Of a stretch of DNA of 64,000 nucleotides, positions 1 to 64,000 are shown piece by piece. Every line of letters begins with the position of its first letter. Position 1 is the first letter of the stretch. Position numbers and translations under genes: made by a program. Origin of the DNA: Pseudomonas putida (GTDB taxonomy: Bacteria; Pseudomonadota; Gammaproteobacteria; Pseudomonadales; Pseudomonadaceae). Under the pieces are notes generated by a model. The model ran no database searches and was not told the DNA's origin. It worked only from the letters and a program-made list of their open reading frames with translations. Location: assembly GCA_029953615.1 (NCBI GenBank), contig CP124529.1, positions 992,001 through 1,056,000 of the forward strand. Direction: 5' to 3'.

Positions 1-76
1 CGCCAAGCATGCTGGCCGCGACCAGGTCAATTTTTGCCCACAGCGGCACCGCGGCGCTCAGGCTGGCCTATCCTGA
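1..76 (+). CDS. C-terminal end of a GGDEF-domain protein (partial)
   Basis: Only the last 24 codons are in the window, read in the frame that begins at base 2 and ends in TGA at 74-76. The peptide starts AKHAGRDQVNF, which matches the classic end of a diguanylate cyclase domain (AK..GRN.V following the ALY helix), and is followed by a short variable tail. This supports a c-di-GMP synthase whose body lies off the left edge. The next gene begins 55 bases downstream on the same strand and is also a c-di-GMP enzyme, so the two may be co-transcribed. The family call rests on this short motif alone. Confidence 0.55.
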   Translation, partial: AKHAGRDQVNFCPQRHRGAQAGLS

Positions 77-131
77 TTGAACCTCCTTCCTGACTGCCTG
101 GCGGGAGGCTGCCTGAAGGAGCTGCCCGCGC

Positions 132-2717
132 ATGGCCAGGACCGCCAACCCTCCACCCGCCAGCCCTGCACCACGCTTCCAGGTGCGTCGCCTCATTGCC
201 GGTTTCAGCGCAATTTTCGGCCTGGTCTGCCTGGTCATCCTCGGCGCCCTGTTCAATATCGCGGCCACTCTCGACCACCAGGAGCGCCAGCGCAGTGCCT
301 CGCAGGCGACCAAGGCGCTGGAACAGCGGTTGCTCGCCTCGCGCCAGTTTCTGTCCAGCTACGCCGTTTGGGATGCGGCTTTCGAGCACCTGGCGGGCCA
401 GGCCGACTGGAAATGGGCCTACGAAGAAAAGAACGTGGGCGAATCGCTGTACAGCGCCAGCGGCTATGAAGGGGTGTTCGTGGTGGAGGATGCACGCACC
501 ACGTATGCCCTGTTCAAGGGCAAGCCTACCCAGGCATCGGCCGATACCTATATTGATGCGGCACTTCAGCCAATCATCGACCAGGCCCGGGCGGCGGCGG
601 CCCCACGTGAACAGATCACCCGTTTTGTCCTGTTCAACGGTTGGCCGGCCGTGCTCAGTGCCGCGGCGGTGCGCCCTGATCGGGATGTCACCGACAGCGA
701 GGTGAGCAAGGCGCCGGTAATGCTTTTCGTCGACCAGCTCACCGAGGACAAGCTGGCACAGCTGAGCAGCGGTGCAGGCCTTACCGGCATGCACGTGGAA
801 AAAAATGATGTGGGTGAGCACGACCACTTGCGCCTCGACCTCGGCGATACCGGCTACCACCTGTCCTGGAGCAGCCCGCTACCCGGGCATCAGTTGTTGC
901 GGGCGGTATTGCCCCCACTGGCAGGTGCCTTGCTGATACTCGGTCTGATCATGCTGTACCTGTTCCGCCATGCGTTGCGCAGTTCGCGGGCGATCGACCG
1001 TACGCTCGCCGATCTGCAGCAGAGCAACCGGGCGCTGGAGGCCAGCGAGCAACGTTTTCGCGCGGTGGCCGAGTCGGCCTCCGACTGGATCTGGGAAACC
1101 GACCGGCAACAACGCCTGACCTACCTTTCTCAACGCTTTGTCAACGTCACCGGCTACGCGGTGGACGACTGGCTCGGCCAGCCGCTCAATCAGTTGCTGG
1201 CCTGCGACACCACGCCGCTTTCGCCGTGGCTGGATGCCCTGGCCGCGGCCGACCCGCAACAACTGGCCAACCTGCGCTGCACCTACCGCGACCAGAATGG
1301 CCAGAACCGTTACTGCCGGATTTCGGCCCGCGCCATCTGGTTCGACGACAAGCCCGTGGGTTATCGCGGCACCGCCAGCGATATCACCGACGAAGTCGAC
1401 GCCCATGCGCGCATACAGCACCTGTCGCTGCACGACCCGCTGACCGGGCTGGCCAACCGCAACAAGCTCGCCCGGCACCTCGAGCAGGCACTGTTGCGCG
1501 GCAACGATTCGCCGCCACTGACCCTGCTGCTACTGGACCTGGACAACTTCAAGCCGATCAACGACTCCCTCGGCCACGCCGCCGGTGACGCCGTGCTGCA
1601 GGAGGTAGCAACACGCCTGCGCGACAGCACACGCGATGGCGACATGGTCGCGCGCCTGGGCGGCGACGAGTTTTTGCTGGTGCTCGGCGGCATGGACAAC
1701 CGCAGCGAGATCGACCGTTTCTGTGCGCGCCTGATCAGCCTGCTGCAGCAACCGATCGTCTTCGATAGCCAGCCCCTGCACGTTGGCGCCAGCATCGGTG
1801 TCGCCCAGACCCGCACCCAGGGCTTCGATGCCGGGGAACTGATCCGCTGCGCCGATATCGCCCTGTACCAGGCCAAGGCCGACGGCAAGAACACCTGGCG
1901 CTATTTCGCTGCCGAAATGAACCAGCAGATCCAGTACCGCCGTCAACTGGAGAACGACCTGCGGCGGGCCCTGCGCAACCAGGAATTCGAACTGTACTAT
2001 CAGCCGCGCTACCGCCTCAGCGACTTGCGCATCGTCGCGGTCGAGGCCTTGGTGCGCTGGCGACATCCGCAGGAGGGGTTGCTGGCGCCGGATACCTTCA
2101 TCCCGTTGGCCGAGCAGAGCGACATCATTGTGGCGCTGGGCCGCTGGGTGCTGCGCGAAGCCTGCCGCACTGCCCACGACTGGCCCGCCGACGTGCTGGT
2201 TTCGGTGAACCTTTCGCCTGCGCAATTCCTGCGCAGCGATGTGGTGGCCGATGTGCGCGAGATCCTGCTGGAAACCGCCTTCCCTGCCCAGCGCCTGGAG
2301 CTGGAAATTACCGAGAACGTGATGCTCAACGATATTGAAGGCGCGCTGGGCACCATGTTGTCGCTCAAGGAGCTGGGCGTGCGCCTGAACATGGACGACT
2401 TCGGCACCGGCTACTCGTCGCTGGGCTACCTGCGTACCTACCCGTTCGACAGCATCAAGATCGACAAGCGCTTCATCGGCGGGCTGAGCAACACAGGCGG
2501 CAGCGACCGCGCCGTGGTCCAGGCCATCATCAATCTGGGCGAAGCGATGGGGCTGACGGTCACGGCCGAAGGGGTGGAGAGCGAGCAGCAGCTCAGGGCA
2601 CTGGCAAATGACCATTGCCACGAAGTGCAGGGCTACTACATGAGCCGGCCGCTGGACAGTGCCGGGCTCGCGGCGTTGTTGCAGCAAACATCCCAGCGCT
2701 CGGCACCTCACCCGTAG
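132..2717 (+). CDS. Membrane-bound CHASE4-PAS-GGDEF-EAL c-di-GMP enzyme
   Basis: An 861-residue inner-membrane signalling protein. Two hydrophobic segments (about residues 22-45 and 256-278) flank a periplasmic region that resembles a CHASE4 sensor. A PAS domain follows (about 305-425), then GGDEF (motif GGDEF near residue 510) and EAL (EALVRW near 638, DDFGTGYSS near 755). An RxxD inhibitory site (RDGD) lies five residues before GGDEF. Both catalytic signatures look intact, so the protein could make and degrade c-di-GMP; which activity dominates cannot be read from sequence. The start is supported by AAGGAG ten bases upstream of ATG. It follows another GGDEF gene closely. Confidence 0.9.
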   Translation: MARTANPPPASPAPRFQVRRLIAGFSAIFGLVCLVILGALFNIAATLDHQERQRSASQATKALEQRLLASRQFLSSYAVWDAAFEHLAGQADWKWAYEEKNVGESLYSASGYEGVFVVEDARTTYALFKGKPTQASADTYIDAALQPIIDQARAAAAPREQITRFVLFNGWPAVLSAAAVRPDRDVTDSEVSKAPVMLFVDQLTEDKLAQLSSGAGLTGMHVEKNDVGEHDHLRLDLGDTGYHLSWSSPLPGHQLLRAVLPPLAGALLILGLIMLYLFRHALRSSRAIDRTLADLQQSNRALEASEQRFRAVAESASDWIWETDRQQRLTYLSQRFVNVTGYAVDDWLGQPLNQLLACDTTPLSPWLDALAAADPQQLANLRCTYRDQNGQNRYCRISARAIWFDDKPVGYRGTASDITDEVDAHARIQHLSLHDPLTGLANRNKLARHLEQALLRGNDSPPLTLLLLDLDNFKPINDSLGHAAGDAVLQEVATRLRDSTRDGDMVARLGGDEFLLVLGGMDNRSEIDRFCARLISLLQQPIVFDSQPLHVGASIGVAQTRTQGFDAGELIRCADIALYQAKADGKNTWRYFAAEMNQQIQYRRQLENDLRRALRNQEFELYYQPRYRLSDLRIVAVEALVRWRHPQEGLLAPDTFIPLAEQSDIIVALGRWVLREACRTAHDWPADVLVSVNLSPAQFLRSDVVADVREILLETAFPAQRLELEITENVMLNDIEGALGTMLSLKELGVRLNMDDFGTGYSSLGYLRTYPFDSIKIDKRFIGGLSNTGGSDRAVVQAIINLGEAMGLTVTAEGVESEQQLRALANDHCHEVQGYYMSRPLDSAGLAALLQQTSQRSAPHP

Positions 2718-2748
2718 CGTAAGTTTGAACGCTCCCACAGGCATTTTT

Positions 2749-3078
2749 TCAGCAAGGTGGCTGCAAGCTGCGCTCAGCCACGATTTCCGGCAGGTCGCGC
2801 CGGCGCAGGTAGGTGCGTAGCGGTTCACCGATGTTCAAACGGTCATCCACATGCTGCTCCAGCAACAGCGTCAGCCGTTCACGGCACAGGGCCATGCGCT
2901 GCCCTTGCTCGTGCCGCCAGACAAACTCGCTGCAGGGCGTGATGCTGGCGTCGGCCACGTCCATGCCGAACGAATCTTCGGAAAAACGTACGATATGCAC
3001 ACCGCGCTTGCGATGAAAACCGACAAAGCCCTTGAGCTGGTCGGCAGCGTTGCAGATGTCCTGGGAAGTGATGGCCAT
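2749..3078 (-). CDS. Conserved hypothetical protein, 109 aa
   Basis: A soluble protein of 109 residues beginning MAITSQDICNAADQLKGFVG. No signal peptide or membrane segment is visible and I recognise no domain. I chose the ATG at 3078 over an upstream one at 3147 because the protein upstream of it is low quality (Pro/Arg rich, typical of a non-coding extension). It sits alone between a convergent c-di-GMP gene and the broken LysR gene. The composition (balanced, with conserved-looking Cys, Trp and His) suggests a real gene, but no function can be proposed. Confidence 0.65.
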   Translation of the reverse strand: MAITSQDICNAADQLKGFVGFHRKRGVHIVRFSEDSFGMDVADASITPCSEFVWRHEQGQRMALCRERLTLLLEQHVDDRLNIGEPLRTYLRRRDLPEIVAERSLQPPC

Positions 3079-3202
3079 GACGTAACCTCGCAATGAAATC
3101 GGAAGATACGCACGCCAGGCGGGGGAAGGGTCGCCTCTGTCGGGCAACTCGTGACTGGCAGCCTAACGCAAGCCGCCGCACCGGCGCTACGGTTCTGATC
3201 GA

Positions 3203-4112
3203 TCAGTGGCCACCGTCCACCTGAGAATGGAGCACCTCGCCCAGCCACTGCATGAAGGCCTGCACCCGACGCGGCACGTGCCGTTGCCGCGCATACAGCA
3301 GTGACACCGGCATCGCCGGGGCCTGCCAGCCTTCCAGTACCGAAACCAGTTCGCCGCGCCGCAGGTGTTCGGCCACACCCACTGCTGGCACCTGGATCAG
3401 CCCGAGCCCGGCCAGACAGGCCGCCGAGTAGGCCTCGGCATTGTTGACGGTGACCACGCCGGCCATGGCCTGGCAGTGCAATTCACCGCCCTGCAGGTAC
3501 TCGTAAACCGGCGCTGCGCGCCCCCAGGGTGCGCACGTAATGCACAAGGTGGTGCCCGGCCAGGTCCTGCAGCGTGCGCGGCACACCGTAGCGGGCCAGG
3601 TAGGTGGGGCTTGCACAGTTACGCATGCTCAGTTGCCCGACCGGACGCGCCACCACATCCAGATCGTGCAGGGCACCAATGCGCATCACACAATCGAAGC
3701 CCTCACGCAGCAGGTCGACCTGGCGGTCGGTACAGCTGAGCTCTACCTCCAGGCGCGGAAAGCGCTGCAGAAACTGCGGCAGCGCCGGGATGATGACCCG
3801 GCGGGCCATCATGGTCGGCAGGTCGACCCGCAGGCGCCCGGCCAGCTCGGCATCGTCGGCACGGAACAGGCTCTCGATTTCCTCCATGCCCGACAGCAAG
3901 TCCTTGCTGCGCTCGTACAGCAAGGCACCATCCTGGGTTGCCTGCACCCGGCGGGTGGTGCGGTTGAACAGCTGCGTACCGAGCAAACGCTCCAGCCCCC
4001 TGATCTGCTCCGACACGGTCGAGCGTGGCAGCCCCAGGCTCTCGGCAGCCAGGGTGAAACTGCTGACCTCACTGACCCGCACAAAAGTGCGTAACAACTC
4101 CAGCTTGTTCAC
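3203..4112 (-). pseudogene. LysR-family transcriptional regulator, frameshifted
   Basis: The N-terminal half (start ATG at 4112) has a typical LysR winged helix-turn-helix (MNKLELLRTFVRVSEVSSFT..., then SLGLPRSTVSEQIRGLERLLG) and the start of the effector domain. The reading frame ends at a TGA near 3483, but the C-terminal half continues in another frame as PVYEYLQGGELHCQAM... to 3203. Removing one G from the run of five (plus-strand C run 3521-3525) gives a continuous protein of 302 residues, the normal family length, with the junction reading TLGRAAPVYEYLQ. The gene is divergent from a short-chain dehydrogenase, the usual layout for a LysR regulator and its target. The break is either a true mutation, homopolymer phase variation or a sequence error. 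Confidence 0.85.
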
Positions 4113-4127
4113 TTGCCGCCTCGACTA

Positions 4128-4142
4128 TTCGGTTTTACCGAA
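4128..4142. promoter_or_regulatory. Candidate LysR operator (TTCGG-N5-CCGAA)
   Basis: A perfect inverted repeat TTCGG-TTTTA-CCGAA lies in the 112-base gap between the divergent LysR gene and the short-chain dehydrogenase, 15 bases from the LysR start. It contains a T-N11-A core as is usual for LysR-type boxes. It may mediate autorepression and control of the dehydrogenase. The assignment is by position and symmetry only. Confidence 0.45.
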
Positions 4143-4224
4143 CAGTATTGCCAAATCTCCTGGATTTAACAGCACAACAGTGACCAATAACCTGTGCTCA
4201 TCAACCCACCATGAGGTCTTCACC

Positions 4225-4983
4225 ATGACTCGCAAGATTGCCCTGATCACTGGCGCCAGCCGAGGCCTGGGCCGCAACGCTGCCGAACACCTGGCCGCAC
4301 GCGGCATCGATGTCATCGGCACTTACCACAGCAAGGCGGAGGAAGCCCACGGCGTGGCCACCCGGCTCGAGCAGGCCGGGGTCAAGGCTGCCATGCTGCA
4401 ACTCGACGTCAGCGATAGCGCCAGCTTTGCCGGTTTTACCGAACGCCTGAGCACAACCCTGCAACAACACTTCGGCCGCGAGCGGTTCGACTTCCTGGTG
4501 AACAATGCAGGGATCGGCTTGAACGTGCCCTACACCGAAACCAGCGAGGCGCAGTTTGACCAGTTGCTGAATATCCAGCTGAAAGGGCCATTCTTCCTTA
4601 CCCAACGCCTGCTGCCGCTACTGGTCGACAATGGCCGCATCGTCAATATTTCCACCGGCCTGGCGCGCTTTGCGCTGCCGGGGTATTCCGCCTACGCCGC
4701 GATGAAGGGGGCGATGGAGGTGCTGACCCGCTACCAGGCCAAGGAACTGGGGCCGCGTGGTATTCGCGTGAACATTCTGGCGCCGGGGGCGATCGAGACT
4801 GATTTTGGCGGCGGCGTAGTGCGGGATAACCACCAGGTGAATGAGTACATTGCCAGTAATACGGCGCTGGGTCGGGTGGGCTTGCCGGATGATATCGGCG
4901 CGGCGATTGCGCTGCTGCTGGAAGAGGGCAATGGGTGGATCAACGGGCAGCGGCTGGAGGTGTCGGGCGGGATGTTCCTTTGA
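4225..4983 (+). CDS. SDR-family NAD(P)-dependent oxidoreductase
   Basis: A 252-residue classical short-chain dehydrogenase. The N-terminal cofactor motif TGASRGLG, the structural NNAG, and the catalytic Ser (NISTG) with YAAMK (Tyr-x3-Lys) are all present, and the C-terminus has the usual LEVSGGMFL. It would reduce or oxidise a small alcohol or carbonyl with NAD(P)H in the cytoplasm; the substrate is unknown. The ATG at 4225 is chosen because the protein begins right at the Rossmann strand (MTRKIALITG) and GAGG lies about nine bases upstream. It is divergent from the LysR regulator, which probably controls it. Confidence 0.9.
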   Translation: MTRKIALITGASRGLGRNAAEHLAARGIDVIGTYHSKAEEAHGVATRLEQAGVKAAMLQLDVSDSASFAGFTERLSTTLQQHFGRERFDFLVNNAGIGLNVPYTETSEAQFDQLLNIQLKGPFFLTQRLLPLLVDNGRIVNISTGLARFALPGYSAYAAMKGAMEVLTRYQAKELGPRGIRVNILAPGAIETDFGGGVVRDNHQVNEYIASNTALGRVGLPDDIGAAIALLLEEGNGWINGQRLEVSGGMFL

Positions 4984-5011
4984 AATCGGGAATCTGGGGC
5001 CGCTTTGCGGC

Positions 5012-5097
5012 CCATCGCCGGCAAGCCAGCTCCCACCTCGACCGCATTGATCCCAAGCCATGTGCAGTACCTGTAGGAGCTGGCTAGCCGGCGATGA
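5012..5097. repeat. REP-type inverted repeat
   Basis: Arms reading CATCGCCGGCAAGCCAGCTCCCAC and, inverted, GTAGGAGCTGGCTAGCCGGCGATG, separated by a short loop, lie downstream of the SDR gene and between convergent genes. A further half element with TGTGGGAGCCTGGCTTGCCAGCGATTGG follows at about 5165-5195. This is the paired form of the P. putida REP family. Confidence 0.75.
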
Positions 5098-5212
5098 GGC
5101 CAGGACAGGCAATGCAGGCCAGTTGCTGCCACCACCGCATGGACCTCAAGCCTTGTGCAGTATCTGTGGGAGCCTGGCTTGCCAGCGATTGGGCCACGGA
5201 GTGGCCCCCGCC

Positions 5213-6070
5213 TTATTGCTCATGCACCTGCACACTCGCCGTCATGCCCGCACTCAGGGTCACCCCCTCAGGCACCTGGTCCAGGCGAATCCTCACCGGT
5301 ATGCGCTGCGCCAGGCGCACCCAATTGAAGGTCGGTTCAACCTCCGGCAGCAACTGGCTGTCCGGGTTGCTGTTGCGGTCGGTGATCCCGCGGCTGATGC
5401 TCTCCACATGCCCTTGCATCGGCTCGCCCGCGCCCATCAACCACACCCTCACCGCATCCCCCACGCGAATGCGCGGCAGCTTGGTTTCCTCGAAATAGGC
5501 CTGGATATAGAAGGTTGAATCGTCCACCAGGGCCATCATCGATTCCCCGGTGTTCACATAGTTGCCCTCGGCCAGGCGCAGGTTGGTGATATGCCCGCTG
5601 CGCGGCGCCCGCACTTCACTGCGCGCCAGGTTGATTCTGGCAACCTGCAACTGTGCCTCGGCCTCATGCAGTTCACCGCGGGCGATGGCCGCATTGATCT
5701 GGGCGTTTTCCCGCAACTCGGCACTGATCGCCTCCGGCCCCAGGGCGGTACGCCGGGCCGCCTCACGCTCGCGCAGACGTAGCTGCTGGGTGCGGGTCTC
5801 GGTTACCGCACTGGCCTGGTCGAAAGCGGCCTGGAAGCGTTCGCGGTCGATGGTCATCAGCAGGTCGCCGGCCTTGACCCGCTGGTTGTCACGCGCCTTC
5901 AGCTCGCGCACCCAGCCCGACACATCGGGGGCGATCACCACCACATCGGCGCGCACACGGGCATCACGGGTCCAGGGGGTGAGCATGTAGTACTGCCACA
6001 GCTGATAGCCGGCGAACACGGCAAGGGCCACCACACACAAGGTGACCAGGGTACGTACGGCCGCACGCAT
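5213..6070 (-). CDS. HlyD-family membrane fusion protein (AaeA-like)
   Basis: A 285-residue periplasmic adaptor anchored by one N-terminal membrane segment (VRTLVTLCVVALAVFAGYQL). The biotinyl-lipoyl-like strand (IAPDVSGWVRELKARDNQRVKAGDLL), an alpha-helical hairpin (about 85-155) and the second lipoyl half (RAPRSGHITNLRLAEGNYV) follow in the usual order. It is last in a three-gene operon with a DUF1656 protein and a FUSC-family transporter, the arrangement of AaeXAB-type efflux of aromatic carboxylic acids. The substrate here is inferred from family only. Confidence 0.88.
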   Translation of the reverse strand: MRAAVRTLVTLCVVALAVFAGYQLWQYYMLTPWTRDARVRADVVVIAPDVSGWVRELKARDNQRVKAGDLLMTIDRERFQAAFDQASAVTETRTQQLRLREREAARRTALGPEAISAELRENAQINAAIARGELHEAEAQLQVARINLARSEVRAPRSGHITNLRLAEGNYVNTGESMMALVDDSTFYIQAYFEETKLPRIRVGDAVRVWLMGAGEPMQGHVESISRGITDRNSNPDSQLLPEVEPTFNWVRLAQRIPVRIRLDQVPEGVTLSAGMTASVQVHEQ

Positions 6071-6082
6071 CGAAACACTCCT

Positions 6083-6289
6083 TCACAAGGTTCCCAGCAG
6101 TCGCACTACCAGGAACAACACACAAACGAACAGCGCCGCGTCGAACAGCGCCTCATGCCAGATCCAGCGCCCCAACGGCGTGGCCTGCACCACCAGACGC
6201 AGCAACCCGGTCAGCACCAGCGCCATCAACACATAAACCAGGAAGGGACTGAACAGTACGCCGCCTGCTTCCCACTCACGCAACCCCAT
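6083..6289 (-). CDS. DUF1656 small membrane protein (AaeX-like)
   Basis: A 68-residue protein with two membrane spans (about 12-33 and 47-66), matching the AaeX/DUF1656 family in length and in the start MGLREWEAGGVLFSPF. The start at 6289 is inside the 3' end of the FUSC gene (14-base overlap), and the HlyD gene starts 12 bases after its stop, so all three are translationally linked. The longer upstream reading is rejected because it is antisense-like filler overlapping FUSC. Its role is thought to be accessory to the efflux pump. Confidence 0.85.
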   Translation of the reverse strand: MGLREWEAGGVLFSPFLVYVLMALVLTGLLRLVVQATPLGRWIWHEALFDAALFVCVLFLVVRLLGTL

Positions 6290-8264
6290 GGGCTTCCTCC
6301 TGCCAGCGGCACCACTTGCCCCAGCTTTTCTGCAATTGCAGCACCGCCCCTTCGGCCAAGCGCAGCGGATCGCTTGAGGGTAGACGGCGCAAGGCACCAA
6401 TGAACTGTTCGCTGGCAGCGTCCAGGCGCTGGCCACGCCCTGGCGCCGGCCCTTTGGCCAGCACGGCCTCTACCTGCTGCAGGTATTCACGCTCGGCACG
6501 CCCCAACGGGGCCTGGGCGACCGCCAGACACATGCGCAGATGCACCAGTTCGTCGCCGATATCCAACCCGTGCAGGCCGTCGTCCCAGCGTTTGCGCTCG
6601 CTCTCGGGCAACTCGCCGGCATGCCGTGCCAGCAGCATCAGGCGGTCGGCCATGCGCCCGCCAAACCAGCTGTCGGCCCCGCGCAGGTCGCGCCGGGTCA
6701 GGCGCACCAGGTCGTTCTGGGTCGCCGCGCGCAGGCGCTGGCCCAGCCAGGCCGGGTGGCGAAACACCAACAAACGGAAGGCCATCACCGCAGCAGATAC
6801 CCCCACCAGCATGGCCAAGGCACTGTTGAGCAGGGTGGCCACGCCGAACTGCATGGCGTTGAGCGGCGACACCAGCACGATGAAGTGCAGGCAATAGGAG
6901 GTGGCCGTGGCCCCGGTGCGTGGGTGAGCCATGCCCAGCGCCCCGAGAAACAGCGGCACGCCCATGCCCAGGCAGAGCATGGCGAAGCTGCTCCATTGCG
7001 GCAGCAATATCTGCCCGACCAGAAACGCCACAGGTATCGCCAGGAAGATCCCGCGTAAAAAGCTCAGGCCGATCTGCGCACCATTCTCGCGGCTGGCGAA
7101 CAGGCTGCAGACCACGCAGGTCAGTACCAGCCCGCCCGGTGCCGAAGGCCAGGCGGTGGCCAGCCAGAAACTGCTCATTACCAGAAAGGCCAGCGCACTG
7201 CGTGAGCCGAACAACAAGGCCAGCGACCAGTCGCGGTGGGCGGCCAGGCCCTGGGACACATCCTTGGGCGCCCTGCCCGCCTCCACGTCCTCCAGCGCCT
7301 GGCTGGCGGCCATGGCGTAATCCAGCAGCAGCGCCATGCGCGCCAGGCAGAAGTGCTCCGCCGGGCTGATATGTTCATCGTGGGCAGCATCCCAGATGCG
7401 CTGGCGCAGCAACAACAGGCTGGGCCGGTCGGGCTCGCCGAGCAGTGCCCGCACCTCATTCAGCCAGGGCGCCAGGTGTTCGGCTTCGCGCTCATCCAGT
7501 TGCCGCCACTGCCGGCGTACCGAGCGGGAGATGCGCAGCAGCACTATCAGTTTCTGGCTCAGGCCACGAACGGCGCGGGCACGCTGGCGCCCGCGGTTGC
7601 CTTCGAACCAGGCGTGTTCGCGTTGGCTGTCGATCGCAACGATACGCCCCAGGCTTTCCAGCAAGCCTTTGCGCGCCTCGTCTTCACCGCCCAACATGGC
7701 ACTGGCGGCCTGTAGACCGTTCTGCCAGGCCTGGCGGGCCTGCCCGCCCAGTTGCTGCTCTACCCGCATGGGCCAGAGCAAGGCACTGCTGGCGGTGGCA
7801 CAGAAGATACCCAGGCAGATCTCGGTGCAGCGCGCCACGGCTTGGTCGAACACCTGCAACGGGTGGTCGATGGCCGGCAGGGCAATGATCGCCGCGGTGT
7901 AGCCAGCCAGTACGAAGGCATACGCCCAGGCGCTGCGCAGCTGGGTGGACGCGGCGGTGCACAGGGCCAGCCACAGGGCCAAGGTAAGCAGGAACAACCA
8001 TGGGGTCTGGGCGAACAGGCCGATGAACAGCACCGATGCAAACGTACCGACCAGGGTGCCGGCCAGCCGCGCCAAGCCCTTCTGTACCACCATGCCCGAC
8101 AGCGGCTGGGCGACGATGAAAGCGGTCATCAGCGCCCAGGAGGGTTGCTCCAGGCCCCAGCGCATCGCCAGCCACAGCGCCAGGCCACCACCGAGCAGGG
8201 TCTTGATGGCGAACTTGAGGGCGAGGCTGCTGGGGGCGAAAAGGGCCTGGAGAGTGATGGGCAC
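6276..8264 (-). CDS. FUSC-family inner-membrane efflux protein (AaeB-like)
   Basis: A 662-residue membrane protein with two blocks of transmembrane helices (about residues 18-165 and 355-500), each followed by a cytoplasmic helical region, as in the FUSC/AaeB family of aromatic acid exporters. It opens with FAPSSLALKFAIKTLLGGGL and has the characteristic WALMTAFIVAQP after the first helices. The start codon is GTG at 8264, with AAGG eight bases upstream. It is first in the operon with DUF1656 and HlyD partners. Family members export p-hydroxybenzoate-like compounds; the substrate here is not known. Confidence 0.88.
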   Translation of the reverse strand: MPITLQALFAPSSLALKFAIKTLLGGGLALWLAMRWGLEQPSWALMTAFIVAQPLSGMVVQKGLARLAGTLVGTFASVLFIGLFAQTPWLFLLTLALWLALCTAASTQLRSAWAYAFVLAGYTAAIIALPAIDHPLQVFDQAVARCTEICLGIFCATASSALLWPMRVEQQLGGQARQAWQNGLQAASAMLGGEDEARKGLLESLGRIVAIDSQREHAWFEGNRGRQRARAVRGLSQKLIVLLRISRSVRRQWRQLDEREAEHLAPWLNEVRALLGEPDRPSLLLLRQRIWDAAHDEHISPAEHFCLARMALLLDYAMAASQALEDVEAGRAPKDVSQGLAAHRDWSLALLFGSRSALAFLVMSSFWLATAWPSAPGGLVLTCVVCSLFASRENGAQIGLSFLRGIFLAIPVAFLVGQILLPQWSSFAMLCLGMGVPLFLGALGMAHPRTGATATSYCLHFIVLVSPLNAMQFGVATLLNSALAMLVGVSAAVMAFRLLVFRHPAWLGQRLRAATQNDLVRLTRRDLRGADSWFGGRMADRLMLLARHAGELPESERKRWDDGLHGLDIGDELVHLRMCLAVAQAPLGRAEREYLQQVEAVLAKGPAPGRGQRLDAASEQFIGALRRLPSSDPLRLAEGAVLQLQKSWGKWCRWQEEAHGVA

Positions 8265-8337
8265 GCGGCGGACCTTGCGGGGGGTGGTGTTACTGAAAAG
8301 ATAGACAATGACGGGAAGGATAAAACGGAAACAACTA

Positions 8338-8351
8338 ATTAGCTAGCTAAT
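8338..8351. promoter_or_regulatory. Candidate operator palindrome upstream of the efflux operon
   Basis: ATTAGCTAGCTAAT is a perfect 14-base palindrome in an AT-rich patch 74 bases upstream of the FUSC start. It could bind a dimeric regulator of the efflux operon. No regulator gene is adjacent, so the link is by position only. Confidence 0.35.
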
Positions 8352-8388
8352 CATCTTTAGTGAGATCGCGTTCTCCTGTGCTGACCCG

Positions 8389-8460
8389 TTCGCGGGCACG
8401 CCCGCTCCCACAGGGACCGCGCACAGTCTGAAAACTGTGGGAGCGGGCGTGCCCGCGAAG
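8389..8460. repeat. REP inverted pair
   Basis: TTCGCGGGCACGCCCGCTCCCACAG and its inverted copy CTGTGGGAGCGGGCGTGCCCGCGAAG flank a 21-base loop. This is the standard P. putida REP pair, located between the end of the ccoM-like gene and the efflux operon promoter. Confidence 0.85.
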
Positions 8461-8549
8461 AGGCCGGTACCGGCAAAGCAAAATCCCAGGCAAAAAAATG
8501 GGCGACCGAAGTCGCCCTAAATGCCTTGCGTGCTCGTGTACCCGGAAGG

Positions 8550-8666
8550 TCAGCGCGGCTTGCGCTTGTTCGAGTCCTTCCAGATGAAAATGCCCAGACC
8601 GGCAAAGAAGACGACCATCAACCCGACCGTTACCACTCCGGCGATAACCACGTTGTCGAAGAACAT
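8550..8666 (-). CDS. ccoM: Probable cbb3 oxidase small subunit CcoM
   Basis: A 38-residue single-span membrane protein, MFFDNVVIAGVVTVGLMVVF then FAGLGIFIWKDSNKRKPR, preceded by GGGAGG about seven bases before ATG. The short N-terminus, one hydrophobic helix and the IWKD-Lys/Arg end match CcoM, the assembly/stability subunit of cbb3 cytochrome oxidase described in pseudomonads. No cco genes are nearby, which fits CcoM since it is encoded away from the ccoNOQP operon. The identification is from memory of the family's look, so moderately sure. Confidence 0.6.
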   Translation of the reverse strand: MFFDNVVIAGVVTVGLMVVFFAGLGIFIWKDSNKRKPR

Positions 8667-8801
8667 GCTGGCCTCCCCATTCGTTTGCCGTTGTCCGATG
8701 GGTGCACGTTAACCAAAGTGGGGGTAGGAAAAATTGATCGGTGTCAATGGTGCCCGGGGCCGGGCACGCGAGGCGGGTGCTGGGTTGACCTGCGTCAAGT
8801 T

Positions 8802-8963
8802 TCAGCGTTTCTTCGGCTTGCCCTTGGGCTTCTTTTTCCTGGCGGTGTTCAACGGCAGGGCCTGTTCGAACGCATTGCGCATTTCGTTCAGGCGCTTTTC
8901 CTTCAGGTCGTGGACGCGCTTGGCGCGTTCGGCATCGAAATCGATGAGGTTGTCTTGGCTCAT
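8802..8963 (-). CDS. Small basic conserved hypothetical protein, 53 aa
   Basis: A 53-residue protein starting MSQDNLIDFDAERAKRVHDL, a charged amphipathic helix, and ending in a strongly basic tail (ARKKKPKGKPKKR). No membrane segment. The acidic/helical start and Lys-rich end suggest nucleic acid or ribosome contact, but this is only composition. It lies between the ccoM-like gene and another small gene on the same strand. Confidence 0.6.
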   Translation of the reverse strand: MSQDNLIDFDAERAKRVHDLKEKRLNEMRNAFEQALPLNTARKKKPKGKPKKR

Positions 8964-9030
8964 GGGTGGGCTCGACGATCAACTGAGACTTGCATGATGA
9001 AGCCAGGCGCAGGCGCTGACCAGCCCCGCG

Positions 9031-9360
9031 TCAGACTTCGATGTCTACCAGCAGCCCCTGGCGCACGTGCTCGCCCATCAACGGTGCCACCGGTACGGTG
9101 TTGTCGGCGTTTACCTCGTCACCCGACATCGCACTGTAGCGTTCGTCATCGCTCTGCCGCCGCCGTTGCTGCTGGCGGCGCTGCTCATCGCGCAACAGCA
9201 GCGTCTGCTCCTGCGGGTCACGCTGGTGTTTGAGGTCGATGGCACTTTCACCGGATGCAGGCTGTGTCGGCACCACCGGCTTGATGTCGGGGGTCGGTTT
9301 GACCGGGTCCAGTTGCGAGGTCACCGGGGCAGCACTTAGCGGAATGATCGGCGGCAGCAT
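9031..9360 (-). CDS. Hypothetical protein with Pro-rich N-terminus, 109 aa
   Basis: A 109-residue soluble protein: a Pro/Thr-rich first 40 residues, then a charged Gln/Arg-rich helical stretch (about 46-72), then a short hydrophobic end (GLLVDIEV). A GGAGAA ribosome binding site seven bases upstream supports the ATG at 9360. Nothing identifies a function. The ending is reminiscent of small flagellar/secretion-related proteins that end on hydrophobic residues, but I would not call it one. Confidence 0.65.
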   Translation of the reverse strand: MLPPIIPLSAAPVTSQLDPVKPTPDIKPVVPTQPASGESAIDLKHQRDPQEQTLLLRDEQRRQQQRRRQSDDERYSAMSGDEVNADNTVPVAPLMGEHVRQGLLVDIEV

Positions 9361-9423
9361 GGACGTTCTCCTATGCCCCCTGTATCGGCAGGCGCGGGTT
9401 TACCTTGATGGCAGGCGCAACAC

Positions 9424-10119
9424 TTATTCGGCTTCTTCGTCGGGCTCGTCGTCGGTTGGCGGGCTGGCCTCGCTCCAGGGCCGCTTGTATACCTGCTGCC
9501 AGACCGCGTCCATGTGCTCGCGCAGCACCTGCGGCGCACCTTTGAGCGAAGCACTGTCCTCGCGCTCACCACCTATCGGCTCTTCACCTGCCGGGCTAAT
9601 CAGTGACTGGCCGGTGATACTGTAGCTGGCCTGCCCTTCACGCATCTCGATGGCGATGTCGTGCGGGTCGATACCGCCGCCGCAGAAAGCGTGGCTGGCA
9701 ACCGTCACCTCGGCGACGCCATCCTTGTTCAGGTCGCCGACATCGCTGACATCGTTATAGAAGTCCACATCCAGGTCCAGGCCCGGGCAAGTGGTTTCCT
9801 GCTCGATCTGCCAGCGCGCCTTGAACGCGTCGTTTTCGGCGGTGCGCCCGTACAGCGTGGCCTTGAGTACCACCTTATCCACTTCCTGCTCGCTTTCCGG
9901 ATCACTGGCCTGGCCATCACTGCGGCTCAATACCAGCAGGCCTTCACCGTCACGGTCACGAAAGTGCACGCTCTTGATCGGCGTCTGCACGCCCAATACC
10001 TCAAGCTGTTCCATCGGGATGGCGGGCAAGGTCTCGAAGTTTTTCTGCTCGCAGGCACCCAGCAGCAGCAGGCTGCCCATGGCCATCGAGGTGCTTATCC
10101 AGCGGTGCTTGGCAGACAT
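9424..10119 (-). CDS. Lipoprotein with acidic tail
   Basis: A 231-residue lipoprotein. The signal peptide ends in a lipobox LLGAC (Cys at about 23). The mature part has a DFYNDVSDVGDLNKDGVAEV region with an EF-hand-like/FG-GAP-like Asp cluster (DLNKDGVAEV), two cysteines (TTCPG, AFCGGG) that could pair, and a very acidic C-terminus (DDEPDEEAE). It probably sits in the outer membrane or periplasm and may bind calcium at the DxNxDG loop. It is divergent from rapA. No known name. Confidence 0.75.
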   Translation of the reverse strand: MSAKHRWISTSMAMGSLLLLGACEQKNFETLPAIPMEQLEVLGVQTPIKSVHFRDRDGEGLLVLSRSDGQASDPESEQEVDKVVLKATLYGRTAENDAFKARWQIEQETTCPGLDLDVDFYNDVSDVGDLNKDGVAEVTVASHAFCGGGIDPHDIAIEMREGQASYSITGQSLISPAGEEPIGGEREDSASLKGAPQVLREHMDAVWQQVYKRPWSEASPPTDDEPDEEAE

Positions 10120-10282
10120 GTTGATCCGGAGCCCTCGTCGGCAGCGCGGTGGGGGGCGATGAAGCGGCTAGACTGTTGCACTAGCTATTGCATTTCGGCA
10201 CCTTTCGATGCGCTCGGCACTTTGGTCTGACCGGCCGATCCGTTAACATAATCGGCTTTTTCATCGCGGGAGTTCAGGCAGT

Positions 10283-13129
10283 ATGGCGCAGCAGTATCAA
10301 CCGGGGCAACGCTGGATCAGCGACAGCGAAGCCGAGCTCGGCCTGGGTACCATCCTGGCGCAGGATGGCCGCCTGTTGACCGTGCTCTACCCGGCCACTG
10401 GCGACACACGCCAGTATTCCCTGCGCAATGCGCCGCTGACCCGCGTGCGCTTCTCGCCAGGTGACCAGATCACCCACTTCGAGGGCTGGAAGCTGACCGT
10501 GCGCGAGGTCGAGGACATCGACGGGCTGATGGTGTATCACGGCCTGGACGGGCAGAACCAGCCGCGCACCCTGCCAGAAACCCAGCTGTCGAACTTCATC
10601 CAGTTCCGCCTGGCCAGCGACCGCCTGTTCGCCGGGCAGATCGACCCGCTGTCGTGGTTCAGCCTGCGCTACAACACCCTGCAGCACACCAGCAAGCAGA
10701 TGCAGTCGGCGCTGTGGGGCCTGGGCGGCTGCCGCGCCCAACCTATCGCCCACCAGTTGCACATCGCCCGCGAAGTCGCCGACCGCAGCGCGCCGCGCGT
10801 CTTGCTGGCCGACGAAGTGGGCCTGGGTAAAACCATCGAGGCCGGCCTGGTGATCCACCGCCAATTGCTGTCGGGCCGCGCCAGCCGCGTACTGATCCTG
10901 GTGCCGGAAAACCTCCAGCACCAGTGGCTGGTGGAAATGCGCCGCCGTTTCAACCTGCAGGTGGCCCTGTTCGACGCCGAACGTTTCATCGAAAGCGACG
11001 CCAGCAACCCGTTCGAGGATGCCCAGCTGGCGCTGGTGGCCCTGGAGTGGCTGGTTGACGACGAAAAGGCCCAGGACGCGCTGTTCGCCGCCGGCTGGGA
11101 CCTGATGGTGGTGGACGAAGCCCATCACCTGGTCTGGCACGAAGACCAGGTCAGCGCCGAATACGGCCTGGTCGAACAGCTGGCCCAGGTAATTCCGGGT
11201 GTGCTGCTGCTTACTGCCACCCCCGAACAGCTCGGCCAGGACAGCCACTTCGCCCGCCTGCGCCTGCTCGACCCCAACCGTTTCCACGACCTGGCCGCCT
11301 TCCGCGCCGAGAGCGAGCACTATCGCCCGGTGGCCGAAGCCGTACAGGAACTGCTCGACGAAGGCCGCCTGTCGCCCAAGGCGCACGCCACCATCCAGGG
11401 CTTCCTGGGTGCCGAAGGCGAAGCCCTGCTGGCGGCGGTCAGCGACGGCGATACCCAGGCCAGCGCGCGCCTGATCCGTGAGCTGCTCGACCGCCACGGC
11501 ACCGGCCGTGTGCTGTTCCGTAACACCCGCGCAGCAATCCAGGGCTTCCCGGAGCGCCAGCTGCACCCTTACCCACTGACCACGCCCGATCAGTACCGCG
11601 AGCTGCCAGCCGGCGAACATGCCGAGCTGTACCCGGAAGTTGCCTTCCAGGCCCAGGGCGAGGTGGCTGACGACGAGCGCTGGTGGCGTTTCGACCCGCG
11701 CGTCGACTGGCTGATCGACACCCTGAAGATGCTCAAGCGCACCAAGGTGCTGGTGATCTGCGCCCATGCCGAAACCGCGATGGACCTGGAAGACGCCCTG
11801 CGCGTGCGCTCCGGTATCCCGGCCTCGGTGTTCCATGAAGGTATGAGCATTCTCGAGCGCGACCGTGCCGCCGCCTACTTCGCCGACGAAGAGTTCGGCG
11901 CGCAGGTGCTGATCTGCTCCGAGATCGGCAGCGAAGGCCGCAATTTCCAGTTTGCCCACCATCTGGTGATGTTCGACCTGCCGGCGCACCCGGACCTGCT
12001 CGAACAGCGCATCGGCCGCCTCGATCGTATCGGCCAGAAGCACACCATCCAGCTGCATGTCCCGTACCTGCAGGGCAGCCCGCAAGAGCGCCTGTTCCAG
12101 TGGTACCACGAAGGCCTCAATGCTTTCCTCAACACCTGCCCAACCGGCAACGCCCTGCAGCACCAGTTCGGCCCGCGCCTGCTGCCGCTGCTCGACGGCG
12201 ACGAAAGCAAGGCCTGGGAAGCCCTGGTGGCCGACGCCCGCAGCGAGCGCGAGCGCCTGGAGGCGGAACTGCATACCGGCCGTGACCGCCTGCTGGAGCT
12301 CAACTCCGGCGGTGCCGGCGAAGGCCAGGCGTTGGTCGAGGCCATTCTCGAACAGGACGACCAGTTCGCCCTGCCGATCTACATGGAAACCCTGTTCGAC
12401 GCCTTCGGCATCGACAGCGAAGACCATTCCGAGAACGCCCTGATCCTCAAACCGAGCGAGAAGATGCTCGACGCCAGCTTCCCGCTGGGCGACGACGAAG
12501 GCGTGACCATCACCTACGACCGTGGCCAGGCGCTGTCGCGCGAGGACATGCAGTTCCTTACCTGGGAACACCCGATGGTGCAAGGCGGCATGGACCTGGT
12601 GCTGTCCGGCTCGATGGGCAACACCGCCGTGGCGCTGATCAAGAACAAGGCGCTCAAACCCGGTACCGTGCTGCTTGAACTGCTGTTCGTCAGCGAAGTG
12701 GTGGCACCGCGCAGCCTGCAGCTGGGCCGTTACCTGCCACCGGCGGCTTTGCGTTGCCTGCTCGATGCCAACGGCAACGACCTGGCGTCCCGCGTGGCCT
12801 TCGAAACCCTCAACGACCAGCTGGAAAGCGTGCCGCGCGCCAGCGCCAACAAGTTCGTCCAGGCCCAGCGTGACGTGCTGGCCCAGCGCATCGGCAGTGG
12901 CGAGGCCAAGGTCATGCCGACCCACGTGGAGCGCGTGGCCGAGGCCCAGCGCCGGCTGACCGCGGAAGCCGACGAAGAGCTGGCCCGCCTGGTCGCGCTG
13001 CAAGCGGTCAACCCGAGCGTGCGCGATAGCGAGATCGAAGCGCTGCGCAAGCAGCGCGAAGAAGGCCTGGCGATGCTGGAAAAGGCCGCCCTGCGCCTGG
13101 AAGCCATTCGCGTACTGGTGGCTGGCTGA
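10283..13129 (+). CDS. rapA: RNA polymerase-associated SWI2/SNF2 ATPase RapA
   Basis: A 948-residue protein matching RapA (HepA) in length and layout. The N-terminal Tudor-like domains begin [19 protein letters not shown]. The Snf2 ATPase has Walker A DEVGLGKT near residue 180 and DEAH near 278. The second helicase lobe (about 475-640) carries [11 protein letters not shown] and the [11 protein letters not shown] motif VI, and the C-terminal RapA-specific domain follows. It binds core RNA polymerase and helps recycle it by backward translocation. It stands alone, with a gap of 163 bases from the divergent lipoprotein gene. Confidence 0.97.
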
Positions 13130-13153
13130 GAGGGCAGGCGCCGCGGCGCCTGC

Positions 13154-13235
13154 TTCGCGGGCTCGCCCGCTCCCACAGAGACCGCACCAGGCTGAAGCGC
13201 TATGCGGTACCAGTGGGAGCGGGCATGCCCGCGAA
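13154..13235. repeat. REP inverted pair
   Basis: TTCGCGGGCTCGCCCGCTCCCACAG and inverted GTGGGAGCGGGCATGCCCGCGAA just after the rapA stop. No strong intrinsic terminator is visible after rapA, so this pair may serve as the 3' end structure. Confidence 0.8.
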
Positions 13236-13419
13236 CACCGGCGGAGCCGGTGCCATCCACCTGCTGCATATTCCCCGCTGCGATCAGGCTCATAACCAAA
13301 TCGTAGAAATCAAAGTGCCATTAGTCAGGAAGGCTTAACCACCTCTTCCTATACTGCCTCTGGACAGTCTGCACAGGGTTATAGCGCAGACAAGTGAAAA
13401 CTCGAACATGAGGCATTCC

Positions 13420-15684
13420 ATGGAATGGCTGGGGCTGCAACTGTTCGCCGACCTCCCGGCAACCGGGCGCATCGTCATCGATTGCCGGCATGAACCGTTC
13501 CTGGTTCTGCTCGCCTACCTCGTCGCCTGTACGGCCTGCTTCGCCACACTGGACATGGCCGAGCGCCAATCCCACAGCGAAGACCCTACTGCCCACCGCC
13601 AATGGAACATGCTCGGTGCCTGCTGCCTGGCAGGTGGCATCTGGGCCATGCACTTCATCAGCATGCTGGCTTTCCAGGCGCCGGTGGAAGTGCACTATGA
13701 CGCTTCCCTGACCATTCTTTCGCTGCTCATTGCCCTGGCCGTCGCCTGGGTGGCCATGCACAGCCTCGACCGCAGACAGATGCACGCACACCATTACCTG
13801 CAAAGTGCAATGCTGATCGGCCTGGGCATCATTCTCATGCACTTCGTCGGCATGGCCGCCCTGGAAACCGGCGCCCGCCAGTACTACCAGACCGGCCTGC
13901 TGCTGGCATCTGCCACCATTGCGCTGCTCACCAGCCTGACAGCGCTGTGCCTGGCCCGCTACTTCCGTCACGGCAGCGGCACCCTGCACCAGGCCATGAA
14001 ATACGGCGCCAGCCTGCTGATGGCCGGCGGCATCGTCGCCACCCACTTCACCGCAATGTCGGCCATGACCCTCGTCATCCCGGCCGACACCGCCCTGCGC
14101 CTTCCCTCTGGCGACAACAGCGTGCAACTGGGGCTGGGCATCGGCTTCATCACCCTGCTGATCAGTGCTGCCAGCATCAGTGCCGCGCTGGCCGACAAGA
14201 AGCTGCAAAGCAAGGAGCACGACCTGCGTCGGGTCAGCGTGCTGCTCAGCCAGCTGGACCAGGCCCGCGCCTCGCTGCAACAGGCCGCGCACTACGACGC
14301 CCTGACCAACCTGGTCAACCGTCGCGGTTTCAACCAGGTGTTCGCCGAACGCCTGGCCGAACACCAGGCCACGGAAAACCGCCTGGCGGTGATGTTCCTC
14401 GATATCGACCATTTCAAGCGCATCAACGACAGCCTTGGCCACGACGCTGGCGACGAACTGCTCAAAGTGATCGCCAGCCACATCAAGGCTGCCACCCGCA
14501 CCCACGACCTGGTCGCGCGCTTTGGCGGTGACGAGTTCTGCGTGGTCACCAGCCTCAACAGCCGCGACGAAGCCCGCCATCTGGCCCAGCGCATCATGCA
14601 GCGGATGAAAGAGCCCATCGACCTGGGCGGTCGGCGCATGGTCATGACCACCAGCATCGGCATCAGCATTTTCCCCGACGACGGCACCAGCGCCGAAGAG
14701 CTGCTCAAGCATGCCGACCTCGCCCTATACCAGTCCAAGGGCAGCGGACGCAACAGCCTGAACTTTTTCAACGACAGCCTGAAGACCCAGGCCTCGATTG
14801 CCCTGCAACTGGAAGAAGAACTGCGGGTGGCCCTGCTCGAGGAACATGGGCTGTGCGTGCACTACCAGCCAATTTTCGACCTGCGCAGCAGGCAAGTGGC
14901 CAAACTGGAAGCCCTGGTGCGCTGGCAACACCCGCAACATGGCCTGCTCGGGCCCGAGCGTTTTGTCGCCATCGCCGAAGCCAATGGCCTGATCATCGAC
15001 CTTGACCTGTGGGTACTGCGCCACGCCTGCGCCGACCTGGCCTACCTGCAGCGCCACGGGTACGGCAGCCTCAAGGTCACGGTCAATTGCTCGGCCGTCA
15101 CCCTCAGCCACGACGATCTGCCCAATGAAGTGGAAAAGGCGCTGTCTCACGCCGGGCTCTCGCCCTGGCAGCTGGAGCTGGAAGTGACCGAGAACGCCCT
15201 CATGGGTGATATCCAGCGCACGGTCAACCTGCTCAAGCACGTGCGCGCGCTGGGCGTGGCGCTGTCAATCGATGACTTCGGCACCGGCTACTCGTCACTG
15301 GCCTATCTCAAGCGTCTGCCGCTGGACGTGCTGAAGATCGACCGCAGCTTCCTGCAGGATGTACCGGGCAGCCAGAAAGACCGCGAGATCGTCCAGGCGA
15401 TCATCGTCATGGCGCATACCCTGCATTTGCAAGTAGTCAGCGAGGGGGTGGAAAGCACCGAACAGCTGGCGTTCCTCGAAGCGCACGGCTGCGACTACCT
15501 GCAAGGCTACCTGCTGGGCCGCCCGGAGCCGCTGGCCGAACTGCGGCCGCTGCTGGAGCGGCTGCAGTACCCCAGCGCTGCATTCAACCCTTGCTGCGGT
15601 ACAGTTCAACCAGAGTCGCTGGATCTTTTTGCTGGTACCCCTGGCTTGCGTGCAGGCGCATCAATTGCGCAGCGAGGCCACTGA
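13420..15684 (+). CDS. MHYT-GGDEF-EAL c-di-GMP enzyme
   Basis: A 754-residue membrane protein. The first 245 residues form about seven helices with the three MHYT-type motifs (AMHFISMLAF, LMHFVGMAAL, ATHFTAMSAM), thought to bind copper and sense NO, CO or oxygen. GGDEF follows (motif near residue 368, with RTHD inhibitory site five residues earlier), then EAL (EALVRW near 496, DDFGTGYSS near 617). ATG at 13420 is preferred to 13408 because GAGG lies six bases upstream. The C-terminal 40 residues after the EAL domain overlap a convergent gene by 101 bases. Confidence 0.9.
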   Translation: MEWLGLQLFADLPATGRIVIDCRHEPFLVLLAYLVACTACFATLDMAERQSHSEDPTAHRQWNMLGACCLAGGIWAMHFISMLAFQAPVEVHYDASLTILSLLIALAVAWVAMHSLDRRQMHAHHYLQSAMLIGLGIILMHFVGMAALETGARQYYQTGLLLASATIALLTSLTALCLARYFRHGSGTLHQAMKYGASLLMAGGIVATHFTAMSAMTLVIPADTALRLPSGDNSVQLGLGIGFITLLISAASISAALADKKLQSKEHDLRRVSVLLSQLDQARASLQQAAHYDALTNLVNRRGFNQVFAERLAEHQATENRLAVMFLDIDHFKRINDSLGHDAGDELLKVIASHIKAATRTHDLVARFGGDEFCVVTSLNSRDEARHLAQRIMQRMKEPIDLGGRRMVMTTSIGISIFPDDGTSAEELLKHADLALYQSKGSGRNSLNFFNDSLKTQASIALQLEEELRVALLEEHGLCVHYQPIFDLRSRQVAKLEALVRWQHPQHGLLGPERFVAIAEANGLIIDLDLWVLRHACADLAYLQRHGYGSLKVTVNCSAVTLSHDDLPNEVEKALSHAGLSPWQLELEVTENALMGDIQRTVNLLKHVRALGVALSIDDFGTGYSSLAYLKRLPLDVLKIDRSFLQDVPGSQKDREIVQAIIVMAHTLHLQVVSEGVESTEQLAFLEAHGCDYLQGYLLGRPEPLAELRPLLERLQYPSAAFNPCCGTVQPESLDLFAGTPGLRAGASIAQRGH

Positions 15685-16471
15685 GCGGCGTCGCCGAGCC
15701 TTGCTCGCGGGAGAATTTGACCGCACCATCGAGATCCTTGAGCAGCGTGCGCACGTGCCACTTGATCGGTTCGAAGCGGCTCTCGGCCATTTGCGGCGCG
15801 AGGATCTGCAACGGTCTGGAGTCGGCAAAGCCGCCCGCCAGCGCTTCGGCGATCAGCGTCGCATCGACGCCGGACTGTTCCGCCAAGGCCACCACTTCGG
15901 CGATCACCAGGGCATTGCAGGCCACGATCATCTGGTTGCAGGCCTTGGTCACCTGGCCGGCGCCCACCGCCCCCATGTGCGTCACACGCTGGCCAAGTAC
16001 CTGCAGCACCGGGCGGGCGCGCTGCAGGTCGGCCACCTCGCCACCGACCATGATCGCCAGGGTGCCGGCTTCGGCCCCGGGCGTGCCACCGGACACTGGC
16101 GCATCCAGCCAGGCCATGCCGCACAGCGCCGCCAGTTCGGCGGCCATTTCACGGGTGGCGGTGGGTTCCAGGCTGGAGAAATCGATCAGCAACTGGCCGC
16201 TGCGCCCGCCCTGGGCAATGCCGTGCTCGCCGAACACCACCTCACGCACCACGGCCGTGTCGGCCAGGCACAGCAGCAGCATGTCGCTGTCGCGGCACAG
16301 CTCGGCAGGGCTGCTGGCCAGGCGCGCGCCGGCGGCAACCAGTGCCGCGCACTTGTCCGGGCTGCGGTTCCACACGGTCAGCGGGTAGCCCGCGGCCAAC
16401 AGGCGGCGGCACATGGGCAGGCCCATCAGGCCGATGCCGGCGAATCCAAGCGAAGGTAGTGCAGTGCTCAT
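15584..16471 (-). CDS. NAD(P)-dependent 3-hydroxyisobutyrate dehydrogenase-like enzyme
   Basis: A 295-residue beta-hydroxyacid dehydrogenase. The Rossmann motif GFAGIGLMGLPM opens the protein, DAPVSGGTPGAEAGTLAIMVGG is the substrate-binding signature, and the catalytic Lys lies in GQVTKACNQ. It could act on 3-hydroxyisobutyrate, tartronate semialdehyde or a related succinic semialdehyde; sequence alone does not choose. Start ATG at 16471 begins directly at the fold. The 3' end overlaps the convergent MHYT gene. Confidence 0.88.
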   Translation of the reverse strand: MSTALPSLGFAGIGLMGLPMCRRLLAAGYPLTVWNRSPDKCAALVAAGARLASSPAELCRDSDMLLLCLADTAVVREVVFGEHGIAQGGRSGQLLIDFSSLEPTATREMAAELAALCGMAWLDAPVSGGTPGAEAGTLAIMVGGEVADLQRARPVLQVLGQRVTHMGAVGAGQVTKACNQMIVACNALVIAEVVALAEQSGVDATLIAEALAGGFADSRPLQILAPQMAESRFEPIKWHVRTLLKDLDGAVKFSREQGSATPLSGLAAQLMRLHASQGYQQKDPATLVELYRSKG

Positions 16472-16518
16472 CAATGACTCCAGACAGATTCGATATCGAT
16501 CTGGGCCGCTTTGCGGCC

Positions 16519-16601
16519 TTCGCGGGCACGCCCGCTCCCACAGGGCCGGTGCTGCTCTGGAGAACAACACACAACCTGTGGGAGCGGGCGTGCCCGCGAA
16601 G
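16519..16601. repeat. REP inverted pair
   Basis: TTCGCGGGCACGCCCGCTCCCACAG and inverted CTGTGGGAGCGGGCGTGCCCGCGAA in the gap between the DUF2288 gene and the dehydrogenase gene, both on the minus strand. Confidence 0.85.
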
Positions 16602-16735
16602 GGCTGCAAAGCAGCCCCCATTACGCATCCCGTAAACTGTTACCGCCACGCCGAATTGTTACTTACCTCTACCCGCCTTGAACGCCTTCGAGCACCAAAA
16701 CGGAGCTGCTGCGCATTTTTGCGCACCAAAAACGA

Positions 16736-17047
16736 TCATGCCTCTACCGCGCGCTTCATCTGAATCACGATGAACGGCGAAACCACCACCGCCCAGATCT
16801 CTGGATCGCGGCTTTGCAGCTCCTGGGCCTGCTCGGCCGTCACTGGCCCGACAGTGCCATCACTACGCCACTTGGCGAAGATCTCGCTGCGATTCTCGGC
16901 CATTGCCTCGGCTACTGCGATCAGGTCCAGGCTTGGGTCGACCCAAATCAGGTCACCCTTGGCCCAGAAACGCTCCAGCGCTTTCCACTCGATGATTGCT
17001 GTCTCGCCAAGCAATTTGGCATAGAGGGTGCTTGTTTGATCAGTCAT
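16736..17047 (-). CDS. DUF2288 family protein
   Basis: A 103-residue cytoplasmic protein beginning MTDQTSTLYAKLLGETAIIE, with the family's pattern of W-K-ALERFWAKGDLIWVDPSLDL and a C-terminal SPFIVIQMKR. This is the DUF2288 family, of unknown function. ATG at 17047 is chosen over 17113 because the upstream extension would run into the AT-rich intergenic region and lacks conservation-like character. It is divergent from the branched-chain amino acid transporter. Confidence 0.8.
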   Translation of the reverse strand: MTDQTSTLYAKLLGETAIIEWKALERFWAKGDLIWVDPSLDLIAVAEAMAENRSEIFAKWRSDGTVGPVTAEQAQELQSRDPEIWAVVVSPFIVIQMKRAVEA

Positions 17048-17406
17048 GGGTGGTATCCACAAAAATCGGCCAATAAAAAAGGCCGGCATTTTTGCAGAAA
17101 AACCCGGTTTCAAATATGTAATTTGGTCGATTGATCCCGAACGTGTGGGCCGGGGTCGCAGATGCAGGCAGTTTGATGGCGCCTTTCTGTATCTTTGTGT
17201 CGATCAAGCGACAACCCAGGAAGCAGGCACTTTTCGACCGCTTTTCAAGCGCTCGAACAGCGCTCTACACTGTACCGGTACAGTTCCGGGACATGTTCCG
17301 GGGGAAGGTGGGCTTGCGCGTTGGCATGGCCACGCCGCAAATCCCGCCCGGTCTGTAGCCCTGGCCGCCAGGACTATAAGAATTACAACAGAATGAGTGG
17401 AGCACT
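17048..17406. other. 359-base divergent intergenic region upstream of the liv operon
   Basis: No credible gene. It holds an AT-rich stretch near 17060-17135 next to the DUF2288 start and a symmetrical region at 17270-17301 described separately. The promoter of the transporter operon must lie here. A GGAG sits 6-9 bases before the binding-protein ATG. Confidence 0.7.
17270..17301. promoter_or_regulatory. Tandem palindromes upstream of the branched-chain transporter operon
   Basis: CTGTACCGGTACAG (17270-17283) is a perfect 14-base palindrome. It is followed at once by CCGGGACATGTTCCGG (17286-17301), a 16-base palindrome with one mismatched pair. They lie about 105 bases upstream of the first gene and are the best operator candidates in the region. 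The regulator is unknown. Confidence 0.4.
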
Positions 17407-18522
17407 ATGATCAAGATTTCCAAGCTGTTCGCCGCAATGGTTCTGGCAGGGGTAGCCAGCCATTCGTTTGCCGCCGATACCATCAAGATCGGGATCGCAG
17501 GTCCAAAGACCGGCCCTGTGACCCAGTACGGCGACATGCAGTTCATCGGCGCAAAGCAAGCCATCAAGGATATCAACGCCGCGGGCGGCGTGGATGGCAA
17601 GATGCTCGAAGCCAAGGAATACGACGACGCCTGCGACCCTAAACAGGCCGTTGCAGTCGCCAACAAAGTGGTCAACGACGGCGTCAAGTTTGTCATCGGC
17701 CACCTGTGCTCCAGCTCCACCCAGCCTGCGTCCGACATCTACGAAGACGAAGGCGTGATCATGATCACCCCGGCCGCTACCTCGCCGGAAATCACCGCCC
17801 GTGGCTACAAGCTGATCTTCCGTACCATTGGCCTGGACAGCGCCCAGGGCCCGGCTGCCGGCAACTACATCGCCGACCACGTCAAGCCGAAGGTGGTCGC
17901 CGTCCTGCACGACAAGCAGCAGTACGGTGAAGGCATCGCTACCGCGGTCAAGCAGACCCTGGAAGGCAAAGGCACCAAGGTTGCCGTGTTCGAAGGCCTG
18001 AACGCTGGTGACAAGGACTTCTCCTCGATCATCCAGAAGCTCAAGCAGAACAACGTCGACTTCGTCTACTACGGCGGCTACCACCCAGAGCTGGGCCTGA
18101 TCCTGCGCCAGGCTCAGGAAAAGGGCCTGAAAGCCAAGTTCATGGGCCCGGAAGGCGTAGGCAACGACTCCATTTCGCAGATCGCCCAGAATGCCTCCGA
18201 AGGCCTGCTGGTGACCCTGCCGAAGTCGTTCGACGCGGACCCTGCGAACAAGAAGATCGTCGACGCCATCAAGGCTGACGGCAAGGACCCAAGCGGCCCG
18301 TTCGTGTTCCCGGCCTACTCGGCTGTCGAGCTGATCGCCCAGGGCATCAAGGCCGCCAAGTCCGAAGACGCCGAGAAGGTGGCCGAGGCCATCCACGCCG
18401 GTACCTTCAAAACCCCGACCGGCGACCTTTCCTTCGACGCCAAAGGCGACCTGAAAGACTTCAAGTTCGTGGTCTACGAATGGCACTTCGGCAAGCCGAA
18501 GACCGAAGTCTCCCCTCAGTAA
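17407..18522 (+). CDS. braC: Branched-chain amino acid ABC transporter, periplasmic binding protein
   Basis: A 371-residue LivJ/LivK/BraC-type binding protein. The signal peptide MIKISKLFAAMVLAGVASHSFA is followed by ADTIKIGIAGPKTGPVTQYG, the classic mature start, and the paired cysteines (DACDPKQ and HLCSSS). It captures Leu, Ile and Val in the periplasm and delivers them to the permease encoded downstream. A hairpin after this gene should keep its expression above that of the permease genes. Confidence 0.95.
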   Translation: MIKISKLFAAMVLAGVASHSFAADTIKIGIAGPKTGPVTQYGDMQFIGAKQAIKDINAAGGVDGKMLEAKEYDDACDPKQAVAVANKVVNDGVKFVIGHLCSSSTQPASDIYEDEGVIMITPAATSPEITARGYKLIFRTIGLDSAQGPAAGNYIADHVKPKVVAVLHDKQQYGEGIATAVKQTLEGKGTKVAVFEGLNAGDKDFSSIIQKLKQNNVDFVYYGGYHPELGLILRQAQEKGLKAKFMGPEGVGNDSISQIAQNASEGLLVTLPKSFDADPANKKIVDAIKADGKDPSGPFVFPAYSAVELIAQGIKAAKSEDAEKVAEAIHAGTFKTPTGDLSFDAKGDLKDFKFVVYEWHFGKPKTEVSPQ

Positions 18523-18546
18523 CTGCGTGACTAATAGCTGACCTAG

Positions 18547-18577
18547 GAGCCCACTGTGCGAGCAGTGGGCTTTGTTT
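18547..18577 (+). terminator. Hairpin terminator/attenuator between braC and braD
   Basis: GCCCACT (18549-18555) pairs with AGTGGGC (18564-18570), followed by TTTGTTTT. It stands 25 bases after the binding-protein stop and 131 bases before the first permease gene. A partial terminator here is the usual way binding-protein genes are expressed in excess. Confidence 0.75.
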
Positions 18578-18707
18578 TACGAGGTTCATGGGCCTGATCC
18601 CCGCGATCCGGGGGCGGGTTCACCTGAAAATCTTAAAACCGTCACCCGCGGTTTCCTGGCCGTACCCCCGCCAGCGAAATGCAAATCAGGTTTTTAGGAG
18701 CGCTGTA

Positions 18708-19631
18708 ATGCCTGAGATCTACCATTTCTTCCAACAACTGGTTAATGGATTGACCATCGGCAGCACCTATGCCTTGATCGCCATCGGCTACACGATGGTG
18801 TACGGCATCATTGGCATGATCAACTTCGCCCACGGCGAGGTTTACATGATCGGTTCCTACGTGGCCTTCATCGCCCTGGCGGGCCTGGCCATGATGGGTA
18901 TCCATTCGCTGCCGATCCTGATGACCGTCGCCTTCGTCGCGACGATCTTCGTCACCAGTGCCTATGGCTACAGCATCGAACGGGTTGCCTACCGCCCCTT
19001 GCGCAACAGCAACCGCCTGATCCCGCTGATTTCCGCCATCGGCATGTCGATCTTCCTGCAGAACACCGTCTTGCTGTCGCAAGACTCCAAGGACAAGTCC
19101 ATCCCCAACCTGATCCCCGGCAGTTTCTCGTTCGGGCCGGGCGGTGCGGAGGAAGTACTGATCAGCTACATGCAGATCCTGGTGTTCGTGGTCACCCTGG
19201 TGGCCATGACCTGCCTCACCCTGTTCATCTCCCGTTCTCGCCTGGGCCGTGCCTGCCGCGCCTGTGCCGAGGACATCAAGATGGCCAACCTGCTGGGCAT
19301 CAACACCAACAACATCATCGCCCTCACCTTCGTCATCGGTGCCGCCCTGGCGGCGGTGGCGGCCGTGCTGCTGAGCATGCAGTACGGGGTGATCAACCCC
19401 AACGCCGGTTTCCTGGTGGGCCTGAAGGCCTTCACCGCGGCGGTGCTGGGTGGCATCGGCAGCATTCCGGGCGCCATGCTCGGCGGGCTGGTGCTGGGCG
19501 TGGCCGAAGCGTTCGGTGCCGATATCTTCGGCGACCAGTACAAGGACGTGGTGGCATTCGGCTTGTTGGTTCTTGTCCTGCTATTCCGGCCGACCGGCAT
19601 CCTGGGCCGCCCGGAGGTTGAAAAAGTATGA
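18708..19631 (+). CDS. braD: Branched-chain amino acid ABC transporter permease LivH/BraD
   Basis: A 307-residue inner-membrane permease beginning [20 protein letters not shown] with the LivH hallmark [23 protein letters not shown]. About eight membrane segments. TAGGAG lies seven bases before the ATG at 18708; the longer upstream reading frame crosses the intergenic hairpin region and is rejected. The stop overlaps the next gene (ATGA), so translation is coupled. Confidence 0.95.
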
Positions 19632-20884
19632 ACAGAAATCTCAAACAGGCGTTCTTCAGCGCCTTGCTGGTATGGGCCGTGGCCTTCCCGGTGCTGGGCC
19701 TGAAACTGAGCATCGACGGCATCAGCCTGGCGGTGCACAGCCAAGGGTCGTTCACCATCAGTATCATCGCCGTGTGTTCGGTGCTGATGTTCCTGCGCGT
19801 GCTGTTCGACAAGCAGTGGAACTCGGTGATGGGCCGCCGTTCGGACCGCAAGCTGATCCCGCCGGCTGTCAGCAACTACCTGACCCTGCCGAAAACCCAG
19901 CGCTACGTGATCATGGGCCTGATCGTCGCTGCACTGGTGTGGCCGTTCTTCGGCTCGCGCGGTGCGGTAGACATTGCCACGCTGATCCTGATCTACGTGT
20001 TGCTGGGCCTGGGCCTGAACATCGTGGTCGGTCTGGCAGGCCTGCTCGACCTGGGTTACGTCGGCTTCTACGCCGTCGGTGCCTACAGCTACGCCATGCT
20101 CTCGCACTACCTGGGCTGGAGCTTCTGGGTATGCCTGCCGATCGCCGGCCTGATGGCCGCTACCTTCGGCTTCCTGCTCGGCTTCCCGGTGCTGCGCCTG
20201 CGGGGTGACTACCTGGCGATCGTGACCCTCGGCTTCGGCGAGATCATCCGCCTGTTCCTGCGTAACCTCACCGACTGGACGGGCGGCCCCAACGGCATCA
20301 GCAACATCCCCAAGCCGGAGCTGTTCGGCCTGACCTTCGAGCGCCGTGCCGCCGAGGGCATGCAGACCTTCCATGAGTTCTTCGGGCTGGAATACAACTC
20401 GATCAACAAGGTCATCTTCCTCTACCTGGTGGCCCTGCTGCTGGCCCTGCTGGCGCTGTTCGTGATCAACCGCCTGCTGCGCATGCCGATCGGCCGCGCC
20501 TGGGAAGCCCTGCGCGAAGACGAGATCGCCTGCCGTGCACTGGGCCTGAACCCGACCGTGATCAAGCTGTCGGCATTCACCCTGGGCGCCTGCTTCGCCG
20601 GTTTCGCCGGCAGCTTCTTCGCTGCGCGCCAGGGCCTGGTGACGCCGGAGTCGTTCACCTTCATCGAGTCGGCGATCATCCTCGCCATCGTCGTGCTCGG
20701 CGGCATGGGCTCACAACTGGGCGTGATACTCGCGGCCATCGTGATGATCCTGCTGCCCGAGCTGATGCGTGAGTTCAGCGAATACCGGATGCTGATGTTC
20801 GGTGCGCTGATGGTGTTGATGATGATCTGGCGTCCGCAAGGCCTGCTGCCTATGCAACGTCCACACATGGAGCTGCGTCGATGA
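19628..20884 (+). CDS. braE: Branched-chain amino acid ABC transporter permease LivM/BraE
   Basis: A 418-residue permease. The N-terminal 100 residues are an extension with extra membrane segments typical of gammaproteobacterial LivM. The core has [26 protein letters not shown] and the conserved [13 protein letters not shown] loop that contacts the ATPases. It overlaps LivH and the following ATPase gene by four bases each (ATGA). It forms the heterodimeric membrane channel with BraD. Confidence 0.95.
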
Positions 20885-21648
20885 GCCGCGAAATTTTGCA
20901 AGTCAGCGGCCTGAGCATGCGCTTCGGCGGCTTGTTGGCGGTCAACGGCGTGGGCCTGACCGTCAAGGAAAAACAGGTGGTGGCACTGATTGGCCCGAAC
21001 GGTGCCGGCAAGACCACCGTGTTCAACTGCCTGACCGGTTTCTACAAGCCCAGCGGCGGCACCATCCTGCTCGATGGCCAGCCGATCCAGGGCCTGGCCG
21101 GGCACCAGATCGCCCGCAAAGGCGTGGTGCGGACCTTCCAGAACGTGCGCCTGTTCAAGGAAATGACCGCGCTGGAAAACCTGCTGATTGCCCAGCACCG
21201 CCACCTGAACACCAACTTCTTCGCCGGCCTGTTCAAGACCCCGAACTTCCGCCGCAGCGAGAAGGAGGCCATGGAGCGCGCGCAGTACTGGCTGGAGAAG
21301 GTCAACCTGACCGAGTTCGCCAACCGTACCGCCGGCACTCTCGCCTACGGCCAGCAGCGCCGCCTGGAAATCGCCCGCTGCATGATGACCCAGCCACGCA
21401 TCATCATGCTCGACGAACCGGCAGCGGGCCTGAACCCGAAGGAGACCGAAGACCTCAAGGCGCTGATCGCCTACCTGCGTGAGTCGCACAACGTCACCGT
21501 GCTGCTGATCGAGCACGACATGAAGTTGGTGATGAGCATTTCCGACCATATCGTGGTGATCAACCAGGGCACCCCCCTGGCCCACGGCACGCCGGAAGAG
21601 ATCCGCGACAACCCTGAAGTGATCAAAGCCTACCTGGGGGAAGCGTAA
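20881..21648 (+). CDS. braF: Branched-chain amino acid ABC transporter ATPase LivG/BraF
   Basis: A 255-residue ATPase with Walker [11 protein letters not shown]-loop in TFQNVRLF, a signature region reading [13 protein letters not shown] (the LivG-type variant of LSGGQ), and Walker [13 protein letters not shown]. The H-loop is LLIEHDM. It powers uptake together with BraG. Translation is coupled to BraE by an ATGA overlap. Confidence 0.96.
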
Positions 21649-22350
21649 ATGCTGAAGTTCGAGAACGTTTCCACCTTCTACGGCAAGATCCAGGCGCTGC
21701 ACAGCGTCAACGTGGAGATCAACCAGGGCGAAATCGTTACCCTGATCGGCGCCAACGGTGCCGGCAAATCGACCTTGCTGATGACCCTGTGCGGCTCGCC
21801 GCAGGCGCACAGCGGCAGCATCAAGTACCTGGGTGAAGAACTGGTCGGCCAGCCTTCCTCGCACATCATGCGCAAAAGCATTGCGGTGGTACCGGAAGGC
21901 CGCCGTGTGTTCTCCCGCCTGACCGTCGAGGAAAACCTGGCGATGGGTGGCTTCTTCACCGACAAGGGCGATTACCAGGAGCAGCTGGACAAGGTGCTGC
22001 AGCTGTTCCCGCGCCTGAAGGAGCGTTATATCCAGCGTGGCGGCACCATGTCCGGTGGCGAGCAGCAGATGCTCGCCATTGGCCGGGCGCTGATGAGCAA
22101 GCCCAAGCTGTTGCTGCTCGACGAGCCCTCGCTGGGCCTGGCGCCGATCATCATCCAGCAGATCTTCGACATCATCGAACAGCTGCGCCGTGATGGCGTG
22201 ACGGTGTTCCTGGTGGAGCAGAACGCCAACCAGGCGCTGAAGATCGCTGACCGGGCGTATGTGCTGGAGAACGGCCGGGTGGTGATGCAAGGGACCGGTG
22301 AAGCACTGTTGACCGACCCGAAGGTGCGCGACGCGTACCTGGGGGGTTGA
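21649..22350 (+). CDS. braG: Branched-chain amino acid ABC transporter ATPase LivF/BraG
   Basis: A 233-residue ATPase with Walker A GANGAGKST, signature MSGGEQQMLAIGRAL, Walker B LLLLDEPSLGLAP and H-loop FLVEQN. It starts immediately after the BraF stop (TAAATG), so the two are made together. It is the last gene of the transporter operon, and a terminator follows. Confidence 0.96.
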   Translation: MLKFENVSTFYGKIQALHSVNVEINQGEIVTLIGANGAGKSTLLMTLCGSPQAHSGSIKYLGEELVGQPSSHIMRKSIAVVPEGRRVFSRLTVEENLAMGGFFTDKGDYQEQLDKVLQLFPRLKERYIQRGGTMSGGEQQMLAIGRALMSKPKLLLLDEPSLGLAPIIIQQIFDIIEQLRRDGVTVFLVEQNANQALKIADRAYVLENGRVVMQGTGEALLTDPKVRDAYLGG

Positions 22351-22355
22351 TCGGG

Positions 22356-22385
22356 AAAAGGGCCATCTACTGGCCCTTTTTTCTA
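22356..22385 (+). terminator. Rho-independent terminator of the bra operon
   Basis: AAGGGCCA-TCTAC-TGGCCCTT followed by TTTTCT, six bases after the braG stop codon. Stem of eight base pairs with a T tract. Confidence 0.8.
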
Positions 22386-22400
22386 CCTGTCAGAAATGTA

Positions 22401-22515
22401 TTGCCTGTGCTGGCCCTATCGCCGGCAAGCCAGCTCCCACAGGCCCCCACAACTTTCAGGAACGGTGGGGTACCTGTGGGAGCTGGCTTGCCGGCGATAG
22501 GGCCAGTACAGGCAA
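22401..22515. repeat. Long REP-type inverted repeat
   Basis: Arms of about 43 bases at 22401-22443 and 22473-22515 are nearly perfect inverses (TTGCCTGT...GGCCCTATCGCCGGCAAGCCAGCTCCCACAGG). This is the GCCGGCAAGCCAGCTCCCAC subtype, and the pairing extends into flanking TTGCCTGTxCTGGCC on both sides. Confidence 0.85.
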
Positions 22516-22590
22516 CCATTAACTTGAGATCCGCCGCCAGCCTGCGTAACGTGGCCAGCTTTCACGGCAAAGATCCCCGGAGCCCGCCCC

Positions 22591-23265
22591 ATGCGCCTCA
22601 CCCCCACCCTGCTGCTCACCGCCCTGCTGCCCCTGTTCGCCGGCTGCCAGCTCATGGCTGACGCCCCCAGCGATCCGAACATCGGCACCACGCGCATGCA
22701 GGGCGAGCTGCGTGCCGCCGGTGGCCAGCTGCTGTTCAGGCCATGCAGCGAGAACCGCACTTTCGTGATCAACGACATCGGCGCCACCGGCATCCTGCAG
22801 GAAGCCGCCAACCTCGCCAAGGACGCCAACGACAAGCTTTTCGCCGACGTCCGTGGCCGCCTCACCGGCAGCAAGCAGGCCAACAACGACGGCCAGCTGG
22901 AAGTACGTCGCCTGTACCGCCTGGAACCCTCGACCCGCGCCTGCGAAGACCCCAACTTCAGGCAGCTGACCCTGCGCGCCAATGGCCACGAGCCGGAGTG
23001 GGACATCAAGGCCAGCGGCAAAGGCATGGTACTCAACCGCGTCGGCCAGGACCCCCTGCCCCTGCCCTTCCTGGAAGAAGAAGTGCCCGGCGGCGGCCTG
23101 ACCCTGACCAGCGAAGCCAACGGCCAGCACGTGGAGCTGTGGGTCGCACCTCAGCGCTGCGTAGACACCGCCACCGGTGCCATCCACCACCTGCGCGCCG
23201 AATTGCGCATCGACGGCAAGACCCTGCAGGGCTGCGGTTACTACGGCGGTGCGCGCGACAACTGA
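22591..23265 (+). CDS. Lipoprotein (COG3650-like)
   Basis: A 224-residue lipoprotein with signal MRLTPTLLLTALLPLFAGC (lipobox LFAGC). The mature protein has a heat-shock HslJ/COG3650-like pattern: RMQGELRAAGGQLLFRPCSE, then FRQLTLRANGHEPEW, and C-terminal GKTLQGCGYYGG. Four cysteines could form two disulfides. It is likely in the periplasm or outer membrane. Function unknown. It stands alone upstream of an FAD oxidoreductase gene. Confidence 0.75.
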   Translation: MRLTPTLLLTALLPLFAGCQLMADAPSDPNIGTTRMQGELRAAGGQLLFRPCSENRTFVINDIGATGILQEAANLAKDANDKLFADVRGRLTGSKQANNDGQLEVRRLYRLEPSTRACEDPNFRQLTLRANGHEPEWDIKASGKGMVLNRVGQDPLPLPFLEEEVPGGGLTLTSEANGQHVELWVAPQRCVDTATGAIHHLRAELRIDGKTLQGCGYYGGARDN

Positions 23266-23368
23266 TCGCCGGGCGCTTTTATCCTGCCAGTCGAGGCGGC
23301 GAACAGCTTATACTTGGCGGTTTGTGTAAAGCCGCCGGCCGCCCATGGCCGGGATACTGGACCCTGCC

Positions 23369-24976
23369 ATGCTACGAATCACCGAACTGAAGCTGCCCCT
23401 GGACCATCCCGACGAAGCCCTGCGTGAAGCTATCGTCCAGCGCCTGGGCATCCGCGAAGAGCAACTGCTCAGCTTCAACCTGTTCAAGCGCAGCTACGAT
23501 GCGCGCAAGAAGAACAGCGAACTGCTGTTCATCTATACCATCGACTTGGAAGCCAGCAACGAAGCCGAACTGCTCAGCAAGTTCGCCGACGATCGCAACA
23601 TCGGCCCGGCGCCAGACGTAACCTACAAGTTCGTCGGCCAGGCCCCGGCCGACCTGCAGGAGCGCCCGATCGTGGTCGGCTTCGGCCCGTGCGGCATTTT
23701 CGCTGGCCTGTTGCTGGCGCAGATGGGCTTCAAGCCGATCATTCTCGAACGTGGCAAGGAAGTACGTCAGCGCACCAAGGACACCTGGGGCCTGTGGCGC
23801 AAGAGCGTGCTCAACCCCGAGTCCAACGTGCAGTTCGGCGAAGGCGGCGCCGGCACCTTCTCCGACGGCAAGCTGTACAGCCAGATCAAGGACCCGCAGC
23901 ATCACGGCCGCAAAGTGCTGGAAGAGTTCGTCAAGGCCGGAGCGCCGGACGAGATCCTGTACATCAACAAGCCGCACATCGGTACCTTCCGCCTCACCGG
24001 CATGGTCGAGCAGATGCGTCAGGACATGATCGCCCTGGGTGCCGAAGTGCGCTTCCAGCAGAAGGTCACCGACCTGCTGATCGAAGATGGCCAGCTGACC
24101 GGCGTGGTGCTGGAAAGCGGCGAACAGCTGCATTCGCGCCATGTGGTACTGGCCCTGGGCCACAGTGCCCGCGACACCTTCCGCATGCTGCACGCCAAGG
24201 GCGTGTACATGGAAGCCAAGCCGTTTTCGGTGGGCTTCCGTATCGAACACCCGCAAACACTGATCGACAAGGCGCGCCTGGGCAAGTACGCCGGCCACCC
24301 GAAACTCGGTGCCGCCGACTACAAGCTGGTGTACCACGCCAAAAACGGCCGATCGGTGTACAGCTTCTGCATGTGCCCGGGCGGCACCGTGGTAGCCGCC
24401 ACCAGCGAACCGGGCCGGGTGGTTACCAACGGCATGAGCCAGTACTCGCGTAACGAGCGCAACGCCAACTCCGGCATCGTCGTCGGCATCGACCCCGAGC
24501 GCGATTACCCGGGCGGCCCGCTGGCCGGCATCGAGTTGCAGGAACGCCTGGAAGCCCACGCCTACGTGATGGGTGGCAGCAACTACCAGGCTCCGGCGCA
24601 ACTGGTGGGTGACTTCGTTGCCGGCCGGCCATCGACTGCGCTGGGCAGTGTCGAGCCGTCCTACAAGCCGGGCGTGACCCTGGGCGACCTGGCGCCGAGC
24701 CTGCCGGACTTCGCCATCGAGGCTATCCGCGAAGCGCTGCCGGCGTTCGACCGGCAGATCAAAGGCTACAACCTGCATGATGCGGTGCTGACCGGGATCG
24801 AGACGCGCACCTCGTCGCCGCTGCGCATTACCCGCGGTGAGGACTTCCAGAGCCTGAACCTGAAGGGGCTGTTCCCGGCGGGTGAAGGGGCCGGCTATGC
24901 GGGCGGGATCCTGTCGGCCGGTGTCGACGGGATTCGCATTGCCGAGGCAGTGGCGCGGGATATGCTCGGCCTCTGA
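23369..24976 (+). CDS. FAD-dependent oxidoreductase (COG2509 type)
   Basis: A 535-residue flavoprotein. An N-terminal domain with FNLFKRSYDARKKNSELLFIYT, then the FAD-binding GFGPCGIFAGLLLAQMG and ERG, and the family stretch NVQFGEGGAGTFSDGKLYSQIKD. It belongs to the uncharacterised NAD(P)/FAD-dependent group COG2509. I prefer the ATG at 23369 (MLRITELKLPL) over 23345 because the shorter product starts at the conserved region; neither has a strong ribosome binding site. The substrate is unknown. Confidence 0.8.
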   Translation: MLRITELKLPLDHPDEALREAIVQRLGIREEQLLSFNLFKRSYDARKKNSELLFIYTIDLEASNEAELLSKFADDRNIGPAPDVTYKFVGQAPADLQERPIVVGFGPCGIFAGLLLAQMGFKPIILERGKEVRQRTKDTWGLWRKSVLNPESNVQFGEGGAGTFSDGKLYSQIKDPQHHGRKVLEEFVKAGAPDEILYINKPHIGTFRLTGMVEQMRQDMIALGAEVRFQQKVTDLLIEDGQLTGVVLESGEQLHSRHVVLALGHSARDTFRMLHAKGVYMEAKPFSVGFRIEHPQTLIDKARLGKYAGHPKLGAADYKLVYHAKNGRSVYSFCMCPGGTVVAATSEPGRVVTNGMSQYSRNERNANSGIVVGIDPERDYPGGPLAGIELQERLEAHAYVMGGSNYQAPAQLVGDFVAGRPSTALGSVEPSYKPGVTLGDLAPSLPDFAIEAIREALPAFDRQIKGYNLHDAVLTGIETRTSSPLRITRGEDFQSLNLKGLFPAGEGAGYAGGILSAGVDGIRIAEAVARDMLGL

Positions 24977-24987
24977 TACTTTATTGC

Positions 24988-25096
24988 CTGCCAGGGCCCT
25001 TTCGCGGGCTCGCCCGCTCCCACAGGTGCCGCGCCAGATCTGAATGTGGCGCGGTACCTGTGGGAGCGGGCAAGCCCGCGAAGGGGCCCTGACAGG
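24988..25096. repeat. Extended REP inverted pair
   Basis: Arms CCTGCCAGGGCCCTTTCGCG... and its inverse ...CGCGAAGGGGCCCTGACAGG enclose a complete REP pair (CGGGCTCGCCCGCTCCCACAGGT / ACCTGTGGGAGCGGGCAAGCCCG) and a short GCGCCA/TGGCGC inner stem. It follows the FAD oxidoreductase. Confidence 0.85.
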
Positions 25097-25289
25097 AATC
25101 AGAATTATCCAACCCAGACATCAGACTCTCCCTCCCCCTTCCTTCCCCATTTCCATCTAGGCTTCCCTCAGCCCAGCCAGCAACACCATATAACAAAAAC
25201 GAATATGGTTTTTATTTGAAAGCATATCGTCACAGGCTAGGGTGTACCCCCCGTTCCATCGTTAACTGCTCATGGAGAGCCCATAGCCC

Positions 25290-26466
25290 GTGCGTAGCCT
25301 GTTAACCCGTTTCATCCAGCTCGAAGCCGCCAGCGGCCTGCTACTGATTGCTGCGGCCATCCTGGCCCTGGTCATCAACAATTCACCGCTGTCCTACCTG
25401 TACAGCGGCCTGCTCGACGTGCCCGTCGCCGTCCAGGTCGGCGCTCTGCACATTGCCAAGCCGTTGCTGCTGTGGATCAACGACGGGCTGATGGCCCTGT
25501 TCCTTCCTGCTCATCGGCCTTGAGGTCAAGCGCGAGGTTGTCGACGGCCACCTGTCCAAGCCCTCGCAGGTCATCCTGCCTGCCACCGCTGCCGTGGGCG
25601 GCATGGTAATACCTGCACTGATCTACTGGTTCATCAACCGTGACAACCCCGCGGCCGTGGCCGGCTGGGCGATCCCCACCGCCACCGATATCGCTTTTGC
25701 CCTCGGTGTGCTGGCCCTGCTGGGCAAGCGCGTGCCGGTGTCACTGAAACTGTTCCTGATGACCCTGGCGATCATTGACGACCTGGGTGCGATCATCGTC
25801 ATTGCGCTCTTCTACTCGGGCACCCTGTCGAGCATGTCACTGCTGCTTGCCGCCATTTGCCTGATAGTGCTGGTGGCCATGAACCGGCTCGGCGTGGTCA
25901 AACTTGGCCCATACATGGTCGTTGGCCTGATCCTGTGGGTTTGCGTGCTCAAGAGCGGCGTGCATGCCACCCTGGCTGGTGTGGCCCTGGCCCTGTGTAT
26001 CCCGCTGCGCACGCGCCATCCCGAACGCTCACCGTCGCTCGCCCTGGAACACGCCCTGCATCCCTGGGTCGCCTACGCCATCCTGCCGCTGTTCGCGTTC
26101 GCCAATGCCGGTGTATCGCTGGCAGGCATGACCGTGGAAAGCTTCACCCACCCGGTGCCGCTGGGTATCGCCGCCGGGCTGTTGCTGGGCAAGACCGTGG
26201 GTGTGTTCGGCCTGACCTGGGTCGCGGTCAAGCTGCGCCTGGCCGCACTGCCTGTTGGCTCCAGTTGGGGGCAATTGCTGGGTGTGGCGATACTCTGCGG
26301 TATCGGCTTCACCATGAGCCTGTTCGTTGGCTCGCTCGCGTTTGTGCCTGGCAGCAGTGAATACGCGGGGATGGACCGCATGGGAATCCTCACCGGTTCG
26401 TTCTTCGCCGCCGTTATCGGCTATGCGATAACCGCCATGGCCAGCCGCAAGCCCAGTATCGGCTGA
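25290..26466 (+). pseudogene. nhaA: Na+/H+ antiporter NhaA, frameshifted
   Basis: The first 70 residues ([20 protein letters not shown]..., ending INDGLMALF) are typical NhaA, but the frame then shifts and stops at 25523. Translation in the next frame continues [20 protein letters not shown]... through [20 protein letters not shown] and [17 protein letters not shown], holding the paired ion-binding Asp of NhaA, to the normal end at 26466. Removing one C within TTCCTTCC (25501-25507) restores [13 protein letters not shown] and a protein of 391 residues, the usual size. The start is GTG at 25290. If the indel is real the antiporter is inactive. A sequence error is also possible. Confidence 0.9.
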
Positions 26467-26481
26467 CTTGGCCACTGCATG

Positions 26482-26520
26482 AAAAAACCCCGACTGGCGA
26501 GCACCATGTCGGGGTTTTTT
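26482..26520. terminator. Bidirectional terminator between nhaA and the glycine-zipper gene
   Basis: AAAAAACCCCGAC ... GTCGGGGTTTTTT with a 14-base loop, placed between convergent genes. It has an A tract on one side and a T tract on the other, so it can end transcription from both. Confidence 0.85.
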
Positions 26521-26535
26521 CTTGTTGCGCTACGG

Positions 26536-27000
26536 TCAGTGCGTGACGCGGCTGGTACCGTCGACGGTCATGATACGCACACGGTCGCCAACGCGGAAGA
26601 TCTCGTTCTGCTGCACAGCCTGCACATAGGCACGCATGCTGCCATCGTCCTCACGCACGGTGATTTCGACACCCTGGGTACGCGTCAGGCCTTCTTCGGC
26701 GGCAGACCCGGCCAAGCCACCGGCAACGGCACCGATCACGGCGGCGACGATGCTGCCACGACCACCGCCCACGGCGCTGCCGGCCACGCCACCGACGATG
26801 GCACCAGCACCACCGCCGATCGGGGTCTTGGTACCCTCGATCTTGACCGGACGCAGGGATTCGATGGTGCCCATACGCACGGTTTGCACACGGCGGGCCT
26901 CATCACGGGAGTAGCTGTCACCGGTCAGGCTCGAGGCACAGCCACCCAGCAACAGCGACATGGTGGTAAAGGTTGCCACCAGCAAAGCGGATTTACGCAT
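26536..27000 (-). CDS. Glycine-zipper outer-membrane lipoprotein (SlyB/Pcp-like)
   Basis: A 154-residue lipoprotein: signal with lipobox LLGGC, then a central glycine-zipper 2TM segment (GGGAGAIVGGVAGSAVGG and GAVAGGLAGSAAEEG) and a C-terminal strand-rich domain ending in FRVGDRVRIMTVDG. This is the SlyB/PcP family. The start at 27000 is chosen because GGAGACC lies eight bases upstream; the ATG at 27015 overlaps that site. Members stabilise the outer membrane under stress. Monocistronic. Confidence 0.88.
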   Translation of the reverse strand: MRKSALLVATFTTMSLLLGGCASSLTGDSYSRDEARRVQTVRMGTIESLRPVKIEGTKTPIGGGAGAIVGGVAGSAVGGGRGSIVAAVIGAVAGGLAGSAAEEGLTRTQGVEITVREDDGSMRAYVQAVQQNEIFRVGDRVRIMTVDGTSRVTH

Positions 27001-27146
27001 GGGTAAGGTCTCCATAAGTCAGGTGCTCATTAGACGCTGCAGGTTGACGGCTGTCACGGTACAAACGTAATAAAATTGTTTTCATTCAGCCGAGGTACAG
27101 CCGGCGAGGCTGTATCGAGGCCTTTCAAGTGAGACCAAGGATAGCC

Positions 27147-27380
27147 ATGGATTACTTCATCGTCGTGGTCACAACGGTTGCGGGGCTGTATTTCCACTGG
27201 TGGCTGTATGTGCGCACGCGCCACTGGATGGACCGTGACCTGGCGTTGTCACTGGCTGGTTCGGACCCCGGAAAACGCGCGTACATGCTGCAAAGGCTGG
27301 AGCAAGCACGGCTGGAGAAGGTGGGGCGCAAGCAGTTGGCGGGGTGGTTGGAGCGGGAGGCTGCGGGATATCCGGGGTAG
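27147..27380 (+). CDS. Small single-span membrane protein, 77 aa
   Basis: A 77-residue protein with one N-terminal membrane segment (MDYFIVVVTTVAGLYFHWWL) and a charged cytoplasmic helix (AYMLQRLEQARLEKVGRKQL). AAGGA six bases upstream supports ATG at 27147. No known family recognised. It lies between the glycine-zipper lipoprotein (divergent) and pdxH (convergent). Confidence 0.65.
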   Translation: MDYFIVVVTTVAGLYFHWWLYVRTRHWMDRDLALSLAGSDPGKRAYMLQRLEQARLEKVGRKQLAGWLEREAAGYPG

Positions 27381-27420
27381 CGTTGTGTCATGAAAGGGCC
27401 GCAAAGCGGCCCCTACAATC

Positions 27421-28068
27421 TCAGGGCGCCAGCCGCTCCCGCAGCCATTGCCCATCCACCAGTCGGTAGTTCAGTCGGTCATGCAGGCGGCTGGCCCGTC
27501 CCTGCCAGAACTCGATGCGTTCAGGCAGCAACCGATACCCACCCCAATGCTCAGGGCAATGCGGCTGGGTGTCGGAGAAGCGCGCCTCGGTGGCCTTGAC
27601 CAGCCCCTCCAGCTCCTCACGGCCAGCAATTACCCGGCTCTGTGGCGAAGCCCAGGCCCCTAGACGACTGCCCAGCGGGCGCACCTGGTAGTAGGCGTCC
27701 GACTCTTCGGCCGTGACCTTTTCCACCCGCCCTTCGATGCGTACCTGGCGCTCCAGCGCTGGCCAGAAGAAGGTCATGGCGGCGAAGGGGTTAACCAGCA
27801 GTTGCTGGCCCTTGGCACTGTCATAGTTGGTGAAGAAGGTGAATCCACGCTCATCGAGCCCTTTCAGTAGCAAAACGCGGCAGTGAGGGCGGCCTTCACC
27901 ATCGACAGTGGCCAACGTCATGGCGTTCGCTTCCACCGGTACCTGCTCGGTTTTCACCGCATCGGCGAACCACTGGTGGAACAGGGCGAACGGCTCCCCC
28001 GGGGCCTGGGCTTCAGCCAGACCATCACGGGTGTAGTCGCGGCGCATATCGGCCAGGGATTGGGTCAT
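27421..28068 (-). CDS. pdxH: Pyridoxamine/pyridoxine 5'-phosphate oxidase
   Basis: A 215-residue FMN enzyme that oxidises PNP and PMP to pyridoxal 5'-phosphate, the final step of vitamin B6 synthesis and salvage. The start [17 protein letters not shown], the central FMN-binding [21 protein letters not shown] and RVEKV, and the C-terminal family signature ending [19 protein letters not shown] are all typical. Length is normal. It lies 18 bases after an OmpA-like lipoprotein gene on the same strand and may be co-transcribed. Confidence 0.96.
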
Positions 28069-28086
28069 TGCTGCGTTCCTTGACGA

Positions 28087-29064
28087 TCAGTTGGTCTTCG
28101 CAGGGCTATTGGCAGCTACTTTCTTGTCAGCGGTAGCTTTCTTGGCGACGGGCTTGACCGGCGCGGCTTTTTTCTTGGCCGTGGTCTTGGCTGGCGCCTT
28201 GGCCTTGGCTTTGGTAGCAGGCTTCTTCGCCGCTGCCTTGGTGGCCGGCTTGCTGTCGGCAGCCTTGACGGCAGGCGCCTTGACGTCCTGTACCGCCACC
28301 ATCGGGGCCCGCGCAGGGGCGGCTTGCTGGTACTTGGCCAGCAGGGCGACCATGGTGTTCTGCGGGGTCAACAGCATTTCCACACGGCGGTTCAGGGCAC
28401 GGCCCTCGGCGCTGTCGTTGGCAGCGCGCGGCATTTCCGAACCCATGCCCTTGAGGTTCAGGCGGTCACGCTGCAGGCCGCTGAGGCGGAAGATCGCCGA
28501 CACCGAAGCGGCGCGCTCCAGGCTGAGCTTCTGGTTGGCCGCAGCGACACCGCTGCTGTCGGCATGGCCAAGCACCAGTACTGCGGTCTTGGCATCGCCC
28601 TCGACAGTCTTGGCCACCCGGGTGATCGGGCCCAAGGTCATCGGCAGCAGCATGTTCGGACGATCAGGGTTGTACGAGCTGTCCACCGGGATGGTTACAG
28701 CCAGCACGTTATCACGGCGCTCCAGCTCCAGCTTGCTGCCCTTGATAGCCTCACGCAGCTTGGGCTCGTACTCGTCCAGCCAGGCCTGGGTAGCCTTCTG
28801 GTCGATCTTCGGTACAACCGGCCCTTTGGCCTGCTTCTCTTCACCGCCGAACGGCCACCACCAACGGCTGGCATTCTCGGACTTGGCGTCGGCCTTGGCC
28901 ACGTTTTCAGTGACGGCTTGCTTCACTTCCTGCTCGGCAACCTTGTCCGAACCGAAGGGCCACCAGCTCGAGGCGCTGTCCTTCGAGCCGTCCTGGGGGT
29001 GACTGGCGCAGCCGGTAACGGCGGTCAGGCACAGGGCGAGTGCTAAGGTTTTGTGTGAAGACAT
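28087..29064 (-). CDS. OmpA-family lipoprotein with Lys/Ala-rich H1-like tail
   Basis: A 325-residue lipoprotein. Signal and lipobox VTGC, then two WWPFG repeats (SSWWPFGSDK and SRWWWPFGGE) around residues 33-75, a predicted structured segment, then an OmpA-type peptidoglycan-binding domain (about 145-230) with GHADSSGVAAANQKLSLERA and GRALNRRVEM. Unusually, about 95 residues follow it: a linker and a tail of Lys/Ala/Pro repeats (AKKPATKAKAKAPAK) like histone H1 or AlgP. The tail could bind polyanions such as LPS, teichoic-like polymers or extracellular DNA; that is inference. It lies directly before pdxH. Confidence 0.82.
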   Translation of the reverse strand: MSSHKTLALALCLTAVTGCASHPQDGSKDSASSWWPFGSDKVAEQEVKQAVTENVAKADAKSENASRWWWPFGGEEKQAKGPVVPKIDQKATQAWLDEYEPKLREAIKGSKLELERRDNVLAVTIPVDSSYNPDRPNMLLPMTLGPITRVAKTVEGDAKTAVLVLGHADSSGVAAANQKLSLERAASVSAIFRLSGLQRDRLNLKGMGSEMPRAANDSAEGRALNRRVEMLLTPQNTMVALLAKYQQAAPARAPMVAVQDVKAPAVKAADSKPATKAAAKKPATKAKAKAPAKTTAKKKAAPVKPVAKKATADKKVAANSPAKTN

Positions 29065-29163
29065 CAGCGATACACCATGAAATAGAAAGAAATTTTGGCT
29101 ACGCCCTTAAGGCGTTGGCAATGAGGATAGTCAAAGGGCTGGGGCAACACCCGCATTACCCGA

Positions 29164-30309
29164 TCAAAGGCAGCTGGCAAGGACACGTACCAGTTTCTGG
29201 GCGCGCGGGTCCATGAGCACATACGGGCCAAGGGTATTGACCACGAAACCGAAGGCGACATCGAATTCCGGGTCAGCGAAACCGACCGAACCACCAGCGC
29301 CTGGGTGGCCGAAAGCGCGGGCCCCGAGGCCAAAGGTGGCGTTGGCCACGTCGGGCTGGTCAAGCATGCAGCCCAGGCCAAAACGGGTCTGGGTGAGCAG
29401 GGTGCGATCCTGGCCGAGGCTGTGCTCACGGGTCAGTTCGTCGAGCAGCTCGGATTCGAGCAGGCTACCGTCCAGTAACCCGGCATAGAAGCCAGCCAGG
29501 CTGCGCGCATTGCCATGCCCATTGGCCGCTGGCTGCTGCATGCGCCGCCATTCCGGCTTGTTGGTGCTGGTCAGGATCGCCGGCGGGTTGGTGAAGGCAC
29601 GGGTGGACAGGGCCTCGGGCTCGCGCAGGGTCACCTGCAGCAGGCGCTGGGCCGCAGCGTCGCCGGCGTTGCCCTTGCCACGGGCGATATGCGCCACGCG
29701 ATGGAACTCGTCGTCCGCCAGGCCAATATGAAAATCCAGCCCCAACGGCTTCGCGGTACGGGCAACGATCGAGTCGCCGGGGCCCCGGCCATCGGCACGG
29801 CGGATCAGCTCGCCGATAAGCCAGCCGTAGGTGATGGCGGCATAGCCGTGCTCGGTCCCCGGTGTCCACCAGGGCGTTTCGGCAGCCAGCGCATCGACCA
29901 TGGCCTGCCAGTCATACAGCGCCTCGGCCGGCAGCAGTTCACGGATGGCTGGCAAACCGGCACGGTGGCTGAGCAACTGGCGCAGAGTGATCGCCTGTTT
30001 GCCGGCCTGGGCAAACTCGGGCCAGTAATTGGCCACCGGGGCATCCAGAGCCAGCTTGCCCTCGCCAACCAGTTGCAGGGCAGTGACAGCGGTGAAGGTC
30101 TTGGTGCAGGAGAACAGGTTGGCGATGGTGTCGCTGTGCCAGGCCTGCTGGCCGTCCTTGTCGGCGCTGCCGGCCCACAGGTCGACCACGGTTTCGCCAC
30201 CGACCTGGATGCACAGCGCGGCGCCACGCTCCTGGGGATCATCGAACAGCGCGGTGAAGGCTTCGCGCACTGCTTCGAACTTCAGCTCATAGTGACCCTG
30301 GATCTGCAC
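29164..30309 (-). CDS. Serine hydrolase, class C beta-lactamase/EstB family
   Basis: A 381-residue protein of the beta-lactamase-like esterase family. The nucleophile motif SCTK (residues about 67-70) is the SxxK, Tyr lies in HGYAAITYGW as the YxN-like element, and the C-terminal HPGAGGSVGFADP contains the HxGxxG that replaces KTG. No signal peptide, so cytoplasmic. Such enzymes are esterases or peptidases rather than true antibiotic resistance proteins. The start is GTG at 30309 (MQIQGHYELKFEAV). Single gene. Confidence 0.88.
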   Translation of the reverse strand: MQIQGHYELKFEAVREAFTALFDDPQERGAALCIQVGGETVVDLWAGSADKDGQQAWHSDTIANLFSCTKTFTAVTALQLVGEGKLALDAPVANYWPEFAQAGKQAITLRQLLSHRAGLPAIRELLPAEALYDWQAMVDALAAETPWWTPGTEHGYAAITYGWLIGELIRRADGRGPGDSIVARTAKPLGLDFHIGLADDEFHRVAHIARGKGNAGDAAAQRLLQVTLREPEALSTRAFTNPPAILTSTNKPEWRRMQQPAANGHGNARSLAGFYAGLLDGSLLESELLDELTREHSLGQDRTLLTQTRFGLGCMLDQPDVANATFGLGARAFGHPGAGGSVGFADPEFDVAFGFVVNTLGPYVLMDPRAQKLVRVLASCL

Positions 30310-30480
30310 CCGCTGTTCTCCGTACGACCATTTCCGAAAATGGTGTGCATTGTTTCAGTAGTTTGGCGTTTTGCAAACCGGCTTGGGCTGGGTGGTCGCG
30401 ACGAATGGTAGCCAAGCTGGACTTACTGTCTTGCTCAAAATCCCAAACCATGTGCCGCTCCCACAAGATATGTGCACTAG

Positions 30481-32715
30481 TCAGGGAATCGGCTTTTCCA
30501 GTTGGGCACGCAGCTGGCTCATTGCCTGCAAGTTGCTCTTGCGCACGGCATCGACAAACCCCGGGTATGGCATATCGGTGATCGCTACCAGCCCAAGGTG
30601 GCCGTTCTCACCATCGAGCAGGCGCCCGCTGGCCGGCTGGTCAAGGTACTGGAACCAGTGCGCGCCAACGATCATCGGCTGCGCCAGCGCCGCCTTGAGG
30701 AAGTTGCCGTAGGCCGGGCCACGGTCTTCTTCCCGTGCCACTTCCAGCGGCCCCGGCCAGAACGGCCCGCGATCGCGGGAGCCAAACTGGAATTCGGACA
30801 CCAGCACCGGCTTGTCCAGCTCGGCCAGGCGGGCGAAGTCGTAGCCGTCCTGCGGCTTGAGGGTATAGAAGTTGAAGCTGAGCACATCACAGAATTCGGC
30901 GCAGGCCTTGACCGCCTCCGGCGTGCTCACGGCATAGCGGCCGCCCAGCAACAAGTGATTGGGCGCATGCCACTTCAACGAGTCGGCAATGGTCCTGAAA
31001 TAGGTTTCGGCGAATACCTGCTGGAAGTGCTGGTAGTCACGCTCGATTTCCGGGTGCTCCGGGTCGGGCAACGGTGCCTCGAAGCCCGGGTCCTCCATCA
31101 GTTCCCAGGCGGTCAGCTCGATACCCCAGGCCCTGGACAGCCCTTCCTGGTTACGGTACTTGTCGCGCAACTGCTTGAGGAAGGCGCGCTTGGCCGGCAC
31201 ATCGGTGGTCAGGCGCAAGGTCCCATAGGCCAGACCGTAACGCGCCTTGGGGTCGCTACCAGGGGCGGCCCAGGCCAGTTCGTTGTCGGCGAAATAGCCG
31301 ATCAGCCAGGGGTCGTCACGGTGATCGCGGGCAGCAATGGCCACGGCGCGCTCGGTAGCCATGGCGAAACGCGGGTCGAACGGGTCGGGCATGCGGCCCC
31401 ACCAGTCCATGCCGGTGCTGATGCTGGCGTAATCGCCCACGATCGATAGCGGCAAGGTGTACGGCATGCGCCTGGCCTGGCCCAGGGCCGGCTCGCTCCA
31501 GTTGCCCAGCGTATTGAAACCCCAGGCCTGCAGGCGGTCGAGCGCATGCGCCTGCCAACGGGCGGCATCCAGCACCAACGGCGCGCAGTTGGCCGGTTGC
31601 CCCTCAACTGCCGGTGGGCAGGGTTTGCCATAGGTACGCTGCAGGTTGGCGGCATAAAAGTCGAACCAGCGCCCCTGTTTGAAATTGCGCCCTTGCGACG
31701 ACGCGTTGCCGTCGTCGTTATTGCCGTCGCCATAAAATGCCGCCAGTGCATCGCCCTCGCCCGGCAAGGCTTTGAACATCCCTTCCCGCCCGGCAACGTA
31801 GGTTCGCCCGCCGTCCGCGGCCACGGCATTCACCCCCAGGGAATAGAACGGGTGCCCCTCGGGCGTTACCAGATACCAGCGGCCATCACGTTTTTCCGTG
31901 CGGAAGAAACCTTTGGCCGCGAACGCCGGCCCGGCCAGCAGGCCACCGTACGTGTCCAGTTGCTGCTTGCCACGCTCCGCCAGCCAGCCTTTGAGCTGTT
32001 GCTGCTCCCGTACATCGGCCGCCTTGAGCTGCTCGTCACTGGCAACCTTCTCGGGCCAATGGCCGCGGGTGGACTGGCCATAGGCATCGATCAGCGCGTG
32101 GTAGGCCGCCTTGTAGGCCTGGTCGTCATCCTGGATGCCCACCCGCTCGATCAGCAGGTTCTGCGCCACCTTGGGGTTGGGAATGCTCAGGCTGAGGGAG
32201 GCCACCTGCCTGAGGTCGACTGCGCCGGTACTGCTGGTCAGCAGCAGGCGCTGGCCAGCATGGTTCCAGGGCATCGGCGGGCCAGCGCGCATGCCCTGGC
32301 TCAGCGGCGAGCTGGCCATCAGCGGTACCATCACGGTCTGTGCAGGGCCGGCCGGCAAGTCAATGCGGCTGGTCAACATGCGGCCATCACTGCCCTGCAC
32401 CACGACATCCACGGTCAGCGCCCAATCCATCGCGCTCTGCAGGCGCAGGGTCAGGAATTGCCCGCCGGACCAGTCCCACACGCCGTTTTGCGGGGTCAGC
32501 CGCAGGGTCGGCCGCTGGGCCGGGTTGAACACCACGCGCCGCAACACTTCGCCTTCGGCCGTCTGCTCCGCGTTGTACTGCGGCATGCCGGCATCCTCGG
32601 TCGCCACATTGACCACCGAGGCCGGGCGCACGAAACTGAACAGCGTCTGCTGCCCAGCCAGCAAGGGCGAACTGAACAACAGGGCGAAAACGGCGGGCAG
32701 GGTGCGGCGGACCAT
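30481..32715 (-). CDS. Secreted agarase-like glycoside hydrolase
   Basis: A 744-residue protein with a signal peptide (MVRRTLPAVFALLFSSPLLAG). An N-terminal sandwich-like region (about 30-190) precedes a TIM-barrel region with FYSLGVNAVAADGG, GFNTLGNWSEPALG, PWLIGYFADNELAW (a catalytic acid/base-like Asn-Glu) and VLVSEFQFGSRDRG (a late strand Glu as nucleophile). This layout is that of putative beta-agarases and GH42/GH5-like enzymes. The true substrate is unknown; agar itself is unlikely for a soil organism. The ATG at 32715 was chosen because it begins a proper signal peptide with AAGGAG upstream. Confidence 0.72.
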   Translation of the reverse strand: MVRRTLPAVFALLFSSPLLAGQQTLFSFVRPASVVNVATEDAGMPQYNAEQTAEGEVLRRVVFNPAQRPTLRLTPQNGVWDWSGGQFLTLRLQSAMDWALTVDVVVQGSDGRMLTSRIDLPAGPAQTVMVPLMASSPLSQGMRAGPPMPWNHAGQRLLLTSSTGAVDLRQVASLSLSIPNPKVAQNLLIERVGIQDDDQAYKAAYHALIDAYGQSTRGHWPEKVASDEQLKAADVREQQQLKGWLAERGKQQLDTYGGLLAGPAFAAKGFFRTEKRDGRWYLVTPEGHPFYSLGVNAVAADGGRTYVAGREGMFKALPGEGDALAAFYGDGNNDDGNASSQGRNFKQGRWFDFYAANLQRTYGKPCPPAVEGQPANCAPLVLDAARWQAHALDRLQAWGFNTLGNWSEPALGQARRMPYTLPLSIVGDYASISTGMDWWGRMPDPFDPRFAMATERAVAIAARDHRDDPWLIGYFADNELAWAAPGSDPKARYGLAYGTLRLTTDVPAKRAFLKQLRDKYRNQEGLSRAWGIELTAWELMEDPGFEAPLPDPEHPEIERDYQHFQQVFAETYFRTIADSLKWHAPNHLLLGGRYAVSTPEAVKACAEFCDVLSFNFYTLKPQDGYDFARLAELDKPVLVSEFQFGSRDRGPFWPGPLEVAREEDRGPAYGNFLKAALAQPMIVGAHWFQYLDQPASGRLLDGENGHLGLVAITDMPYPGFVDAVRKSNLQAMSQLRAQLEKPIP

Positions 32716-32794
32716 AAGGCTGGGGCTCTCCTTCAGGGCCCTCATGGCCCACGACTGAGTAATGGACAACGCGCCGGAGCAAGTGCTCCGGCGG

Positions 32795-34941
32795 TCAGGA
32801 AATCTCCCGCCGGAATGGCGGCAGCGCATTGAGAATAGCCTTGCCGTAGCGCTGGGTGACCAGGCGCCGGTCAAGCAAGGTGATGACACCGCGATCCTGT
32901 TCGGTTCGCAACAGGCGGCCGCATGCCTGGATCAGCCGCAGCGAGGCGTCGGGCACGGCAATTTCCATGAACGGGTTGCCGCCGCGAGCCTCGATCCACT
33001 CGCCGCCAACGCGGCTTCGACCGGGTCGTCGGGCACGGCAAAGGGAATCTTGGCTATCACCACATGCTCGCAGTAGGCACCCGGCAGGTCGACACCCTCG
33101 GCAAAGCTGGCCAGGCCGAACAGCACGCTGTGCTGGCCATCGTCGACCCGCGCCTTGTGCTTGTTCAGGGTTTCCTGCTTGGACAGGTTGCCCTGGATCA
33201 GCACCAACTTGCGCCAGTCACGGTCCAGGCCATCGAACACGTCCTGCATCTGCTTGCGCGAGGAGAACAGCACCAGCGCGCCGCGAGCATCTTCGACGAT
33301 GTTCGGCAGTTCGCGAATGATCGCAGCGGTATGCGCCGCCGCATCGCGCGGGTCTGCCTTGAGGTCGGGGACCCGCAGCAGGCCGGCATCGCCATGCACA
33401 AACGGGCTGGGCACCACGCAGGTGACCGCGTCACGCGGCAACCCCGAGCGCATGCGGAAGCGGTCGAACTTGCCCAGCGCAGTCAGCGTCGCCGAGGTCA
33501 CCAACGCGCCATGGGCCACGCTCCACAGGCTGCGGCGAAGCATCTCGGCGGCCAGGATGGGGCTGGCATTGACTTCGATGTCGAACAGCGCACCGCTCTC
33601 AGCCAGGGTAAGCCAGCGGGCCATGGGAGGGCTGTCTTCCGGGTCTTCGGCGGTAAAGGCCGTCCACAGTTCCCAGTTGCCCTGGGCACGGGTTACAAGA
33701 CTGCCGAACAGCGGGTACCACTCCTCGGCCTGGTGGCTGGCGATGCCGATGTTGACCTCGCCATCCATGCCTTCCTTGAGCAGGTCGGCCAGACGGGTGA
33801 ACAGGTCGTTAAGGCGGGCAAAGCCCTTTTTCAGCTCGATGCCCACCTCGCGAATCTGCTCCGGCACCACGCCGCCTTCGAAGCGGTAGCGGGGGCGCTC
33901 ACGGCCTTCGTTGTCCTCGCTGGGGCGGAAATCGGCAACCTGCTCGCACAAGGTGAACATGAACTGCTGCTGGGTGCGCACTTCCCGCGCAAGCTCTGGC
34001 ACCTGCTCGATGTACTTGCCCAGGTCACCGGGCAACGGGTGCTGGGCCAGCAGCTTGGTCAGGTTCTTGGCGGTCTGCTCCAGCCAGTCGGCGGTGGAGC
34101 GCAGGCGCGTATAATGGGCGAAATGACCAATGGCCTTGTCTGGCAGGTGGTGGCCTTCGTCGAACACGTACATGGTATCGCGCGGGTCGGGCAATACCGC
34201 GCCGCCGCCAAGGGCCAGGTCGGCCAGCACCATGTCGTGGTTGGTGACGATCACGTCGACCTTGCCCATGCCCTCGCGGGCCTTGTAGAACACGCACTGC
34301 TGGAAGTTCGGGCAGTGACGGCCTGTGCACTGGCTGTGGTCGGTGGTCAGGCGCGCCCAGTCCTGGTCTTCCAGGGCTTCGGGCCAGCTGTCGCGGTCAC
34401 CGTCCCAGCGGTTGCCGGCAAGCTTCTCGATCATGCTGTTGAACAGCTTCTGGCTGCGCTCGTCGACTTCGATGCGGAAACCTTCTTCCTCGAACAGCTG
34501 GGCGGTAGCCGATTGGGCGTGCCCCTCCTGCAGCAGGATGTCGAGCTTGGACAGGCACAGGTAGCGGCCGCGGCCTTTGGCCAGGGCGAAGCTGAAGTTC
34601 AGCCCGCTGCTGCGCATCAGGTCCGGCAGGTCCTTGAAGACGATCTGCTCCTGCAGCGCCACGGTGGCGGTGGCGATCACCAGGCGCTTGCCGGCAGCCT
34701 TGGCGGCCGGAATGGCAGCCAGGCTGTAGGCTACCGTCTTGCCAGTACCGGTGCCCGCCTCCACTGCCACCACGGCAGGCTCGCCGGCACGGCGGCCTTC
34801 TTCGTCACAGGCAATGTCGCCGAGCACCTTGGCCACTTCGGCGATCATCAGGCGCTGGCCATAGCGTGGCTTGAGGCTCTTGGCTTCGAGAAAACGCGTA
34901 TAGGCGCCCTGGATGGTGGCTTTGAGTTCGTTGCTGATCAT
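32795..34941 (-). pseudogene. dinG: ATP-dependent DNA helicase DinG, frameshifted near the C-terminus
   Basis: An XPD-like superfamily 2 helicase: Walker A EAGTGTGKT near residue 60, a 4Fe-4S cysteine set (CTGRHCPNFQQC), DEGHH, and helicase C-terminal motifs up to EHVVIAKIPFAVPDDPVEAA. There the frame is lost. In the correct frame the end reads EWIEARGGNPFMEIAV, then LIQACGRLLRTEQDRG (motif VI) and stops at 32795. Dropping two bases (or adding one) near 33000-33010 gives about 714 residues, the usual size. Loss of motif VI would abolish helicase activity if real. DinG resolves R-loops and G-quadruplex DNA. Confidence 0.9.
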
Positions 34942-35039
34942 GGTCTGCAGGCGCCCGGAGGGCTGGATATATTTTCAGTGTTTCGCATGGGGCGGCTATC
35001 ATACCCCGCTATTGCCCTTTATGCCGCATGGAGATCCGG

Positions 35040-35504
35040 ATGCTTGCCTTTGCCCTGCCCTACACACTGCATGTCCTGGCCGCCCTGGTGTGGGTCGGCG
35101 GCATGTTCTTCGCCTGGCTGGTGCTACGCCCGGCAACGGTTGCAGCCCTTGAAGGGCCTGCCCGGCTGCGCCTGTGGGTGGAAGTTTTCCGACGTTTCTT
35201 CGGCTGGGTCTGGCTGGCGGTGGCGATTTTGGCGATAAGTGGTATCGGCATGTTGCACATGCGCTTCAGCGGCTTCGAGACTGCACCGAAGTATGTGCAC
35301 GTGATGATCGGTGGGGGCATCGCCATGTTTGCCCTGTTCATGCGTATCCAGGCGTTGCTGCTGCCGGAACTGAAGGCGGCGGTGCAGGCCGAGGACTGGC
35401 CGGCGGGTGCGGCAGTGCTGGGGCGGGTTCGGCGGATGGTCGGGATCAACCTGCTGCTGGGCCTGGCCGTGGTAGCCGTGGCCAGTTCGCGCCTGGTGAT
35501 CTGA
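35040..35504 (+). CDS. CopD-like integral membrane protein
   Basis: A 154-residue four-span protein with N-terminal LPYTLHVLAALVWVGGMFFAW (conserved His and WVGGM of the CopD/YchQ fold) and a second His pair in KYVHVMIGGG. Related proteins are linked to copper or heme transfer. ATG at 35040 is used because GGAG lies eight bases upstream; the ATG at 35028 overlaps that site. It is divergent from dinG. Confidence 0.75.
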   Translation: MLAFALPYTLHVLAALVWVGGMFFAWLVLRPATVAALEGPARLRLWVEVFRRFFGWVWLAVAILAISGIGMLHMRFSGFETAPKYVHVMIGGGIAMFALFMRIQALLLPELKAAVQAEDWPAGAAVLGRVRRMVGINLLLGLAVVAVASSRLVI

Positions 35505-35520
35505 CAGGCTCTGCGCAGTC

Positions 35521-35639
35521 CCTGTAGGAGCGGCCTTGTGTCGCGATGGGCTGCGAAGCAGCCCCATCAAATTGTGCAAGGCCGCTGAAATCCTGGGGCT
35601 GCTTCGCAGCCCATCGCGACACAAGGCCGCTCCTACAGG
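35521..35639. repeat. Perfect 46-base inverted repeat
   Basis: Arms 35521-35566 and 35594-35639 are exact reverse complements (CCTGTAGGAGCGGCCTTGTG ... continuing through GCGATGGGCTGCGAAGCAGCCCCA), with a 27-base spacer. It is a REP relative with the CTACAGGAGCGGCC head but fully symmetrical, lying between convergent genes. It may also act as a terminator for both. Confidence 0.9.
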
Positions 35640-35655
35640 AGGACGCGGCAAGGCT

Positions 35656-36414
35656 TCACAGGCGCTGCAGGATCAGTTCGCCCGCTGCCCCCGCCAACCC
35701 GGGCTGGCCCGGCTGCCCCGGGCGGCCGTTAGCCCCGGCATCGGTGCGGTACACCAGGCAACCCTTGCTCGCCCCGCCTTTACCTGCCTTGCCTGCAGCC
35801 CCGGCCTTGCCCGGTGCGCCACCGTCCAGACGCACCACGATGCGCTCCTGCGGGAAGCCCTGCGGCACGCTCAGGCGGATACGCCCACCCGGCGCACCAT
35901 CGTGCCCGTTGCCGCCGTCATCGCCATTGGCACCGCGGCTGGCCTGGCCCCAAGTGCAACCACCGGCCTGGCCGTTGGCGCCATCGAGCCCCACATAACC
36001 CGGTGCACCGGCACCACCACGGGCATCGATCGCCAGCCGCTCGGCATCCACTTCAGCCAGTTTCAAGTCCAGGCTGCGGCCCGACCGGGCTCCGCGCTGG
36101 TAACTGCCCGCGGCCCCCGGCGCACTGAATTCGCTGCCCTGCGCCAGCCGTGCGCTGCGCGCCTCGATCAGTAACGGGCTATCGGACGGTGCAATGGCGA
36201 TACGCGCATCGCGCCCCAGCTCCAGCTGGTCGACCTTCAGTTCGGCGAGCGTGGCAGGCAGCAGCAGGGTTGCGGCATCGGCGACACGCAGGTGCGCAAG
36301 GTGCACGCTGGCCGACTTGTCGGGCAGGCGCAGCATGGAGTTGGCAGCGACCTCCAGGCTTTCGGCCTGGGCCAGGGGCGCGGCCAACATGGCCAGCAAC
36401 ATCAGATTACGCAT
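35656..36414 (-). CDS. Secreted collagen-like (Gly-X-Y) protein
   Basis: A 252-residue protein with signal peptide MRNLMLLAMLAAPLAQA. A beta-rich N-terminal domain (about 20-110) precedes several Gly-X-Y runs: GGAGAPGYVGLDGANGQAGG, GANGDDGGNGHDGAPGG and a C-terminal GANGRPGQPGQPGLAGAAG. These are collagen-like triple-helix type repeats. Two Cys lie between them. The start at 36414 overlaps the upstream DUF1145 gene by eight bases, so they are co-expressed. It is likely periplasmic or surface exposed; function unknown. Confidence 0.75.
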   Translation of the reverse strand: MRNLMLLAMLAAPLAQAESLEVAANSMLRLPDKSASVHLAHLRVADAATLLLPATLAELKVDQLELGRDARIAIAPSDSPLLIEARSARLAQGSEFSAPGAAGSYQRGARSGRSLDLKLAEVDAERLAIDARGGAGAPGYVGLDGANGQAGGCTWGQASRGANGDDGGNGHDGAPGGRIRLSVPQGFPQERIVVRLDGGAPGKAGAAGKAGKGGASKGCLVYRTDAGANGRPGQPGQPGLAGAAGELILQRL

Positions 36415-36682
36415 TTCGCGGCGCCTCCTGCGCTCGAGGAATGGACATGACATGGAAGATACCCGTCAACAGGATCTGCAAGCGATCGAACCAGCGGTGG
36501 CTGCGCCCGCGCAGGCTGCCATTGAAGAACAGCACTTCAAGCAGGTGCAGCCCCAGCAAGGCGATGCCGGCGGCGTTGATCAGCAGGTTGAAGGGCAAGG
36601 GTTGTGGCATCAACTGATTGAACAACACCACACCCCAGAAAGCGACTGTCAGGACCTTGCCCAAGCCCAGGATGAACTTCAT
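36407..36682 (-). CDS. DUF1145 family inner-membrane protein
   Basis: A 91-residue protein with two to three hydrophobic segments (FILGLGKVLTVAFWGVVLFN, LLINAAGIALLGLHLLEVLFF) and the family pattern of a short loop with N-x-L-x2-P. DUF1145 proteins are of unknown function. It is followed by the collagen-like gene with an eight-base overlap. Confidence 0.8.
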   Translation of the reverse strand: MKFILGLGKVLTVAFWGVVLFNQLMPQPLPFNLLINAAGIALLGLHLLEVLFFNGSLRGRSHRWFDRLQILLTGIFHVMSIPRAQEAPRNA

Positions 36683-36780
36683 TTCCCGCCCCTATCAGGT
36701 TGTTGTTATGTCGAGACGGCCCGTTCGAGCGGGTCGCGCGGCAACATTAACTGCAATGCCAAGGCAGGCGCCAGCACCGC

Positions 36781-37500
36781 TCAGTTGAGGCGCAGCTCCA
36801 CCCGTCGGTTACGGGCGCGGCCCTCCTCGCTTTCGTTATCGGTGAGCGGCTCACTCTCGCCACGTCCCTGGCTGGTGACCTTGCCCGGCGCCAGCCCGTG
36901 GGCGATCAGGTACCTCGCCACGCTACCGGCGCGGCGTTCGGAAAGTGCCTGGTTATAGCTGTCGGAACCCACATTGTCGGTGTGCCCGATCACACTGACC
37001 TTGGCCACCGTCGCCGAATCGAGTTTCGCCACCAGGCCTTGCAGGCGCTGTTGGGCCGCCGGGGTCAGCTCGGCGGAATCGAAGGCGAACATCACCGCGC
37101 CGTTGTCATCCAGGATGATCACCTCTGGCGAGGGTTCAGGTTCAGTGGCTGGCGGCGATGCGGGGTACACCTTCAACGGGCAACCCATGTGGTCGACCGC
37201 AGCGTTGGCGGGAGTATCGGGACAACGGTCGCGGCGGTCGAAAATGCCGTCGCCATCTTCGTCACCATCCTGGACGTAACAGATCAGGCCCCCGGCAATG
37301 GCACCCAGGGCACCGCCGCCAGCCGCCCAGCTTGAACTTTCGATGGCGCCCAGGCCACCCCCGACCAGGCCACCGAGCAGGCTGCAGATAGGCCAGGTCC
37401 TTTGGTTGAGAGGGGCGCGGCCATCGCTATGGGTGGCGCAGCCCGCGAGCAGGCTGGTAGCCACCAACAGCGGCAACGCCGCCTTCGACGTCACACTCAT
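36781..37500 (-). CDS. OmpA-family lipoprotein (first of tandem pair in gene order from right: second)
   Basis: A 239-residue lipoprotein with lipobox SLLAGC, a glycine-rich segment (GGLVGGGLGAIESSSWAAGGGALG), an Asp-rich calcium-binding-like repeat (QDGDEDGDGIFDRRDRCPDT), then an OmpA peptidoglycan-binding domain (GHTDNVGSDSYNQALSERRAGSV and RARNRRVELRLN). ATG at 37500 starts the signal peptide. The neighbouring gene at 37590 has the same layout, so they are paralogues. It anchors the outer membrane to peptidoglycan. Confidence 0.9.
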   Translation of the reverse strand: MSVTSKAALPLLVATSLLAGCATHSDGRAPLNQRTWPICSLLGGLVGGGLGAIESSSWAAGGGALGAIAGGLICYVQDGDEDGDGIFDRRDRCPDTPANAAVDHMGCPLKVYPASPPATEPEPSPEVIILDDNGAVMFAFDSAELTPAAQQRLQGLVAKLDSATVAKVSVIGHTDNVGSDSYNQALSERRAGSVARYLIAHGLAPGKVTSQGRGESEPLTDNESEEGRARNRRVELRLN

Positions 37501-37589
37501 GCTGAATGCTCCTGTGTCATTGGCCACCAATGGCTGACTGCTGTGCAGGCACGCCCGTGCCACTGCTCAAGGCACGGGCGCACGCCGCT

Positions 37590-38282
37590 CTACCGCTGGA
37601 TCTTGATCTCGGTACGGCGGTTCATGGCACGCCCGTCGGCCGTGGCGTTGTCCGCTACCGGTTGGGTTTCACCGGCCCCGACCACCGACACGAAGCTGCT
37701 ACGCGGCACACCGCTCTCGACCAGGTAATCGGTTACCGAGTGGGCACGGCGCTCGGACAGTTTCTGGTTGTAGCTGTCGGAGCCAACACTGTCGGTATGG
37801 CCGGTGACGCTCAGGCGAGCGGATGGCGCTTCCTGTTTCAAACGCGTGGCAATGGTATTGAGGCGCTCCTTGTCGCTGGCGGTCAGGCGCGCAGAGTCGA
37901 ACTCGAAGTGCACATCGCGGATGACGATGACTTCTTCCTTCTGCACCACCACTTCCTCGACTACCGCAGCCGGCTCCGGCGGGCAGCCGTTGGCATCGAC
38001 CTGCACACCACGCGGGGTGCCAGGGCACTTGTCACGGCTGTCCGGCACGCCGTCGCCATCCTCGTCGCCATCGCCATGAGACCAGCAATAGCCCGCCGCC
38101 AGGCCACCGCCCAGCAACGCGCCCCAGCCAGCCCAGCTGGAACTCTCGATGGCGCCCAAGGCAGCGCCGCTTACACCCCCGACGGCGGCACATTTCGGCC
38201 AGTCGGTCTTTTGCAAACCTGCACAACCAGTCAACACACTGGTGAGCAGGACCAGGGGTATCGCTGTGCGTACTATGCTCAT
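37590..38282 (-). CDS. OmpA-family lipoprotein (paralogue of the adjacent gene)
   Basis: A 230-residue lipoprotein with lipobox SVLTGC, IESSSWAGWGALLGGGLAAG, a DGDEDGDGVPDSRDKCPGTP Asp repeat, and an OmpA domain (GHTDSVGSDSYNQKLSERRAHSV, AMNRRTEIKI). ATG at 38282 is taken because it starts the signal peptide and GGAG lies ten bases upstream. The gap to the next OmpA gene is 89 bases on the same strand. The tandem copies probably arose by duplication. Confidence 0.9.
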   Translation of the reverse strand: MSIVRTAIPLVLLTSVLTGCAGLQKTDWPKCAAVGGVSGAALGAIESSSWAGWGALLGGGLAAGYCWSHGDGDEDGDGVPDSRDKCPGTPRGVQVDANGCPPEPAAVVEEVVVQKEEVIVIRDVHFEFDSARLTASDKERLNTIATRLKQEAPSARLSVTGHTDSVGSDSYNQKLSERRAHSVTDYLVESGVPRSSFVSVVGAGETQPVADNATADGRAMNRRTEIKIQR

Positions 38283-38441
38283 TTCATTGCTTCTCCTAGG
38301 GGGAATCGGCATAAGGCCGATCTCTGGGAGTAAAGACGCAGCATTTGATCCCTGCCACCAGTAAGCCACGACACGGTTACCTGCCTCTTTGCCCGCACGC
38401 TGCGGCCCGCTAGTCTTGGACGACTTCAACGAGGATTGCCA

Positions 38442-38936
38442 ATGACCGACGGTTTTTCCCCGCGCACCCCGCAGCAGGCCCTGGCGGCCCTGCTGGAGCG
38501 CTTTACCCCGCAACGTCTGCTGCTGGTAGGCACGCGCTTCCCGGCGCTGGATGCTTTTGCCCAGGCGCACCCACAGGTAACCATCGCTACTGCCGCCCCG
38601 GGCCCGCTACCGGCCGAACTGGCAGCCCAGCGCTTTGACCTGGCAGTACTGGTGGACTGCCTGGAGCACCTGCCCAAACGCACCGGCCTGGAATTGCTCG
38701 GTGGCATTCGCAACCTCAATGCCAGCCGGGTTGCGGTGCTGGCCGACCTGGCTGCCTGTGGCTGGCAAGACACCGATTTCTTTGCCCTGGCGCTGTCGGC
38801 GAGCGAGAAATTTTGCCGGGACCAGCAGGTATTGAGCCTGTTCACCTATGATCTACATGACTACAAACAGGTACCGGACTGGCTCAACGCCAAGTTCTGG
38901 GCCAACCCCGAAAACTTTGGCAAGTACTGGTGGTGA
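38442..38936 (+). CDS. DUF6231-like conserved hypothetical protein
   Basis: A 164-residue soluble protein beginning [20 protein letters not shown], with a Rossmann-like stretch ([20 protein letters not shown] and [17 protein letters not shown] strand) and a Trp-rich end ([19 protein letters not shown]). It looks methyltransferase-like but lacks an obvious SAM motif. GAGG seven bases upstream supports the ATG at 38442. It overlaps the next gene at its stop (TGATG). Confidence 0.7.
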
Positions 38937-39415
38937 TGATGAGTGTCTCGGTCTGCCCTTGCGGCAGTGGCAACCTGCTCGACGCCTGCTGTGGGCATTA
39001 CCATGCCGGCACCCCGGCACCGGACGCCCAGGCCCTGATGCGCTCGCGCTACAGTGCCTACGTGCTAGGCCTGGTCGACTACCTGGTGGCCACCACCCTG
39101 CCGGCGCAGCAAGCCAGCCTGGACCGCGCCGCCATGGCCGCCTGGAGCGCCCAGAGCACCTGGCTGGGCCTGGAGGTGGAAAGCGCAGAGGTGCTGGGCG
39201 GCCAGCCGGAGCATGGTTTTGTCACCTTCACCGCACGCTGGCACGACCAGGAAGGTGACCATCAGCACCGCGAGCGCTCGGCATTTGTCCAGCATGCCGG
39301 GCGCTGGTACTTCATCGATCCCACGGTCGGGCTCAAGGCCGGGCGCAACGACCCCTGCCCCTGCGCCAGCGGCCAGAAGTTCAAGAAATGCTGCGCCAGT
39401 TACGTCGGTAACTGA
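38936..39415 (+). CDS. YchJ-family SEC-C protein
   Basis: A 159-residue protein with zinc-binding SEC-C-type motifs at both ends: [17 protein letters not shown] near the N-terminus and [13 protein letters not shown] at the C-terminus. In between is the NTF2-like YchJ core ([18 protein letters not shown]...TW). The start overlaps the preceding stop (TGATGATG); either ATG at 38936 or 38939 is possible. Function unknown; SEC-C zinc fingers resemble the SecA tail. It starts an operon-like run with the next two genes. Confidence 0.88.
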
Positions 39416-39417
39416 AC

Positions 39418-39903
39418 ATGATCGCCCGCACCCGCCCACTGCTGTTCGCCATCCTGATGACATGGCTGGCACTGCTGGCGGGCTGCGCCAGCTGGGGCGG
39501 TGACGAGTGGCGCGAACCAGAGGTGCACCTGGTCAAGGTGGAGTCGGTCAAAGCCAGGTTGCTGGAACAGGAGTTCGAACTGCACCTGCGGGTCGACAAC
39601 CCCAACGACAGCCGCCTGTTCATCCGCAATCTGTCGTATGCCATACGCCTCAATGACCTGTTGCTGGTGCAGGATGAAACCAGCCTGTGGCGCAGTGTCG
39701 GCGGGCATTCCCGGCGGACCTTCAAGATAACCGCACGGACCAACCTGTGGCAGCACCTGAAGCCACTGGCCAAGCTGCTGAAAAGCGCGCAACCGCTGCA
39801 CTACAGCCTGCAGGGCGAGCTGGCGACAGGGTTGCTCATCCATCGGGACCTGCACTTGTCGCGCAGTGGTGAGATAATCCCCGGCGATTACAACCCGGAG
39901 TAA
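39418..39903 (+). CDS. LEA type 2-like lipoprotein
   Basis: A 161-residue lipoprotein with signal [16 protein letters not shown] (lipobox LLAGC) and a WHy/LEA14-type beta domain: [40 protein letters not shown]. It ends [12 protein letters not shown]. These domains are found in stress-related periplasmic proteins. It begins two bases after the YchJ gene stop, so they are transcribed together. Confidence 0.82.
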
Positions 39904-39910
39904 CCCTGCA

Positions 39911-40114
39911 ATGTCCCAACAACCCCACGTTCATGGCCCTGACTGCAACCACGACCATGACCATGACCACCACCACGATCATGGCCATGTACACGGCCCG
40001 CACTGCAACCACGGCCACCAAGAGCCGGTACGCAACGCCCTGAAAGACGTCGGCCGTAACGACCCGTGCCCGTGCGGTAGCCAGAAAAAGTTCAAGAAGT
40101 GCCACGGCGCCTGA
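39911..40114 (+). CDS. Histidine-rich SEC-C metal-binding protein, 67 aa
   Basis: A 67-residue protein. The first 38 residues are very rich in His and Asp ([19 protein letters not shown], then HGPHCNHGH) with about fifteen His and two Cys. The last 25 hold a SEC-C zinc finger ([19 protein letters not shown]). It begins seven bases after the lipoprotein gene. It likely binds nickel, zinc or copper; SEC-C motifs in such short proteins may tie it to SecB or the ribosome. Third zinc-linked gene in this operon. Confidence 0.85.
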
Positions 40115-40168
40115 ACTGAACAGCACGTGCGCGCCCCTGCCGTGGGCCGCGCAGCGGCTAGCCGGGGC

Positions 40169-41365
40169 CTAGCTGGCCCTGGCAGGTCCTGCCAACTTGC
40201 GCTGCAGCACCCCGGCGGTGGCCAGGAGCAGCACGATGCACAGGGCCATGCAAATGGCATTGGTGCCGTCCCAGCCGACCGCACCCAGCAACAACGACGG
40301 GCTGAATGCGCCAACGGTCGCAAACACCGCAATGGCCAGGTCGTTTTTGCCCTGCATCTGCATCGCTGCCGGGCTGTTCTGCAGCGTTTGCGCCAACAGC
40401 GCCCCTCCGCCCACGTAGGTCAGGTTCCAGCCCAGACCGAGGGCGATCAGCGACAAGGTCATCATCGCGTAGCTGTGCGACCACATGTTCATGGCCGTAC
40501 AACCAATCAACAGGCCCAGGCCGAGGCAGATGGTGGCCCTGATCCCCAGCTTGTGGATGATGGCGCCGGTGAAGAACGACGGGGCAAACATGGCAATTAC
40601 ATGCCACTGAATCGCCAGACGAACGTCGGAAAAGTCCTCATGCATGTGTTTCATATGCATCGACGCCTGGATCATCAGCAAATTCATGATCCCGTAGCCC
40701 AGCGCGGCCACTGCCATGGCCAAGGCGACCACCGGGCTCAGCAGCTCGGTGGCTGCACCCGCCGGTTTCGCTGCACGGTCGTTTCTGGTGATAGCGCTGT
40801 CGCCGGGCAGACAGGCTGCTATCAGCAAGGACATCACCGCCAGGCCGACAAAAGCGGCGTAACACAGCGAAAACAGGGGATACCCGCCAACGTCGCGCAG
40901 CCACTCGGTGAGCGCCGGCCCGACCACGGCAGCGATCACCCCGCCTGCAACGACCAGGGAAAGCGCTTTGGGCTTCAGGTTCTGGGCCAGATTGTCGGTG
41001 GCCGCGAAGCGGTTGAAGTTGGCAAACGCAATATATATGCCCAATGCCGAATGGCTGATGACCAGGGTCGGGAAGTGCTGGTATTGCACCGCCAGGTAAC
41101 CACTGACGCCAGACACCGCTAAAGGGATCGAGCCCAACATGAAGGCGCGCTTGCGGCCAATGCGGCTCATCAGCCTGGAAACCGGATAGGTGGCCAGCAT
41201 CAGGCAGAGAAACTGGAAACCATAGGGCACGGTAGACCACGTGGCGGCAGGCGCCAGCGCCGACCCGACAATGGCCGCCATGGTCACGGACATGACAGCA
41301 GTCGTCAGGTTGATCGATTGCGCGGTGAAATACAGGTACGTGCGCCGCGGAAGTGTGCTCGACAT
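40169..41365 (-). CDS. MFS transporter
   Basis: A 398-residue inner-membrane protein with twelve predicted spans. The conserved MFS loop 2-3 motif is SRLMSRIGRKRAFMLGS. It lacks a strong substrate-family signature. The gene is divergent from a MocR-type regulator 154 bases away, which likely controls it. It may export or import an amino-acid- or amine-like compound, given the usual MocR targets; this is inference. Confidence 0.85.
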   Translation of the reverse strand: MSSTLPRRTYLYFTAQSINLTTAVMSVTMAAIVGSALAPAATWSTVPYGFQFLCLMLATYPVSRLMSRIGRKRAFMLGSIPLAVSGVSGYLAVQYQHFPTLVISHSALGIYIAFANFNRFAATDNLAQNLKPKALSLVVAGGVIAAVVGPALTEWLRDVGGYPLFSLCYAAFVGLAVMSLLIAACLPGDSAITRNDRAAKPAGAATELLSPVVALAMAVAALGYGIMNLLMIQASMHMKHMHEDFSDVRLAIQWHVIAMFAPSFFTGAIIHKLGIRATICLGLGLLIGCTAMNMWSHSYAMMTLSLIALGLGWNLTYVGGGALLAQTLQNSPAAMQMQGKNDLAIAVFATVGAFSPSLLLGAVGWDGTNAICMALCIVLLLATAGVLQRKLAGPARAS

Positions 41366-41481
41366 AGCGTGTGCTCAGGGTAAGTGGATGGGGCAATTTT
41401 CGGCATGGGAAAGCGTCGACAGGTGCATGGTGGCATCTGTCGAACCCGCAGATGTGAACAGTCGACGCACTTTCCGGTTAA

Positions 41482-41505
41482 CTGTTAGGCTGTTTTTTCT
41501 AACAG
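41482..41505. promoter_or_regulatory. Candidate MocR operator inverted repeat
   Basis: CTGTTAG-N10-CTAACAG, a perfect seven-base inverted repeat lying 15 bases before the regulator start in the divergent promoter region shared with the MFS gene. It could be the regulator's own site. By position and symmetry only. Confidence 0.4.
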
Positions 41506-41519
41506 CTGCTGGACCTGCC

Positions 41520-42860
41520 ATGCGCCCGCACAGCCTTCATGACCAGTTGAAACAACGCCTCGAAGCCGGCGAATGGCTGCCCGGCCAGCGCATGCCGTCC
41601 ATACGCAAGCTCACGGCGGCAGTCGGCTGCAGTTACCACGATGTCGTCTCCAGCTACGCCCGGCTGGTCAGCGAAGGGGTGTTGACCGCACTGCCTGGCC
41701 GCGGTTACTTCGTCGCCAGCCACCCACGGCAAACCGGTGCGGTAGACGCGCCTGCAGGCATGTCCGGCGACCCACTGTTCAAACTGCTGCAAGGGGGCAG
41801 GCACTACACCAAACTGGGCAGCGGCTGGCTGCCACCCGCCTGGCGTGACACCGAGCTGCTGGCCAGGGCGATTCGGCGCACGGCACGGCTGGAGCAGAGT
41901 TCGCTGGCGGAATATGGTGACATCCAGGGCTACCTGCCAATGCGCAAACAGTTGTGCGTACACCTGAAACGTCTGACCCGTGTCGATGCCCAGCCAGCCC
42001 AGTTGCTGACTACGCTGGGCGCCACGCAAGCACTGGATCTGGTGGCGCGGCTGTTGATCAAGCCAGGCGATCACGTGTTCGTCGACGAGCCCGGCAATGG
42101 CAACCTGATCAAGCTGATACAACTGGCCGGTGGCCACGTGGTCGGGGTGCGGCGAACCCAGGACGGACCGAGTGTGGAAGACATGAAGGACCACCTGGCC
42201 AGGCACAAGGTCAAGGCGTTCTTCTGCAACAGTACCTTCCACAACCCGACTGGCGGCAACATCAGCCCGCACAATGCCTTCAGCGTCCTGCGCCTGGCGG
42301 TGGAGCACGACTTCTTCGTGGTCGAGGACGATGTCTACGGCGACTTCAGCCCGGGTGTTCGTCAGACCTTTGCCGAACTGGACAACCTTGAGCGGGTCAT
42401 CTATATCGGCAGCTTCTCGAAATGCCTGTCCGCCTCATTGCGCGTGGGCTACATCGCCTGCTCGGCACAGCTTATAGAGCCGCTGACACGCCTGAAATTG
42501 CTGACCTGCGTCGCAGTGCCGGCGTTTTGCGAACGCTTCGTCAACACCATCTTGTCCGACGGCACCTATGCCCGCCACATGCAAGACCTGCAGCAGCGCC
42601 TGATCCGCCAGCAGGCGCAGACCCAACAGTTGTTGCGGGCGCGTGGCTGGCAGTTCGATATAACACCGCAAGGCGGCATGTTCCTGTGGGTCTATCACCC
42701 CGAACTGGCCGACCTGCAGCCCTTCATGCATCGCCTGGAACAACACAAGGTGCTATTGATGCCAGGCTCGGCCTTCGCTGTCAGCCGTGACTACCAACGC
42801 CATGCGCGCATCAATTGCACGCACTTTTCCGATGCCGTGGCCGAGCATTTCAAGGTTTGA
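41520..42860 (+). CDS. MocR/PdxR-type transcriptional regulator with aminotransferase domain
   Basis: A 446-residue fusion of a GntR winged helix (residues 1-68: MRPHSLHDQLKQRLEAGEWL, PSIRKLTAAVGCSYHDVVSSY, GRGYFVAS) with a fold-type I aminotransferase domain. The PLP lysine is in YIGSFSKCLSASLRVGYI, and NSTFHNPTGG is the conserved PLP-site loop. Such regulators sense PLP and/or an amino-acid-derived ligand. It is divergent from the MFS gene. ATG at 41520 starts the HTH; the longer upstream frame is rejected because it runs back into the MFS gene. Confidence 0.92.
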   Translation: MRPHSLHDQLKQRLEAGEWLPGQRMPSIRKLTAAVGCSYHDVVSSYARLVSEGVLTALPGRGYFVASHPRQTGAVDAPAGMSGDPLFKLLQGGRHYTKLGSGWLPPAWRDTELLARAIRRTARLEQSSLAEYGDIQGYLPMRKQLCVHLKRLTRVDAQPAQLLTTLGATQALDLVARLLIKPGDHVFVDEPGNGNLIKLIQLAGGHVVGVRRTQDGPSVEDMKDHLARHKVKAFFCNSTFHNPTGGNISPHNAFSVLRLAVEHDFFVVEDDVYGDFSPGVRQTFAELDNLERVIYIGSFSKCLSASLRVGYIACSAQLIEPLTRLKLLTCVAVPAFCERFVNTILSDGTYARHMQDLQQRLIRQQAQTQQLLRARGWQFDITPQGGMFLWVYHPELADLQPFMHRLEQHKVLLMPGSAFAVSRDYQRHARINCTHFSDAVAEHFKV

Positions 42861-43019
42861 GTGCCTGTCTGGAATTTTGAGGCGGCGCTCGATCGCACAG
42901 GCGCCACACAACCCACGGCAAGCACGAAAAATAAACCGCCCAGGGACCTTGCACGGCGCCTGCGCGCTCACTACCTTAGCGCCTTTCCATACCCGCCACG
43001 CCTTGCAGGAGCCCTTGTC

Positions 43020-45461
43020 ATGGCCGCCCCCGCCTTTCCTCCATTCCGCCTGCGGTTCGCAACCGCTGCCACGCTGCTCGGCATGCTCGGGCTGGCCGGC
43101 TGCCAGACGGGCGGCTATCAGGACAGCGTGCCACCGACCAGCGGCGTGCAGCCGCTCAAGGGCCTCGCGCAGAACGTTTCGGTTCGGCGCAACGCGATGG
43201 GCGCACCACTGATCGAAAGCAGCAGCTTCCATGACGCCCTGTTCAGCCTGGGCTATGTGCACGCCGGCGACCGCATCGAGCAGATGGTCGCCATGCGCCT
43301 GCTGGCCCAGGGCCGCCTGGCAGAACTGGCCGGCAGCGACGCGCTGGACATCGACCGCCTGATGCGCGCGGCCAACCTCAAGCAGAGCGCCGCCCAGCAA
43401 TACGCCGACGCCTCGCCACGGCTCAAGCGCTTCTTCGAAGTGTATGCACGCGGGGTCAACGCCTACCTCTTCCGCTACCGCGACAAGCTGCCAGCCAGCC
43501 TGGCCGGCAGTGGCTACCGTCCCGAATACTGGAAGCCCGAAGACTCGGCGCTGATCTTCAGCCTGTATGCCTTCAGCCAGTCGGTGAACCTGCAGGAAGA
43601 ACTGACTGCCCTGACCCTGGCGCAGAAAGCCGGCAGCGACAAGCTGGCCTGGCTGCTGCCCGGAGCCCCGGACGAGCCGCTGGCCGAAGCCGAAGTGGAC
43701 AAGCTCAAGGGCTTGAACCTGGCCAGCCAGTTGCCGGGGCTACCGGCGCTGGCAGCTGCCAGCCAGAAGCTGGCCGACCTCGACCTGCTGGGCAGCCCGG
43801 GCTCGGCCAACCTGGCCCTGGCGCCGCAGCGCAGCCGCAGCGGCAAGAGCCTGCTGGCCAGCGACAGCCGGGCCGCCTGGGCCCTGAGCCCGGTGCAGAT
43901 CCACACCGGCAAGTACCAGGTCGCCGGCCTGTCGTTGCCCGGCCTGCCGATCGTACTGGCCGGCTATAACGGCAAGCTGGCCTGGAGCAGCAGCGCGGTC
44001 ATGGCCGACAACCAGGACCTGTACCTGGAGCAACTGCGCCAGCAGGGCAGCCAGCTGAGCTACTTGGCCGACGGCAAATGGCTGCCCGCCCGTGCCCGTA
44101 GCGAAACCTTCTTCGTCCGCGGCCAGCGCCCGCTGCGCGAGGTGATGTACGACACCCGCCATGGCACCCTGCTGGCCCAGCCAGGCAATGCCAGCCTGGG
44201 CCTGGCGCTGAACCTGCCGCAGTTCAAGGGCGACCGCAGCCTGGATGCGCTGTTCGACCTGACCCGTGCCAAGAGCGTGGAGCGTGCCTTCGACAGCACC
44301 CGTGAAGTGACCGCTGCCGCCCTCAACTTCGTCTTCGCCGAGCCCGAACACATCGGCTGGCAAGTCAGTGGCCGCTACCCCAACCGCCGCGAAGGCCAGG
44401 GCCTGCTGCCCTCGCCGGGCTGGGACGGGCGCTACGACTGGGACGGCTATGCCGACCCGATGCTGCACCCTTACGACCAGGACCCGCCCGCCGGCTGGAT
44501 CGGCCACGCCAACCAGCGCAGCCTGCCGCGCGGTTATGGCATGCAGCTGTCCAGCACCTGGTACTACCCCGAGCGCGCCGAACGCCTGGCCCAGCTGGCC
44601 GGCAATGGCCGCCACGACAGCCGCAGCCTGATGGCCCTGCAGAACGACCAGACCACCCTGCTGGCCGACAAGCTCAAGCAGATGTTCGACGCCCCGGGCA
44701 TGGCCCAGCCGCTCAAGCAGGCGATCGATGCCCTGCCCGCCACACAGCGCGACAAGGCCCGCGACGCACTGGCCCGGCTCAAGGCCTTCGATGGCCGCCT
44801 GAGCCCGGTGTCGAGCGATGCCGCGCTGTACGAACTGTTCCTCCAGGAAGTGGCCCGGCAAACCTTCCTCGATGACCTGGGCCCGGAATCCGGCGCGGCC
44901 TGGCAGGCTTTCGTCAGCAATGCACGGTTGTCGTTCTCGGCGCAGGCCGACCACCTGCTGGGCCGCGACGACAGCCCGTTCTGGGATGACCGCAGCACCC
45001 CGCAGAAAGAAGACAAGCCGGCCATTCTGGCCCGCAGCCTGGCTGGGGCGGTGGATGCTGGCACCGCGCAACTGGGTGCCGACCGCCGCGCCTGGCAGTG
45101 GGGCAAGCTGCACCAGTACCGCTGGCCGGCACCGGCCTACCATGGCCTGGGCGATGCCCTCAGCCGCTCGCCGCTGGCTGCCGGTGGTGACTTCACCACC
45201 CTGGCCCTGACGCCATACGCCTGGGGCAGCGACTTCGACACCCGCCTGCCGGCCTCGGCACGGATGATCGTCGACTTCAGCCAGGCCGAACCGTTGCAGG
45301 TGCTGACCAGCAGCGGCCAGTCCGGCAACCCGGCCAGCACGCATTACAGCGACGGGCTGGATGCCTGGTTCAAAGGGCGCTTCATGAGCCTGCCACTGCA
45401 GCAGCAGAACTTCGGGCGGGCGTATGGCAACCAGCGTCTGACGTTGGTGCCTGGGCGATAG
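43020..45461 (+). CDS. Penicillin acylase family lipoprotein
   Basis: An 813-residue protein with a lipoprotein signal (lipobox GLAGC, residues about 20-25). It follows the Ntn-hydrolase penicillin/acyl-homoserine-lactone acylase layout: an alpha part (about 40-250), then the Ser that becomes the beta-chain N-terminus in GSANLAL (Ser about 262), followed by [13 protein letters not shown], and [10 protein letters not shown]. The usual SNNW is SANL here, and the ANDPH box is ASDSR, so the active site looks altered. It may process itself and hydrolyse an amide, or be inactive. ATG at 43020 with AGGAG upstream is preferred to the far upstream start. Confidence 0.85.
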
Positions 45462-45506
45462 GAGATGTATCGGGGAGGCTGAGAGGTGCTTGATCGGACC
45501 TTGTTC

Positions 45507-45558
45507 AGCGCCTGTGAGATCGAGCGCCGCCCGCGCGGCGCTCGATCTCACAGGCGCT
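45507..45558. repeat. Perfect 24-base hairpin
   Basis: AGCGCCTGTGAGATCGAGCG... (45507-45530) pairs exactly with 45535-45558 around a four-base loop CCGC. It lies between the acylase and exonuclease genes. It has no T tract, so it is not a normal terminator. It is unlike the common REP in sequence, and may be a rarer REP subtype. Confidence 0.85.
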
Positions 45559-45655
45559 GCCAGTTGCCAGCCCGGCACCTGCCAGCTCCAACCCGTCCGA
45601 ACTTCTCTCCTCCGCCACGGCTCCTAACTGGTAACCCAATCAGTGCACAAAGCCC

Positions 45656-46672
45656 ATGGACCTCGTCATCGCCCGCCCCGAAGGCCTGTACTGCCCGCCC
45701 GGTGATTTCTACATCGACCCTTGGCGGCCAGTGGAGCGTGCCGTCATCACCCATGGTCACGGCGACCATGCCCGCATCGGCAACCGCCATTACCTCACCG
45801 CCGCCCCAGGAGCCGGCATCCTGCGCAGCCGCCTGGGCCAGGACATCGCCCTGCAAACCCTGCCGTATGGCGAACGCCTGCTGCACCATGGCGTAACCCT
45901 GAGCCTGCACCCGGCCGGGCATGTACTGGGCTCGGCGCAAGTGCGCCTGGAGTACCAGGGCGAGGTCTGGGTCGCCTCCGGCGATTACAAAGTGGAGCCC
46001 GACGGCACCTGCACGCCGTTCGAACCGGTGCGCTGCCACACCTTCATCAGCGAATCGACCTTCGGCCTGCCCATCTACCGTTGGCCCAGCCAGGGCGAGA
46101 TCTTTACCGACATCAATGCCTGGTGGCGCGCCAATTGCGAACAGGACAAAGCCAGCGTGCTGTTCTGCTATGCCTTCGGCAAGGCCCAGCGAATCCTCCA
46201 CGGGGTGGACGCCAACATTGGTCCTGTGCTCGTGCATGGCGCTGTCGAACCACTCAACCGGGTGTACCGGGACGCTGGCATCTACCTTCCGCAAACCCGC
46301 TATGTCGGCGATATCCCACGCAACGACCCGCTGCTGCGCCAGGCGCTGGTGCTGGCACCGCCTTCGGCGGGTGGCAGCAGCTGGATGCGCCGTTTCGGCG
46401 ACTACAGCGATGCCTTTGCCAGTGGCTGGATGCTGTTGCGCGGCACCCGCCGCCGGCGTGGGGTGGACCGCGGTTTCGTGCTTTCGGACCATGCCGATTG
46501 GCCGGGGTTGCTCTGGGCAATCGGCCAGACTGGCGCAGAGCGCGTGATGGTCACCCATGGCTCGGTCAATGTGCTGGTGCGCTACCTCATCGAACAAGGC
46601 CTCGATGCCCGCGCCTTCGTGACCGAGTACGGCGACGAAGATGATGTTGTAGCAGCGGAGCCAGACGCATGA
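45656..46672 (+). CDS. Ligase-associated metallo-beta-lactamase DNA exonuclease
   Basis: A 338-residue protein of the metallo-beta-lactamase/beta-CASP type. Metal ligands are visible in ITHGHGDHARIG (HxHxDH), HPAGHVLGSAQ, SGDYKVEP and LSDHADW. This family (Exo) trims DNA ends and is encoded next to an ATP-dependent ligase. Its stop overlaps the ligase start by four bases (ATGA), so they are coupled. First gene of the Lhr-Core repair cluster. Confidence 0.92.
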   Translation: MDLVIARPEGLYCPPGDFYIDPWRPVERAVITHGHGDHARIGNRHYLTAAPGAGILRSRLGQDIALQTLPYGERLLHHGVTLSLHPAGHVLGSAQVRLEYQGEVWVASGDYKVEPDGTCTPFEPVRCHTFISESTFGLPIYRWPSQGEIFTDINAWWRANCEQDKASVLFCYAFGKAQRILHGVDANIGPVLVHGAVEPLNRVYRDAGIYLPQTRYVGDIPRNDPLLRQALVLAPPSAGGSSWMRRFGDYSDAFASGWMLLRGTRRRRGVDRGFVLSDHADWPGLLWAIGQTGAERVMVTHGSVNVLVRYLIEQGLDARAFVTEYGDEDDVVAAEPDA

Positions 46673-48327
46673 AAGCATTCGCCGAGCTGTACCTGAGGCT
46701 GGATGCGACCACTTCCAGCACTGCAAAGCTCAAGGCGCTGCGCGACTACTTCAGCACCGCCCCGGCTGTGGATGCTGCCTGGGCGGTGTACTTCCTGGCC
46801 GGTGGCCGCCCTCGCCAACTGGTGCCTACCCGTGTGCTGCGGGAGCTGGCCGGTAGCCTGGCGGGGCTGCCTGACTGGCTGTTCGAGGAATGCTACCAGG
46901 CCGTTGGCGACCTGGCCGAAACCATTTCCCTGCTGGTACCGGAAAGCCACAACCCTGGCGACGAAGGCCTCGCCCGCTGGGTTGAAGCCCATCTACTGCC
47001 ATTGCGGAGCCTGCCGGCCGAAGAGATCCAGCAACGCCTGCCGCCCCTTTGGGCACAGCTGGACCGCCCCAGCCTGATGCTCTGCCTCAAACTCATCACT
47101 GGCAGCTTTCGCGTGGGCGTATCGAAGCTGCTGGTCACTCGCGCCCTCGCGCAACTGGCCGGGCTGGATGCCAAACGCGTGGCCCAGCGCCTGGTTGGCT
47201 ACACCGACATCAGCCACCGCCCGACGGCAGGCAGCTATCAGCGGCTGATAGCCCCGGAAACAGACGATGAACATAGCCAGCGTGGCGGCCAGCCCTACCC
47301 GTTTTTTCTGGCCCACCCCCTGCAGGTGCCAACCGAGCAGCTAGATGCACTGCTCGGGCCGCCGAGCGAATGGCAAATCGAGTGGAAATGGGACGGCATT
47401 CGCGCCCAGGTGGTCAAGCGCGAAGGCCAGCTGTGGGTCTGGTCGCGCGGTGAGGAACTGGTCACCGAGCGCTTTCCCGAACTGCACAGCCTGGCGCAGC
47501 TACTCCCCGACGGGGTCGTGCTCGATGGCGAGATCCTGGTGTGGAAACCGGGCAGTTCGGCGGATGAACTGGCGGTACAGCCCTTTGCCCTGTTGCAGCA
47601 ACGCCTGGGTCGCAAAACCCTGGGCAAGAAGCTGCTGAGCGATGCGCCAGTGGTCCTGCAAGCCTACGACCTGCTGGAATGGCAAGGCGAGGACTGGCGC
47701 AGCCGGCCGCAGCACGCGCGCCGTCGGCAGCTGGAACGTGTGCTTGAAGAACACCCATTGGCCCCGGTGCTGCTCTCGCCCCTGCTCGCAGGCCCGGACT
47801 GGTCCGACCTTGCCCGCCAGCGCGAACAGTCACGCGCCCTGGGGGTGGAAGGCTTGATGCTGAAGCAGCGCGAGGCCTTGTATGGCGTAGGCCGGACCAA
47901 AGACATGGGCACCTGGTGGAAGTGGAAGATCGACCCGTTCAGCGTCGATGCCGTACTGATCTATGCCCAGCGCGGCCACGGCCGCCGGGCCAGCCTGTAC
48001 AGTGACTACACCTTTGCCGTGTGGGACGCGCCAGCCGGTACCCCGGGGCGGGCCCTGGTCCCCTTTGCCAAGGCCTATTCAGGGCTCAGTGACGAAGAGA
48101 TGCGCAAGGTCGACGCCATCATCCGCAAGACCACGGTTGAAACCTTCGGGCCGGTACGCAGCGTGACGCCGACGCTGGTGTTCGAGCTTGGCTTCGAGGG
48201 CATCGCCCTGTCCCGGAGGCACAAGAGCGGGATTGCCGTGCGCTTTCCGCGGATGCTGCGCTGGCGGCTGGACAAGCCGGTGGAAGAAGCGGATGACCTG
48301 GCGACATTGCAGGCGCTGCTGGCCTGA
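46669..48327 (+). CDS. ATP-dependent DNA ligase (Lhr-Core cluster)
   Basis: A 552-residue ligase with an N-terminal DNA-binding domain (about 1-200), the adenylylation motif EWKWDGIRAQ (KxDG, nucleophile Lys near residue 241), motif III-like LDGEILVW, EGLMLKQREALY (motif IV), WWKWKIDPF (motif V), and a C-terminal OB fold. It seals nicks in DNA, using ATP. It is coupled to the exonuclease by overlap. This is the LIG component of the repair cluster. Confidence 0.95.
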   Translation: MKAFAELYLRLDATTSSTAKLKALRDYFSTAPAVDAAWAVYFLAGGRPRQLVPTRVLRELAGSLAGLPDWLFEECYQAVGDLAETISLLVPESHNPGDEGLARWVEAHLLPLRSLPAEEIQQRLPPLWAQLDRPSLMLCLKLITGSFRVGVSKLLVTRALAQLAGLDAKRVAQRLVGYTDISHRPTAGSYQRLIAPETDDEHSQRGGQPYPFFLAHPLQVPTEQLDALLGPPSEWQIEWKWDGIRAQVVKREGQLWVWSRGEELVTERFPELHSLAQLLPDGVVLDGEILVWKPGSSADELAVQPFALLQQRLGRKTLGKKLLSDAPVVLQAYDLLEWQGEDWRSRPQHARRRQLERVLEEHPLAPVLLSPLLAGPDWSDLARQREQSRALGVEGLMLKQREALYGVGRTKDMGTWWKWKIDPFSVDAVLIYAQRGHGRRASLYSDYTFAVWDAPAGTPGRALVPFAKAYSGLSDEEMRKVDAIIRKTTVETFGPVRSVTPTLVFELGFEGIALSRRHKSGIAVRFPRMLRWRLDKPVEEADDLATLQALLA

Positions 48328-48347
48328 AACCATTTCGATACCGCGTT

Positions 48348-48443
48348 GGCTTTTTCGCGGGCTCGCCCGCTCCCACAGGTTCGTCACAGGCCCCAAGGAT
48401 TGTAAGGTTTCTTGTGGGAGCGGGCGCGCCCGCGAAGAAGCCG
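48348..48443. repeat. REP inverted pair
   Basis: GGCTTTTTCGCGGGCTCGCCCGCTCCCACAGG and inverted TTGTGGGAGCGGGCGCGCCCGCGAAGAAGCC, between the ligase and the aspartoacylase-like gene. It breaks the otherwise tight operon spacing at this point. Confidence 0.85.
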
Positions 48444-48549
48444 GCGGGGTAATCGGAGCACAATGAAAGAGGCGCAAGCCCGAAAACTGTGCTTCCATCT
48501 TTGTGCCGACTGTGTCGCAGACCGTTTTCGCCACGCACCCAGGACCATC

Positions 48550-49665
48550 ATGCACCACTCGACCCATGACCTGCTCTCCCCTGTTCCGGGCATCACCCGC
48601 CAGCTGCACAGCTTCCACTTCGGACCCCGCGGTGGCGGCAAAGTCTATATCCAGGCTTCGCTACATGCCGACGAACTGCCTGGGATGCTGGTGGCTTGGC
48701 ACCTCAAGCGCCGCCTGGGTGAACTGGAACAGCAAGGCCGCCTGCAGCGCGAGGTCATCCTGGTGCCGGTGGCCAACCCCGTCGGCCTGGAACAGGTGCT
48801 GCTGGACGCGCCGCTGGGGCGTTTCGAACTGCAAAGCGGCGAGAACTTCAACCGCAACTTCGTTGATCTTTCCGACAGTATCGGCGACCAGATCGAAGAA
48901 CACCTGACCGAAGACCCGGCACACAACCTCGCGCTGATCCGCGAATACCTGCGTCGGGGGCTGGATGCCCACCCTGCGCGCACACCGCTGCAGGCCCAAC
49001 GCCTGATCCTGCAGCGCCTGGCCTGCGATGCCGACATGGTGCTGGACCTGCACTGCGACTTCGAGGCGGTCGAGCACCTTTACACCACACCAGACGCCTG
49101 GCCGCAGATCGAACCGCTGGCCCGCTACCTGGGTGCCCAGGCCAGCCTGCTGGCCACCGATTCGGGCGGGCAGTCGTTCGATGAATGTTTCAGCCTGGTC
49201 TGGTGGCAGTTGCAGCAACGCTTCGGCAAACGGTTCCCGATTCCGCTGGGCTGCTGCTCGGTCACCGTCGAGCTGCGTGGCCAGGCAGATGTCAGCCACG
49301 ACCTGGCCAGCAAGGACTGCCAGGCGATTCTCGACTTCCTGACCCATGCGGGGGTCATCGAAGGGGCCGCGACCACCTTGCCCGCCTTGCGCTGCCCGGC
49401 CACGCCGCTGGCCGCTGTCGAACCGGTGATAACACCACTGGGCGGGCTGCTGGTGTACCACGCCCGACCAGGCCAGCACCTGGAGGCGGGCCAGTTGATC
49501 GCCGAAGTCATCGATCCGCTCAGCGACCGGGTGACGGCCATTCACAACAGCCAGCCAGGCCTGCTGTATGCACGCAACGTACGGCGCATGGCTACCGCAG
49601 GCATGGTCATCGCCCACGTTGCAGGCGAGCAGGTGTGCCGCAGCGGCTACCTGCTGGCCAACTGA
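48550..49665 (+). CDS. Succinylglutamate desuccinylase/aspartoacylase family zinc hydrolase
   Basis: A 371-residue M14-like zinc-dependent amidohydrolase. Zinc ligands: HADE (His-x2-Glu) near residue 37 and LHCD with the following His, plus a C-terminal Glu in VTVELRGQ. The final 90 residues have a lipoyl-like barrel (TPLGGLLVYHARPGQHLEAGQLIAEVID). It should cleave an N-acyl amino acid. It lies inside the repair cluster between ligase and helicase, though it has no obvious repair role. ATG at 48550 begins the compact protein. Confidence 0.88.
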   Translation: MHHSTHDLLSPVPGITRQLHSFHFGPRGGGKVYIQASLHADELPGMLVAWHLKRRLGELEQQGRLQREVILVPVANPVGLEQVLLDAPLGRFELQSGENFNRNFVDLSDSIGDQIEEHLTEDPAHNLALIREYLRRGLDAHPARTPLQAQRLILQRLACDADMVLDLHCDFEAVEHLYTTPDAWPQIEPLARYLGAQASLLATDSGGQSFDECFSLVWWQLQQRFGKRFPIPLGCCSVTVELRGQADVSHDLASKDCQAILDFLTHAGVIEGAATTLPALRCPATPLAAVEPVITPLGGLLVYHARPGQHLEAGQLIAEVIDPLSDRVTAIHNSQPGLLYARNVRRMATAGMVIAHVAGEQVCRSGYLLAN

Positions 49666-49732
49666 TCCGGTAAAACCATTGCAACTGGCGGGTTGTCTGT
49701 AGAAACACAGCCACCGAAGGACCCTATGCCCC

Positions 49733-52186
49733 ATGCCCGCCGCCACCGACCTCGCCAAGGCCTGGTTCGCCAAGCGTGGCTGGAAGCCTTTCGCTTTCCA
49801 GCGCCGTGTCTGGGCCGCCGTGAAACGCGGCGAATCCGGCTTGCTGCATGCCAGTACCGGTGCCGGCAAGACCTACGCGGTGTGGCTCGCCGCGCTGCAG
49901 GCTTTCAAGGCCCAAGCCCAGGGTCGGCAGGCTGCACCTTTGCAGGTGGTGTGGGTCACCCCCATGCGTGCCTTGGCCGCCGACACTGCCCGCGCGCTGC
50001 AGATGCCGCTGGACGACCTGGGCCTGCCGTGGAGCGTGGGCGTTCGCAGCGGCGACACCGGCAGTGCCGAACGCGCCCGGCAAGCACGACGCCTGCCCAG
50101 CGTACTGGTCACTACCCCTGAAAGCCTGACGCTGCTGTTGACCCGTGCACAAGCCCGCGAAGACTTCGCCACGCTGCGCCTGGTAGTGGTGGACGAATGG
50201 CACGAACTGCTGGGCAACAAGCGCGGGGTACAACTGCAACTTGCCCTGGCCCGCCTGCGCCACTGGCACCCGGGCCTGCCGACCTGGGGCCTGTCCGCCA
50301 CCCTCGGCAATCTTCAACATGCGCTGGACGTATTGCTGCCGCAAGGCGGCTTGCTGGTACAAGGCCGACAGGACAAGCCGCTGCTGGTCGATACCTTGCT
50401 GCCAACCGCCATCGAGCGCTTCCCCTGGGCCGGGCACATGGGCTTGAAGATGCTCGACCAGGTCAGCCGGGAGATTGATGCCAGCACCAGTTGCCTGGTA
50501 TTCACCAACACTCGGGCGCAGGCTGAACTGTGGTATCAGGCCCTGCTCGAAGCACGCCCCGACTGGGCCGGGCTGATCGCCTTGCACCATGCCTCACTGG
50601 CCCGCGATACTCGCGACTGGGTCGAGCGCAGCCTCAAGCAAGGCAGCCTCAAGGCAGTAGTCTGCACCTCCAGCCTCGACCTGGGGGTGGACTTCCTGCC
50701 CGTGGAGCGCGTACTGCAAATCGGCTCCGCCAAGGGCATTGCCCGCCTCGTGCAACGGGCCGGGCGCTCCGGTCACGCGCCGGGACGGCGTTCCCGGGTG
50801 ACCCTGGTGCCCACACACAGCCTGGAACTGGTGGAAGCCGCAGCCGCCAGGCAGGCCTTGGCAGCCGGGCGCATCGAGGCCCGTCATTCGCCGCGCTTGT
50901 GTATGGATGTGCTGGTGCAACACCTGGTCAGCATGGCCTTGGGCAGTGGCTTTTACCCTGAGCAGTTGCTGGCCGAAGTGCGCAGCACCTGGGCCTTTCG
51001 CGAATTGCGCGACAGCCAGTGGCAGTGGGCACTGGGCTTCGTCTGCCATGGCGGCAGCTCACTAAGCGCCTATCCGGATTACCAGCGCGTCGAGCGCCAG
51101 GCCGACGGCACTTACCGGGTTGCCAGCGAACGTCTGGCACGTCGCCACCGCATGAGTATCGGAACCATCGTCAGCGACGCCAGCCTGCAGCTCAAGTACT
51201 GGAGCAAGGGTGGTGGGGGCAAGGCGCTGGGCAGCATCGAAGAGGCGTTCATTGCCCGCTTGCGCCCCGGCGATACCCTGGTGTTCGCCGGGCGAGTGCT
51301 GGAACTGGTGCGCGTGGAAAACATGACCGCGTACGTACGCCGCAGCACCGCGCGCAAGGCCGCGGTTGCACGCTGGAATGGTGGCCGCATGCCGCTCTCC
51401 AGCGAACTGGCCGACGCACTGGTCGAACAGCTCGGCGCAGCATCCCAAGGGCAATTTCAAAGCCCGGAGATGCGTGCCGTACGCTCCCTGCTGACCTTGC
51501 AGGCGCAGTGGTCGGCGCTACCCACACCCGGCACGCTGCTGGCCGAAACCTTCAAGTCGCGTCAGGGTTGGCACCTGTTCCTGTATCCGTTCGCCGGGCG
51601 CATGGCGAACCTTGGCCTGGCCAACCTGATTGCCTGGCGAGTAAGCCGCGTACAGCCGCTCTCGGTTTCGATTGCCGTCAATGACTACGGGTTCGAACTG
51701 CTCAGCCCGGGCAATGTGGACTGGGCGACGCACCTGCCGCAAGCGCTGGGCACCGAGCATCTGCTGGACGATGTACTGGCCAGCCTCAATGCAGGAGAAA
51801 TGGCATTGCGCCGTTTTCGCGAAATCGCGCAGATTGCCGGGCTGGTATTTGGCGGGTATCCGGCAGCGCAGAAAAGCCTGAGGCAGATCCAGGCCTCCAG
51901 CGGGCTGTTCTATGAGGTATTTCGCAAGCACGATACCGGCAACTTGCTGTTGGCCCAGGCACGGGACGAAGTGCTGAATGAGGAACTGGAGATCGAGCGG
52001 CTGCACCGGCAGTTGCTGAAAATGCGCCAGTTACAGCTACAGCTGCGACAGCTTGAGCGGCCCGGGCCGTTGGCATTTGCCTTGCTGGTGGAAGGCATGC
52101 GCGAAACGTTGAGCACCGAGAAACTGGCGGACCGCATTGCCAGGATGGTCACGGAGCTGAACAGTGCGGCGGACGCAACGCAATGA
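49733..52186 (+). CDS. Ligase-associated DEXH DNA helicase Lhr-Core
   Basis: An 817-residue superfamily 2 3'-5' helicase. Walker A is HASTGAGKT near residue 41, motif II DEWH, motif [11 protein letters not shown], then [10 protein letters not shown] and the motif [13 protein letters not shown]. The C-terminal region holds a winged helix and the Lhr-specific beta-barrel domain found in Lhr-Core. It ends four bases inside the next gene (ATGA), so PdeM is coupled. The P. putida protein has been studied as a 3'-5' DNA-unwinding ATPase. Confidence 0.95.
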
Positions 52187-52836
52187 CCAACCTGCTATCC
52201 ATCGAACACCATGGCCAGGTGCTCTGGCTGCTTTCGGACAAGGCCATCTACTGGCCAGCCCGCCGTGCCCTGCTGGTGGCCGACGTGCACATCGGCAAGG
52301 CCGCAAGCTATCGCGCCCTGCATCAACCCGTACCACGCGGGACCACCGAAGCGACACTCGCCCGCCTGGATGCCTTGCTGGCCAGGCATGATTGCGAGCA
52401 ACTGATCATTCTTGGCGATTTCCTGCATGCGCGCGCAGCGCACGCACCGGCAACCCTGGCCAGGCTGCAGGCATGGCGGGCGCGTCACAGAGCACTGAAC
52501 ATCGTGCTGATCCGCGGTAATCACGACCGGAACGCCGGTGATCCACCCGTGTCGCTCGATATTGAAGTCATGAACGAACCTTGGCTGCTAGAGCCGTTCG
52601 CGCTCCAGCACGAACCCGAACCGCACCCCAGCCACCCAGTCCTGGCGGGCCATGTACACCCGGTTTTCGTGCTGCGCGGGAAGGCACGGCAACGCCTGCG
52701 ACTGCCCTGCTTCCTGATCGATGGCCAGGTCAGCCTGCTGCCGGCGTTCGGTGAGTTTACCGGGGGTTGGGAAGTCGCGCCCACGGGCACCAGCCGGGTG
52801 TACCTGGCCGGGGCAGACCGCGTCTGGCCCGTATAG
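52183..52836 (+). CDS. pdeM: Ligase-associated metallophosphoesterase/endonuclease PdeM
   Basis: A 217-residue metallophosphoesterase. Metal sites: [28 protein letters not shown] and [13 protein letters not shown] (GHxH). This family is a manganese-dependent DNA nuclease partner of Lhr-Core. The start overlaps the helicase stop. It is the last gene of the repair cluster. Confidence 0.94.
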
Positions 52837-52842
52837 CGACGC

Positions 52843-53070
52843 TCAGGCGACAGGCGCAGGAGGCGGCTCGTCCGGCAGGGTCGGCTCGCCTGGTTCCATG
52901 GGGGGCGTTTCGCCCGGTTCCGGCGGTTGCGGGGTGTCCGGGTCAGGCTGGTGGGGCACGCCGCCCGCCTGCATCGGCAACGGGTGTGCCAGCAGGGACC
53001 ATGGCAGCAACCCGACGTGGTTGGGTTGCAGGCCTGCCAGCTTGGCACTGATTGCGGGGTGGAGTTTCAT
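52843..53070 (-). CDS. Small hypothetical protein with Pro-rich tail, 75 aa
   Basis: A 75-residue protein. The first 33 residues (MKLHPAISAKLAGLQPNHVG) are ordinary, and the rest is Pro/Glu-rich (PDPDTPQPPEPGETPPMEPG). GGAG at the right distance supports the ATG at 53070. It is convergent with pdeM (seven bases apart). Unknown function; the pattern suggests a disordered linker-like tail. Confidence 0.65.
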   Translation of the reverse strand: MKLHPAISAKLAGLQPNHVGLLPWSLLAHPLPMQAGGVPHQPDPDTPQPPEPGETPPMEPGEPTLPDEPPPAPVA

Positions 53071-53163
53071 TGGCTGCTCCTGGCAAGGCCGCTACGCATC
53101 ATGCGTACCGGCGTTATCCAGTTGGAGTGCCAAAGGCGCGGGGAATTCCCCGCGCTCGTCGGC

Positions 53164-53730
53164 TCAGGTACGCGGCAGGGTGACGCCGCGCTGGCCCTGG
53201 TACTTGCCACCACGGTCCTTGTACGACACTTCGCATTCTTCGTCGGACTGCAAAAACAGCATCTGGGCCACGCCTTCGTTGGCGTAGATCTTTGCCGGCA
53301 GCGTGGTGGTGTTGGAGAACTCCAGCGTCACATGGCCTTCCCATTCGGGCTCAAGCGGGGTGACGTTGACGATGATGCCGCAGCGGGCGTAGGTGCTCTT
53401 GCCCAGGCAGATGGTCAGGACGTCGCGCGGAATACGGAAATACTCGACAGTGCGCGCCAGGGCAAAAGAGTTCGGCGGGATGATGCACACGTCGCTCTTG
53501 ATGTCGACGAAACTGCCGGCATCGAAGTTCTTCGGGTCGACGGTGGCCGAGTTGATGTTGGTGAACACCTTGAATTCGTCGGCGCAGCGCACGTCGTAGC
53601 CGTAGCTGGAGACGCCGAAGGAGATGACCCGGCTGTCCTGTTCGCCGCGCACCTGGCGCTCGACGAACGGTTCGATCATGCCGTGTTCCTGCGCCATGCG
53701 GCGAATCCACTTGTCCGATTTGATGCTCAT
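53164..53730 (-). CDS. dcd: dCTP deaminase
   Basis: A 188-residue trimeric deaminase that makes dUTP from dCTP. The start [20 protein letters not shown] and the catalytic region [20 protein letters not shown] with the Glu in [17 protein letters not shown] are characteristic. Length is standard. It supplies the thymidylate pathway in the cytoplasm. It is divergent from csp. Confidence 0.96.
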
Positions 53731-54058
53731 GGCGGGGTGTCCTGAAGAGATGCGAGGTGAAAATTCGAGACGCGCATCTTACCGGTCCCGGCGCCCAGGT
53801 TAAAGTTCCATGCCTCATCCCGCGCCGGACGGGGGCTACAGCCGCCGTCGATCCGAATTTGCGTAAAGCGTCTTCTGACCATTGGCAGGTTGCGGAAAGT
53901 GGGGTAAGGTGGCGCCACTGTGCTGCACGTGACACCGAGAATCTCTAGTTTGATGCACGATCCTGATCGGCCCATCGCTGAATTTTCTGCTCTCTTTGCG
54001 CTCAGTCCCGGCCAGGGTTTTTCCTGACCGTTATCAAATTGTCCAAGGAGACAGAAAA
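53731..54058. other. 328-base dcd-csp intergenic region with the csp leader
   Basis: No credible gene. The right part is the cold-shock gene leader, which in this family is usually long and folded. AAGGAG at 54045-54050 is the ribosome binding site. I could not confidently place promoters. Confidence 0.6.
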
Positions 54059-54268
54059 ATGTCCAACCGTCAATCCGGTGTTGTTAAGTGGTTCAACGAT
54101 GAGAAAGGCTACGGCTTCATCACCCCTCAGTCGGGCGATGACCTGTTCGTGCACTTCAAAGCCATCCAAGCTGACGGCTTCAAAACCCTGAAAGAAGGCC
54201 AGGCTGTTACTTTCGTCGCTACCCGCGGCCAGAAAGGCATGCAGGCTGAAGAAGTTCAGATCGCCTAA
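54059..54268 (+). CDS. Cold shock protein (CspA family)
   Basis: A 69-residue nucleic-acid-binding beta barrel with RNP1 KGYGFITP and RNP2 DLFVHF. It begins [20 protein letters not shown]. It acts as an RNA chaperone and transcription antiterminator. AAGGAG lies nine bases upstream. A strong terminator follows. Monocistronic. CapB/CspD-type pseudomonad paralogue; the exact name cannot be settled. Confidence 0.96.
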
Positions 54269-54290
54269 GTCGATCGAAGCTTCCTGGCTT

Positions 54291-54323
54291 TCAAAAAAAC
54301 CCGCCTCCCGGCGGGTTTTTTTA
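54291..54323 (+). terminator. Terminator after csp
   Basis: AAAAAACCCGCC-TCCC-GGCGGGTTTTTTT, a GC stem of seven base pairs with a T tract, 22 bases after the csp stop. It can also act on the other strand for apbC. Confidence 0.9.
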
Positions 54324-54349
54324 TGCCTGACAGAAAGACCGAGTCGCCT

Positions 54350-54435
54350 GCTTCGCGGGCTTGCCCGCTCCCACAGGGACTGCACAGCGTTTGAAGCTTG
54401 TGTTGTACCTGTGGGAGCGGGCAAGCCCACGAAGA
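54350..54435. repeat. REP inverted pair
   Basis: CTTCGCGGGCTTGCCCGCTCCCACAGG and inverted CCTGTGGGAGCGGGCAAGCCCACGAAG between the csp terminator and the apbC stop. Confidence 0.8.
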
Positions 54436-54455
54436 GAGCGACGCGGTCTGACAGA

Positions 54456-55550
54456 TCAGTCTTCGCTGATGGTAATGCTCGGCATCGCCGGCGCCGCCGC
54501 TTCCTGCAGCACGATCCGCGCCCCTACCTGACGGGCCAGCTCCTGATAGACCATGGCGATCTGGCTTTCCGGTTCGGCGATGGCGGTCGGCTTGCCATTG
54601 TCGGCCTGCTCGCGAATCAGCATCGACAGCGGCAGCGACGCCAACAGGTCTACGCCATACTGGCTCGCCAGCTTCTCGCCACCGCCTTCGCCGAACAGGT
54701 GCTCGGCATGGCCGCAGTTCGAGCAGATGTGCACGGCCATGTTCTCCACCACGCCCAGCACCGGGATGTTGACCTTGCGGAACATCTCCACACCCTTCCT
54801 GGCGTCGAGCAGAGCCAGGTCCTGCGGGGTGGTGACGATCACCGAACCGGCCACCGGCACCTTCTGCGCCAGGGTCAGCTGGATGTCACCGGTGCCCGGC
54901 GGCATGTCGATCACCAGGTAATCCAGGTCGTCCCAGGCGGTCTGGGTCACCAGTTGCAACAGCGCGCCGGAAACCATCGGACCACGCCAGACCATCGGTG
55001 TGTTGTCGTCGGTGAGGAACGCCATGGACATGACTTCCACGCCATGGGCCTTGATCGGCACGAACCACTTCTGCTCGCGAATCTGCGGGCGCGTCCCCTC
55101 GGCGATACCGAACATCACGCCCTGGCTGGGGCCATAGATATCGGCATCGAGAATACCCACCCGCGCTCCCTCGCGGGCCAGCGCCAGGGCCAGGTTGGCC
55201 GCGGTGGTCGACTTGCCCACACCGCCCTTGCCCGAGGCCACGGCGATGATGTTCTTGACGTTGGCCATGGCCGGCACCTGAGCCTGAGCCTTGTGCGCGG
55301 CCACCACGCAGTCGATGGTCACCTGGGCACTGCTGACACCCTCGAGGTTGCCGATGGCAGTCTGCAGCACCTGGGCCCAGCCGTTCCTGAACAACCCTGC
55401 GGCATAACCCAACTGCAACTGCACGTTGACCTGCCCACCCTGGATATCGATGGCGCGCACGCAGCCGGCGCTGACCGGATCCTGGTTCAGGTAGGGGTCG
55501 GTGTACTGGCGAAGCACGCCTTCGACGGCGGCACGGGTGACGGCACTCAT
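54456..55550 (-). CDS. apbC: Iron-sulfur cluster carrier ATPase ApbC/Mrp
   Basis: A 364-residue P-loop NTPase of the Mrp/NBP35 family. An N-terminal MIP18-like domain (about 1-90) precedes the Walker A ASGKGGVGKST near residue 106 and the CxxC scaffold motif in ICSNCGH. It carries 4Fe-4S clusters to apo-proteins. The start at 55550 is chosen over 55568 because GGGAG lies immediately upstream. Divergent from metG, with 158 bases between them. Confidence 0.94.
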   Translation of the reverse strand: MSAVTRAAVEGVLRQYTDPYLNQDPVSAGCVRAIDIQGGQVNVQLQLGYAAGLFRNGWAQVLQTAIGNLEGVSSAQVTIDCVVAAHKAQAQVPAMANVKNIIAVASGKGGVGKSTTAANLALALAREGARVGILDADIYGPSQGVMFGIAEGTRPQIREQKWFVPIKAHGVEVMSMAFLTDDNTPMVWRGPMVSGALLQLVTQTAWDDLDYLVIDMPPGTGDIQLTLAQKVPVAGSVIVTTPQDLALLDARKGVEMFRKVNIPVLGVVENMAVHICSNCGHAEHLFGEGGGEKLASQYGVDLLASLPLSMLIREQADNGKPTAIAEPESQIAMVYQELARQVGARIVLQEAAAPAMPSITISED

Positions 55551-55708
55551 GGAGACTCCCATTGGCAAACTGGATGTAAAACAGACGCCTATCCTAACCC
55601 GTCAATCGTCAGCAGATGCGCATGCGGGATGAAATATCTTCGCCAGCCCTTTATAGTTACCGATCAACCTCATTTTTACCCCGTCGCCAGATAAGTAGCC
55701 GAGCCACC

Positions 55709-57748
55709 ATGTCCGAGCCACGCCAGATTCTCGTCACCAGCGCCTTGCCCTATGCCAATGGTTCGATCCACCTTGGCCATATGCTCGAGTACATCCAGAC
55801 AGACATGTGGGTCCGCTTCCAGAAGCTGCGCGGTAACCAGTGCATCTACGTCTGCGCCGACGACGCCCACGGCTCGGCCATCATGCTGCGCGCCGAGAAG
55901 GAAGGCATCACCCCGGAACAGCTGATCGCCAATGTCCAGGCCGAGCACAGCAGCGACTTCGCCGACTTCCTGGTGGATTTCGACAACTTCCACTCCACCC
56001 ACAGCGAAGAAAACCGCGAGCTGTCGGGCTTGATCTACGCGCGCCTGCGTGATGCCGGGCACATCGCCACCCGTTCGGTCACCCAGTACTTCGACCCGGA
56101 AAAGGGCATGTTCCTTGCCGACCGCTTCATCAAGGGCACCTGCCCCAAGTGCGCGGCCGAAGACCAGTACGGCGACAACTGCGAAAAATGCGGCGCCACC
56201 TACGCGCCCACCGAGCTGAAGAACCCCAAGTCGGCCATCTCCGGTGCCACCCCGGTGCTGCGTGATTCCCAGCACTTCTTCTTCAAGCTGCCGGACTTCC
56301 AGGCCATGCTGCAGCAGTGGACCCGTAGCGGCACCCTGCAGGACGCAGTCGCCAACAAGCTGGCCGAATGGCTGGATTCGGGCCTGCAGGAATGGGACAT
56401 CTCCCGCGACGCGCCGTACTTCGGCTTCGAGATTCCGGGCGAGCCTGGCAAGTACTTCTACGTGTGGCTGGATGCACCGATCGGCTACATGGCCAGCTTC
56501 AAGAACCTCTGCGCACGCCGCCCGGAGCTGGACTTCGACGCGTTCTGGAGCGAAGGCTCCAAGGCCGAGCTGTACCACTTCATCGGCAAGGACATCGTCA
56601 ATTTCCACGCCCTGTTCTGGCCGGCCATGCTTGAAGGCGCCGGCTTCCGCAAGCCGAGCGCGGTCAACGTGCACGGCTACCTGACCGTGAACGGTGCCAA
56701 GATGTCCAAGTCGCGCGGCACCTTCATCAAGGCCCGCACCTACCTGGACCACCTGCAACCGGAGTACCTGCGTTACTACTACGCGGCCAAGCTGGGCCGT
56801 GGCGTCGATGACCTGGACCTGAACCTGGAAGACTTCGTGCAAAAGGTCAATTCCGACCTGGTCGGCAAGGTGGTCAACATCGCCAGCCGCTGCGCCGGTT
56901 TCATCCACAAGGGCAACGAAGGCGTGATGGTGGCCGGCGATGCCGCACCGGAGCTGACCGAAGCCTTCCTGGCGGCCGCCCCGTCGATCGCCGACGCCTA
57001 TGAAGGCCGCGATTTCGGTCGTGCCATGCGCGAAATCATGGCCCTGGCCGACCGCGCCAACGCCTGGATCGCCGACAAGGCCCCGTGGTCGCTGGCCAAG
57101 CAGGAAGGCAAGCAGGATGAAGTGCAGGCCATCTGCGCCCAGGGCATCAACCTGTTCCGCCAGCTGGTGATCTTCCTCAAGCCGGTGCTGCCGGTGCTGG
57201 CTGCCGACGCCGAGGCGTTCCTCAACGTGGCACCGCTGACCTGGAACGACCACCTGTCGCGCCTGGAAAACCACCAGCTGAACCCGTTCAAGGCGCTGAT
57301 GAGCCGCATCGAACCGGCCAAGGTCGAAGCCATGGTCGCCGCCAGCAAGGAAGACCTGCTGGCAGCCGAAGCCAAGGCCCCTGCCGGCAACGGCGAGCTG
57401 GCCAAGGACCCGCTGTCGGCGGAAATCGAGTTCGACACCTTCGCTGCCGTCGACCTGCGCGTAGCGCTGATCGTCAAGGCCGAAGCCGTACCGGGTGCCG
57501 ACAAGCTGCTGCAACTGACCCTGGACATCGGTGACGAGCGCCGCAACGTGTTCTCCGGCATCAAGTCGGCCTACCCCGACCCGTCCCTACTGGAAGGCCG
57601 TCTGACCATGATGGTCGCCAACCTCAAGCCACGGAAGATGCGCTTTGGCGTGTCCGAAGGCATGGTCATGGCGGCCGGCCCTGGCGGTGAAGAGATCTAC
57701 CTGCTGAGCCCGGACAGCGGTGCCAAGCCAGGCCAGCGCATCAAGTAA
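55709..57748 (+). CDS. metG: Methionine-tRNA ligase
   Basis: A 679-residue class I aminoacyl-tRNA synthetase. HIGH signature in [10 protein letters not shown], zinc knuckle [18 protein letters not shown], and KMSKS in [12 protein letters not shown]-terminal EMAP-like tRNA-binding domain (about 575-679) is present, as in dimeric E. coli MetG. Start at ATG 55709 begins the catalytic domain ([18 protein letters not shown]). The upstream extension is rejected. Confidence 0.97.
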
Positions 57749-57764
57749 CACAACCTGCCGGACC

Positions 57765-57794
57765 TTGTGGGAGCGGGCGTGCCCGCTCCCACAA
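57765..57794. repeat. Compact palindromic hairpin (REP half pair)
   Basis: TTGTGGGAGCGGGC (57765-57778) and its exact inverse GCCCGCTCCCACAA (57781-57794) around a two-base loop, 17 bases after metG. It is the core of a REP element with the outer arms lost. It occupies the 108-base gap before the rnf-like genes. Confidence 0.8.
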
Positions 57795-57856
57795 TGACTG
57801 CAGCACCTTGATGCCAAACCCGGACAATCGCCCCGATTCCCGGCTATCGTCATTTC

Positions 57857-58405
57857 ATGAACGATTACCTTCTGGTCCTGATCAGCGCCGCGCTGGTCAA
57901 TCACTTGTGCCTGCAACAACAGCCACTCTCCAGGCTGCAACTGCACGTGCACGGCCTGGCCTGCGCACTGTGCATTGCCTTGGGCATGATCGGCGCACAG
58001 GTGCTGATACGCGGAATACTTGCCCCGCTACAGCTCCACGACCTTGCCCTGTTCCTGTTGCTGCCCTGGCTGGCACTGCTCAGCCGGGGCGTGCCCTGGC
58101 TGCTGGCCAAGTGGCGCCCGGCCTGGCCCCTGGTGGGGCTGCCGACACTACTATTGAGCAACGCGACAGTACTGGGGCTGGCCCTGCAACAGGCAAGTGA
58201 CGACAGCACATGGCTCGCTACGCTGCTGCAAGCCCTGCTGGCCGGCGGTGGTTTCTGCCTGGCGTTGATCCTGCTCGCCGACCTGCGCCAACGCAGCGCC
58301 CATGCCGAGGTCCCCGAGGCACTGCGCGGCCTGCCTGTCGAACTGCTCGGCGTCGGGGTCATGGCCCTGGCGTTTTCCGGCTTCAACGGGCTGTTCGCCC
58401 AATGA
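57857..58405 (+). CDS. rnfA: RnfA-like membrane protein, lacking conserved cysteines
   Basis: A 182-residue protein with about six spans. Its start (MNDYLLVLISAALVNHLCL) and end (GFCLALILLADLRQR... EVPEALRGLPVELLGVGVMALAFSGFNGLF) are clearly homologous to RnfA/RsxA. However, the LGLCPF region is QQQPLS and the TTNCAVLG region is LSNATVLG (residues 100-107), so both cysteines that hold the intramembrane 2Fe-2S centre in Rnf are missing. It is first in a run with rnfD (ATGA overlap), rnfG and an rnfE-like gene. No rnfB or rnfC is present. Confidence 0.85.
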   Translation: MNDYLLVLISAALVNHLCLQQQPLSRLQLHVHGLACALCIALGMIGAQVLIRGILAPLQLHDLALFLLLPWLALLSRGVPWLLAKWRPAWPLVGLPTLLLSNATVLGLALQQASDDSTWLATLLQALLAGGGFCLALILLADLRQRSAHAEVPEALRGLPVELLGVGVMALAFSGFNGLFAQ

Positions 58406-59373
58406 CCGCCAAACCCGACCCGCGGCTACGCGCCATGGGCCTGGTGTTGCTGGCCTGCATGCCTGGCTTGCTGGCGCTGTTCTGGCTGCATGGCTGGGGT
58501 CTGCTACTGAACCTGTTGCTGTGCGCCTGTGCCGCGCTGTTGTGCGAGGCATTGCTACTCACCTTGCGAGCACAACCGCCGACCACGGCGCTGAACGACG
58601 GCAGTGCACTGGTGACAGCCGTGCTGCTGGCTGCCGCCCTGCCCACCCTGGCGCCGTGGTGGTTGCCGGTGATCGCTACCAGCGTTGCCATCGGCATCGG
58701 CAAACAGGCCTTTGGCGGGGTCGGGCGCAACCTGTTCAACCCGGCCATGGTCGGCTACGCCTTCGTGCTGCTGAGCTTCCCGTTGCAGATGAACCATTGG
58801 CCAGGGCCGGCACCTGGCCTGCTCGACAGCCTTCAGCAGGTATTCGCCGATAGCGGGCAGATCGATGCCTGGGCCCGGCCGACACTGCTCGACGGCCTGC
58901 GTCACAACCGCAGCCTGACCCTCGATGAACTGTTCGCCAGCCACCCGGGTTTCGGCAGCATCGGTGGGCAAGGCAGCGAATGGGTCAACCTGGCATTCCT
59001 GCTGGGCGGCCTGTTCCTGTTGCAGCGCAAGGTCATCAGCTGGCATGCGCCGGTTGGTTTGCTGGCAGGGCTGTTCCTGTTCAGCCTGCTGGGCTGGAAT
59101 GGCTCGGGTTCGGACTCCAACGGTTCCCCTCTGCTACACCTGTTCTCCGGCTCGACCATGATGGCGGCGTTCTTCATTGCCACCGAACCGGTGTCCGGCC
59201 CCCGGCAGGGGTGGGCGAAGCTGGGGTTCGGCCTGGGAACGGGCCTGCTGATCTACCTGATCCGCACCTGGGGCAGCTACCCGGACGGTACGGCGTTCGC
59301 CACCCTGCTGATGAACCTCATGGCGCCGAGCCTTGAGCGCCTGGCCTTGCGGCGCCAGCAGGTCGCCCGATGA
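58402..59373 (+). CDS. rnfD: RnfD-like flavoprotein membrane subunit
   Basis: A 323-residue membrane protein, similar to RnfD/RsxD throughout (KQAFGGVGRNLFNPAMVGYA, HLFSGSTMMAAFFIATEPVSG, GSYPDGTAFATLLMNL). The FMN-bearing threonine region (IDGISQATPLD in E. coli) reads IDAWARPTLLD, so Thr161 is kept while the preceding residues have changed. ATG at 58402 overlaps the rnfA stop. The longer upstream frame is a shadow of rnfA. Confidence 0.9.
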   Translation: MTAKPDPRLRAMGLVLLACMPGLLALFWLHGWGLLLNLLLCACAALLCEALLLTLRAQPPTTALNDGSALVTAVLLAAALPTLAPWWLPVIATSVAIGIGKQAFGGVGRNLFNPAMVGYAFVLLSFPLQMNHWPGPAPGLLDSLQQVFADSGQIDAWARPTLLDGLRHNRSLTLDELFASHPGFGSIGGQGSEWVNLAFLLGGLFLLQRKVISWHAPVGLLAGLFLFSLLGWNGSGSDSNGSPLLHLFSGSTMMAAFFIATEPVSGPRQGWAKLGFGLGTGLLIYLIRTWGSYPDGTAFATLLMNLMAPSLERLALRRQQVAR

Positions 59374-59972
59374 AGCGCCTGATACGTGATGTGGGCCTGC
59401 TGCTGCTGACCGGAGCACTGGCGCTTTCGGCTACCCTGGCCTGGCGGCACTGGACCAGCACGGCCATTGCCGAGGCCGAGAAACAACTGAATGGCCGCCA
59501 GCGGCTGGCGGTGCTGCCAAAAGGCAGTTACGACAACCAGCCACTGGACAGCCCGCTGCCCGTGCCCGCCGCACAGCGGCCAAACAGCCTTATCCTGGCA
59601 GCTTACCGGGCGACGCTGGCGGGCAAGCCGGCCGCCATCATCCTGGTCACCCAGACCCAGGGCTATGCCGGGCCGATCGTGCTGAGCGTGGCCATCGCCA
59701 CGGACGGCCGGCTGATCGGCAGCCAGCTGGTCGAGCAACAGGAAAGCCCCGGACTGGGCGCACGCCTGGGTGATGCTCAGTTGAACTGGCTGGGGCAATT
59801 TGCCAACCGCCAGCTTGGCGATCATTGGGCGCTGAAGCGCGACCAGGGCGACTTTGACCAGTTGGCCGGCGCGACCGTAACCTCACGGGCCGTGATCGGC
59901 GCATTGCAGGAGGCGCTGAGCTACTTCGATGAGCAGCGCAGCGTGCTGCTGGGGGGCGCCACGCATGAATAG
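59370..59972 (+). CDS. rnfG: RnfG-like FMN-bearing periplasmic subunit
   Basis: A 200-residue protein with one N-terminal membrane span (RDVGLLLLTGALALSATLAW) and a periplasmic FMN-binding domain. Similarity to RsxG is strong near ESPGLGARLGDAQLNWL and GDFDQLAGATVTSRAV. The flavinylation Thr (GAT, residue 169) is retained, although the usual Ser/Thr before GAT is Ala. It starts four bases inside rnfD (ATGA) and overlaps the next gene by eight bases. Confidence 0.92.
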   Translation: MKRLIRDVGLLLLTGALALSATLAWRHWTSTAIAEAEKQLNGRQRLAVLPKGSYDNQPLDSPLPVPAAQRPNSLILAAYRATLAGKPAAIILVTQTQGYAGPIVLSVAIATDGRLIGSQLVEQQESPGLGARLGDAQLNWLGQFANRQLGDHWALKRDQGDFDQLAGATVTSRAVIGALQEALSYFDEQRSVLLGGATHE

Positions 59973-60489
59973 GTTCTACCTGCTAGGCGCAAGCCTTGTG
60001 CCCCTGCTGGGTGCCACCCGGACACTGGCCGAAGGCGCCACCATCGGTGTGTGCGCGGTGCTGATGAGCAGCCTTCACCAACTGTTGCTGGCCCCCCTGC
60101 GCCAGCGGCTCGCCACCGGCACCTGCCTGCTGGCCAGCCTGCTGCTGCTGGCGGCTCTGGCCAGTTGCCTGCAACTGGCCCTGCGTGCCTGGCTGCTGCC
60201 ACTGGCTCTCGCCCTCGGCCACTATCCCGCACTGCTGTGCCTGCAATGCCTGGCCACCGACCACCTGCTGCCCGATCAAGGGCGCTGGCGCCTGCTCGCC
60301 AGCCACCTTTGCACACTGTTTGCCACCTGCCTGCTGCTCGGTGCCAGCCGCCAATGGCTGGCCGACGGTGCCGGCCTGCACCTGGCCAGCCAGGCCCCCG
60401 GCGCCTTGCTACTGCTCGGACTGCTGCTGGCCTTGTACAATTGCCTGCGTCCGGGCCCCGCCCAACCACGTCGTCAAGGAAAGCGCTGA
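59965..60489 (+). CDS. rnfE: Short RnfE-like membrane protein
   Basis: A 174-residue, very Leu/Ala-rich membrane protein of about six spans. RnfE normally has about 230 residues. The N-terminal LGASLVPLLGAT lines up with LGLCPLLAVT of RnfE with Val in place of Cys; a later Cys (LLCLQCLATD) could stand for the second ligand but is offset by one. Position after rnfG and before nth is exactly that of rnfE. The start at 59965 overlaps rnfG by eight bases. Confidence 0.68.
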   Translation: MNRFYLLGASLVPLLGATRTLAEGATIGVCAVLMSSLHQLLLAPLRQRLATGTCLLASLLLLAALASCLQLALRAWLLPLALALGHYPALLCLQCLATDHLLPDQGRWRLLASHLCTLFATCLLLGASRQWLADGAGLHLASQAPGALLLLGLLLALYNCLRPGPAQPRRQGKR

Positions 60490-60493
60490 TTTC

Positions 60494-61132
60494 ATGAATG
60501 CCGCCAAACGCCTGGAGATCTTTCGCAGGCTGCACGAAGACAATCCCGACCCGAAGACCGAACTGGCCTATACCACTCCGTTCGAACTGCTGGTCGCCGT
60601 GACATTGTCCGCGCAGTCCACCGATGTCGGCGTCAATAAGGCCACCGCCCGCCTGTTCCCGGTCGCCAATACCCCCGAGGCCATCTATGCCTTGGGCGTC
60701 GAAGGCCTGAGCGAATACATCAAGACCATTGGCTTGTATAACAGCAAGGCCAAGAATGTCATCGAGGCCTGTCGACTGCTGATCGAGCGCCATGGCAGCC
60801 AGGTACCGCAAACCCGCGAAGCCCTGGAAGCGCTGCCCGGCGTGGGCCGCAAGACCGCCAACGTGGTGCTCAACACGGCGTTCCGCCAACCGACGATGGC
60901 AGTGGATACCCATATCTTCCGGGTCAGCAACCGCACCGGCATCGCGCCAGGCAAGACAGTGCTGGAAGTGGAGAAAAAGCTGATCAAGTTCGTACCGAAG
61001 GACTACCTGCTCGACGCACACCACTGGCTCATCCTGCATGGGCGCTATGTGTGCCAGGCACGCAAGCCGCGCTGCGGCAGTTGCCGGATCGAAGACTTGT
61101 GCGAGTACAAGCACAAGACCTGCGACGATTGA
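60494..61132 (+). CDS. nth: Endonuclease III
   Basis: A 212-residue base-excision repair DNA glycosylase/AP lyase. Helix-hairpin-helix LPGVGRKTA holds the catalytic Lys, VDTH the catalytic Asp, and the C-terminal 4Fe-4S loop is C-x6-C-x2-C-x5-C (CQARKPRCGSCRIEDLC). It starts four bases after the rnfE-like stop, the usual linkage of rnf and nth in gammaproteobacteria. ATG at 60494 begins MNAAKRLEIFRRLHE. Confidence 0.97.
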   Translation: MNAAKRLEIFRRLHEDNPDPKTELAYTTPFELLVAVTLSAQSTDVGVNKATARLFPVANTPEAIYALGVEGLSEYIKTIGLYNSKAKNVIEACRLLIERHGSQVPQTREALEALPGVGRKTANVVLNTAFRQPTMAVDTHIFRVSNRTGIAPGKTVLEVEKKLIKFVPKDYLLDAHHWLILHGRYVCQARKPRCGSCRIEDLCEYKHKTCDD

Positions 61133-61164
61133 GTCGATAGCGGAAAACCACCTGCGACGATTGA
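61118..61164. repeat. 15-base direct repeat at the nth stop
   Basis: ACCTGCGACGATTGA occurs at 61118-61132, the last codons and stop of nth, and again at 61150-61164 in the spacer. The second copy looks like a small local duplication. Confidence 0.85.
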
Positions 61165-61236
61165 AAAAATCTTTTTTACCAGCGTCTGCTTTCTGGTTAT
61201 AAGGACGGCCAATGGCCCCTTGGCTTGGAGCGACTC

Positions 61237-61413
61237 ATGAGTAGCGATAAAGACGACCTCTCGATCGAAGATGATTTTGTTGCCGCAGAGGATGAAGCGG
61301 AACCGCCGGTGGAAACCGCAAAAACCAACCTGAGCAAACGCCGCACCATCGACAACATGCTGGAAGAAAGGCGCCTGCAGAAGCAGTTGGCCGATTTCGA
61401 CTACGATCTGTAG
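61237..61413 (+). CDS. PA3496-family small envelope-linked protein, 58 aa
   Basis: A 58-residue acidic protein, MSSDKDDLSIEDDFVAAEDE then a basic helix NLSKRRTIDNMLEERRLQKQ and a DFDYDL end. This matches the small Pseudomonas PA3496 family, which sits after nth in P. aeruginosa and is named for a putative role in envelope integrity. GGAG six bases upstream of ATG supports the start at 61237. Confidence 0.75.
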   Translation: MSSDKDDLSIEDDFVAAEDEAEPPVETAKTNLSKRRTIDNMLEERRLQKQLADFDYDL

Positions 61414-61432
61414 CCCGATCCTGCAGCCTTGG

Positions 61433-61457
61433 TAAAGCCTCCTGGCAGGAGGCTTTA
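61433..61457. terminator. Inverted repeat between convergent genes
   Basis: TAAAGCCTCCT-GGC-AGGAGGCTTTA, an exact 11-base stem with a three-base loop, between the PA3496-like gene and the convergent response regulator. The AT ends of the stem give a short A/T tract, so it may act as a terminator both ways. Confidence 0.65.
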
Positions 61458-61469
61458 CGGCCTTGACGG

Positions 61470-62093
61470 TCAGTTCAACCCTTGCCGTTGCGCCAGCTCG
61501 ATCAGGTCGACCAGCGACCGCGCGTTGAGCTTGAGCAACAGGCGCGACTTGTAAGTACTAACCGTCTTGTTGCTGAGAAACATGCTATCGGCAATCTCCT
61601 TGTTCGAGCGCCCTCGCGCTAGTTGTTGCAGCACCGTCATCTCGCGCGCCGAGAGGCGGTTGACCATATCCGTCTCGCTCCCGCCTCCCCTGCCACGGGA
61701 CGGATGCAGGGCCTGGTTGGGGAAGTAGCTGTAACCCGACAATACCGCCTTGATAGCGCTCAGCAGCTCGGTGAGCTCCTGTTGCTTGCACACATACCCT
61801 GCCGCCCCCGCCTGCATGCAGCGCATCGAAAAGTTGCCAGGAGGCTGCGATGTCAGCACCAGCACCTTGCTACCCGGGCTGAAGGCCGTCATGCGGGCGA
61901 TCACCTCCAGGCCATCCAGTTTGGGGATACCGATATCGAGCACCACGATATCCGGCAGGTGTTGCCGCGTCAGCTGCAGCGCAGCCACCCCGTTGTCGGT
62001 CTCCGCCACGACGTCATACCCATGCCGCTCCATCAGCATGCGTACGGCCAAGCGTATGACCGGATGATCATCTACGATAAGCACTTTATTCAT
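61470..62093 (-). CDS. LuxR/NarL-family response regulator (EvgA/BvgA-like)
   Basis: A 207-residue two-component regulator. Receiver domain (about 1-120) with DD at the start (VLIVDDHPVIR), phospho-acceptor Asp in VVLDIGIP, and Lys in VCKQQE. A LuxR-type HTH follows (about 143-205: LSAREMTVLQQLARGRSNKEIAD, NKTVSTYKSRLLLKL). No kinase gene is next to it. I chose ATG 62093 (MNKVLIVDD) over 62108; neither has a strong ribosome binding site. Confidence 0.92.
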   Translation of the reverse strand: MNKVLIVDDHPVIRLAVRMLMERHGYDVVAETDNGVAALQLTRQHLPDIVVLDIGIPKLDGLEVIARMTAFSPGSKVLVLTSQPPGNFSMRCMQAGAAGYVCKQQELTELLSAIKAVLSGYSYFPNQALHPSRGRGGGSETDMVNRLSAREMTVLQQLARGRSNKEIADSMFLSNKTVSTYKSRLLLKLNARSLVDLIELAQRQGLN

Positions 62094-62460
62094 GCGATAT
62101 CCATTCATTGTTTTTGCTTTGGTCCGCCAAGATAACCGACAGAACGCTTGCTGGCGCGGTGATTGGCCGGCGAAATTCATGAGCAGATAAAACCTACGGC
62201 ACTTACAGAAATTTCCTACACACAACTGCTGTAGTTGTAACAGTTAAATTCCCTGTTGCCGGAATAAACGGTATCACCCGTCTGCAAAGGCGCACTAGTT
62301 GAAAACCGGCCATTACCTGAGGAATTATCCAACTCGAACACGAGGAACAAACAAGGCTGTCAGGGTTACCGGCGATTATTCCTCACCCGGGAAACTGTCC
62401 AGTCTTTAGTTGAGCATCGCCGTAAGGTAATGATGGGCAAATTCGCTGGAGACGGCCCAT
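62094..62460. other. 367-base intergenic region
   Basis: AT-rich for this genome, containing no believable open frame. It must hold the divergent promoters of the response regulator and the small membrane protein gene. I see no clear palindrome worth naming. Confidence 0.6.
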
Positions 62461-62943
62461 ATGCCCCAAGCACAACCTGTCGCCCCGCTGACGATCATTG
62501 CTATCTTCGCGGGGATTATCGAAGCCTCTGCCCTGGCCACACTGCCGTTTCTCAGCGAGTCCAGCCAACATCTCTACACCTGGTTCCTGGTGGGCTTCCC
62601 GTTCTTTCTGACAGCGCTGTTCTTCCTCACGCTCAACTTCAATTACAAGTCCTTCTACAGCCCGTCGCCAAACAGATCGGCGAACGACAACACACCGGCA
62701 TTGAACGCTCAGGTCAAACCTGCAACGCCCGGTGATGGCGGCGAAGCGCTGCAGGGCGAGCCTGTCACGTTCATGTTTTCCGGCCCCGATGCCAATCGCA
62801 TGATGGAGCAACAACTGCTGCTCGCCCTTGCCCAGCCACCTCTGCCAGCGCGCACCTGGCGCTTTTGCAACCTGGATAGACGCCAATGCGCGCAACTATC
62901 GATCAGCGCGCTTGAGGGGCAGATGGAAAACGACAGCCATTGA
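62461..62943 (+). CDS. Hypothetical small membrane protein, 160 aa
   Basis: A 160-residue protein with two membrane spans (VAPLTIIAIFAGIIEASALA, then HLYTWFLVGFPFFLTALFFL) and a soluble C-terminal part (about 75-160). It ends ISALEGQMENDSH. GGAG lies ten bases before the ATG. A terminator follows at once. I recognise no family. It is divergent from the response regulator, so it may be its target. Confidence 0.65.
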   Translation: MPQAQPVAPLTIIAIFAGIIEASALATLPFLSESSQHLYTWFLVGFPFFLTALFFLTLNFNYKSFYSPSPNRSANDNTPALNAQVKPATPGDGGEALQGEPVTFMFSGPDANRMMEQQLLLALAQPPLPARTWRFCNLDRRQCAQLSISALEGQMENDSH

Positions 62944-62963
62944 TGCCCCAGGCTTTCCACAGG

Positions 62964-62997
62964 CAAAAAAAACCCCGGCCTGGGCCGGGGTTTTTAT
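62964..62997. terminator. Bidirectional terminator before argG end
   Basis: AAAAAAAACCCCGGCC-TG-GGCCGGGGTTTTT between the small membrane gene and argG, which are convergent. Eight GC pairs with A and T tracts on either side. Confidence 0.92.
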
Positions 62998-63012
62998 TGC
63001 ACCTGCCAACGA

Positions 63013-64000
63013 TCAGAGCAGCGAGCGACCCTTGTTGGCAGCAATGCGCATACGCAGGGCGTTGAGCTTGATGAAGCCGGCAGCGTCCGCCTGGTTGTAG
63101 GCGCCGCCATCTTCCTCGAAGGTGGCGATGTTGGCATCGAACAGCGAATCGTCCGACTTGCGGCCAACCACGGTGACGTTGCCCTTGTACAGTTTCAGGC
63201 GTACCACGCCGTTCACGTTGACCTGCGAAGCATCGATCATCTGCTGCAGCATCAGACGCTCCGGGCTCCACCAGTAGCCGGTGTAGATCAGGCTGGCGTA
63301 CTTCGGCATCAGCTCATCCTTCAGGTGAGCGACTTCGCGGTCCAGGGTGATCGACTCGATGGCACGGTGGGCCTTGAGCATGATGGTGCCACCAGGGGTC
63401 TCGTAGCAGCCACGCGACTTCATGCCGACGTAACGGTTCTCGACGATGTCCAGGCGGCCGATGCCGTTGGCACCACCGATACGGTTCAGGTCCGCCAGAA
63501 CGGTGGCCGGGGTCTTCTCGACGCCGTCGATGGCAACGATGTCACCGTTGCGGTAGGTCAGCTCGATGTAGGTGGCCTGGTCCGGGGCGTTCTCGGGCGA
63601 GACGCTCCAGCGCCACATGTCTTCTTCGTGCTCGGTCCAGGTATCTTCCAGGACACCGCCTTCGTAGGAGATGTGCAGCAGGTTGGCGTCCATCGAGTAC
63701 GGCGACTTCTTCTTGCCGTGGCGCTCAATCGGAATGCCGTGCTTCTCGGCGTAATCCATCAGCTTCTCGCGGGACAGCAGATCCCACTCGCGCCATGGAG
63801 CGATGACCTTGACGCCTGGCTTCAGGGCGTAGGCACCCAGTTCGAAACGCACCTGGTCATTGCCTTTGCCGGTGGCACCGTGGGAAATGGCGTCGGCGCC
63901 GGTTTCGTTGGCGATTTCGATCAGGCGCTTGGCGATCAGCGGACGGGCGATGGAAGTACCCAGCAGGTACTCGCCCTCGTAGACGGTGTTGGCGCGGAAC
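63013..64000 (-). CDS. argG: Argininosuccinate synthase (5' end outside window)
   Basis: The last 329 codons of argG; the gene continues past base 64000. It joins citrulline and aspartate with ATP in arginine synthesis. Seen here are [41 protein letters not shown], the [15 protein letters not shown] region and [26 protein letters not shown], all typical. It ends at a stop at 63013 next to a strong terminator. Confidence 0.97.

Follow-up and report, generated by a model that had tools for sequence, protein, structure and literature searches.

In many Pseudomonas species the Rnf complex appears to be reduced to its membrane and flavin parts, the NADH and iron-sulfur parts having been lost, which would mean that a known ion pump was cut back to a simpler flavin relay. 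In the window (the whole 64,000-nucleotide stretch of Pseudomonas putida DNA analysed here) this reduced form is encoded by four genes, rnfA, rnfD, rnfG and an rnfE-like gene. We put the probability that their products, RnfADGE, form an iron-free, one-limb flavin relay cut down from Rnf at about 0.5. At the level of sequence, subunits and cluster cysteines are lost, while flavin residues are kept, ApbE is retained and the reading frames are open.

The rnf locus in the window

The six genes from metG to nth lie on the same strand (Table 1), with overlaps of 4, 4 and 8 bp between successive rnf genes. The reading frames confirmed the gene order of the initial annotation, including its ATGA overlaps and the lack of any gene between rnfA and rnfD. 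Since nth begins 4 bp past the rnfE-like gene, it is probably cotranscribed with the rnf genes. In relatives with sufficient flanking sequence, metG and nth likewise border the rnf locus. Chance or an annotation artefact is ruled out by the open frames and the conserved module. There was also no sign of import or of a genomic island: the GC content of the four rnf genes (0.652-0.684) is near that of the window (0.638), and the metG and nth flanks are common to relatives. No Rfam RNA was found at the gathering threshold in 55000-62500, and an uninformative promoter scan gave no sigma-70-type match in 57600-61300.

Table 1. Genes of the rnf locus and its two neighbours (window coordinates)
Gene	Position	Strand	Remarks
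metG	55616..57748	+	longest frame, true start may be internal; upstream neighbour
rnfA	57857..58405	+	182 aa, cluster-free
rnfD	58402..59373	+	323 aa; ATGA overlap with rnfA
rnfG	59370..59972	+	200 aa; ATGA overlap with rnfD; FMN_bind domain
rnfE-like	59965..60489	+	174 aa, cluster-free; 8-bp overlap with rnfG
nth	60494..61132	+	downstream neighbour; start checked

Family identity of the four subunits

RnfD and RnfG passed the cut-offs of their models (TIGR01946, 343.8 bits versus 207.05; TIGR01947, 170 bits versus 102). RnfA passed Pfam PF02508 (39.9, cut-off 23.8) and scored 69.9 with the rnfA subfamily model, below its cut-off of 229.3. Depending on the start codon, the RnfE-like protein reached 23.7 or 23.1 with Pfam, narrowly below the cut-off of 23.8, and 31.1 or 30.4 with the rnfE model, far below 213.4. 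Its identity rests on sequence profiles. A profile of 19 RnfE-like relatives from RnfC-less loci matched the RnfE subunits of solved Rnf structures (8ahx_E, E 2.4e-9; 7zc6_E, 1.8e-8; 9eri_E, 1.5e-4) and also NqrD (7xk3_D, 6e-4); a profile with three complete RnfE sequences was not relied on. The predicted model of RnfA was of moderate confidence (pLDDT 72.8), and its best Foldseek matches were 8ahx_A (E 1.2e-3, TM 0.65) and 9eri_A (E 2.7e-3, TM 0.64), both with probability 1.00. For the RnfE-like protein, the predicted model had a pLDDT of 79.0. Thus, the window encodes the Rnf membrane core A, D, G and E, with RnfA and RnfE as distant members. The window RnfD aligns with NqrB, is the one RnfD/NqrB-type match of its genome and gave no match to the NAD-binding domain PF00175.

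RnfB, RnfC and three of four cluster cysteines are missing

We searched the genome from which the window was taken (5.76 Mb, single contig, 99.95% complete) for the two missing subunits. The RnfB model gave six matches across the whole genome and the RnfC model three, none above the curated cut-offs (best 41.9 versus 68.7 bits and 56.5 versus 245.95 bits, respectively). Two of the three RnfC-model matches fall in the two Complex1_51K proteins of the genome. With RnfB' (B') of a relative as query, where B' denotes the RnfB ferredoxin part without its membrane anchor, usually fused to an RnfC tail, one 27-bit match was obtained, in a 424-aa frame that also holds the best RnfB-model match. These searches gave no relocated RnfB or RnfC above cut-off, and at this level the absence of both that the initial annotation had read from the locus extends to the genome.

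In A. woodii, the ligands of the membrane [2Fe-2S] cluster are described as RnfA C25 and C113 together with RnfE C25 and C108. We matched these positions by motif. All 10 complete loci had both RnfA cysteines and the first RnfE cysteine, none of the 94 RnfC-less loci had any of these three, and the second RnfE cysteine was retained in 91 of the 94. Both RnfE cysteines are kept in a further 30 loci (L012-L041) where rnfA was out of reach and which were used for RnfE and flavin residues only. In the window, one of the four ligands is left. RnfA has a deletion that takes away the segment around its first cysteine, which reads GLCPF in complete loci, and has Ala103 in place of the second (58163-58165; SNA versus TTNC in complete loci); in the RnfE-like protein the first has become Val12, and the second is kept as Cys95 (60247-60249). 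Candidate replacement cysteines in the window RnfA were not conserved among the RnfC-less rows of our alignment A2. The loss of cluster cysteines is a key feature that the initial annotation did not contain.

Because three of the four ligands are gone, the known electron path would stay broken even if RnfB and RnfC came from another locus; in A. woodii, mutation of cluster cysteines is reported to abolish Fd:NAD activity (PMC11889175). The expectation that the complex cannot be fed from NADH in the known way, which had rested on the missing subunits, is supported. We also considered a normal Rnf in which other proteins, for instance of the NuoF type or carrying Fe-S clusters, have taken over the roles of RnfB and RnfC. 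Distant matches to both models do exist in the genome, and electrons could come from other Fe-S proteins. However, none of the matches reaches a cut-off, and the loss of cluster cysteines throughout the 94 RnfC-less loci would break the inbound limb regardless of the donor, so that we regard this substitution as very improbable. The fourth cysteine, still present in 91 of 94 RnfE proteins, counts against an iron-free relay.

Flavin-site residues and ApbE are retained

The window RnfD and RnfG hold putative covalent FMN sites, judged by the residues present. In RnfD, Thr161 (58882-58884) aligns with the Thr of the TGAT motif of A. vinelandii RnfD; among RnfC-less loci this position is Thr in 93 of 94 and Ser in one. 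RnfG, the sole FMN_bind match of its genome, carries the flavinylation motif AGAT with Thr169 (59874-59876), a position at which 91 of the 94 loci have Thr and 3 have Ser. Of the 94 loci, 93 also keep an RnfG tyrosine that we take as Y113, by motif and without alignment to the A. woodii protein. At the riboflavin site of RnfD, Asn113 and Glu262 (59185-59187) align with A. woodii N123 and D249. The Asn is retained in all 94 RnfC-less loci. As the acidic residue, all 12 complete loci (L131 and L195 in addition to the 10 above) have Asp and all 94 reduced ones have Glu, a uniform exchange that fits a retuned riboflavin site.

The genome has one ApbE match. Across the genus, the ApbE family was found in 216 of 216 RnfD-positive versus 16 of 82 RnfD-negative genomes (Fisher p 2.8e-51, ignoring relatedness), and it was absent in 13 of the 17 genomes with B' alone. 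ApbE lies close to the complete Rnf in G022 and to the second RnfC-like gene in G093, and may serve another system in some genomes.

These residues also bear on a role outside redox chemistry, in which RnfD or RnfA/E would serve, for example, for transport or ion conduction. Such a role would be in keeping with the loss of the redox partners and with the kinship of RnfD/NqrB to ammonium and urea transporters described in PMC12174285. Moreover, RnfA Asn102, beside the lost cysteine, is invariant in the 29 sequences of alignment A2 and appears, by motif mapping, to equal N112 at the Na+ site described for A. woodii. Yet the covalent-FMN residues and ApbE are kept, for which it would have no need, and we judge a non-redox role to be unlikely.

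Reduced loci across the genus

RnfD was matched in 216 of 298 genus genomes (211 above cut-off) and RnfC above cut-off in 43, and 173 genomes had an RnfD match without such an RnfC. Three of the 173 (G001, G147 and G164) have a weak RnfD match, and their nth loci (L226, L224 and L231) contain B' and no rnfD; in these the match sits away from the nth locus and is perhaps NqrB. The remaining 82 genomes gave no RnfD match.

After removal of duplicates by RnfA and RnfD sequence, 104 distinct loci had rnfA in range, 10 with complete rnfABCDGE and 94 without RnfC, the latter comprising 85 of the 173 genomes and nine named loci. L082, whose contig stops before rnfA, was excluded, as were L128-L131, L195 and L204 from the class counts. 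The RnfC-less loci fell into 57 A-B'-D-G-E with an RnfC-tail match, 7 A-B'-D-G-E without one and 30 A-D-G-E, counts that were drawn mostly off similarity lists and are not genus frequencies. The four-gene form of the window is thus conserved, as first proposed, and the commonest form in the sample is A-B'-D-G-E (64 of 94).

B' retains the 13 RnfB ferredoxin cysteines in 63 of 64 loci. We took the nearest upstream Met as its start. In 62 of 64 loci this Met lies 12-20 residues ahead of the first cysteine motif, compared with 45 residues for a complete RnfB, so the membrane anchor is missing. The RnfC-tail match was clear in L093, L102 and L081 (74-99 bits) and weak elsewhere, for example 35 bits in L054. 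Pfam scans of three B' (L083, L056 and L093) showed neither PF01512 nor RnfC_N, both of which are present in RnfC of L132. Plausibly, the fusion arose by deletion at the rnfB-rnfC junction.

In the RnfD tree, the complete loci (including L131) form one side of a branch with support of 86/82, found in 85% of bootstrap trees. The A-D-G-E label requires six changes on this tree, five of them forced by well-supported branches, which implies that B' was lost about five or more times; gain by transfer is an alternative reading. The rnfA-rnfD spacers of L066 and L070 contain remnants that by eye resemble the start of rnfB. Conversely, 17 of 20 listed RnfD-negative genomes (of 82) have B' between metG and nth. 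The other three (G003, G024 and G065) have no B' at the locus, with a 78-residue B' match in G065. Relics of rnfA (45 aa, L233) and of rnfE (31 aa, L244) were found as well. B' and ADGE each occur without the other, which argues that they need not act as one complex. The window locus represents one stage of a genus-wide Rnf reduction.

Database searches gave 132 relatives of the window RnfA. Among the 120 listed, the named ones are mostly Pseudomonas, including P. asiatica, P. plecoglossicida, P. mosselii and P. entomophila; a Paucimonas MAG, a Pantoea record and a distant Woeseiaceae RnfA were the exceptions. Among 120 listed relatives of B', of 8000 scored, names such as RsxB or RnfB occur, for example in P. 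frederiksbergensis and P. brassicacearum.

Selection and frame integrity

Median dN/dS values, by Nei-Gojobori on non-independent pairs, were 0.046 (A), 0.080 (B), 0.181 (D), 0.257 (G) and 0.143 (E) in the 10 complete loci. The medians were 0.217 (A), 0.132 (D), 0.140 (G) and 0.247 (E) in 12 ADGE relatives, 0.219 (A), 0.120 (B'), 0.164 (D), 0.198 (G) and 0.349 (E) in 25 A-B'-D-G-E loci, and 0.354 (A), 0.176 (B', 6 loci), 0.203 (D), 0.298 (G) and 0.428 (E) in 18 mixed-form loci (L054-L071). Ratios of dN were calculated for complete loci and then for the groups B+Ct, B and noB, in this order; L070 was left out of these rates and included in the group medians. Relative to RnfD, the dN of RnfA rose from 0.24 to 1.41, 1.72 and 2.07 and that of RnfE from 0.95 to 2.68, 1.58 and 2.10, while that of RnfG stayed steady (1.64; 1.76, 1.48 and 1.79). 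Relative to nth, all four genes were faster: RnfD rose from 1.72 to 4.53, 7.15 (5 pairs) and 3.78 (12 pairs), RnfG from 2.95 to 8.44, 13.03 and 6.56, RnfA from 0.34 to 6.41, 13.98 and 8.54, and RnfE from 1.56 to 12.11, 14.35 and 8.21. In the subset with nth, dN/dS of RnfD was 0.183 (complete), 0.222 (B+Ct) and 0.287 (noB, 6 loci), and that of nth 0.079, 0.044 and 0.070. Residues invariant in complete loci were kept in reduced loci (105, duplicates included) at medians of 84% for RnfD, 75% for RnfG, 49% for RnfA and 34% for RnfE. Judged from these rates, RnfA and RnfE are clearly relaxed in reduced loci, with dN/dS of every gene far under 1, and RnfD and RnfG are at most mildly relaxed by dN/dS and 2-3 times faster against nth.

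Of the 94 RnfC-less loci, 93 had all four frames open over nearly their full length; the set consists largely of top entries in similarity lists and is biased to good copies. We found a broken rnfA in G245 (L070) and a broken rnfD in G268, G262 and G034; in G034 rnfB' and nth are broken too, and a sequence error is possible there. As rnfA or rnfD is broken in four genomes and 82 of 298 lack an RnfD match, the ADGE module is dispensable. The initial annotation had taken the genes to be maintained, not decaying. This holds for the open frames and for dN/dS below 1, but RnfA and RnfE are relaxed; as to the pseudogenisation in relatives that it had weighed, broken frames are seen in those four genomes, against 93 of 94 open loci.

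The main rival explanation is accordingly a decaying relic, a functionless remainder that disappears stepwise after the loss of RnfC. It is favoured by the broken frames and the 82 genomes without RnfD, and the rise in dN/dS of RnfA (from 0.046 to 0.22-0.35) and RnfE (from 0.143 to 0.25-0.43), together with the quicker RnfD and RnfG relative to nth, points the same way. A relic does not sit well with the near-universal open frames, with dN/dS values well under 1 and for RnfD and RnfG within the complete-locus range, with the uniform Asp to Glu exchange at the riboflavin site or with an ApbE kept in every RnfD-positive genome. On balance we find a relic a doubtful reading, though a more credible one than the two above.

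A proposed flavin relay

In the known Rnf/Nqr route, as outlined in PMC12174285, electrons pass from a cytoplasmic donor to the RnfA/E cluster, then to FMN on RnfG outside and back via FMN and riboflavin of RnfD. In the flavin relay that we propose, the inbound iron-sulfur limb has been lost with RnfB and three of the four RnfA/E [2Fe-2S] ligands, and the exit with the NADH subunit RnfC. The residues of the flavin limb, for FMN on RnfG and for FMN and riboflavin in RnfD, are kept. RnfA and RnfE would persist without a cluster, cradling RnfG in the membrane, because RnfG makes a major contact with them; in A. woodii this contact is described in a cavity enclosed by RnfA/E (PMC11889175). Electrons would pass one way across the membrane, between a periplasm-facing FMN and the cytoplasm-side riboflavin site, where they may be exchanged with a new partner, perhaps quinol or a reductase. 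No ion pumping would be expected by the known cluster-gated mechanism. The stronger constraint on RnfD and RnfG than on RnfA and RnfE speaks for the flavin relay, as does the fact that several separate branches of the RnfD tree lack B' yet keep ADGE; the 2-3-fold speed-up of RnfD and RnfG against nth and the dispensability of the module speak against it.

More tentatively, and with the odds somewhat against it, the genus may have split the six-subunit Rnf into two machines that are kept or lost independently: an Fe-S-free RnfADGE relay with a retuned riboflavin pocket and no ion pumping, and an unanchored ferredoxin made of RnfB' and an RnfC tail. This would be a second, still visible change of the type by which Nqr is proposed to have arisen from Rnf.

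Comparison with known systems

Database labels such as RnfA/RsxA and RnfB/RsxB suggest an Rnf pump, but the sequence precludes a standard Rnf in these Pseudomonas. The genus provides a naturally dissected series of forms, namely complete, A-B'-D-G-E, A-D-G-E, B' alone and neither. With them it becomes testable how the Rnf/Nqr flavin limb works without clusters, what RnfA and RnfE do beyond holding a cluster and how one redox pump is converted into another machine. Open-licence papers yielded no description of an Rnf without RnfB, RnfC and cluster in Pseudomonas.

The window locus resembles Rnf (RnfABCDGE/RsxABCDGE) in its A, D, G and E homologues, their order, the kept flavin residues and the metG-nth site, where relatives carry complete rnfABCDGE; it differs in lacking RnfB, RnfC and three of the four RnfA/RnfE cluster cysteines. 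Like the Nqr/Rnf-like flavinylated systems (PMC8238504, PMC10979944), it is partial, with one transmembrane limb made of an NqrB/RnfD-type and an RnfG-type FMN protein. As described in these two sources, those systems have two apparent subunits and an RnfD fused to an NAD-binding domain, with no RnfD flavinylation site, whereas the window RnfD lacks the NAD domain and keeps its Thr, and cluster-free RnfA and RnfE are kept beside it. Nqr (NqrABCDEF) has been proposed to derive from Rnf through partial gene loss, including that of RnfB, with fusion and recruitment (PMC4014512), and the match of the window RnfD to NqrB is a likeness. Unlike the window locus, Nqr still has the cluster, and it acquired NqrF together with a quinone site. 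The present form is thus distinct from both Nqr and the Nqr/Rnf-like systems.

Conserved cysteines of the reduced loci

Among the four ligands of the RnfA/RnfE [2Fe-2S] cluster, the second cluster cysteine of RnfE (Cys95) was retained in 91 of the 94 loci that lack RnfC, whereas the remaining three cluster cysteines were lost. The positions of this residue and of other features are compiled below.

Coordinates of features in the window and in locus L128 of genome G103
Feature	Location	Remark
RnfE Cys68	window 60166-60168	invariant in 31/31 aligned sequences
RnfE Cys95	window 60247-60249	second cluster cysteine
Perfect inverted repeat	window 57765-57794	metG-rnfA interval; arms TTGTGGGAGCGGGC and GCCCGCTCCCACAA
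Second RnfC-like gene	L128 6528-8923	overlaps an RnfD-like gene

Absent modules and broken frames

The metG-nth interval contained neither the rnfA-D-G-E module nor an intact B' (the RnfB ferredoxin without membrane anchor) in loci L220, L222 and L227 (genomes G065, G024 and G003). Judged by nth (97% identity), G065 is a near relative of the window; it still carries ApbE, of the flavin transferase family. The rnfA frame was broken in L070 (G245), and the rnfD frame in L252, L253 and L254 (G268, G034 and G262). These four genomes were otherwise rated complete, and the broken frames may be sequencing errors.

A second RnfC-like gene

L128, L129 and L130 each carry a different, second RnfC-like gene, which overlaps a gene for an RnfD-like protein; RnfA, B, G and E matches were absent from its surroundings. 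The RnfD-like protein of these loci has no Thr at the FMN position. In the RnfC model search, 11 of the 298 Pseudomonas genomes gave such matches (approximately 370-405 bits); the window's own genome gave none above the cut-off. Three of the window's closest relatives, G057, G072 and G103, carry the gene.
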